Source: Bacteroidales bacterium (lineage in GTDB: Bacteria; Bacteroidota; Bacteroidia; Bacteroidales; UBA932). From it: a stretch of DNA of 34,778 nucleotides. Below the pieces are notes generated by a model. It was given only the letters and a program-made list of their open reading frames with translations. It was not told the origin of the DNA and ran no database searches. Positions 1 to 34,778 of the stretch are shown piece by piece. Each line of letters begins with the position of its first letter. Within the stretch, counting starts at the first letter, position 1. The stretch is from NCBI GenBank assembly GCA_017428245.1, contig JAFRRF010000014.1, positions 1 to 34,778 of the forward strand, in the 5' to 3' direction. The translations under genes and the position numbers were made by a program.

Positions 1-1
1 C

Positions 2-268
2 GTCCTGCTCGACGCCCGCCCCGACCTCCAGGCCATCGACCGCGACTTCATCGACGAACTGGGTGCCGAAGGCATCCCCTTCGCCCTGATCTACACCAAA
101 TGCGACAAAATGGGCCCCGTGGCGCTGAAGACACAGGTGGACCGCAACGCCGCCGTGCTTGCGGAAACCTGGGAAGAACTCCCGCCCACCTTCTGCAGTT
201 CCTCCGAAACAGGAGCGGGCCGCGAAGAAATCCTGGACTACATCGAAAATATCCTCAACAAGCTATAA
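2..268 (+). CDS. engB: Ribosome biogenesis GTPase EngB (YihA/YsxC), C-terminal part, 5' cut by window edge
   Basis: The 88 visible codons are the C-terminal half of a TrmE-Era-EngA-EngB-family GTPase. The line VLLDARPDLQAIDRDFIDEL followed by IYTKCDK is the G4 (NKxD-type) guanine-specificity motif in the EngB form 'TKxDK'. A G5-like stretch FCSSSETGAGREEIL follows, which is the usual EngB S-x-x-x-x-x-G-x-x-x-L ending. The protein ends IENILNKL and stops with TAA at 266-268. EngB assists late assembly of the large ribosomal subunit in the cytoplasm. The G1-G3 motifs lie outside the window, so GTP binding cannot be checked here. prs begins 24 nt downstream on the same strand and could share the transcript. 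EngB is assigned over Era or Der because of the short distance from G4 to the C terminus and the absence of a KH or second G domain. Confidence 0.85.
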   Translation, partial: VLLDARPDLQAIDRDFIDELGAEGIPFALIYTKCDKMGPVALKTQVDRNAAVLAETWEELPPTFCSSSETGAGREEILDYIENILNKL

Positions 269-292
269 ACTACCATCCAAACTTCCCACCCC

Positions 293-1243
293 ATGCAAGA
301 ATACGATCACAAACTCAAGATTTTCGCTTGCAGCGGCTCCCATGCCTTCGCCGAGCAGATCGCCCAGAAACTCAACACGAAACTCGGCGATTCCGAGCTG
401 ACCGTCTTCAGCGACGGAGAGTTCCAGCCGCAGTACACGGAAAGCGTCCGTGGTTCCGCCGTGTTCATCGTCCAGAGCACCAATCCGCCGGCCGACTCGC
501 TGTTCGAACTTCTGCTGATGATCGACGCGGCCCGCCGCGCATCGGCCTACAAGGTGATTGCGGTAATTCCCTACTTCGGATGGGCCCGCCAGGACCGCAA
601 GGACCGCCCCCGTGTCTCCATTGCCTCGAAGCTCGTGGCCAATATGCTTACCGCCGCCGGCTGCGACCGCGTGATGACCTGCGAACTCCACGCCGCCCAG
701 ATCCAGGGTTTCTTCGACATTCCCGTCGACCACCTCTGGGCCAGCTCGATCTTCATCCCGTATATCAAGGCCATGAACCTCGACAACCTCTCCATCGCCT
801 CCCCCGACATGGGCGGCGCCAAGAAGGCCAACATCTATGCCAAGCACCTCAACGCTCCGCTGATCATCTGCCACAAAGACCGTTCGAAGGCCAATGTCAT
901 CGGCAGCATGACGGCCATCGGCGAAATCGAAGGCCGTAACGTCGTGATCGTCGACGACATGGTCGATACCGCAGGCACCATCACCAAATGCGCCGACGTG
1001 CTGATGGAACGCGGCGCCCTCAGCGTACGCGCCGTCTGCACCCACCCGATCCTCTCCGGACCGGCCTACGACCGCATCAACGCCTCCCCCATCCAGGAGT
1101 TCCTCGTGGCCGACACGATTCCGCTGAAACAGGACAAGGACAATTCGAAGTTTACCGTACTCTCGATGACCGGTATGTTCGCCGACGTCATCGACCGCAT
1201 CTACCATAACGAGCCGGTCAGCGACCTCTTCATCCGTTGCTAG
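293..1243 (+). CDS. prs: Ribose-phosphate pyrophosphokinase (PRPP synthetase)
   Basis: This 316-aa protein is the normal length for class I PRPP synthetase, which makes PRPP from ribose-5-phosphate and ATP for nucleotide, NAD, His and Trp synthesis. Visible motifs are FSDGEF (residues 39-44), the ATP-binding stretch YFGWARQDRKDRPR (94-107), the Mg/catalytic-His segment ELHAAQIQGFFD (131-142, His133), the flexible-loop KDR (195-197) and the PRPP loop VDDMVDTAGTIT (220-231). The usual DLHA motif reads ELHA here, a conservative Asp-to-Glu change at a position known in the family to help bind Mg. The ATG at 293 gives the standard N terminus. No TAnnTTTG box is obvious upstream, so it is probably read through from engB. 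Its TAG stop (1241-1243) lies 2 nt before the nadE ATG, indicating co-transcription. Confidence 0.97.
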   Translation: MQEYDHKLKIFACSGSHAFAEQIAQKLNTKLGDSELTVFSDGEFQPQYTESVRGSAVFIVQSTNPPADSLFELLLMIDAARRASAYKVIAVIPYFGWARQDRKDRPRVSIASKLVANMLTAAGCDRVMTCELHAAQIQGFFDIPVDHLWASSIFIPYIKAMNLDNLSIASPDMGGAKKANIYAKHLNAPLIICHKDRSKANVIGSMTAIGEIEGRNVVIVDDMVDTAGTITKCADVLMERGALSVRAVCTHPILSGPAYDRINASPIQEFLVADTIPLKQDKDNSKFTVLSMTGMFADVIDRIYHNEPVSDLFIRC

Positions 1244-1245
1244 CC

Positions 1246-2091
1246 ATGATCCTGGAACCCACACGCGACATTGCCGGAGTCCACGACCTGATCGTGGGCA
1301 AACTCCGCGACTACTTTACCGGTGCCGGAATGAAAACGGCCGTGCTGGGACTCTCGGGCGGCATCGACTCCGCCATCGTAGCGGCCCTGGCCGTCGATGC
1401 CCTCGGGGCGGAACACGTCCACGGCATCCTGATGCCCTCGGAGTTCTCATCCCTGAGTTCGGTCACCGACTCGGTAGAGCTGGCCAACAACCTGGGCATC
1501 GGCTACGACATCGTCCCCATCGAGAAAATCTACAAGCGGGCGATGATCGAGATGTTCCGGTTTTTCGAACTCGGCAAGTGGAGCGTGGCCCAGGAGAACC
1601 TGCAGGCCCGCATCCGCGGCACGATCCTGATGACCTGGGCGAACCGGTTCAACGCACTGCTGCTCAACACGTCCAACAAGAGCGAACTCTTTACCGGCTA
1701 CGGCACGCTGTACGGCGACCTGTGCGGTGCTCTGATGGTGATTGCCGACCTCTACAAAGTGCAGGTCTATGAACTCTCCCATTACGAGAACACGATCCAC
1801 GGGAAGGAAGTGATTCCGGAGTCCATCCTGACCAAGGCGCCCTCCGCCGAACTCCGCCCGAACCAGAAGGACACCGACTCGCTGCCGGAATACGAACTGC
1901 TCGATCCGGTGCTGCATGCCCTCTGCGAGGAAGAGCGCTCACCCGAAGATGTGATTGCCGCCGGCACCGATGCCGCCCTCGTCAAACGGATCGTCCGTCT
2001 CAAGAAGAACGCGGCTTTCAAGGTCCTGCAGATTCCGCCAGTAATCACGGTGGGCGACCATCCGATCGTACCCGCTTTCAAACAGATCTGA
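1246..2091 (+). CDS. nadE: NAD+ synthetase, standalone synthetase domain without glutaminase domain
   Basis: This 281-aa protein has the PP-loop SGGIDSA (residues 37-43) of N-type ATP pyrophosphatases. It also has the NAD-synthetase signatures LMPSEFSSLSSVTDS, NTSNKSELFTGYGTLYGDLCGA and KAPSAELRPNQKDTDSLPEYE. It adenylates deamido-NAD and amidates it to NAD. The sequence resembles the synthetase half of the two-domain glutamine-dependent enzyme, but the N-terminal CN-hydrolase (glutaminase) domain is missing. It is therefore inferred to use free ammonia or a partner amidotransferase. The ATG at 1246 is chosen over an in-frame TTG at 1237, which would overlap the prs stop. prs ends 2 nt upstream and a small membrane-protein gene starts 1 nt after the TGA, so the genes are very probably one operon. 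Confidence 0.95.
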   Translation: MILEPTRDIAGVHDLIVGKLRDYFTGAGMKTAVLGLSGGIDSAIVAALAVDALGAEHVHGILMPSEFSSLSSVTDSVELANNLGIGYDIVPIEKIYKRAMIEMFRFFELGKWSVAQENLQARIRGTILMTWANRFNALLLNTSNKSELFTGYGTLYGDLCGALMVIADLYKVQVYELSHYENTIHGKEVIPESILTKAPSAELRPNQKDTDSLPEYELLDPVLHALCEEERSPEDVIAAGTDAALVKRIVRLKKNAAFKVLQIPPVITVGDHPIVPAFKQI

Positions 2092-2092
2092 T

Positions 2093-2368
2093 ATGAAAGT
2101 CTTCCTCCTGGCACTCCTTTTGCTCGCTATCGGCGTCGCAGGAATGGCCGTTACCATTCTTTTCAAGAAAGACGGCAAATTCCCCGACGGAGAGATTGCG
2201 CACAACAAAGCGCTGCGGGAGCAAGGCATCATCTGCGCCAAGGAGGAGGAAATGCGACTCTGGCGCAAACGGAACCCATCGGCGGCGGCACGCGGAGAGC
2301 GGCCCGCCGCCTGCCCCGAAGGCGGCTGCGAAGGATGCGCCTTTTTTGAAATCAGCAAACCACATTGA
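2093..2368 (+). CDS. Small single-pass membrane protein, conserved Bacteroidota type, function unknown
   Basis: The product is a 91-aa protein with one N-terminal hydrophobic helix (about residues 3-24), followed by FFKKDGKFPDGEIAHNKALREQGIICAKEEE and a Cys-rich tail (CPEGGCEGCAFF). I recognise the general pattern of a short Bacteroidota 'membrane or secreted protein' with one TM helix, a KxGxFPxxHxxxNxAL line and a GIxCA motif, for which I know no established role. The four cysteines in the last 25 residues could bind metal or form disulfides; this is inference. It starts 1 nt after the nadE stop and ends 12 nt before the isochorismatase-family gene, so it is embedded in the prs-nadE operon. 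An ATP- or NAD-related role is suggested only by this position. Confidence 0.75.
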   Translation: MKVFLLALLLLAIGVAGMAVTILFKKDGKFPDGEIAHNKALREQGIICAKEEEMRLWRKRNPSAAARGERPAACPEGGCEGCAFFEISKPH

Positions 2369-2380
2369 TAAAAACGTAAA

Positions 2381-2932
2381 ATGGAGAAACTCAACAAACC
2401 CGCTATCCTGGTCGTCGACATGCTCAACGACTTCGTCACCGGTGCCATCGGCTGCGACCGCGCCCGCGCCATCGTACCCGCTACCGCCCGTCTGCTTGAC
2501 GCAGCCCGCGAGAAAGGCGTCCCCGTTGTCTATTGCAACGACGCCCACCGTCCCGGCATCGACCGCGAACTGCAGATCTGGGGCGACCACGCCATCATCG
2601 GCACTCCCGGTGCCGAAGTCATCCCGGAACTGACGCCGAAGGCCTGCGATTACGTGGTTCCCAAACGCCGCTACAGCGGTTTTTTCCAGACTGAACTCGA
2701 TATCCTGCTCAAGGAACTCGGCGTGCATACCGTCGTCATCGCCGGCCTGCACACCCATATGTGCTGCCGCCATACCTCGGCCGACGCATACTGCCTCGGC
2801 TACGATGTGGTCGTCGCCAAGGAGGCCACGAACTCCTTCACCGAAGAAGATTATCAGGGCGGCCTGGCCTACCTGAAAACCTGCTACGGCGCCGACGCCT
2901 ACACCAACGACGAGCTGGTCGCGATGTTCTGA
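2381..2932 (+). CDS. Isochorismatase-fold cysteine hydrolase, nicotinamidase-like
   Basis: This 183-aa single-domain protein belongs to the isochorismatase-like hydrolase fold. The expected catalytic triad is present: Asp13 (VVDMLNDF), Lys95 (PKRRYSGF) and Cys128 (GLHTHMCCRHTSADAY, with the cis-peptide-type turn before the Cys). The family includes nicotinamidase (PncA), isochorismatase and ureidoacrylate or N-carbamoylsarcosine amidohydrolases. Neighbouring nadE and prs favour nicotinamide deamidation to nicotinate for NAD salvage, but the PncA metal-site pattern (D-x-H-x-H) is not clearly present; CNDAHRPG is the only nearby match. The substrate is therefore left open and no symbol is given. 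The 3' end overlaps the convergent methyltransferase gene by 34 bp, which leaves no room for an intergenic terminator. Confidence 0.85.
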   Translation: MEKLNKPAILVVDMLNDFVTGAIGCDRARAIVPATARLLDAAREKGVPVVYCNDAHRPGIDRELQIWGDHAIIGTPGAEVIPELTPKACDYVVPKRRYSGFFQTELDILLKELGVHTVVIAGLHTHMCCRHTSADAYCLGYDVVVAKEATNSFTEEDYQGGLAYLKTCYGADAYTNDELVAMF

Positions 2933-3570
2933 CCGGATGCGTCTTTTTTCCTGATGACATGCAGGCCGTCGCGAAGGGGAAGAATAAAATTTTCGACGCG
3001 GTCGTCGCCTGAAACCAGGTCGTTGAAGGCCAGGATGCCGGTGGTCTGGCGATCGCGCGGCAGTGGGTCCGCATAAACTTTGCCGTCCCATAGCACATTG
3101 TCGGCCACGATGCAGCCACCCGGGCGCACCAGGTCGAAGACAGCCTGGTAATAAGCCACATACTCCCGTTTGTCCGCATCGATGTAAACCAGGTCATAGG
3201 TATCCGTCAGGCCCGGCAGGATGTCAAGGGCGTCACCGATATACAGATGGACCCTGTCGGACACGCCCGCCCGGGCGAAACCTTCCCGGATCAGGGATTC
3301 CATCTCATCGTTCCGTTCCAGCGTATCGATGCGGCCGTCCGCCGGGAGGGCGGATGCCATCCACACCGTGGCATAGCCGGAAAAGGTCCCGATTTCCAGT
3401 ACCCGCCGGGGACGGAGCCACAGCACCAGTTGCCGCAGCAGGGCACCTACCGTCGGTCCGGAGACTTGCCGTCCGTGGCTGGTCCGCAGCCAGGACTCCC
3501 GCTCCAGCCACGCGAGCACCTCGCCCTGCGGGGTGTCGGTCTCACGGAGATAGCGTTCCAGGGCGTCCAT
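2899..3570 (-). CDS. SAM-dependent O-methyltransferase (caffeoyl-CoA/catechol OMT-like, methyltransferase family 3)
   Basis: The 223-aa product is the typical length of bacterial family-3 O-methyltransferases. SAM-binding motif I is EIGTFSGYAT (residues 59-68), an acidic motif II line follows (IDTLERND), and YDLVYIDADKREYVAYY (IDADK 130-134) plus VADNVLWDGKV (DN at 157-158) are the metal-binding Asp/Asp-Asn set of this divalent-metal-dependent family. The natural acceptor is unknown. The start is taken as ATG at 3570. A GTG at 3573 overlaps the upstream peptidase stop, so translation is probably coupled to the M16 peptidase gene. The C-terminal tail (ASGQNIATSSSLV) reads into the convergent hydrolase gene and may be non-conserved extension. 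Confidence 0.92.
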   Translation of the reverse strand: MDALERYLRETDTPQGEVLAWLERESWLRTSHGRQVSGPTVGALLRQLVLWLRPRRVLEIGTFSGYATVWMASALPADGRIDTLERNDEMESLIREGFARAGVSDRVHLYIGDALDILPGLTDTYDLVYIDADKREYVAYYQAVFDLVRPGGCIVADNVLWDGKVYADPLPRDRQTTGILAFNDLVSGDDRVENFILPLRDGLHVIRKKDASGQNIATSSSLV

Positions 3571-3572
3571 CA

Positions 3573-4814
3573 CTATCTGAAAATAAGAGTGGAAAGCCGT
3601 TCTTCCGACAGCACGTCAACCGCAGCCTGCCGGAGGCTCTGCGACGTAATCGCATTGATGCGGCGGCGCACCTCCTCGTCGGGCAGGATTTCCCCGAAGA
3701 CAAGCATGCTTTTGGCCATCGAAAGGGCCTGAGCCTCCCCGTTGTCGGAAGCCACGGCCAGTTGGCCGAGCAGCTGTTTCTTGGCGGTGCGCAAGGCACG
3801 TTCGGAAAGCGGTTTGTCTCGCAGCGCCGCCACCTCTTCGCGGACCAGGGCGATACAACGCTCCAGATTCGGCTTCTCACAGCCGAAATAAATCAGCAGG
3901 GAACCGGCGTCGGCGAACTGGGTAAACGACGCGTCGACGGAATAGACCAGCGCGTTCTTCTCGCGCAGTTTCTGATTGAGCCGGGAATTCGCGCCCGGTC
4001 CGCCCAGAAGATTGGCCAGCAGGATCATCTCCATCCGGCGCTCGTCATAATAGGAGTAGGCGGTAGTTCCGATGATGCAGTTGATCTGATGGTTCTTCTT
4101 GGATACTTCCTTCTCGAAATGCGGCGGAAGCGGCAGCCTTTCCGGCACCGCCGGACGCGGCGGCCGTCCGGCCGGCACATAGCCGGAGGGAATATATTTC
4201 GCGGCCGCCTGGACGGCGATCCGTTCGGCGCGCTGGGGCGTAAGGTTGCCTACCACAGCGATGCACATATTCTCGGGACGATAGTTTTCACGGACATAGG
4301 CCTGCAGGGCGGCAGAGTCGATCCGGGCCAGGCTCCGCGTCGTACCGAGAATCGGGCGCGCCAGTGTGCTGGGCTCGAAAAGCATCCGCTCGAATTCTTC
4401 AAAGATGCACTCGGAAGGAGAATCCTTATACATATTGATCTCGTCGATCACCACGCTGCGCTCCTTGTCGAGTTCTTTCTGGGGGAAGGTCGAAGTGAAG
4501 GCCAGTTCAAACAAAAGGTCCACGGCTTTGGCAGCGTCTTCCTTCAGCACCGTAGCGTAGAGGACGGTCTCCTCTTTGGCCGTATAGGCGTTGAGTTCGC
4601 CGCCCAGCACCTCCAGCCGGTTGCTGATTTGCTGCGGCGTACGCCGCAGCGTGCCCTTGAAGAGCATATGTTCCGTCATATGGGCGATCCCGCTGAAGCC
4701 CTCCGGTTCGTTGCGCGTGCCCGACCGGATGGCCAGTGCCGCATAGGCCACCTGCGACCGTGTGCGCCGGAAAGCGAACTGCAGGCCGCAGTCGAAAGTC
4801 TTTGTAAAAATCAT
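3573..4814 (-). CDS. M16 family zinc metallopeptidase (processing-peptidase-like)
   Basis: The 413-aa protein has the inverted zincin motif HMTEH (His45, Glu48, His49) within FSGIAHMTEHMLFKGT, and the distal ligand Glu125 in VVIDEINMYKDSP, so it is predicted to be catalytically active. The two-lobed M16 arrangement is visible: lobe 1 ends around VVGNLTPQRAERIA, and lobe 2 carries GGPGANSRLNQKLREKNALVYSV with the R/Y-type substrate motif. No signal peptide is visible, so it is probably cytoplasmic, like other short single-chain bacterial M16 peptidases. It is divergent from dnaX with 39 bp between start codons. A TAnnTTTG box ends 4 nt before its ATG, implying a nearly leaderless message. The O-methyltransferase gene overlaps its stop codon. 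Confidence 0.93.
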   Translation of the reverse strand: MIFTKTFDCGLQFAFRRTRSQVAYAALAIRSGTRNEPEGFSGIAHMTEHMLFKGTLRRTPQQISNRLEVLGGELNAYTAKEETVLYATVLKEDAAKAVDLLFELAFTSTFPQKELDKERSVVIDEINMYKDSPSECIFEEFERMLFEPSTLARPILGTTRSLARIDSAALQAYVRENYRPENMCIAVVGNLTPQRAERIAVQAAAKYIPSGYVPAGRPPRPAVPERLPLPPHFEKEVSKKNHQINCIIGTTAYSYYDERRMEMILLANLLGGPGANSRLNQKLREKNALVYSVDASFTQFADAGSLLIYFGCEKPNLERCIALVREEVAALRDKPLSERALRTAKKQLLGQLAVASDNGEAQALSMAKSMLVFGEILPDEEVRRRINAITSQSLRQAAVDVLSEERLSTLIFR

Positions 4815-4818
4815 GCGG

Positions 4819-4826
4819 CAAAAATA
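4819..4826 (-). promoter_or_regulatory. Putative -7 box (TATTTTTG) for the M16 peptidase gene
   Basis: On the minus strand TATTTTTG matches the Bacteroidota sigma-ABfr -7 consensus TAnnTTTG and lies 4 nt before the ATG at 4814. No good -33 TTTG is visible 19-21 bp upstream. If the start site falls about 4 nt after the box, the mRNA would have almost no leader. Confidence 0.5.
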
Positions 4827-4839
4827 GACAATTTATTGC

Positions 4840-4847
4840 TATCTTTG
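4840..4847 (+). promoter_or_regulatory. Putative -7 box (TATCTTTG) for dnaX
   Basis: TATCTTTG matches TAnnTTTG and ends 6 nt before the dnaX ATG at 4854. It lies back to back with the opposed box at 4819-4826 inside the 39-bp divergent gap. A -33 TTTG is not evident. The predicted leader is only a few nucleotides. Confidence 0.55.
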
Positions 4848-4853
4848 TAGGCT

Positions 4854-6503
4854 ATGGAACAATTCATCGTATCGGCACGGAAATACCGTCCCAACAGTTT
4901 CGCCACGTTGCTCGGCCAGGAGAACATCGCCCGCACGCTCAAGAACTCGATCGAGCGGGGCCAGCTGGCACACGCCTACCTGTTCTGCGGCCCGCGCGGC
5001 GTGGGCAAGACCAGCGCCGCCCGCATCTTCGCCAAGACCATCAACTGCAGCAATCCCGGACCCGACCTGGAGCCGTGCGGTGAATGCGAATCCTGCCGCT
5101 CCTTCGCGGAAGGACGCTCCTACAGCATCCACGAACTCGACGCCGCTTCCAACAACTCCGTCGACGATATCCGCGCCCTTACCGACAAGGTGCGCATCCC
5201 GCCCCAGATCGGACGATACAGTGTGTATATCATCGACGAGGTGCATATGCTCTCGCAGCAGGCCTTCAACGCCTTCCTCAAGACGCTCGAAGAGCCGCCG
5301 GCCCATGCGATCTTCATCCTGGCCACCACCGAGAAGCACAAGATCCTGCCCACCATCCTCTCGCGCTGCCAGACCTACGACTTCAACCGCATCAGTGTGG
5401 AGGACATGGTCCGCAACCTGAAATCCATCGCCGAAAAAGAAGGCGTTTCGATGAGCGAAGACGCGATGCACGTCATCGCCCAGAAAGCCGACGGCGCGAT
5501 GCGCGACGCACTCACCCTGTTCGACCAGACCGTCGCCTTCTGCGGCAAGGAAGTAAGCTACGAGCAGGTGATCCGCAACCTTGGCGTGCTCGACTACGAG
5601 TATTATTTCAGCCTGACCGACAACTTCCTCACCGGGGACTACGGCCGTGCGATGCTGACTTTCGACGAGATCCTGTCGAAAGGCTTCAACGCCCAGAGTT
5701 TCATCGGCGGGCTCAGCACCCATTTCCGCGACCTGCTCGTGTGCAAGAACGACGCATCCCGCAGCCTGCTGGAACTGGCGCCTTCCGTTGCCCGGCGCTA
5801 TCAGGAGTTTTCCGGCCGGTGCACCCCCGGCTTCCTGTTCGAAGCCCTGGGCATCACCTCCGCCTGCGAAACCGCATACAAGCAGAGCGGCAATCCACGC
5901 CTCCTCATCGAATTCGCCCTGATGAAACTCTGCAACCTGAATGTCAAATTCGCCGGCACCCAGCCTGCCGTGACTACGGTGCCGAAAGCAGAGCCTGCCG
6001 CGACAACGGCGCCGAAAACAGAGCCCGCCCCGGAGCGGACGACCCGCAAACCGACGGGTCTCTCCCTCAAGGCGATGATGGCCGACGCTGAACAGAAGCC
6101 CGCCGTCGAAAGTGCGCCCGCTGCCGCCGCCGAAACTCCCGTTCCGGCGGAAAAGCCATCCCTCGAGGAAGCCTGGAAGGCGATGGCCGAAAGCGAATCC
6201 AAGGCCCCGCGCCTGTCCTACACCCTCGCGCAGGCCGTACCGGTCCTTACGGGCAATGAAATCCACTTCGAAGTGGGCAACATCGCCGCTCAGGACTGGA
6301 TCAACCGCAATTGCAGGGCCCGTCTCGAAGCCTTCCTGCAGCGGAAACTCACGGATCCCGACCTCCGTCTCATCGTCGATGTCAAACAGGCCGAAGAGAC
6401 GAACCGCGGAATGTATATGCCGTCCGACAAGGCAAAATATTTGCAGGAAAATTCGCCCGAATACAACGCGCTGCGTAAAGATTTTGAATTGGAGATCAGT
6501 TAG
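4854..6503 (+). CDS. dnaX: DNA polymerase III subunit gamma/tau
   Basis: The 549-aa clamp-loader ATPase has Walker [10 protein letters not shown] (residues 46-54), the four-Cys zinc site C65/C75/C78/C81, Walker B IIDEVHML (126-133), sensor-1 ATTE (157-160) and the arginine-finger SRC motif at LSRCQTYDF. Domain III follows to about residue 370. A low-complexity Ala/Pro/Thr/Glu linker follows (about 370-455, with repeated [22 protein letters not shown]-type units). A C-terminal domain then ends in [10 protein letters not shown], the Bacteroidota-type tau C terminus. It loads the sliding clamp and links polymerase cores at the replication fork. I see no E. coli-type A-AAA-AAG slippery heptamer, so a separately frameshifted gamma form is not supported. 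lptB begins 2 nt after the stop. Confidence 0.97.
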
Positions 6504-6505
6504 CG

Positions 6506-7254
<749 letters not shown>

Positions 7255-7255
<1 letters not shown>

Positions 7256-7279
7256 CTTTCCCCGGCAAGCCCGAATGAC
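7255..7279 (-). repeat. Degenerate copy of a small REP-like hairpin (GTCATTC...family)
   Basis: Read on the minus strand this starts GTCATTCGGGCTTGCCGGGG, a gapped version of the motif GTCATTCCCGGCTTGACCGG seen at 27540 (+) and of the copy at 10675 (-). It lies immediately after the lptB stop. It is the weakest of the three copies because two bases of the stem are missing. Confidence 0.4.
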
Positions 7280-7332
7280 CTTCCCCGGCAGCTCTTCCAA
7301 CTGCCCCTGGCCGCAACATCCTTTCCGTGCTT

Positions 7333-7448
7333 GGACGCTCGGTCCAGCATTTATCCATCTCGTGGATTAAACGTCCGGAAAAGTGACGTTTCGCCGCCTC
7401 TTTGGGACGCTCGAGCTACGAGACGGCGAATTGTTCGCCCGAGCGTCC
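7333..7448. repeat. Upstream 116-bp REPIN-like doublet (44-bp elements R1 and R2)
   Basis: R1 (7333-7376) begins GGACGCTC and ends AAACGTCC; R2 (7405-7448) begins GGACGCTC and ends GAGCGTCC. A 28-bp spacer separates them. Reversing R2 aligns it with R1 at 32 of 44 positions, including CCRTCTCGTRG at element positions 23-33, so the two are in inverted orientation. R1 has further inner complementarity, TCCA at positions 11-14 with TGGA at 31-34. R2 contains a strong inner hairpin GGCGAA-TTG-TTCGCC (7425-7439). Single-stranded folding of either element is plausible, as for known REP substrates. Confidence 0.85.
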
Positions 7449-7499
7449 ATCACAATCCCGCAAGTCTCTCCCTGCAGGAAAAAACGGGCGGGAATGTCT

Positions 7500-7507
7500 T
7501 ATATTTG
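7500..7507 (+). promoter_or_regulatory. Putative -7 box (TATATTTG) for the RAYT-like gene
   Basis: TATATTTG fits TAnnTTTG and lies downstream of the upstream repeat doublet and 81 nt before the ATG at 7589. No matching -33 TTTG is seen. The box would keep the transposase gene on its own promoter, independent of lptB. Confidence 0.45.
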
Positions 7508-7588
7508 TATCCAGCATTTCGGCTGTAGCGATGGAACGCGGCGGACGAATTGTGCGAAAGATTTGTGTAACCTGAAAAACGAAATGCG

Positions 7589-8524
7589 ATGCGGAAGACT
7601 TATCACATCTCCCTTTCCTCTCACAACGAGGTAATGTTCCGAAACAAAGCCGACCTGATCCGCGGCTTCAACTGCCTGGCTCTGGCCATTTTGGAAACCG
7701 ACTCCCGGCTGCTGGCCGACGGCTTCACCACCACCCATCTCCATCATCTGGCGCAGACGGATGCGCCAGTCGAAGTAATGAGGCGCTACCGCCTGGCTTA
7801 TACCCGTTATTTCAATGCCCGGCACAAACGGTCAGGAAGGATGGCGGAGAAATTCTGTTTCAAACTGCCGGTAGAAGGTTTCCATCATACTATGGCGGCA
7901 CTCAATTATGTAAACCGTCAGGGGCTCCATCACGGCCTTGCCCCAACGCCGTTCGGATACTCTTACTGCTCAGCCAAAACTTTTTTCTCCAAGCAGTTGG
8001 GAAGGGATCAACCTTCCGCCCTTATGCCCGATTCGCAGCGCTACAAGTATCTACCCCACGGCAACGCGATTCCTTCCTCTTATCGGATGGACACTTCCGG
8101 TCTCCTGCTCAGGGAAGACATTCTCGACGTCGCGCTGGTCGAATCCTACTATATCACGCCGCGGAACTATCTGTATCAGATGAACAGGCTCGGCGATGAA
8201 ATGTTGCTGAAAGAACAGCGGGACGAAGAATCTTCCTCACCGCTCATCACGCTGGAACTCATCGAGCAGGGAACGCCGGATATGGACATAAACCAACTTC
8301 TCCAAAATGAAAAGGGGAAGTTCGATCCCACCCTGATTTCCGATCTGGAATTGTGCGCACTGATCGATGAGACCTGCCTGCCGCAGTATTGCAATGGCGT
8401 CACCATATACGAGTCATCCCTGAGCCAGCGCAAATACCTGTATGACCTGATCCGGCGAAATCTTTGGCGGGCCCGACACAAAAGAACGTATGAAGCGCAA
8501 CTGCGCCGCTGCCTTTGCCTGTAA
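7589..8524 (+). CDS. Y1/HUH transposase-like protein, RAYT type, with long C-terminal extension
   Basis: The 311-aa protein has an N-terminal domain (about residues 1-135) that follows the REP-associated/IS200-like Y1 transposase plan. It opens with YHISLSSHNEVMFRNKAD, then has LLADGFTTTHLHHL with the HUH pair His50-Leu-His52. RYFNARHKRSGRM follows, then the helix AALNYVNRQGLHHGL in place of the usual YIxxNPxxAGL, with Tyr107 the likely nucleophile, and finally FGYSYCSAKTFF in place of 'Y.wSS...'. Residues 136-311 form an extension I do not recognise, with a basic, helical C terminus (RRNLWRARHKRTYEAQLRRCL) that could bind DNA. Its composition is visibly less GC-rich than the neighbouring housekeeping genes, suggesting transfer. 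The 116-bp doublets on both sides support a RAYT function. The ATG at 7589 is chosen over ATG 7584, which is out of frame. A domesticated or inactive role cannot be excluded. Confidence 0.8.
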   Translation: MRKTYHISLSSHNEVMFRNKADLIRGFNCLALAILETDSRLLADGFTTTHLHHLAQTDAPVEVMRRYRLAYTRYFNARHKRSGRMAEKFCFKLPVEGFHHTMAALNYVNRQGLHHGLAPTPFGYSYCSAKTFFSKQLGRDQPSALMPDSQRYKYLPHGNAIPSSYRMDTSGLLLREDILDVALVESYYITPRNYLYQMNRLGDEMLLKEQRDEESSSPLITLELIEQGTPDMDINQLLQNEKGKFDPTLISDLELCALIDETCLPQYCNGVTIYESSLSQRKYLYDLIRRNLWRARHKRTYEAQLRRCLCL

Positions 8525-8554
8525 CTGCCGATCCACCTTCTGCGCTACCTTACT

Positions 8555-8670
8555 GGACGCTCGGTAGATGTACATGCCATTTCGTAGATTGAGCGTCCAC
8601 GATTGCCAGCGCTTCGCTCCTTATCCGGACGCTCAATCCAAAAGACAGATAAACGATGGACAGAGCGTCC
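8555..8670. repeat. Downstream 116-bp REPIN-like doublet (44-bp elements R3 and R4)
   Basis: R3 (8555-8598) and R4 (8627-8670) both begin GGACGCTC and end GAGCGTCC and are separated by 28 bp, the same geometry as the upstream doublet. R4 reversed matches R1 at 35 of 44 positions; R3 read forward matches R1 at 30 of 44. Orientation along the sequence is therefore R1 forward, R2 reverse, gene, R3 forward, R4 reverse. R4 shares the inner TCCA/TGGA pair (positions 11-14 and 31-34) with R1. The doublet begins 31 nt after the transposase stop and ends 38 bp before the promoter box of the next gene. Confidence 0.85.
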
Positions 8671-8708
8671 AACGGAACAGAACCGGACCAGATTGGATTT
8701 TCTTTCTA

Positions 8709-8716
8709 TATCTTTG
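8709..8716 (+). promoter_or_regulatory. Putative -7 box (TATCTTTG) for the S51-ATP-grasp gene
   Basis: TATCTTTG matches TAnnTTTG and ends 9 nt before the ATG at 8726, giving a predicted leader of about 6 nt. It helps decide the start codon, since upstream in-frame codons would run through repeat R4 and the promoter. Confidence 0.55.
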
Positions 8717-8725
8717 CGTCCTGTT

Positions 8726-10651
8726 ATGACACTCTTTCTGACAGGCAGCCCCACCCGCTACGGGGAAGACCGTTTCACGGAAGACAACGGCTTCCGTGCC
8801 GAGGTCCTTTCCGCCCTGCACGCCGTCACGAAGGGCCGCAGGGACCCGCGCGTGCTGCTGGTAAGCGCCGCCCCCGACGATCCGGGTTTTACAAAGTCTG
8901 TGGAAGAAGGAATGGGACTGTGCATCCACCGCTCCGGCATCAAGACCTCCGAAATCGTGATGCTCGACCGGCACAATGTCGATCGGGCGGCCGAACTGGT
9001 GCGCAAGGCCGACTGGATCGTCCTGTGCGGAGGCCATGCCCCCACCCAGAACCGCTTCCTGCACGAGATCGGAATGCGCGCCCTCCTGCAGGACTTTCCC
9101 GGCGTGGTAATGGGCTGCAGCGCCGGGTCGATGAACTGCGCAGAAAGGGTATATGCCCACCCGGAACTTCCAGGAGAGGCCGTCGGGCCGCAGCACAAAC
9201 GCTGGCTCAAGGGTCTGGGGCTGACCGGTATCAATATCATTCCCCACTGGGAGCAGGTGCGGGAGGCCCGGGTTGACGGCCTGCGCCTGATCGAAGACGT
9301 GGCCTTCCCCGACAGTTGGAGCCGTCCCTTCTACACATTCCGCGACGGCGGATACATCAAGGTGCAGGACGGCCGCAGCGAACTCCGCGGTGAAGCCTGG
9401 AAGATATCGCGGGGCGAAATGCACCGCATCTGTGACGAAAACAAATCTTATCCGTTTATGAACCTGGTATTCATTTCCCCACATTTCCCGCAGACCTACT
9501 GGCAGTTCTGCGCCGGCGCCCGACGCAACGGCGTAAATGTCCTGGGCATTGCGGACACCAACTACGAGAACCTGTCCCGGGAGCTCCGCCAACAACTCAC
9601 GGATTATTATAAGGTGAACGATCTGGAAGACTACGACGAAGTGTACCGCGCCGTGGCCTGGTTCGCCCACAAATATGGCAAGATCGACTGGATCGAATCG
9701 AACAACGAATACTGGCTGGAACAGGATGCCCGGCTGCGGAGCGATTTCAACGTGACCACCGGCATACGCAGCGACAGGGTCTCCGCCATCCGGAACAAAT
9801 CGGAGATGAAGAAGTATTATGCGCTGGGAGGCATCCCGACCGCACGGCAGATCAAGGGATCCGAAGGCAAGAAGGCTATCCGCGCCTTCGTGGCGAAGAC
9901 CGGCTACCCGGTCATCGCCAAGCCCGACAGCGGGATGGGCGCCTCCGGCACGTTCAAGATCCAAAGCGATGCCGAACTGGAGGCCTGGCTCGAAGCGCAT
10001 CCGAATTACGGGCGATTCGTCATCGAAGAGTTCATCACCGGCCTGCTCGTGAGCTACGACGCCATCTACAACTCCCGGATGGAACCGCTATTCGAGAACA
10101 ATTCCGTGTTCCCCACACCCGTGATGGAGGTCGTCCACGACAATCTCGACATCTGCTACTGGATCAACAAGACGGTCCCGGCGAAACTCGCCGCCATCGG
10201 ACGGCGCACCGTCAGGGCTTTCGGCACGCCGCGCCGCTTCGTGCACCTGGAGTTCTTCCAGCTGGACCGCGACCGCGAAGGACTTGGCAAGAAGGGAGAT
10301 TATGTGGGTCTGGAGGTGAATATGAGGCCTCCGGGCGGCTATACGCCCGATATGATGAATTACGCCCACTCCACCGATGTCTTCCAGATCTGGGCCGATA
10401 TGGTCGCCTTCGACGAACGCCGCAAACCGGAAGGAGAGGCGTTCTACTGCGCCTATGCGTCCCGCCGCGACGGACGTGCCTACGCCCACAGCCATCAGGA
10501 CATCCTGGACAGTTACAGCGCTGCCCTCTGTTTCCAGGGCCGTGTTCCCGACGCCCTCTCCGACGACCTGGGCAATCAGTGCTATCTGGCCCGTTTCAAA
10601 GAAAAGAAGGATCTCGAACCTTTCTTCCGTTTCGTCACGGAACGGAGATAG
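8726..10651 (+). CDS. Fused S51-type peptidase (cyanophycinase/PepE fold) and ATP-grasp ligase-like enzyme
   Basis: The 641-aa protein has two domains. Residues 1-230 resemble peptidase family S51 (PepE/cyanophycinase), with LFLTGSPTRYG at the N terminus, VLCGGHAPTQNRFLHEIG, the nucleophile elbow GCSAGS (Ser132) and a candidate catalytic His174 in NIIPHW. From Met245 (MNLVFISPHFPQTYW) to the end is an ATP-grasp enzyme. It contains YGKIDWIESNNEYWLEQDARLR, GYPVIAKPDSGMGASGTFKI (the ATP-binding Lys/glycine loop), FVIEEFITG and the metal-binding GLEVNMRPPGGYTPDMMN. ATP-grasp proteins of this type are often annotated as carboxylate-amine ligases; the substrate is unknown. The start ATG at 8726 is set by the promoter box and the S51 N terminus, although the frame stays open upstream to 8603. 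The two halves may also exist as separate genes in relatives. A strong terminator follows. Confidence 0.85.
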   Translation: MTLFLTGSPTRYGEDRFTEDNGFRAEVLSALHAVTKGRRDPRVLLVSAAPDDPGFTKSVEEGMGLCIHRSGIKTSEIVMLDRHNVDRAAELVRKADWIVLCGGHAPTQNRFLHEIGMRALLQDFPGVVMGCSAGSMNCAERVYAHPELPGEAVGPQHKRWLKGLGLTGINIIPHWEQVREARVDGLRLIEDVAFPDSWSRPFYTFRDGGYIKVQDGRSELRGEAWKISRGEMHRICDENKSYPFMNLVFISPHFPQTYWQFCAGARRNGVNVLGIADTNYENLSRELRQQLTDYYKVNDLEDYDEVYRAVAWFAHKYGKIDWIESNNEYWLEQDARLRSDFNVTTGIRSDRVSAIRNKSEMKKYYALGGIPTARQIKGSEGKKAIRAFVAKTGYPVIAKPDSGMGASGTFKIQSDAELEAWLEAHPNYGRFVIEEFITGLLVSYDAIYNSRMEPLFENNSVFPTPVMEVVHDNLDICYWINKTVPAKLAAIGRRTVRAFGTPRRFVHLEFFQLDRDREGLGKKGDYVGLEVNMRPPGGYTPDMMNYAHSTDVFQIWADMVAFDERRKPEGEAFYCAYASRRDGRAYAHSHQDILDSYSAALCFQGRVPDALSDDLGNQCYLARFKEKKDLEPFFRFVTERR

Positions 10652-10675
10652 ACACCCGGCCAAGCCGGAAATGAC
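10651..10675 (-). repeat. REP-like hairpin (GTCATTTCCGGCTTGGCC...)
   Basis: Read on the minus strand this 25-bp block matches the copy at 27540-27564 (+) at 21 of 25 positions and can fold as CCGGCTTGGCCGG. It begins at the last base of the S51-ATP-grasp stop codon and abuts the terminator hairpin. Confidence 0.6.
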
Positions 10676-10711
10676 AAAAAGCCGTCCGAATGGATTCGGG
10701 CGGCTTTTTTT
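10676..10711 (+). terminator. Rho-independent terminator after the S51-ATP-grasp gene
   Basis: An 11-bp stem, GCCGTCCGAAT (10681-10691) with ATTCGGGCGGC (10694-10704) including one G-U pair, is closed by a GG loop and followed by seven T residues. An A5 run precedes it, so weak activity on the other strand is possible. It insulates the dcw operon promoter from upstream transcription. Confidence 0.9.
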
Positions 10712-10730
10712 GTGTTGATAAAATTGTTGG

Positions 10731-10770
10731 TGGAAAATTTTGGAAAGAATTGTAAGAAAGTGGAAAAATT
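10731..10770 (+). promoter_or_regulatory. Four-unit 10-bp repeat array, putative MraZ operator
   Basis: TGGAAA begins at 10731, 10741 and 10761, with a degenerate TGTAAG at 10751, so the units repeat every 10 bp on one helical face. The array ends 4 bp before the -7 box of mraZ. MraZ is known in other bacteria to bind TGGG-type direct repeats at 10-bp spacing in its own promoter. The geometry fits; the core here is TGGAA rather than TGGGA. Confidence 0.65.
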
Positions 10771-10774
10771 TTTA

Positions 10775-10782
10775 TACCTTTG
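10775..10782 (+). promoter_or_regulatory. dcw operon promoter -7 box (TACCTTTG)
   Basis: TACCTTTG matches TAnnTTTG exactly, with a TTG at 10750-10752 at a plausible -33 distance. The predicted leader to the mraZ ATG (10816) is about 30 nt. The -33 region lies inside the TGGAAA array, which suits repression by MraZ. Confidence 0.75.
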
Positions 10783-10815
10783 TCCCCACACATCACTAAA
10801 CGCATATAGAATTTG

Positions 10816-11262
10816 ATGGCGAAGTTTATCGGTTGCTACAAAGCAAAGCTAGACGACAAGGGAAGACTCATCTTCCCTTCCGCCTTCAAATCCAGTATGG
10901 GCGAGGGCGCAAGCCTTCGCTTCGTAGTCAAAAAGTCTCTCTTCGCAGAGTGCCTCGAAATGTATGCCTTCGACCAGTGGGAAAAGGATTCCGAAGCGGT
11001 CAGAAGCCGGCTGAACTTCTTCAACAAGGAGCACGCCGCCTTCTGGCGGGAATACATGAGAGGCACTGCGGACGTAGAGCCTGACGGAAAGTTGGGGCGG
11101 ATGACGATTCCCAAGGCCCTCCTCGAGCAGGCGGGCATCGGCAAGGAAGTCGTATTCGCGGGCAACAACCATCTGATCGAGATCTGGGACAAGGAGAAGT
11201 ACGAAGCCCGGGCGATGGACAGCGATGCGTTCGTTTCCCTGGCCGAAAAGATCCTCGGTTAG
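10816..11262 (+). CDS. mraZ: Transcriptional regulator MraZ
   Basis: The 148-aa protein carries two SpoVT/AbrB-like MraZ domains. The N-terminal copy includes FIGCYKAKLDDKGRLIFPSAFK (DDKGRLxxP) and the C-terminal copy includes ADVEPDGKLGRMTIPKALLEQAGIGKEVVFAGNNHLIEIW (D.KLGR...P). MraZ forms a ring oligomer that binds repeats upstream of its own gene and represses the dcw operon; the 10731-10770 array is the likely target here. The ATG at 10816 is preferred over the adjacent TTG at 10813. It is the first gene of the cluster, and rsmH starts 16 nt after its stop. Confidence 0.96.
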   Translation: MAKFIGCYKAKLDDKGRLIFPSAFKSSMGEGASLRFVVKKSLFAECLEMYAFDQWEKDSEAVRSRLNFFNKEHAAFWREYMRGTADVEPDGKLGRMTIPKALLEQAGIGKEVVFAGNNHLIEIWDKEKYEARAMDSDAFVSLAEKILG

Positions 11263-11278
11263 CGGGAGGATACCTGCC

Positions 11279-12148
11279 ATGTCTGCTTACCACACTCCCG
11301 TCCTGCTCCACGAGAGCATTGCGGCGCTTGCGATACGCGGGGACGGAGTTTATGTCGATGCAACCTTCGGTGGCGGCGGCCATAGCCGGGAGATTCTCGG
11401 GTGCCTGGGGCCGAAAGGCCGCCTGATCGTTTTCGACAAAGATGAGGAGGCCCTCGCAAATGCACCCGATGACGGGAGACTGACGGTTGTGCACGGCGAT
11501 TTCAGGTTCGTACACAACTTTGCCCGTTACCATGGCTGTGAAGCCGTGGACGGGATCCTGGCGGATCTGGGAGTTTCCTCCCACCAGTTCGACACCGAAG
11601 AAAGGGGGTTCTCCTTCCGCTTCGGGAACGCACCGCTGGATATGCGGATGAATTCGCGCGCAGGACTGTGCGCGGCCGATATAGTAAATAGTTATAGTGG
11701 GGAAGATCTGGAACGGATCTTCCGTCTGTACGGCGAAGTGGAAGGAAGCAGGAGGGTGGCCGAACTGATTGTCTCGAGCCGGGAGAGAGCGCCGTTGAAG
11801 ACCACGGAAGATTTAGGCAGGGCGATAGCTTCTGTTCTGCCTAAATTTTTGGAGCATAAGTATTTGGCAAAAATATACCAGGCGTTGAGGATTGAAGTCA
11901 ATGGCGAGATGACTTCCCTCGAACGGTTTATGAAAGGAGCCATACGTGCACTCGGGCAAGGAGGCAGGCTGGCTGTCATAACGTACCATTCGCTGGAGGA
12001 CCGCATCGTCAAGAATGCAATCAGGGACGCTTGTCAGGATAAGTTGCTGACGCGTGTGAACAAGAAACCGATTCTTCCTTCCGAGGAAGAAATTTCTTCA
12101 AATACGCGCGCGCGCAGCGCGAAACTGAGGGTTGCCGAGAAGCTGTAA
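11279..12148 (+). CDS. rsmH: 16S rRNA (cytosine1402-N4)-methyltransferase RsmH (MraW)
   Basis: The 289-aa protein starts MSAYHTPVLLHESI, the standard RsmH N terminus. It shows SAM motif I DATFGGGGHS (residues 27-36), LIVFDKDEEAL, GILADLGVSSHQFDTEERGFSFR with DMRMN, ALRIEVNGEM, and the C-terminal AVITYHSLEDRIVKN and TRARSAKLRVAEK. It N4-methylates C1402 of 16S rRNA in the P site. An in-frame ATG at 11225 would overlap mraZ and add non-conserved residues, so ATG 11279 is chosen. It has an unusually good Shine-Dalgarno, GGGAGGA (11264-11270), 8 nt upstream. The region is slightly more A/T-rich than the rest of the cluster. Confidence 0.97.
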   Translation: MSAYHTPVLLHESIAALAIRGDGVYVDATFGGGGHSREILGCLGPKGRLIVFDKDEEALANAPDDGRLTVVHGDFRFVHNFARYHGCEAVDGILADLGVSSHQFDTEERGFSFRFGNAPLDMRMNSRAGLCAADIVNSYSGEDLERIFRLYGEVEGSRRVAELIVSSRERAPLKTTEDLGRAIASVLPKFLEHKYLAKIYQALRIEVNGEMTSLERFMKGAIRALGQGGRLAVITYHSLEDRIVKNAIRDACQDKLLTRVNKKPILPSEEEISSNTRARSAKLRVAEKL

Positions 12149-12155
12149 GACGAGT

Positions 12156-12494
12156 ATGAGCGGGAAAATCAAACGTTTCGTGGACAAACTGGTCAGCTAC
12201 CTGAGCGGGGACAAGCTGATCGAGTGGGGTGTGGACCGCCAGCTCGGCTTCATCTTCTACATTTTCGTCATCGTATGTGTCACCATCGCCTGGAGCCTGC
12301 TGGTCGAGCAGAGCCTGGTCGAGGTGCAGCGCAACGAACGGCAGCTGCAGGAACTGCGGATCAGTTACCAGCAGCACACCCTCGACCTGGTCGGCATGAA
12401 CAACCGCACCAGGATTGACGGAATGTTGAAATCCAAGGCATCCACGCTGCACGCGCCCCTGACGCCGCCGCAACGGATCGTCCTCGAGAAATAG
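12156..12494 (+). CDS. ftsL: FtsL-like cell division protein (Bacteroidota type)
   Basis: The 112-aa bitopic protein has a short basic cytoplasmic N terminus, one TM helix at about residues 31-50 (GFIFYIFVIVCVTIAWSLLV) and a periplasmic coiled-coil-like stretch (EVQRNERQLQELRISYQQHTLDLVGM). This is the FtsL/FtsB topology. The primary sequence is not close to E. coli FtsL; identity rests on topology and on its fixed position between rsmH and ftsI. It is inferred to join FtsQ and FtsI/FtsW at the septum. The ATG at 12156 is used; the frame stays open 8 codons further upstream but overlaps rsmH. Confidence 0.85.
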   Translation: MSGKIKRFVDKLVSYLSGDKLIEWGVDRQLGFIFYIFVIVCVTIAWSLLVEQSLVEVQRNERQLQELRISYQQHTLDLVGMNNRTRIDGMLKSKASTLHAPLTPPQRIVLEK

Positions 12495-12499
12495 CCGGT

Positions 12500-14551
12500 A
12501 TGCAGGTCAATATCAGGAAAGTCGGCATCTTCTACATCCTGTTCGTGGGACTGGCGCTGCTCGCAGTCGGCCAGATCGTGAACCTGCAGTTCATCCACAA
12601 GCCGGGGCGGAGCTACTCCAAGAAAACCACCCGGGAAGACGTCCTCCCCTGCACCCGGGGCAGCATCCTGGCCGATGACGGCCGCTATCTGGCTTTCTCT
12701 ATCCCCGAATACCGGATGGGTATGGACTGCGTACAGCCCGACTCCGCCGTCTTCGCCCGGGGCATCGACTCCCTGGCCATCTGCCTGGCCAACTTCTATC
12801 AGGACAAGAAAGCCGCCCAGTACAAGAAAGAGATCGTCGACCGGCGCAAGGAAGGGCTCGAGGGCGGACGCCGCTTCATGTACCTCAACCGGCGCCTGCT
12901 GACCTACCAGGAGATGAAGGAAGTCTCGTCCTTCCCCATCCTGCGCGAAGGACGCGCCCACGGCGGCCGCAACGAGGAGAAAGTGGACCACAGGACCTAC
13001 CCTTACGGACGTCTCGGTTTCCGCACGCTCGGCTATATCAAGGAGCAGACCGACATCCCGACCATCGGCATCGAGGGCAGCTGCGACTCGATCCTGCGGG
13101 GCACCGACGGCATCCAGCCGATGCGCCTGACCGAAGGCCGCAACTGGATCGTGGACGCCGACCGTCCGACCATCGAGCCCATCGACGGCATCGACGTCCA
13201 GCTCACACTCGACATCGACCTGCAGGACATTGCCCAGAACGCCCTGCGGGCCGGCCTGGACCGGACCACCGAACTGCACGCCGGCACCGTGGTGGTGATG
13301 GACGTGGCCACCGGCGAGATCAAGGCGATGGTCAATCTGGAGAAAGACGGCAAAGGCGGCTTCGACGAGACCTACAACTATGCCATCGGCCGCAAAGGAG
13401 AACCGGGTTCCGTCTTCAAATGCGCGACGCTCACCACCCTGCTGGAAGACAAGAAAGTGACGCTCGAAACCGAAATCCCGGCTACCGTCACCTGGAACTA
13501 CGGCGGCGGCAAACCGTTCGTCGACCATTATCTCGACCGCTACTCCACCATCAGCGTGAAGCGCGGATTCGAAATCTCGTCCAACAACGTGTTCCGCATC
13601 CTGGCCGCCCGCCACTACGACAAGAACCCGAAGGAATTCCTCGACAAACTCACGAACCAGCGGCGCATCACGCACGATTTCCCGTTCGAACTGGGCGGCA
13701 TGGCCAAAGCCAACCTCAAGGACCCCGACGTCAAGACAGGACGGGCCGCCTGGAACATGAAGGACCTTCCGCAGATCGCAATGGGCTATACTGTCGAGAT
13801 CACGCCGCTCCATACGCTCAATTTCTACAACGCCATCGCCAACGAAGGCGTGATGATGCGGCCGCACCTGGTACGGAACTACCAGAAAGACGGCCAGATC
13901 ATCCGGAACTTCGAACCCGAGAAACTCGGCACGGTCTGCAGCAAGGAGACCGCACACGAGGTCTGGAGAGCGATGCGCGGGGTCGTGGAGTCGGAAGGCG
14001 GAACGGGCTACCGCGTGTTCAAGGGATGTCCGGTCAATGTGGCCGGCAAGACGGGCACCGCCCGAATCGTTTTCCCCGGATCCGGCCGCTACGAGGACCG
14101 GGCCGGACACAAGATGCACCAGGCCACCTTCGTCGGCTTCTTCCCGTACGAGTCGCCGAAGTATTCGATGATCGTGGTGGTCTACTCCGAACCCACCTTC
14201 GCCAACTTCTACGGAGCTACCTGGGGCGGTCCGGTGTTCCGCGAAGTGGTCGAGAAAGTATATGCAGCCTCCATCGACTGGCAGGATCCCCTGCCCCGCA
14301 CGGGAACAGTCCCCCAGCCCGACGGCTTTCTGTCCCTCCAGGGACAGGAAGATATTCATAAAGGACTGATTCCCAACGTAAAAGGAATGGGATTACGGGA
14401 AGCCGTCACACTGCTCGAACAGGCGGGTTTCCAAGTCGCTTTCGAAGGACACGGCATCGTGGAAAGCCAGTTCCCGGCACCCGGAGACACGCTTAAAGAA
14501 AAAAAGATCAACCTCAAGCTCAAAGAAAAATATACGGATGAAACTAAATAA
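12500..14551 (+). CDS. ftsI: Division-specific penicillin-binding protein FtsI (PBP3) with C-terminal PASTA domain
   Basis: The 683-aa class B PBP has an N-terminal TM helix (residues 9-28), a pedestal domain and a transpeptidase domain. The three active-site motifs are SVFK (Ser304-Lys307), SSN (360-362) and KTGT (517-520). A PASTA domain occupies about residues 625-675 (LIPNVKGMGLREAVTLLEQAGFQVAFEG). It cross-links septal peptidoglycan with FtsW. The PASTA tail is common in Bacteroidota FtsI and is absent from E. coli PBP3. It follows ftsL by 5 nt and overlaps murE by 14 nt, implying translational coupling. Confidence 0.96.
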   Translation: MQVNIRKVGIFYILFVGLALLAVGQIVNLQFIHKPGRSYSKKTTREDVLPCTRGSILADDGRYLAFSIPEYRMGMDCVQPDSAVFARGIDSLAICLANFYQDKKAAQYKKEIVDRRKEGLEGGRRFMYLNRRLLTYQEMKEVSSFPILREGRAHGGRNEEKVDHRTYPYGRLGFRTLGYIKEQTDIPTIGIEGSCDSILRGTDGIQPMRLTEGRNWIVDADRPTIEPIDGIDVQLTLDIDLQDIAQNALRAGLDRTTELHAGTVVVMDVATGEIKAMVNLEKDGKGGFDETYNYAIGRKGEPGSVFKCATLTTLLEDKKVTLETEIPATVTWNYGGGKPFVDHYLDRYSTISVKRGFEISSNNVFRILAARHYDKNPKEFLDKLTNQRRITHDFPFELGGMAKANLKDPDVKTGRAAWNMKDLPQIAMGYTVEITPLHTLNFYNAIANEGVMMRPHLVRNYQKDGQIIRNFEPEKLGTVCSKETAHEVWRAMRGVVESEGGTGYRVFKGCPVNVAGKTGTARIVFPGSGRYEDRAGHKMHQATFVGFFPYESPKYSMIVVVYSEPTFANFYGATWGGPVFREVVEKVYAASIDWQDPLPRTGTVPQPDGFLSLQGQEDIHKGLIPNVKGMGLREAVTLLEQAGFQVAFEGHGIVESQFPAPGDTLKEKKINLKLKEKYTDETK

Positions 14552-15998
14552 AATCCTTTCCGGCCTGGACATCGTCTCCATCAGCGGAGATTCCGGACGC
14601 GACATCAGCGGCCTGACCTTCGACTCGCGGACCTGTCGCGACGGGGCGCTGTTCATCGCCGTCTCCGGCACAGAGGCCGACGGCCACGCCTACATCGGGA
14701 AGGCCGTGGCGGCCGGCGCCGCCGCCGTCATCTACCAGAATGACGGCGTGGACACGGCCGCCGCACCGCAGGTAACCTGGATCAAGGTAGCCGACAGCCG
14801 TCGTGCCCTGGCTCTGGCCGCCGACAACTGGTACGACCACCCGTCGGGAAAACTCAATCTGGTGGGCATCACCGGCACCAACGGCAAGACCACCACGGTC
14901 ACCCTGCTCTATAATCTCTTCATGAGCCCGGGCTGGAGCTGCGGCCTGCTCTCGACCATCGCCAACTACATCGACGGCGAAAGGCTGGAAGCCTCCCATA
15001 CGACGCCCGACCCGATCGAACTCAACGCTCTGCTCGCCCGGATGGTCGACAAAGGCTGCAACTATTGCTTCATGGAAGTGAGTTCCCACGCCATCGACCA
15101 GCAGCGGATCGCCGGACTCGACTTCAAGGTGGCCATCTTCTCCAACCTGACACACGACCATCTCGACTACCACAAGACGTTCGCCGCCTACCGCGACTGC
15201 AAGAAACGTTTCTTCGACGGCCTGCCGAAAAATGCTTTCGCCCTGACCAACCTGGACGACCGCAACGGCGAGGTGATGGTGCAGAATACACAGGCGCAGA
15301 TCAGGACCTATGCGTGCAAACGGATGGCTGACTTCCGCTGCAAGATTATCGAAGAGAACCTGGAAGGGATGCTGGTCAGCCTCGACGGAACGCAGGTATG
15401 GACCCGCTTCATCGGCGCACACAACGCATACAACTTGCTGGCGGTCTATTCGACCGCCGTGCTGCTCGGTGCCAACCCCGAGGAAGTGCTGGTCAAGATG
15501 AGCGCGCTCGGCCCTGTGGCCGGACGGCTCGATTTCCTGCGGGGCGGAAACGACCTGACGGCCGTGGTAGACTACTCCCACACCCCCGACGCGCTCGAGA
15601 ATGCGCTCCGGACCCTCCGGGAAACGGCCTGTGACCGCTGCCTGGTCTGCGTATTCGGCTGCGGCGGCAACCGCGACCGGACCAAGCGCCCCGAGATGGG
15701 CGTGATCGCCGCCAAATACGCCGACCGCGTAGTGGTGACGTCCGACAACCCCCGTCACGAAGACCCCGAAGAGATCATCCGCGAGATCCGCGCCGGAATG
15801 GATACGGCCGCCCAGGCCCGGAGCCTCTTCATCACCGACCGCCGCGAAGCCATCCGCACCGCGCTGATGACCGCCCCGCAGGGTGCCGTCATCCTCGTGG
15901 CCGGCAAGGGACACGAAGATTACCAGATCATCGGCGACACGAAGCACCACTTCGACGACAAAGAGGTGATCGCCGAAACATTTGAAGAAATGAAGTAA
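14538..15998 (+). CDS. murE: UDP-N-acetylmuramoyl-tripeptide synthetase MurE, probably meso-diaminopimelate-adding
   Basis: The 486-aa Mur ligase has a MurE-type N-terminal domain (GLTFDSRTCRDGALFIAVSG), the ATP loop GTNGKTT (residues 113-119), the central SNLTHDHLDYHKTF line and a C-terminal domain. The amino-acid-specificity motif is DNPR (403-406, in TSDNPRHEDPEEI), which in this family signals addition of meso-DAP rather than lysine. It acts in the cytoplasm after MurD. Its ATG lies within the last codons of ftsI. The end GKGHEDYQIIGDTKHHFDDKE is canonical. Confidence 0.97.
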   Translation: MKLNKILSGLDIVSISGDSGRDISGLTFDSRTCRDGALFIAVSGTEADGHAYIGKAVAAGAAAVIYQNDGVDTAAAPQVTWIKVADSRRALALAADNWYDHPSGKLNLVGITGTNGKTTTVTLLYNLFMSPGWSCGLLSTIANYIDGERLEASHTTPDPIELNALLARMVDKGCNYCFMEVSSHAIDQQRIAGLDFKVAIFSNLTHDHLDYHKTFAAYRDCKKRFFDGLPKNAFALTNLDDRNGEVMVQNTQAQIRTYACKRMADFRCKIIEENLEGMLVSLDGTQVWTRFIGAHNAYNLLAVYSTAVLLGANPEEVLVKMSALGPVAGRLDFLRGGNDLTAVVDYSHTPDALENALRTLRETACDRCLVCVFGCGGNRDRTKRPEMGVIAAKYADRVVVTSDNPRHEDPEEIIREIRAGMDTAAQARSLFITDRREAIRTALMTAPQGAVILVAGKGHEDYQIIGDTKHHFDDKEVIAETFEEMK

Positions 15999-16007
15999 AG
16001 AAAGGAT

Positions 16008-17198
16008 ATGCTGTACCACCTGTTCGAATATCTGAGAAATGCGGGCATCGACTTCCCGGGGTCGGGCCTGATGCACTATATATCGTTCCGGGCCATCAGC
16101 TGCGCCGTCGTGGCCATCCTCACTTCGATGCTCGTCGGCAAGAAGATCATCGAAAAGCTGCAGAAGAAGCAGATCGGTGAGACCATCCGCGACCTGGGCC
16201 TGGAAGGCCAGCTGCAGAAGAAGGGCACCCCCACGATGGGCGGCATCATCATCCTGATTTCTATCCTGCTGCCGATCCTGCTGTTCGGCGACCTGACCAA
16301 CACCAACATCCTGCTGCTGATCCTGACGACCGTGTGGCTGGGCGCCCTGGGCTTCATCGACGACTACATCAAGGTGTTCAAACACAACAAGGAAGGGCTC
16401 AACGGCAAATACAAGATCGTCGGGCAGGTACTCCTCGGCCTGGCCGTCGGCCTGACGCTCTATTTCACCAGCGAACAGGGAATCAGCTACAGCCGCACCA
16501 CGATTCCTTTCTTCAAAGGCAATGAATTCGACTACAAGTGGCTCATCCCCTTCAACGGCCAGTTCGTCCGGGCCCTGCAGGGCGGCCTCTATGTATTGGT
16601 GATCATCTTCATCATCACAGCCTGTTCCAACGGAACCAACCTGACCGACGGAATGGACGGTCTTGCGGCCGGCGTCTCGGCCATCGTCGGCGCCACGCTC
16701 GGTGTCCTGGCCTATGTCTCCGGCCACACGGGACTCGCAGAATACCTCAACATCATGTACCTGCCGAACATCGGCGAAGTCACCGTCTATGTATTCTGCT
16801 TCGTGGGCGCCTTGCTGGGCTTCCTGTGGTACAACTCCTTCCCCGCCCAGGTATTCATGGGCGATACGGGATCCCTGGCGCTGGGCGGCATCATCGGCGT
16901 GCTGGCCATCATCATCCGGAAGGAGCTCCTCCTCCCGATCCTGTGCGGAATCTTCCTGGTGGAGAGTCTCTCGGTCATCATCCAGCGCTTCTATTTCAAA
17001 TATACCAAGAAGAAGACCGGAACGGGCGTGCGCGTTTTCCGCATGTCGCCGCTCCATCACCACTACCAGAAGGAGAACCCCGACGCGCTGATCCAGAAAC
17101 CGCACAAGATCCAGCCCGAGAACAAGATTGTCGTCCGGTTCTGGATCATCTCCATCATCCTGGCATTCTTAACGATCGTAACCCTGAAAATCCGATAA
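16008..17198 (+). CDS. mraY: Phospho-N-acetylmuramoyl-pentapeptide-transferase MraY
   Basis: The 396-aa polytopic membrane enzyme transfers phospho-MurNAc-pentapeptide to undecaprenyl phosphate to make lipid I. Diagnostic stretches are [40 protein letters not shown] (DDYIK), [15 protein letters not shown], the active-site Asp line [14 protein letters not shown], and the C-terminal [14 protein letters not shown]. About ten hydrophobic helices are visible. It is somewhat longer than the E. coli enzyme (360 aa), mainly through extra loop sequence around residues 160-195 ([20 protein letters not shown]), as in other Bacteroidota. It follows murE by 9 nt. Confidence 0.97.
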
Positions 17199-17209
17199 TA
17201 TACCAACCT

Positions 17210-18544
17210 ATGAAAAAAGCAGTCATCCTCGGCGGCGGCGAAAGCGGTGTAGGTGCGGCAGTACTGGCAAAGGTCCAGCACTACGAAACCTTCCTTTCGG
17301 ACAACGGCACCTTGAAAGATCCTTTCCGCAACGAACTGCAGAAATGGGATATTCCCTTTGAAGAAGGCGGACACAGCGCCGACCGCATCCTGTCGGCCGA
17401 CCTGGTGATCAAGAGTCCCGGCATTCCCGATAACGCCCCGCTGGTGGTCAAACTCCGCGAGCAAGGCACGCCCGTCATCTCCGAGATCGAATTCGCCGGC
17501 TACTACGACAAAGCGAAAAAGATCTGCATCACGGGCAGCAACGGCAAGACCACGACCACCTCGCTGATCTACTACCTGCTGCAGAACGCCGGACTCAACG
17601 TCGGTCTGGGCGGAAACATCGGCAAAAGCTACGCGATGCAGGTGGCCACCGAAAAACACGATATATACGTATTGGAGCTCAGTAGTTTCCAGCTCGACGG
17701 AATGTACGATTTCAAAGCCGACATTGCCGTGCTGATGAACATCACGCCCGACCACCTGGACCGCTACGACCACTGTTTCCAGAACTATATCAACGCCAAG
17801 TTCCGCATCACCCGGAACATGCGGCCGGAAGACTGTTTCATCTTTTGCTCGGACGACGAAGTGACCATCGGCGAACTCAACAAGATCGTCGTCCAGGCCA
17901 AGAAACTCCCGTTCACCCAGAACGGCAGCGTGGAACAGGGAGCCTGGCTCGACGACGACCGGATGCGCGTGCGCTACGAGGACGATGAATTCGACATCCT
18001 GGTGCGGGACCTTTCGCTGGAAGGCAGGCACAACGTCTACAACTCGATGGCCGCCGCCATCACCGGCAAGGTGATGCACATCACCAACGAAACCATCCGC
18101 AAGTCGCTGACCACCTTCGAAGGCGTGGAGCACCGGATGGAGAAAGTGATGACCGTGGGCGGCGTGCTTTATATCAACGATTCGAAGGCCACCAACGTCA
18201 ATTCCACGTGGTATGCCCTCGAGAGCATGACCACGCCCGTGGTCCTGATCCTGGGCGGCACCGACAAGGGCAACGATTATGCCCCGATCATCGACCTGGT
18301 GCGCGAGAAAGTGAAGGCCATCGTCTGCCTGGGCGTCGACAACAAGAAAATCCACGATTCTTTCGGCGGCATCGTGCCCGTGATCTACGACACGCTCTCC
18401 GCCGAAGAATGCGTAAACAAATGCGCCGAACTGGCCGCACCGGGCGACACCGTGCTGCTGAGTCCCTGCTGCGCCAGTTTCGACCTGTTCAAGAACTATG
18501 AAGACCGGGGCCGCCAGTTCAAGGAGGCGGTCCGCAACCTGTAA
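17210..18544 (+). CDS. murD: UDP-N-acetylmuramoylalanine-D-glutamate ligase MurD
   Basis: The 444-aa Mur ligase starts MKKAVILGGGESGVGAAVLA, the nucleotide-binding MurD N terminus. It has GSNGKTTTT (residues 109-117), LELSSFQLDGMYDFKADIAVLMNITPDHLDRY, VEHRMEKV, YINDSKATNVNST and the C-terminal LLSPCCASFDLFKNYEDRGRQF. It adds D-Glu to UDP-MurNAc-L-Ala. The frame remains open far upstream inside mraY (to 16538), but that part is non-coding shadow; ATG 17210 fits the family start and lies 11 nt after mraY. ftsW begins 15 nt downstream. Confidence 0.97.
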   Translation: MKKAVILGGGESGVGAAVLAKVQHYETFLSDNGTLKDPFRNELQKWDIPFEEGGHSADRILSADLVIKSPGIPDNAPLVVKLREQGTPVISEIEFAGYYDKAKKICITGSNGKTTTTSLIYYLLQNAGLNVGLGGNIGKSYAMQVATEKHDIYVLELSSFQLDGMYDFKADIAVLMNITPDHLDRYDHCFQNYINAKFRITRNMRPEDCFIFCSDDEVTIGELNKIVVQAKKLPFTQNGSVEQGAWLDDDRMRVRYEDDEFDILVRDLSLEGRHNVYNSMAAAITGKVMHITNETIRKSLTTFEGVEHRMEKVMTVGGVLYINDSKATNVNSTWYALESMTTPVVLILGGTDKGNDYAPIIDLVREKVKAIVCLGVDNKKIHDSFGGIVPVIYDTLSAEECVNKCAELAAPGDTVLLSPCCASFDLFKNYEDRGRQFKEAVRNL

Positions 18545-18559
18545 TATCCGGCGCGCCGT

Positions 18560-19876
18560 ATGAAACCATTCTGGAAACTCAAGGGAGACAAGGTCATCTG
18601 GATCCTCGTGGTGTTGTTCGCGATGATCTCGATCGCCGCCGTGTTCTCGTCGAGCAGTTTCCTGGCTTCCTCGAACGGGACTACGAAAGTGGCCATCTTC
18701 CTCGAACAGACCAAATCGGTCCTGCTCGGCTTCACGGCGCTGCTGATCTGCTATCTGATTCCGCTCCGGTGGTACCGGGCGCTGTCGTTCATCCTCTTCG
18801 GCGGGACCATCGCGATGCTGCTGATGCTCTTCGTGCCGGGCCTGCGTTCCGAGGCCAACGGCGCCGTGCGCGGCATCAAGGTGTTCGGCAGGACGGTCCA
18901 GGTATTCGAGTTCGCCAAGGTCGGCATAATCCTTTACCTGGCCAAGGCACTGGAACTGTGGCAGGACAGACTCGACGATTTCAAGCAGTTCGCGCTCAGG
19001 ATTATCCTGCCTGTGGGCACGGTCTGCCTGCTCATCCTGTTCAACAGCTTTTCGTCAGCCCTGCTTATCGGACTGATCAGTTTCCTGATCCTCTTTTTCA
19101 TGGATGTCAGCCCGAAGAACCTGGCCATCACGGCCGGTGCCGTAATTGTCGCAGTGCTGTTGATGTTCGGGGTCTATCATGCCTTCTTTGCCGGAAAGCC
19201 GGAAAGGCAGCAGTCCGCCGTAGGCAAGGTGTTCAACCGCTTCGGGACGGTTGAAAGCCGCCTGACAGCCCATTTCGAGACGGAAGAAGAGAGTCTGGAA
19301 GGGCTTTCGAAAGCCGAGATCGAGCGGCTCAAGGACAAGGACCGGCAGAGCGAGAATGCGAAAGTCGCCATTTCGGAAGGGCGCATCTTCGGCAAGGGCC
19401 CGGGCAAGAGCACGCAGCGTTATTCGCTGTCGATGGCCTTTTCCGATTTCATCTATGCCTTCATCGTAGAAGAATACGGCCTGATCGGCGGCACGTTCGT
19501 GCTGCTGCTCTACCTGATCTTCCTGTTCCGCTGCATCCGGCTCTGCCAGCGATGCAAAGCCACCTATTCGAGCGTGCTGATCGCAGGACTCTCTTTCCTG
19601 ATCACCACCCAGGCCTTCCTGCACATCCTGGTCAACGTACGTCTCCTGCCGATTACCGGCCATACGCTTCCGTTGATCAGCCACGGCGGCACGGCCTATC
19701 TGGTCCTGTGCGGCGCCTTCGGAATGATTCTCTCCGTGAACCGGCAGCTTGACAAACAGGACGCCCGGGAACGGGCCGCCCGGGAAGCGGCAGCCGCGAA
19801 ACTCGAAAGCGAATACAATCCCGATACGACCAGTATGACAGACCATACCGAAATAAACTATACCACAAATGAATAA
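18560..19876 (+). CDS. ftsW: Septal peptidoglycan polymerase FtsW (SEDS family)
   Basis: The 438-aa SEDS protein has about ten TM helices. The large extracytoplasmic loop contains the predicted catalytic Asp in SMAFSDFIYAFIVEEYGLIGG (the TDFIFA equivalent). The C-terminal SEDS signature reads HILVNVRLLPITGHTLPLISHGGT. FtsW polymerises lipid II into glycan strands with FtsI as partner. The loop carries an unusually charged stretch (ETEEESLEGLSKAEIERLKDKDRQSENAK) that I do not find in the E. coli plan. The cytoplasmic tail is Ala/Glu/Arg-rich and then Thr-rich. It overlaps murG by 8 nt. Assignment to FtsW rather than RodA rests on its dcw location. Confidence 0.95.
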   Translation: MKPFWKLKGDKVIWILVVLFAMISIAAVFSSSSFLASSNGTTKVAIFLEQTKSVLLGFTALLICYLIPLRWYRALSFILFGGTIAMLLMLFVPGLRSEANGAVRGIKVFGRTVQVFEFAKVGIILYLAKALELWQDRLDDFKQFALRIILPVGTVCLLILFNSFSSALLIGLISFLILFFMDVSPKNLAITAGAVIVAVLLMFGVYHAFFAGKPERQQSAVGKVFNRFGTVESRLTAHFETEEESLEGLSKAEIERLKDKDRQSENAKVAISEGRIFGKGPGKSTQRYSLSMAFSDFIYAFIVEEYGLIGGTFVLLLYLIFLFRCIRLCQRCKATYSSVLIAGLSFLITTQAFLHILVNVRLLPITGHTLPLISHGGTAYLVLCGAFGMILSVNRQLDKQDARERAAREAAAAKLESEYNPDTTSMTDHTEINYTTNE

Positions 19877-20978
19877 TCCTCGCATCATCATCAGCGGCGG
19901 CGGCACCGGCGGGCATATCTTCCCCGCCCTGTCGATCGCGAATTCGATACGGGAACTCTGCCCCGAAGCGGAGATCCTCTTTGTCGGGGCGGAAGGCAAG
20001 ATGGAGATGGAACGCGTACCCGCGGCCGGCTACAAGATCATCGGCCTGCCCGTGGCCGGGCTCCAGCGTTCGCTCTCGCCCAAAAATCTGGCCCTGCCGT
20101 TCAAGGTGATCAAGAGCATCCGCAAAGCCGGCAGGATTCTCAAGGATTTCCGTCCCGACGTGGCAGTCGGAGTCGGAGGGTTCGCCAGCGCCCCGCTGCT
20201 ATGGAGCGCCTCGCGCAAGGGAATCCCCTGCCTGCTGCAGGAGCAGAACTCCTATGCCGGCCTGACCAACAAGATCCTGGCGAAAAGGGCTGCACGGATC
20301 TGCACGGCCTATGAGGGCATGGAGAAATTCTTTCCGGCCGACCGGATCCTGCTCACGGGCAATCCGATCCGCAAGGAGATTGCCCCTGCCACGGCGCAGC
20401 AGCGCGAAGAAGGATACCGTTTCTACGGACTCGACCCGCATAAAAAGACGCTTTTCGTGGTGGGAGGCAGCCTTGGATGCGGCACGCTCAACCGGGTGAT
20501 GCGCGACTGGGTGGAGCACCGTGCCGCGACGGCCGGTTACCAGGTGATCTGGCAGTGCGGCAAGTATTATAAAGAAGGTGTCGATGCCTTCATGGCGGGC
20601 CGTGACGTACCGAATCTCTTCTACACGGACTTCATCAAACGGATGGACCTGGCCTACGCCGTAGCCGACCTGCTGGTCTCGCGGGCGGGTGCCGGTACGA
20701 TTTCCGAGCTTTGCGTAGCGGGAAAACCCACGATTTTCGTACCTTCGCCCAATGTGGCGGAAGATCACCAGACCCACAATGCGATGGCGCTGGTGAACAA
20801 GGATGCGGCACTGATGGTACGCGACGCCGACGCGGACGAAAAGCTGCTCGACACCGTCGAAAGGCTCCTTCCCGATGCCGCCCGGCTGGCCGCTCTTGAA
20901 AGGAACATCCTCAAGCTCGGCCGCAAGGACGCCTCCGAAGTGATCGCGAAAGAAGTTTTAAAACTGGTTAAGAAATAA
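19869..20978 (+). CDS. murG: UDP-GlcNAc:lipid I N-acetylglucosaminyltransferase MurG
   Basis: The 369-aa GT28 glycosyltransferase has the N-terminal loop ISGGGTGGHIFPALSIANSI, GVGGFASAPLLWSASRKGIPCLLQEQNSYAGLTNKILAKRA, a second-domain loop VGGSLGCGTLNRVM, and the UDP-GlcNAc-binding region YAVADLLVSRAGAGTISELCVAGKPTIFVPSPNVAEDHQTHNA. It converts lipid I to lipid II on the inner face of the membrane. The start ATG lies inside the ftsW end (8-nt overlap), and murC begins directly after its TAA with no gap. Confidence 0.97.
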   Translation: MNNPRIIISGGGTGGHIFPALSIANSIRELCPEAEILFVGAEGKMEMERVPAAGYKIIGLPVAGLQRSLSPKNLALPFKVIKSIRKAGRILKDFRPDVAVGVGGFASAPLLWSASRKGIPCLLQEQNSYAGLTNKILAKRAARICTAYEGMEKFFPADRILLTGNPIRKEIAPATAQQREEGYRFYGLDPHKKTLFVVGGSLGCGTLNRVMRDWVEHRAATAGYQVIWQCGKYYKEGVDAFMAGRDVPNLFYTDFIKRMDLAYAVADLLVSRAGAGTISELCVAGKPTIFVPSPNVAEDHQTHNAMALVNKDAALMVRDADADEKLLDTVERLLPDAARLAALERNILKLGRKDASEVIAKEVLKLVKK

Positions 20979-22334
20979 ATGTATACACATTATTATTTCA
21001 TCGGAATCGGCGGGATCGGGATGAGCGCGATCGCCCGGTACTTCAAGCACCGGGGATTTGCCGTCTCGGGCTACGACAAGACGCCTTCGGCATTGACACA
21101 CGCGCTGGAGCAGGAAGGCATCGCCGTCCATTATGAGGATGACGTGACGGCCATTCCGCAGGATGTCGAACATACGTTCGTGATCTATACCCCGGCCATC
21201 CCCGACGAACTGGGAGAACTGCAGTATGTCCGCAGCCACGGCTACGCCCTGGTCAAGCGGTCCAAGGCACTGGGCGAGATTTCCCGGGGACAGGAATGTC
21301 TTGCCGTATCGGGAACGCACGGCAAAACCACCACGAGCACCCTGCTCGCCCACATCCTGACAGCTTCCGGTGAAGGATGCAACGCTTTCCTGGGCGGCAT
21401 CTCCAAAAACTACGATACCAACCTGCTGCTGAGCAGGAACCCCGTACTGGTGGCCGAAGCCGACGAATTCGACCGCTCGTTCCTGCAGCTGCATCCCCAT
21501 ATCGCCGTGGTCACGTCCACCGACGCGGACCATCTGGACATCTACAACGACCACGCCCACGTGGTAGAAGCCTTCGGGATGTTCGCATCCCAGGTCGACG
21601 CCGACGGGGCCGTCGTCATCAAGACGGGCGTCGAAGTCCCGCTGGAAAACGTCACGGCCCGTGTCTGGCGCTACGCCTACGACACGCCCTGCGACTTCTA
21701 CGCTTCCGACATCGCACCGCTGCCCGGCGGATACTTCGACTTCACCATCAACCATCCTGCCGGACGCATTCCGCACTGCCGCGTCGGCATTCCGGGCTGG
21801 GTCAACGTCGAGAACGCCGTCGCAGCCTCTGCCGTCGCCCTGCTGCACGGCACTGCTCCGGAACAGGTACGCGAAGCCCTGGCTTCCTTCCAGGGCGTCA
21901 AGCGCCGCTTCGACATCCGTGTCAACACCCCCGGAATCGCCTACATCGACGACTACGCACACCATCCCAATGAAATCCGGGCGGCCATCAGTTCGATGCG
22001 CAACATCTTCCCCGGACGGAAACTCTGCGGCATCTTCCAGCCGCATCTCTATACCCGCACCCGCGACTTCGCCGACGAATTCGCCGATGCGCTCAGCGGC
22101 CTCGACAGTCTCATCCTGCTGCCCATCTATCCGGCCCGGGAAGAGCCCATTCCCGGCGTCACCTCGCAGCTGATCCTCGACAAGGCGACGGTCGGCGACA
22201 AGGTACTCATCGAAAAAGACGCATTGATGGAAACCTTGCGCAGCCGGACGCTGGACTGCCTGGTCACTTTCGGGGCCGGCGACATCGACCGTTTCATCGG
22301 ACCCATTGAAAACTGGCTCAAGACACGCGAATGA
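20979..22334 (+). CDS. murC: UDP-N-acetylmuramate-L-alanine ligase MurC
   Basis: The 451-aa Mur ligase has the N-terminal Rossmann loop FIGIGGIGMSAIARY, the ATP loop SGTHGKTTTSTLLAH, the EADEFDRSFLQL line, TSTDADHLDIYNDH, VKRRFD, YIDDYAHHPNEIRAAI and FQPHLYTRTRDF. It adds L-Ala to UDP-MurNAc. The start ATG touches the murG stop (TAAATG), and its TGA overlaps the ftsQ ATG (ATGA), so the three genes are translationally coupled. No residue of the standard motifs appears to be missing. Confidence 0.97.
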   Translation: MYTHYYFIGIGGIGMSAIARYFKHRGFAVSGYDKTPSALTHALEQEGIAVHYEDDVTAIPQDVEHTFVIYTPAIPDELGELQYVRSHGYALVKRSKALGEISRGQECLAVSGTHGKTTTSTLLAHILTASGEGCNAFLGGISKNYDTNLLLSRNPVLVAEADEFDRSFLQLHPHIAVVTSTDADHLDIYNDHAHVVEAFGMFASQVDADGAVVIKTGVEVPLENVTARVWRYAYDTPCDFYASDIAPLPGGYFDFTINHPAGRIPHCRVGIPGWVNVENAVAASAVALLHGTAPEQVREALASFQGVKRRFDIRVNTPGIAYIDDYAHHPNEIRAAISSMRNIFPGRKLCGIFQPHLYTRTRDFADEFADALSGLDSLILLPIYPAREEPIPGVTSQLILDKATVGDKVLIEKDALMETLRSRTLDCLVTFGAGDIDRFIGPIENWLKTRE

Positions 22335-23101
22335 TCAAGAGAATCCTCCTCACCACCCTGATCGTACTCCTGGCAGGCGGCCTGCTGGGATGCTATTTCC
22401 ACTTCGTGGGCGCCCTTTCGACGGAAGGAAAGCGGCAGCACGCCTGCCGGCAGGTCGAAATCATCCTGCTCGACTCGCTCGAAAGCGCCATCGTGGACAA
22501 GGCGGAGATGGAGGCTCTTGTAACAAAGATGGCAATCGGCACGCCGACCGTCGCCGTCAACATCGATTCCATCGAACGGGCCATCCGTTCCCACGGAGAG
22601 GTGATGAGCGTACAGGTCTATGCCGCCGACGAGCAGACCGTCGCTGCCCGGCTCACGCAGCGCAAGCCGGTGGTCAGGCTCGAAAACGGCAGCCAGAACT
22701 GGTATGCCGATCCTGAAGGATATCTCTTCCCGGTCAACAACTCCGTTGACGTACCGATCGTGACAGGCAACCTGCCGCTGCAATTGAGCGACAATTACCG
22801 GGGCGCCGTCCCGGAAGACAAGCGGGGCTGGCTGCTCGGCCTGGTGGAACTGGCCCGCTACATCGACAGCAAGCCCGTCCTGCAGCGTGAAATCTCCCAG
22901 ATTGACATTGCGCCCGACGGGGACATCGTACTCTACACCCGCTCGGCCGGCCCGGCCATCCTGTTCGGCGACAGCGGCGGCTGCGCGGAAAAGTTCCGGA
23001 AACTGGAAGCCTACTGGCGCAACATCGCCCCGCAGGCGAAGGACAAAACCTACAAGACAATCAATCTAAAATATAATAATCAGATCATTTGCAAGCTATG
23101 A
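22331..23101 (+). CDS. ftsQ: Cell division protein FtsQ (DivIB-like)
   Basis: The 256-aa bitopic protein has an N-terminal TM helix (about residues 4-23, ILLTTLIVLLAGGLLGCYFH). A divergent POTRA-like region follows (IDSIERAIRSHGEVMSVQVYAADEQTVAARLTQRKPVVRLEN). The FtsQ beta-domain contains NWYADPEGYLFPVNN and a C-terminal strand KTYKTINLKYNNQIICKL. It recruits FtsL and later division proteins. Sequence conservation is low, as usual for FtsQ; position between murC and ftsA confirms the call. It overlaps murC and ftsA by 4 nt each. Confidence 0.93.
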   Translation: MIKRILLTTLIVLLAGGLLGCYFHFVGALSTEGKRQHACRQVEIILLDSLESAIVDKAEMEALVTKMAIGTPTVAVNIDSIERAIRSHGEVMSVQVYAADEQTVAARLTQRKPVVRLENGSQNWYADPEGYLFPVNNSVDVPIVTGNLPLQLSDNYRGAVPEDKRGWLLGLVELARYIDSKPVLQREISQIDIAPDGDIVLYTRSAGPAILFGDSGGCAEKFRKLEAYWRNIAPQAKDKTYKTINLKYNNQIICKL

Positions 23102-24558
23102 GCAGATACGCAGCAGCATTGGATTTCGGAAGCGCCAAGGTGGCGCTGGCCGTCGGCGAGAAGACGCCGGGCGGCATCCGGATCGTGAGCTACCACGACG
23201 CACCGTCGGCTGGCATCGAATGCGGGGAGATCGTCAACGACTTCAAGGTCAAGGAGATCGTCCGTTCCCTGATTGAGCAGGCCCAAGCCGATCTCCAGCA
23301 GGAGATCGAGGAGGTCACCGTCAGTCTCTCGGGAAGAATCCTCCACAGCCGGGAACTCCCGTGCGTGATCAACCGCACGGATCCGAAGGCCTACATCTCG
23401 GAAGAAGAAGTCCGGCAGATTACCCGGGCGCGCTACAACGCCACGCTCGAAGACGGGGAAATCGTTTTCGAGGCCGTCCCGCAAAAGTACAGCACCGAAG
23501 AACGTTTCGGCATCAATCACGACGAACTCATCGGCATGGTGGGCGGAACCCTGGAAACGACCTTCCGCATCTTCTACGGTAAAAAAGCCATCATAGACCG
23601 GCGCATCACCGTGCTCGACAACTGTGGCCTGAAGTTGAACAAGGCCATCCTCTCCCCGATCGCCTCCGCCCGCGCCGTGTTGACCCGTCCCGAAATGGAG
23701 AACGGAGTCGCGCTCGTGGACATCGGCAAGAGTACCACGGAAGTGGCTATCGTCAAAGACAACACCGTACGGGAAGTGGCCATCATTCCCTTCGGCGGGG
23801 AAACGGTCACCAACGACATCAAGAACGTCACGGGCATCACCAACCAGTGGGCCGAGACGATCAAGATCCTGCACGGCCGCTGCTGCGAAGAATATGCGGT
23901 GGAGAACAAGAAGATCATTCTCAAAAACGAAAACGACAGCGATGACGGAGAGGTTGAACTCAGCCTGCTGGCCCGTGTGATCGAGGCCCGTATGAGCGAA
24001 ATCTTCGACGCTGTGCGCTACGTCATCGAGCAGTCCGGCTATGCATCCAAACTTACCTCGGGCGTAGTCATCACCGGCGGCAGCAGCCACCTGGAAAATA
24101 TCCTCCAGCTGGCCAACGCCCTCATCGGCCAGAAGGTCCGGCTCGCCGCACCGCAGGGCTCCATCGACGGCGGCAGCGTTGAAGAAGCTTTCGACGTCTA
24201 CGCTGCAACGGCCGTCGGTCTCGTGCTCGAAACCCTCGAGCCGCTGCTCTCGCACGCCATCGAATTCAAGAAAGAGACCACCGCACAGGCAGCCGCAAAG
24301 CCCGCCGACAGTTCCCTCTTCACGGAAGAAGATGATCTGGAGGAAGATGACGACCGGCCTTCCGCCCGCGAGGAGCGGGAACGGCGGCGCGAAGAGGAGC
24401 GAAGGGCAAAGGAACTCCGCAAACAGCAGGAAGCCCAGCGCAAGCGCGAAGAAGCCGAACGCAAAGCACGCGAAAAGGCCGAAAGGGCCGAAAAGAAAAA
24501 GAAGGAACCGAGTTTCTTCGATCTCCTGTTTTCCGATAACGATAACGACAAGGCTTAA
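23098..24558 (+). CDS. ftsA: Cell division protein FtsA with charged C-terminal extension
   Basis: The 486-aa actin-like ATPase tethers FtsZ to the membrane. Visible motifs are the phosphate-1 loop AALDFGSAKVALAVGE (residues 6-21), the SHS2/1C domain region (EEVTVSLSGRILHSRE...), phosphate-2 VALVDIGKSTTEVAIV, and the adenosine loop VVITGGSSHLENI. After about residue 400 a tail of roughly 85 residues follows: an acidic patch (FTEEDDLEEDDDR), then a long Glu/Arg/Lys helix, and finally PSFFDLLFSDN, the amphipathic membrane-targeting helix. Typical FtsA is about 420 aa, so the charged linker is an extension. The ATG at 23098 overlaps the ftsQ stop. Confidence 0.96.
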   Translation: MSRYAAALDFGSAKVALAVGEKTPGGIRIVSYHDAPSAGIECGEIVNDFKVKEIVRSLIEQAQADLQQEIEEVTVSLSGRILHSRELPCVINRTDPKAYISEEEVRQITRARYNATLEDGEIVFEAVPQKYSTEERFGINHDELIGMVGGTLETTFRIFYGKKAIIDRRITVLDNCGLKLNKAILSPIASARAVLTRPEMENGVALVDIGKSTTEVAIVKDNTVREVAIIPFGGETVTNDIKNVTGITNQWAETIKILHGRCCEEYAVENKKIILKNENDSDDGEVELSLLARVIEARMSEIFDAVRYVIEQSGYASKLTSGVVITGGSSHLENILQLANALIGQKVRLAAPQGSIDGGSVEEAFDVYAATAVGLVLETLEPLLSHAIEFKKETTAQAAAKPADSSLFTEEDDLEEDDDRPSAREERERRREEERRAKELRKQQEAQRKREEAERKAREKAERAEKKKKEPSFFDLLFSDNDNDKA

Positions 24559-24561
24559 GAT

Positions 24562-25800
24562 ATGGACGCAGATTTAATTCCTACCAGCTGGGAGAAACGG
24601 GGCAACATCATCACTGTCGTCGGTGTGGGCGGCGGTGGCAACAATGCCGTTTCCTATATGTATACCCTTGGACTCAAGGATGTCGATTTCGTAGTCTGCA
24701 ACACCGATATGCAGGCCTTGCAGTCGAGTCCGGTCCCCGCGAAACTCCAGATCGGCCCGGTCCTGACCAAAGGTCTCGGCGCCGGAACCGACTATCTGAC
24801 CGGCCGCAAAGCCGCCGAAGAATCGATCGAAGAAATCAACAAGCTCTTTGCCGGCGACACGCAGATGGTCTTCGTGACCTGCGGTATGGGCGGAGGTACC
24901 GGCACCGGCGCGGCACCGCTCGTGGCCAAGACGGCCAAGGAGATGGGCAAGCTGACCGTGGGCGTGGTCACCGTCCCCTTCCGGGACGAGGGAAAGGAAG
25001 CCCTTTACCGCGCGGTGGAGGGTATCAAGGAACTGAGCAAGCACGTCGACAGCATCCTGGTGATTGACAACCAGAAACTCTACCAGCTCTACGGCAAGAT
25101 GGGTATGAAGAAGGCTTTCTCCAAGGCCGACGAAGTGCTCGCCACGGCCGTCAAGAGCATTGCCGAAATCATCACCAGCAGCGGTTATATCAACGTGGAC
25201 TTCGCCGACGTGAAGAAGGTGATGCAGAACAGCGGCGTGGCCATCATGGGTATCGGCGAGGCGGAAGGCGAAGACCGCGCCACCAAGGCGGTCGAGCAGG
25301 CACTCAACTCTCCGCTGTTGAACGACCTCAACCTGCGCAGCGTCAAGAACGCCCTGATCAACATTACGGGCAGCTCCGACGACGAGCACGGCATCTCGAT
25401 GGAAGAACTCTCGCAGATCATGGATTTCACGACGCAATATACCGGTGCGACCATCAATTTCAAGCGAGGCATCGTCTTCGACGACAATATGGGCGACAAG
25501 ATCAGCGTCACCATCATCGCCACGGGCTTCGAGATGTGGCAGTTGCCGGTCATCGACGAAAACGAGGTCAACCGCGGCAACCGCATCGAGGTCAAATACG
25601 GCCAGGATCTGTTCAAGAACCGCAAGAAAGGCCGCCCCGTCGCACCCGACAATGGAAAGTTGCTCAACAAACAGCGTGTCTCCGGCATTCCGGCGCTGAT
25701 TGTCGATGACGTCCGTCTGATCAAGGAACTGGAAGACGAACCTTCATATACCCGCCGCGAGCGGATGCTGAACGTCAAGGAAACTCCCGTAACCGAATAA
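24562..25800 (+). CDS. ftsZ: Cell division GTPase FtsZ
   Basis: The 412-aa tubulin homologue has VVGVGGGGNNAV (residues 19-30), the tubulin signature CGMGGGTGTGAAPL (107-120), the T4/T6 region VTVPFRDEGKEALYRAVEGI and the T7 synergy loop ADVKKVMQNSGVAIMG. It forms the Z ring. The C-terminal linker is fairly short (about residues 335-385). The terminal peptide PSYTRRERMLNV (near residue 395) corresponds to the IPxFLR motif that contacts FtsA, though altered. It starts 3 nt after ftsA and is followed by gltX only 5 nt downstream, so no terminator closes the dcw cluster here. Confidence 0.98.
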   Translation: MDADLIPTSWEKRGNIITVVGVGGGGNNAVSYMYTLGLKDVDFVVCNTDMQALQSSPVPAKLQIGPVLTKGLGAGTDYLTGRKAAEESIEEINKLFAGDTQMVFVTCGMGGGTGTGAAPLVAKTAKEMGKLTVGVVTVPFRDEGKEALYRAVEGIKELSKHVDSILVIDNQKLYQLYGKMGMKKAFSKADEVLATAVKSIAEIITSSGYINVDFADVKKVMQNSGVAIMGIGEAEGEDRATKAVEQALNSPLLNDLNLRSVKNALINITGSSDDEHGISMEELSQIMDFTTQYTGATINFKRGIVFDDNMGDKISVTIIATGFEMWQLPVIDENEVNRGNRIEVKYGQDLFKNRKKGRPVAPDNGKLLNKQRVSGIPALIVDDVRLIKELEDEPSYTRRERMLNVKETPVTE

Positions 25801-25805
25801 GACGT

Positions 25806-27359
25806 ATGGAAAAAAGACGCAGAGTACGTTTCGCACCGAGCCCGACCGGGCCGCTCCATATGGGCGGCGTCCGGACGGCGCTCTACAATTATCTGTATGC
25901 CAAACAGGCCGGAGGCGATTTCATCCTCCGCATCGAAGATACCGATTCCCAGCGTTTCGTGCCGGGAGCCGAGGCTTACATCATCGAGGCGCTCCGCTGG
26001 TGCGGCATCTACCCCGACGAGGGCGTGGATGAGGCCGGAAACGTGGTGGAAGTCGCATCTGAAAAGCATCCCCACGCGCCCTACCGCCAGTCGCAGCGGC
26101 GCGGCATCTACCGCAAGTATGCGGAAGAACTCGTGGCGAAAGGCTATGCCTATTACGCGTTCGACACGGCTGAAGAGCTTGCGGCGCTCCGCACCGCGGC
26201 CGAGGCCGAAAAGAAGACCTTCACTTATAACTGGGAGACGCGCGGGTCGTTGAAGAATTCGCTGACGCTTCCGGCCGGTGAGGTGGCCCGCCGCGTGGCG
26301 GAAGAGACAGGCTGGACCATCCGGTTCAAGATTCCCGAAAACCGCACCGTGGCCATGGACGACCTGATCCGCGGCCACATTGAGGTCAACAGCAACACCC
26401 TCGACGACAAGGTATTGTGGAAACGCGCCGACGAACTGCCGACCTACCATCTGGCCAATATCGTGGACGATCATCTGATGGAAATTACCGAGGTCATCCG
26501 CGGCGAAGAATGGCTTCCTTCCCTGCCGCTCCACTATCTGCTTTACGAGGCGTTCGGCTGGCAGGATTCGCAGCCGCGCTTCGCGCACCTGTCGCTGCTG
26601 CTCAAGCCCGACGGAAAGGGCAAGCTCAGCAAGCGCGACGGCGACCGGCTCGGGTTCCCCGTATTCCCGCTTCGCTGGGTCAATGCCGAAGGCGAGGTAT
26701 CGCGCGGCTATCGCGAAGACGGATACTATCCCGAAGCCTTCGTCAATATGCTGGCCTTCCTGGGCTGGAATCCGGGCACGGAGCAGGAGATTTTCACGCT
26801 GGAAGAGCTCGTGAAAGTGTTCACGCTGGAGCGCGTCATCAAATCGGGTGCCCGCTTCAATCCCGACAAGGCGAAGTGGTTCAACCAGGAATATCTCCGG
26901 ATGCGGCCCACCGAAAAGCTGGTGGCCGAGTTCCGGGCGGCCGAAGGCGAGCGGGTCGCGGCCTTCTCCGACGAATACATCGGCGGCGTGCTCGACCTGA
27001 TGCGCGAACGCGTCCACTTCCCCACCGAGTTCCACGACGCGACGGCCTTCTTCTTTGAGGCCCCCGCGGAGTACGATCCGGCGGCCGTGGCCAAGTTCTG
27101 GAAAGACGACATCCCGGCGCTGATTCCGCAGGTGCGCGGTTTCATCGCTTCGCTCGAACCTTTCACGAAGGAACACGTGGGCGAATCGATCGAAGGGCTC
27201 ATCCGGGAGAATGGCTGGCCGATGGGCAAAGTGATGAACACTCTCCGGCTTTTCCTCGTAGGCAAGAGTGTCGGCCCCGGTGTCGCCGAAATGATGGCCC
27301 TCCTCGGCAAGGACGAGGTCCTGCGCCGCATTGACAAAGGAATTGCTTCTTTGAAATAA
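25806..27359 (+). CDS. gltX: Glutamyl-tRNA synthetase
   Basis: The 517-aa class Ib synthetase has the HIGH-equivalent RFAPSPTGPLHMGGVRTAL (HMGG at residues 18-21), FILRIEDTDSQR, the KMSKS-equivalent KLSKRDGDRLGFP, WVNAEGEV and an anticodon-binding C-terminal region. It charges tRNA-Glu. A Bacteroidota-like insertion around the KLSKR loop (DRLGFPVFPLRWVNAEGEVSRGYREDGYYPEAFVNMLAFLGWNPG) is visible. Its ATG lies 5 nt after the ftsZ TAA, so it is probably read from dcw transcription. It is the last gene before a 215-bp repeat-bearing gap. Confidence 0.97.
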   Translation: MEKRRRVRFAPSPTGPLHMGGVRTALYNYLYAKQAGGDFILRIEDTDSQRFVPGAEAYIIEALRWCGIYPDEGVDEAGNVVEVASEKHPHAPYRQSQRRGIYRKYAEELVAKGYAYYAFDTAEELAALRTAAEAEKKTFTYNWETRGSLKNSLTLPAGEVARRVAEETGWTIRFKIPENRTVAMDDLIRGHIEVNSNTLDDKVLWKRADELPTYHLANIVDDHLMEITEVIRGEEWLPSLPLHYLLYEAFGWQDSQPRFAHLSLLLKPDGKGKLSKRDGDRLGFPVFPLRWVNAEGEVSRGYREDGYYPEAFVNMLAFLGWNPGTEQEIFTLEELVKVFTLERVIKSGARFNPDKAKWFNQEYLRMRPTEKLVAEFRAAEGERVAAFSDEYIGGVLDLMRERVHFPTEFHDATAFFFEAPAEYDPAAVAKFWKDDIPALIPQVRGFIASLEPFTKEHVGESIEGLIRENGWPMGKVMNTLRLFLVGKSVGPGVAEMMALLGKDEVLRRIDKGIASLK

Positions 27360-27383
27360 AACGACCGGATTGCTTGGGCGCTC

Positions 27384-27494
27384 TGGGTGATTGCTCCGGA
27401 ACCGTCTCGCTCCGCTCGACCCCTCCCACGCCAAGGCGTGGGCCCCTCCCTCTTACAGTGCCGAGGGTGGCATGGGTTCCGGAGCAATCACCCA
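27384..27494. repeat. 111-bp palindromic element with 20-bp perfect terminal inverted repeats
   Basis: The left arm TGGGTGATTGCTCCGGAAC and one further C (27384-27403) is the exact reverse complement of 27475-27494. Inside lies a second perfect hairpin, CCCACGCC-AA-GGCGTGGG (27425-27442), flanked by CCCCTCC words. No coding sequence is evident. The structure resembles a MITE or other dispersed hairpin element; a transcription terminator is less likely because no T tract follows the outer stem. Confidence 0.75.
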
Positions 27495-27539
27495 CCCGCG
27501 CCAGAATCGCAATCCTATACATCATTCTTTGATAAAAAC

Positions 27540-27564
27540 GTCATTCCCGGCTTGACCGGGAATC
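27540..27564 (+). repeat. REP-like hairpin just upstream of rpiB (GTCATTCCCGGCTTGACC...)
   Basis: ATTCCCGG (27543-27550) pairs perfectly with CCGGGAAT (27556-27563) around a CTTGA loop. The same 25-bp block occurs at 10651-10675 on the other strand (21 of 25 identical) and in degenerate form at 7255-7279. It ends 10 nt before the rpiB ATG and would lie in the 5' leader, where it could affect translation or mRNA stability; that role is inference. Confidence 0.65.
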
Positions 27565-27574
27565 TATACTGACT

Positions 27575-28006
27575 ATGAAAATCGGATTAGCATCGGATCA
27601 TGCTGGCTATGAGTATAAGCAGCAATTGATCGCCTACCTGCGGCGGAAAGGTTATTCCGTCGTCGATTATGGGACGCACGGCACGGCCAGCGTCGATTAC
27701 CCCGACTTCGCCCACGCCCTCGCCGAAGGCATCGAGAAAGGCGAAGTGGATAAAGGCATCGCCCTGTGCGGCACCGGCAACGGAATGGCTATGACCCTCA
27801 ACCACCACAAGGGCATTCGCGCCGGCCTGGCCTGGAACCGCGACATCGGCGCCCTGATTTCGCAGCACAACAACGCCAACGTCCTGGTGATGCCCGCCCG
27901 CTTCATCACCCTGACGATGGCCCGTCTCATCGTCAAAACCTGGCTCGAAACCCCGTTTGAAGGTGGAAGACACCAGCGCCGCATCGACAAGATACCTTGT
28001 GCTTGA
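27575..28006 (+). CDS. rpiB: Ribose-5-phosphate isomerase B
   Basis: The 143-aa RpiB/LacAB-family protein interconverts ribose-5-phosphate and ribulose-5-phosphate. Key lines are IGLASDHAGYEYK, VVDYGTHGTASVDYPDFA, the active-site Cys65 in ALCGTGNGMAM, and HNNANVLVMPARFITLTMA. The length and the terminal EGGRHQRRIDKI are standard. The ATG at 27575 has no obvious Shine-Dalgarno and is preceded by the REP-like hairpin. truB starts 22 nt after the stop if its ATG is used. rpiB feeds the same ribose-5-phosphate pool used by Prs, but the two genes are far apart here. Confidence 0.96.
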   Translation: MKIGLASDHAGYEYKQQLIAYLRRKGYSVVDYGTHGTASVDYPDFAHALAEGIEKGEVDKGIALCGTGNGMAMTLNHHKGIRAGLAWNRDIGALISQHNNANVLVMPARFITLTMARLIVKTWLETPFEGGRHQRRIDKIPCA

Positions 28007-28028
28007 CGGATGCCCCGTCGGAGAAGGC

Positions 28029-28799
28029 ATGCCCGCCTTCTTCGAAGAGCGTCTCTCGCACGACCTGGCGGATTACCCCGACGGGATTGTCCTCCCTTTG
28101 GACAAACCCTACCGCTGGACCTCCGCCGACCTGGTGCGCAAATGTAAATTCACCCTGCAGAAACACTTTGGCCTCCGCAAGCTGAAAGTCGGCCATGCCG
28201 GCACCCTTGACCCGCTCGCCACGGGCTTGCTACTGGTGTGCATCGGCAAAGCCACCAAGCTTGCGGAGGTGCTGCAGGCGTCTGAAAAAGAGTATCTGGC
28301 TACCGTCGAATTCGGCGCCACCACCGCCTCGTTCGACCTGGAGCAGCCCATCGACCAGTTCTTCCCCTACGACCATATCACCGAAGAGGCCGTCCGGGCC
28401 GTCCTGCCCCAGTTCATCGGACCGCAGGACCAGGTCCCGCCCGTCTTTTCCGCCAAGATCGTGAACGGCTTGCGTGCCTACGAGTACGCCCGTAGCGGCG
28501 AACCGCTGGAGCTGCGCACCAACCGCATTGAAATTTACGACATTTCGCTCGAAAACTTCACGCTCCGCAACGAGATGACCGGCGACGGCTACGTGGTCGA
28601 CGAAGTCGTCCGCCACGTCCACAACTACCACACCTCCTCGACCAGCGACGGAACCCGTCCCGCCGCCACGCTCCGCATCCGCTGCTCCCGCGGAACCTAC
28701 ATCCGCTCCCTGGCTCGCGACCTGGGCCTCGCCCTGGGCTCCGGCGCCTACCTCACCGCCCTGCGCCGCACCGCCAGCGGCGATTTCCGCCTGCCCTGA
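28029..28799 (+). CDS. truB: tRNA pseudouridine(55) synthase TruB
   Basis: The 256-aa protein has VLPLDKPYRWTSADLVRKCK and the catalytic motif VGHAGTLDPLATGLLLV with Asp61. It continues with KEYLATVEFGATTASFDLE, QVPPVFSAKIVNGLRAYEYAR and RCSRGTYIRSLARDLG, all typical of TruB, which makes pseudouridine 55 in the T loop of tRNAs. The start ATG at 28029 is chosen because GGAG (28020-28023) lies 5 nt upstream. The frame is open from about 27957, and GTG at 27963 or 27999 would overlap rpiB. A clear PUA domain is not visible. Confidence 0.94.
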   Translation: MPAFFEERLSHDLADYPDGIVLPLDKPYRWTSADLVRKCKFTLQKHFGLRKLKVGHAGTLDPLATGLLLVCIGKATKLAEVLQASEKEYLATVEFGATTASFDLEQPIDQFFPYDHITEEAVRAVLPQFIGPQDQVPPVFSAKIVNGLRAYEYARSGEPLELRTNRIEIYDISLENFTLRNEMTGDGYVVDEVVRHVHNYHTSSTSDGTRPAATLRIRCSRGTYIRSLARDLGLALGSGAYLTALRRTASGDFRLP

Positions 28800-28837
28800 T
28801 CTTTCCGCTGCAACGGAAACAGCTTATAATCAACTAA

Positions 28838-28884
28838 TTACGTAAAGTGACCCCCTCGTTTTTCAAGGGGGTCACTTTACGTAA
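28838..28884. repeat. Perfect 19-bp inverted repeat with 9-nt loop
   Basis: TTACGTAAAGTGACCCCCT (28838-28856) is exactly complementary to 28866-28884 across the loop CGTTTTTCA. Each arm carries TACGTA at its outer end. It sits 38 bp after truB and 76 bp before the next promoter box. There is no T run after the stem, so it is not a standard rho-independent terminator. A mobile hairpin, an excision scar or a protein-binding palindrome are alternatives. Confidence 0.85.
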
Positions 28885-28936
28885 ATGCCTAATAGACAGA
28901 TGCGTACATTGCAGCGATAGTTTTGCTGGTGACCCG

Positions 28937-28968
28937 TTTGCGAATCAAACAGAATAGCGGTACCTTTG
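28937..28968 (+). promoter_or_regulatory. Promoter of the acid phosphatase gene (TTTG -N20- TACCTTTG)
   Basis: TTTG at 28937-28940 and TACCTTTG at 28961-28968 are separated by 20 bp, the ideal layout of the Bacteroidota -33/-7 promoter. The predicted leader to the ATG at 28988 is about 16 nt. Confidence 0.8.
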
Positions 28969-28987
28969 TAATATAATCATAAAACCT

Positions 28988-30502
28988 ATGAAAAAACTTC
29001 TGGCCATCCTGGCGACAGCCTTGCTTTTCGAGAGCCTCTGCACGGCGCTCCGGGCGCAGGACATTCACCTGTATCTGACGGAACACGAACTTCCCAATCT
29101 GGTCAAGTGTCTCCCGCCGCCGCCCGATACGATCGGCGAAGCGTTCACGCACGACATTATGCGCTATATGTGGGGCAAGAACCAGCGGCTCGACCCGGAG
29201 CGTCTCGCCCAGGCCAAACGCGATGCGATCTGGAGTCTCGACACGGTCCGCGTCATCTACAGCGAGCCTTTCGGCTACGAGATCGATCCGGTGAAGACGC
29301 CGGAGATCTACAAACTCTTCGTCAACGGCGTTTCGAGCATTGAGCAGATCCGATTCCGGCCCAAGGCCCATTATTTCCGGATGCGGCCCTATGCCCGTTT
29401 CCACGAGAGTTCCATCTTCCCACAGGATGACGAGTGGCTGGCTACCGAGGGCTCCTACCCTTCCGGGCACACCATCCGCGCCTGGAGCACGGCCCTGGTC
29501 CTGACGGAAGTGAACCCGGCAGCGGCGGAAGCGCTTTTCCGCCGGGCGGTTGAAAGCGGCGAGAGCCGCGTGATCGCCGGCTGCCACTGGCAGAGCGACG
29601 TCGATGCCAGCGCCTCGGCTGCCTGCATCGGCTACGCCTTCCTGCAGGCCAATCCCGAGTACCGGGCCCAGGCCGAACGCGCTCGCGCGGAATTCAAGCG
29701 CATTTCGGGCCTGCCGTCGCTCAAGCCGGAATTCGTCTGCGACTTCGCCGACTGGACGCCCGAGGCCGAAGAAGTGACGGGCTCCACGCAGGGTTTCACT
29801 ATGCACGGCGACTACGCCTTCGTATTGCACGACAAGGGCCGCCTCTGCATCTTCGATATGAAAAAACGTAAGATGGTGGCCAATTATCTGATGGAAGGCA
29901 ATACCTCACACTGCAACAACGCCTGCTTCGGCGTGGAGAAAGCAACGCGCCGGTCGCAGTTCCCGCTGCTGTATGTCGCCTCCTGCGGCGGCGAAAACTG
30001 CTGCTACGTGACCGACGTCACACTGAAGGGCAGCCGCATCGTCCAGAAGATCTTCTACACCGGAACCGACTATGCCGGCACCATCGACTGGTGTCTCGAT
30101 GCCGAGAACGGTTTCATCTACACCTATGGCGGGCGAAACGGCGGCTACAAGCTGCTCAAGAAGTTCCGCCTTCCGCGTCTGGCGGACTCCGACGGAAACG
30201 GAGAAGTACACCTGACCGACGCCGACGTGCTCGATGTTACGCGGCTCGAAAGCGGCATCAACATCTGGCAGGGAAGCATCGTCCGCGGACGCTACGCCTA
30301 TCTGCCGGACGGCTATGCTCCGCACGAGCTGTTCGTCCACGTGGTGGATCTCGATGAAAAAAGGATCGTCCTGAGCCGGAACATCACCGATCTGGTCGAC
30401 GAACCCGAAGGCATCTGCCTGAAAGACGGTTTCGCCTGGGTCGTCTTCAATACCACTGACGGCCCCCGCCACTCCCGGCTCTGGCGTTTCAGCCTCGATT
30501 AG
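28988..30502 (+). CDS. Class A (PAP2-type) acid phosphatase fused to a propeller-like C-terminal domain
   Basis: The 504-aa exported protein has a signal peptide (residues 1-23, ending LRAQD). Its vanadium-peroxidase/PAP2 domain carries all three phosphatase motifs: KX6RP (Lys126 to Arg133-Pro134), PSGH (158-161) and SRX5HX2SD (Ser193-Arg194, His200, Ser203-Asp204). This matches PhoN-type non-specific acid phosphatases (about 250 aa). Residues 250-504 form an extra domain with repeated blade-like units (GDYAFVLHDKGRLCIFDMKKRKMV; PLLYVASCGGENCCYVTDV; GFIYTYGGRNGGYKLLKKF; GRYAYLPDGYAPHELFVHVVDL), resembling a beta-propeller. It probably acts in the periplasm on organic phosphoesters. It converges on the 30515 gene with a 12-bp gap. 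Confidence 0.85.
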   Translation: MKKLLAILATALLFESLCTALRAQDIHLYLTEHELPNLVKCLPPPPDTIGEAFTHDIMRYMWGKNQRLDPERLAQAKRDAIWSLDTVRVIYSEPFGYEIDPVKTPEIYKLFVNGVSSIEQIRFRPKAHYFRMRPYARFHESSIFPQDDEWLATEGSYPSGHTIRAWSTALVLTEVNPAAAEALFRRAVESGESRVIAGCHWQSDVDASASAACIGYAFLQANPEYRAQAERARAEFKRISGLPSLKPEFVCDFADWTPEAEEVTGSTQGFTMHGDYAFVLHDKGRLCIFDMKKRKMVANYLMEGNTSHCNNACFGVEKATRRSQFPLLYVASCGGENCCYVTDVTLKGSRIVQKIFYTGTDYAGTIDWCLDAENGFIYTYGGRNGGYKLLKKFRLPRLADSDGNGEVHLTDADVLDVTRLESGINIWQGSIVRGRYAYLPDGYAPHELFVHVVDLDEKRIVLSRNITDLVDEPEGICLKDGFAWVVFNTTDGPRHSRLWRFSLD

Positions 30503-30514
30503 CAGACATCTCCG

Positions 30515-31045
30515 TCACTTCCGGTTCCAGCCCAGCAGTCGCATCACGGCTTCCAGACGGGTGAGACGCAGGTTGAACTCCGCCAGTTCAGCTTCGGACG
30601 GTGTTTCTTCAGAAACGCCCTTGAGTTGGTCCCAGGTCCATTTCGCCTTGAGAATCGTGCCGTCGGGTGTACGAGCCAGGCCTTCGCCATGTCGGGATCC
30701 GCGCTTCCAGGGGCAGAGGGAATACTCCTCCTGCAAAGCCCCGGTCGCTGCGTCGGGAGAGACATAGCGGGCGATGCCATATCCGTCGGCAAAAGAATTC
30801 CGGTCGGATTTGGATTCGGAACCCGAACCCAGATAAAGGAAAGCCCGATCCTGCGAATAGATGCAAACGGTTGTATCGTTGATGAGGATACACTCCAGTT
30901 TTTCCTTCTGGTACTGTACCGACGGGGTCTGGTTCAGTTGCTTCATCTGCCATTCGAGATACGAGTGCCTTTGGGCAGAAAGCAGGGAAGGCAGTCCGAT
31001 CAGCAGAATTGTAAGCAAACAGTATGTCACCGGCGTACGTTTCAT
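30515..31045 (-). CDS. Exported small protein with MORN-like segment, function unknown
   Basis: The 176-aa protein has a signal peptide (residues 1-24, ending LLSAQ). A middle region is rich in polar residues and aromatics. A MORN-like line GSRHGEGLARTPDGTILKAKWTWDQLKG follows, then a helical C terminus. I do not recognise a named family. Its ATG overlaps the upstream transducer stop by 4 nt (ATGA), so it is the last gene of a three-gene operon. A role at the cell envelope next to the transducer and the macroglobulin-like protein is inferred from position only. Confidence 0.75.
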   Translation of the reverse strand: MKRTPVTYCLLTILLIGLPSLLSAQRHSYLEWQMKQLNQTPSVQYQKEKLECILINDTTVCIYSQDRAFLYLGSGSESKSDRNSFADGYGIARYVSPDAATGALQEEYSLCPWKRGSRHGEGLARTPDGTILKAKWTWDQLKGVSEETPSEAELAEFNLRLTRLEAVMRLLGWNRK

Positions 31046-32466
31046 AGCAGAGTCAGATACTGGTCACGGTGCGGCGAATCCGATGAAAGGATAACCTTCT
31101 TGATGCCACTTTTCTTGGTATGGACGGTGGCATCGGAAGCCATTTCCATCAGCAGGCGGATGGTCGCGGCATCGAAACCAGCGAAGACATAACTCATAAA
31201 ACGGAACGTTTCCTCCTGATAAGAAGGAAAATCATCCCGGAAGTGCGCCATCACGTCGTCCAGGTCGCGGTTGATCATCGCTTCGAACTGTTTCTGACCC
31301 CGCTTGTCGAGCCGGATATCCTTGATCAACTGGCTTAGTTGATAATACACGCCCCGTTCCCTGTCGGGAGAATTCTGCACGATTTCGCTGATCCGGCCTA
31401 CTTTCTGGAAATATGACTGATACAATTTCGCATAGTCGGACCGCAGGCGCGCCTGCGACAACGAGAGTTCATCGCGCTGGTTCTCCATCGAAGACGCCCA
31501 GTCGAGCAGTTCAGCCCGCTCAAATCGAGTCTTCCGGTCACGACGACGGAATAAAAGAAAGGCCGCCGCCAGCAACAGAAGCAGGATCAGCAGGATCAGG
31601 CCGCCGATGACGCCCATCGACCGGTCGCGGGCCCTGATCCGTTCATTCTCCAGCACATAATAATCACGTTGGGCTCGGACAGCCGACTGGCGAAGCATTC
31701 GCAGCATACCGCTGTGCTGACGCCTCGCGGCCTGTTCAAGCAGGTCGAACGCCGTCCGGTAATCGCCCTGCAAGGCGAGGGTCCGGCTTTTCCAGACCTG
31801 ATAGGCAGGGCTTTCCGCCCACCCCGATGAAACCATCTCCTTGAAAACAGCCTCGGCGCGCGTCTTTTCACCCGTGGAGGCCAAGGCATACGCATACGCG
31901 CCCCAATGATCCGGACTGTCCATCACATCCGTCAGGGTCAGTGCCTCCTCGAAGAGAGAGACGGCCCGGTCTGGATCGTCAAGATCCTGCACGGACAGCA
32001 AGGCTGCATCGGCAAGCATCCGGGGCAAATCCGCCTCGGGCAAGCCGCGTTCAGCCAGCATAACCGTATATAAGGAATCTGCTGCCGTGAAGTCTTCCAG
32101 GCCGACCCGGGCACGGGCCATCCGGTATATCGCTGCACCGGCCAACCTGGAATCGGACAGGCGTGTGAAAACAGCCCTGGCACTGTCGGCCGAAGCAAGC
32201 GCCTCGGCGAAGAAACAGGTATTGGCATAGGCATCCGACAGGGCGAGAAGGATCCGGCCCAGAAAGGCGTCCTCGTGCATGCGGGCGGCGGCTTCTCCGG
32301 CCTGCGTCAGCGAAAGAACGGCCTCGTCGTACCTGCCCTCCACCATCTGCAGTTCACCCTGCGCAAAGCCTTCCTGTGCAAGGGATGCACGGGACCCGCC
32401 GCTGCCGCAGGAAACCGCCGGCAGCAAGGCCAACCCTGCCATTATGAAAGAAAGGCGTGTCTTCAT
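31042..32466 (-). CDS. TPR lipoprotein-type transmembrane transducer with HTH-like cytoplasmic domain
   Basis: The 474-aa protein has a lipobox-like signal end (LLPAVSC, Cys20). Several TPR-like helical pairs follow (about residues 30-265, such as FAQGELQMVEGRYDEAVLSLTQAGEAA). A TM helix spans about 284-305 and is followed by an RRRDRK stop-transfer. A coiled-coil (about 310-365) leads to a C-terminal domain ending ETFRFMSYVFAGFDAATIRLLMEMASDATVHTKKSGIKKVI, which resembles the helix-turn-helix ends of Bacteroidota TPR regulators. The TPR part is inferred to be periplasmic and the HTH-like part cytoplasmic. It is translationally coupled to both neighbours by ATGA overlaps, suggesting it senses or controls them. 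Confidence 0.8.
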   Translation of the reverse strand: MKTRLSFIMAGLALLPAVSCGSGGSRASLAQEGFAQGELQMVEGRYDEAVLSLTQAGEAAARMHEDAFLGRILLALSDAYANTCFFAEALASADSARAVFTRLSDSRLAGAAIYRMARARVGLEDFTAADSLYTVMLAERGLPEADLPRMLADAALLSVQDLDDPDRAVSLFEEALTLTDVMDSPDHWGAYAYALASTGEKTRAEAVFKEMVSSGWAESPAYQVWKSRTLALQGDYRTAFDLLEQAARRQHSGMLRMLRQSAVRAQRDYYVLENERIRARDRSMGVIGGLILLILLLLLAAAFLLFRRRDRKTRFERAELLDWASSMENQRDELSLSQARLRSDYAKLYQSYFQKVGRISEIVQNSPDRERGVYYQLSQLIKDIRLDKRGQKQFEAMINRDLDDVMAHFRDDFPSYQEETFRFMSYVFAGFDAATIRLLMEMASDATVHTKKSGIKKVILSSDSPHRDQYLTLL

Positions 32467-34778
32467 CGGCCGTCGTTCATTAAAATGTTGACAGATACCG
32501 GACGGCCTCCGTCGCTGATTCCTTCCAGTACGAAACGCCAGGGCGCCGTATGGTCGGAGCTGTAGAACGACACCCGCGCCTGCCCGTTCACGACCCGGAA
32601 TTCCGGCTCCCAGTGCAGCGTCGGACGCATCGGCTCAAAGCGCTTTTTCGAGGCGGCACTTTCGTATTTCGGCGCATAGAAGCGGACGGGACGCTGCCAG
32701 CCGAGCGGACGCTCCGCCGTGACATTGGCAGCCGAATGCTCGGGATAGCGCACCGCGATCAGGAAGGCCGGCGGCGTATGTCCGGCACCGGATTCAGCTT
32801 GTGCAAAATTGTATTTGGCCGCTCCCATTCCTTCAATATAGACAAACGCCTGCACATCTGACACCCGCAGGGTACGCAATTCTTCCAGATCGTACGGCAC
32901 CCCATTTACAAAGACATTGGCAATCCGGTGATTCGCCGATGCGCCGCGCATCCGTTCGTCCATCCGCCGGCCCGCATTGTGCCGCAGTTCCGGACAGGTC
33001 GCAAAGATATAAGACAGCAAGTCGTATTCCGCATAGGGCTGCAGCATCTTCTCGTCGCGATACTGACTGCGATTGAACGTATCGTCAGGATAGGGCGACA
33101 GACGGAAGGTACGCGGAGCCTCGATGCGTGCAGGCGCCAGGGTATAGACCAGTGAGCCGTCGGTCGTGGCATAGCTGCGGCGGGCCAGTTCACCGTATTC
33201 GTGCGAGTAGCCGGCATACTCCAGATAATGGACCGGCTGGAACGGCGCAGCGAAATAATCGGGATACAGGACCGGCATATACCATTTCCTGAAAACCTTG
33301 CCGTTGCCCTGCGCCCCGACGAGGAACTGCGTGCCTTCCGGGAAATCGAGACCGTTCAATGCGAAATAAGCCGTGGAGTCGAGCTCCGCAATCTGGGTGT
33401 AGCCTAAACTGGGCGCCGCAAAACAGATTGTCGCGCTCCGGCTCCTGCCCAGCACGCCGTTCACATAGCCGCTCAGCGACTGCGTGTATTCCTTCCCAAA
33501 TCGCGGCATGGCGTTCTTGTTCTGGAGGATAGTCGACAGGTCATAGTAGCGCCAGCCTTGCGAAAGGAGCAGCAGGTCAGCATCGGCGATGCGCTGCGAG
33601 AGAGGGCGGCTGGCATCGAAATAGCGCTGAGGCTGTTCCACGAGTCCTTTCAACTCGCTGCCCAACAACATCCAACTTTCCAGGGTATGCGCCGTTTCGC
33701 TGTCGGGGGCATATTCCTCATCGGTCACGGCCAAGGAGAAATCACCGCTGACCGGCCGGCCGGCCGCATCGCTGAGTTTCACGGTCGCCGTCACTTTCTC
33801 GCGCCTGCCGGGCTGCGGTTTGTCGAGAGCCACTGAGGCGCGGACCGCTCCGTCGGGGAAAACGAAGAACGGCCGTTCGGCATAGACCTGCCCGTTCTCG
33901 TCAAAAACGGCGGCCACGTGGATGCCGGGGTTCAGTTCCGTATAGTTCACCCGCTTCCCTCTCTTGCTTTCAGCGTAGCGCGACTGCAGTACGAAACCGC
34001 TGCGATCGTACACCGCAAGATATGTCAAGGAAGGCAGCGTCAGCCCTGCATCGGCCACGGCAATCGACACGCCTTTTTCGTCGGGGATCACACGGATGAC
34101 CACGGCAGCCGTCTCGGGCAGCGGCACGTCGGCCTCGAAGCGGAACTGCTCGACGGCTGTCTCCGCTACGGCTCTCAGACGCTTCGTTCCGGCAGGAACC
34201 GTGACCGACACTTTTCCCAGACCCAGGTCGTTGGTCTTGAAAGTAGCCAGCGTCAGGCCTTCGTTGCCTCGGATGGTTCCTTCCACCCGCACGCCCAGGC
34301 CATCCTGGTTGACGGCCTTGACTGCCAGCACGCTGCGGCGACCGGGCAGATAGCGCCCGCTCTCGGGAAGAAACTGCAGGTCGACGGCCGTCTCCTTTTT
34401 GCCGGTACGCGCCCCGAGTTCCTTGCGGAAAGGATTGCGAATGCCCAGCTCGTCGTAGGTGCGTTGGTCTGTGTATTCGGCAATCAGCAGATCCGAGACG
34501 AACTCGTCCTTCATCGGATTGCGTATTTCAATGTCTTTTGTATAGAGGTATTGCGGGTTGCCGTTAAGCATCCAGTAGCTGTAAGCGCGAAGTGTCGCCA
34601 CACCGGAGTTCAAGTCTTCAGTCAGCGGCAGGCAGCCCGTGAAAGCCCCGTCACTTCCGCGTTTGATCTTGACCCGCTGACGCAGCCGGGTCTTCTCCTG
34701 GCGGGAAAGCTGGAAAGTCCGTTCCCACTGCGCGGAGAAGAGTTCCACATAGAGATAATTGCAGGGCGCATATTCGGC
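32463..34778 (-). CDS. Macroglobulin-domain (MG2/TonB-plug-like) envelope protein, 5' end cut by window
   Basis: The 771 visible residues run off the right edge without a stop or a convincing start. The N-terminal part (LYVELFSAQWERTFQLSRQEKTRLRQR... LPLTEDLNSGVATLRAYSYWMLN) is a macroglobulin MG2-like domain as found in Bacteroidota surface proteins. Further Ig-like beta domains follow (KDEKG, ASVALDKPQPGRREKVTATVKLSD). Near the C terminus, IANVFVNGVPYDLEELRTLRVSDVQAFVYIEGMGAAKYNF resembles a TonB-receptor plug. The final RFYAPKYESAASKKRFEPMRPTLHWEPEFRVVNGQARVSFYSSD is the usual terminal line of this family. No barrel is present. A periplasmic or outer-membrane role is likely; the ligand is unknown. 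Confidence 0.8.
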   Translation of the reverse strand, partial: AEYAPCNYLYVELFSAQWERTFQLSRQEKTRLRQRVKIKRGSDGAFTGCLPLTEDLNSGVATLRAYSYWMLNGNPQYLYTKDIEIRNPMKDEFVSDLLIAEYTDQRTYDELGIRNPFRKELGARTGKKETAVDLQFLPESGRYLPGRRSVLAVKAVNQDGLGVRVEGTIRGNEGLTLATFKTNDLGLGKVSVTVPAGTKRLRAVAETAVEQFRFEADVPLPETAAVVIRVIPDEKGVSIAVADAGLTLPSLTYLAVYDRSGFVLQSRYAESKRGKRVNYTELNPGIHVAAVFDENGQVYAERPFFVFPDGAVRASVALDKPQPGRREKVTATVKLSDAAGRPVSGDFSLAVTDEEYAPDSETAHTLESWMLLGSELKGLVEQPQRYFDASRPLSQRIADADLLLLSQGWRYYDLSTILQNKNAMPRFGKEYTQSLSGYVNGVLGRSRSATICFAAPSLGYTQIAELDSTAYFALNGLDFPEGTQFLVGAQGNGKVFRKWYMPVLYPDYFAAPFQPVHYLEYAGYSHEYGELARRSYATTDGSLVYTLAPARIEAPRTFRLSPYPDDTFNRSQYRDEKMLQPYAEYDLLSYIFATCPELRHNAGRRMDERMRGASANHRIANVFVNGVPYDLEELRTLRVSDVQAFVYIEGMGAAKYNFAQAESGAGHTPPAFLIAVRYPEHSAANVTAERPLGWQRPVRFYAPKYESAASKKRFEPMRPTLHWEPEFRVVNGQARVSFYSSDHTAPWRFVLEGISDGGRPVSVNILMNDGR

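Follow-up and report, generated by a model that had tools for sequence, protein, structure and literature searches.

A 1.34-kb unit of a Bacteroidales bacterium contig (JAFRRF010000014.1), in which a gene stands between two doublets of hairpins, is probably a REPtron-like unit of an unrecognised RAYT-like family, whose protein would nick its own doublet and, in relatives, spread it in the manner of a REPIN. The unit lies within the 34,778 nucleotides that we analysed as a whole, referred to below as the window. An initial annotation of this DNA had already suggested a REPtron-like unit, and the suggestion is upheld by the association of the gene with doublets, by the correlation of stem and protein, and by the dispersed doublets of relatives. 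As the relatives each have their own hairpin sequence, in some cases scattered far from the gene, the family looks like an unrecognised branch of a known kind of repeat-spreading system.

The four 44-bp elements are all present in the window at the positions where they had been annotated. R1 (7333..7376, plus strand) and R2 (7405..7448, minus strand, inverted relative to R1) form the left doublet, while R3 (8555..8598, plus strand) and R4 (8627..8670, minus strand, matching reversed R1) form the right one. The spacers (7377..7404 and 8599..8626, without strand) are exactly 28 bp in both pairs, and the annotated match counts were also exact: R1 agrees with reversed R4 at 35 of 44 positions, with reversed R2 at 32 of 44, and with R3 read forward at 30 of 44. 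By these counts, the order forward-reverse, gene, forward-reverse holds in the window. One correction concerns the element ends: R1 ends in AAACGTCC, two mismatches off GAGCGTCC.

Compared as inverted repeats, the left and right 116-nt doublets matched at 81 of 116 positions, whereas 500 dinucleotide-preserving shuffles of the flanks gave 56 at best (mean 46.2, SD 1.9). A repeat search returned 119-nt arms (7331-7449 and 8554-8672) that are 71% complementary. When folded as single-stranded DNA, R2, R3, and R4 were stabler than their own shuffles (z −3.8, −2.7, and −5.7, respectively), R1 was weakly so (z −1.7), and the whole doublets reached z −3.4 and −4.7 against shuffles. Neither Rfam nor a tRNA search matched anything in the window.

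The gene between the doublets (7589..8524, plus strand) encodes a 311-aa protein, P0001, which profile comparisons and conserved residues place as Y1/HUH and RAYT-like. Its HLH motif (H50-H52) is encoded at 7736-7744 and Y107 at 7907-7909, both on the plus strand. Comparison of P0001 with Pfam, NCBIfam, PADLOC, and PDB sequences gave nothing useful; a Humanin match (E 0.031) was dismissed as noise, and a profile of 39 aligned rows found a single match, an unrelated nucleosidase (E 0.28).

A scan of genome contigs yielded 44 loci encoding relatives of P0001, all from genomes titled Bacteroidales or Bacteroidia, and for many of these loci the record titles name ruminant hosts. At E ≤ 1e-20, P0001 was present in 7 of 18 congeners and in 0 of 12 genomes from other families of the order, and no relatives were found in the plasmids, phages, and viral contigs searched. 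The family profile gave one to seven matches per genome in the 20 genomes searched, remote members counted. An alignment of 39 rows combined P0001 with 38 of these 44 loci, leaving out near copies (L017-L019, L027), a partial gene (L024), and one with an internal stop (L040). H50, H52, Y107, and R307-C308 are invariant in all 39 rows, so that the three residues named earlier as His50, His52, and Tyr107 show no variation among the aligned homologues. In the same alignment, the residue before H50 is T in 90% of rows or more and no W is conserved; the Tyr motif of the family is Y-x-x-R-x-G, R110 and G112 each being present in 90% or more.

Existing models scarcely recognise these proteins. Pfam Y1_Tnp matched 2 of the 39 members weakly (best E 0.067, below cut-off), and NCBIfam REP_Tyr_transpos, with its 80-bit cut-off, also matched two of 39 (best E 2.3e-5, none above cut-off). 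Among ten remote proteins, Y1_Tnp matched nine at E ≤ 0.1 and four above cut-off; REP_Tyr_transpos likewise matched nine, none above cut-off (best bridge-protein E 2.1e-9), and it outscored transpos_IS200 on the bridge proteins. In profile-profile comparison, hhalign scored the family against 19 bridge proteins at 99.9% (2.2e-37, columns 4-303) and against three canonical Y1_Tnp proteins at 96.4% (1.1e-9); the bridge and canonical Y1 groups were in turn linked to each other (98.8%, 5.6e-17). H50/H52 and Y107 aligned with the HuH pair and the Tyr of the bridge proteins. In a maximum-likelihood tree of 42 proteins, 19 family members fell on one side of a branch with a support of 100/100. The two hhalign comparisons of the family uphold superfamily membership for what had been annotated as a Y1/HUH transposase-like gene, and P0001 is, on these profiles, a remote Y1/HUH, RAYT-like protein. 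The C-terminus of relatives likely resembles an HTH, given weak Pfam matches to HTH_23 (E 0.012) and HTH_DeoR (E 0.05).

To relate gene and repeat, we searched automatically for doublets, that is, two hairpins with like stems, within 1 kb of 49 genes: the window gene with its three close paralogues, those of the 44 loci, and the remote L005. Doublets accompanied 42 of the 49 genes and stood on both sides in 16 of them, window included, compared with 0 of 490 shuffled loci (ten sets of 49) and none in 33 control windows at a distance of 3-4 kb. Seven genes (L026, L027, L037, L041, L049, L057, L058) had no doublet within 1 kb, yet L041, L057, and L058 have doublets farther than 1 kb away. The first-listed doublet measured 108-121 bp in 16 relatives on the window's side of the family versus 131-144 bp in the other clade (clade 2), and the hairpins were about 36-57 nt with long loops. 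Long tandem hairpin arrays with periods of ~83 and ~93 bp adjoin the gene downstream at L048 and on both sides at L050.

Stem similarity followed protein identity (Mantel rho 0.618, 0 of 999 permutations, n = 41): the stem was common to all 19 protein pairs at ≥90% identity and to none of the 400 pairs under 45%. In an ungapped alignment of 19 clade-2 doublets (133 columns), 11 of 24 stem pairs had changed on both sides, amounting to 40 cells against 10.4 in shuffled alignments, a value that 0 of 500 shuffles reached. Within each doublet of the unit the two hairpins are inverted relative to each other; those of the clade-2 alignment are mostly direct repeats. The initial annotation pictured this otherwise: inverted pairing does not hold across the family, the repeat family is set not by a single 44-bp sequence but by its architecture together with a stem private to each gene, and the foot typical of REPs is missing. 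The doublets of L020, inspected by eye, look like direct rather than inverted copies of one another. A GT[AG]G foot occurred in 1 of 240 feet tested, against a background of 3.1%. A GGCC-AAA motif was present in 26 of 42 spacers (background 4.4%), which we take merely as a hint, the motif having been picked after inspection of the data.

Small hairpin doublets with their own stems were also seen beside remote Y1 relatives of ~300 aa (L149, L150, L152-L154, L161, and others). Doublets were detected at 10 of 23 remote-relative loci, although looser settings without a control make this count merely a hint.

The initial annotation had also raised dispersal of the repeat in the genome as a possibility. 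We searched the whole genome of the window (2.37 Mb, 62 contigs) for GGACGCTC-N28-GAGCGTCC with up to three mismatches and obtained ten places, the same number as with a backward control pattern. Four were the window copies (0-2 mismatches), one was on contig C28 (2 mismatches), and five had 3 mismatches, one of these inside the window at 22510-22553. The exact 44-bp repeat is thus confined to this unit and not dispersed in its own genome; the dispersed doublets of relatives are described below.

Among the own-genome paralogues, the stem of L001 has 3-5 of 9 positions in common with the other three, whereas L002 and L003 agree at 8 of 9. A genome-wide search with the latter two stems found perfect matches at their own genes. 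The L002 stem had one additional doublet, on C24, possibly the other flank of L002 because the contig of the gene ends close by; the L003 stem had one perfect single-arm match besides its gene, on C54. One-mismatch single-arm matches occurred elsewhere in the genome, many of them for the L003 stem. A remote relative on C48 has a doublet adjoining its gene, and a solo doublet (G000:C39:97485-97602, L093) was seen to carry the stem of this C48 gene.

Relatives do have distant doublets: 20 were located over 1 kb away from the gene, spread over 15 of the 49 loci. Fifteen of them, in 12 of the 42 stem-defined loci, all agreed fully (9 of 9 positions) with the resident stem; the remaining five belong to L041, L057, and L058, where no doublet close to the gene is available for comparison. 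If elements of the same architecture are counted, the repeats do occur in other genomes bearing the gene family, and the initial annotation would have been undermined had they occurred in none. Seven of 23 distant doublets lay mostly within an ORF of ≥150 aa, compared with 0.86 of background windows, a count that takes in 23 of the 28 doublets outside gene flanks and leaves out five places of L048 and G005. Distant doublets thus lie mostly outside long ORFs.

Exact hairpins with the stem GCCGCGTTGACA numbered 13 in genome G005 and 3 in G006, with none in 18 other genomes. The 13 in G005 spread over 8 contigs, and one adjoins the single close family gene of that genome, which also has two remote family members. 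Places in G005 are 133-bp doublets or are lengthened in 82-bp steps to 215 and 297 bp. Common sequence extends past the doublet at 9 of 15 places and not at the other 6, so larger repeats carry some copies. Nine doublet places on C5, C11, C21, C26, C27, and C30 of G005 were noted to have a common right flank (AAT[GC]GC...). Exact hairpins with the stem GCCGCGTTTGCA numbered 3 in G001, 1 in G008, and 1 in G013, with none in 17 others. G008 and G013 are exceptions to the match of stem and gene because their known close genes (L055, L047) have another stem; in G002 and G003 the gene's stem is nearly GCCGCGTTTGCA, yet no exact GCCGCGTTTGCA hairpins were found. A covariance model built from the 19 doublets gave 7-97 matches per genome in 15 clade-2 genomes, 5 of which had contributed rows to it, 3-12 in four other genomes, and none in the genome of the window. 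Both strands and overlapping registers enter these counts, for which at most 150 candidates per genome were scored. An empty-site comparison with LptB as query matched 27 of 30 relatives, but by eye repeats directly followed lptB in G022 alone; the other relatives had different sequence after lptB, and no empty site was obtained.

These observations bear on three other explanations. The whole 1.34-kb unit might be an IS200/IS605-like insertion sequence with the doublets only as its ends, as would suit a protein from the same superfamily, doublets on both sides of the gene in the window and 15 other of the 49 loci, and a related unit at L020 (78% protein identity to the window) in different surrounding sequence. 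We consider this unlikely, given that recent or near-identical full copies were not found, the own-genome paralogues of the window protein being at most 66% identical, that gene-less doublets exist, and that the doublets at left and right belong to a single kind instead of forming distinct ends. It is less probable still that the doublets are regulatory sites, such as operators, terminators, or structured RNA, and the protein a domesticated regulator that moves no DNA. The invariant catalytic residues, the distant doublets at 15 of 49 loci, and the arrays at L048 and L050 all speak against a regulator, even though the doublets adjoin the gene, the C-terminus of relatives has its weak HTH matches, and the window repeats are undispersed in their own genome. 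That the repeats belong to another mobile element and the gene is merely nearby is very improbable: the nine G005 places that are alike beyond the doublet would fit, but the stem sequence tracks the neighbouring protein and distant doublets carry the stem of the resident gene.

We accordingly return to the REPtron-like unit with its REPIN-like spread. Most likely, the protein would bind its own private hairpin doublet on single-stranded DNA, as exposed in replication for instance, and Y107 together with an H50/H52 metal site would nick and rejoin the strand. In relatives, the doublet would be copied or moved as a small non-autonomous element similar to a REPIN; in the genome of the window, by this explanation, the gene and three close paralogues keep their doublets nearby and have hardly spread them. 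Single-strand binding, nicking, strand transfer, and the part of this protein as disperser are all inferred. With the GT[AG]G foot absent, recognition and the choice of cut would have to follow other rules; as the stem changes along with the protein, we propose that it serves as the address. Loop and spacer would hold common signals, with the likely C-terminal HTH perhaps recognising the stem in duplex form. We counted against this explanation the undispersed exact repeat of the window, the absence of the GT[AG]G foot and of Y---NP, the seven genes lacking a near doublet, the stem mismatches in G008, G013, G002, and G003, the likeness of the L002 and L003 stems, and the larger repeats in G005. 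A further proposal, that these proteins form a distinct Bacteroidales Y1 class in which the stem is an address coevolving with the protein and several paralogous systems with different stems can share one genome, each mobilising only its own doublets, is nearly balanced but tips slightly toward doubt; full orthogonality is contradicted in part by L002 and L003, whose stems are similar although both belong to the four own-genome paralogues.

Known systems share some of these traits. Where PMC6006769 treats TnpA_REP/RAYT proteins (class 2), they resemble the family in the HuH motif, the single catalytic Tyr, and the pairs of inverted palindromes flanking the gene, and, with their REP, BIME, or REPIN, in few diverged copies, dispersed doublets (found here in relatives), and a repeat type tied to its own protein. 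As tabulated there, a W motif and either DHxH or NHxH occur in all eleven subclasses, with Y---NP in class 2. Unlike class 2 as so described, with [ND]HxH, the family has THxH in at least 90% of rows, no conserved W, Y-x-x-R-x-G in place of Y---NP, and about 300 aa with a long C-terminal half; in contrast to class 2 REPs, its hairpins of about 36-57 nt are long-looped and lack the GT[AG]G foot. In E. coli, TnpA_REP recognises and cleaves single-stranded REP DNA, for which PMC8266576 gives GTAG as crucial.

Three other described groups are also among the nearest. Subclass 2.6 of PMC6006769 (RAYT group 5) is likewise found in Bacteroidetes, its genes lying between atypical secondary structures that recur at other places in the genome, but has a median of 179 aa, NH[LIV]H, WQ, and YIH[QN]NP. 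TIRYT genes of TIRtrons, as described in PMC3733652, are Y1 genes between long inverted repeats, some self-complementary, with dimers elsewhere, and many TIRYT have a C-terminal HTH as well; the GGGGWSAS motif of many TIRs, however, was present in 0 of 60 family doublets. For subclass 1.2, PMC6006769 gives Y---Q--HH, equivalent to YVNRQGLHH of the window, in Bacteroidetes and at low copy number; this subclass differs in its 148 aa, DH[IV]H, WQ, and general lack of terminal hairpins, and clade 2 has N where Y---Q--HH has Q. The accessible text of PMC11194056 places RayT genes near abeS in Chryseobacterium and does not describe repeats, and that of PMC10878065 merely names rayT as a correlated gene category. 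Our search of the RAYT/REPIN literature on Bacteroidetes and Bacteroidales, with most subscription papers outside its coverage, found no account of this family. The P0001 family is probably a new RAYT-like subclass in Bacteroidales, apart from the published subclass motifs and unrecognised by Pfam and NCBIfam.

If the REPtron-like reading is true, the RAYT/REPIN world would extend to a protein branch that Pfam and NCBIfam miss and would gain REP-like elements that lack a GT[AG]G foot. From the many protein-stem pairs found in nature, the recognition code could be read and tested. The family would offer small single-strand DNA nucleases of differing specificities, and some of the dispersed repeats of uncultured Bacteroidales would have an explanation.

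Between the left doublet and the gene, the promoter-like box TATATTTG (7500..7507, plus strand) is kept in L016-L019 and resembles the Bacteroidota -7 promoter box, TAnnTTTG. Just after it, a leader with pairing ends (GCATTTCG / CGAAATGC; 7514..7587, plus strand) is conserved among the window's relatives and stops one base before the start codon. Its outer helix is paired in 100% of cells in 10 sequences, and three pairs of the leader have changed on both sides; covariation lends weak support because 6 of 8 outer-helix pairs never vary. The leader may be a structured 5' UTR controlling the gene. At clade-2 loci such as L047, L052, and L053, we noticed a further conserved inverted repeat, AATCGTAAAAAA...TTTTTTACGATT, at −90 to −35 upstream, which precedes a promoter-like TAnCTTG and might be an operator.
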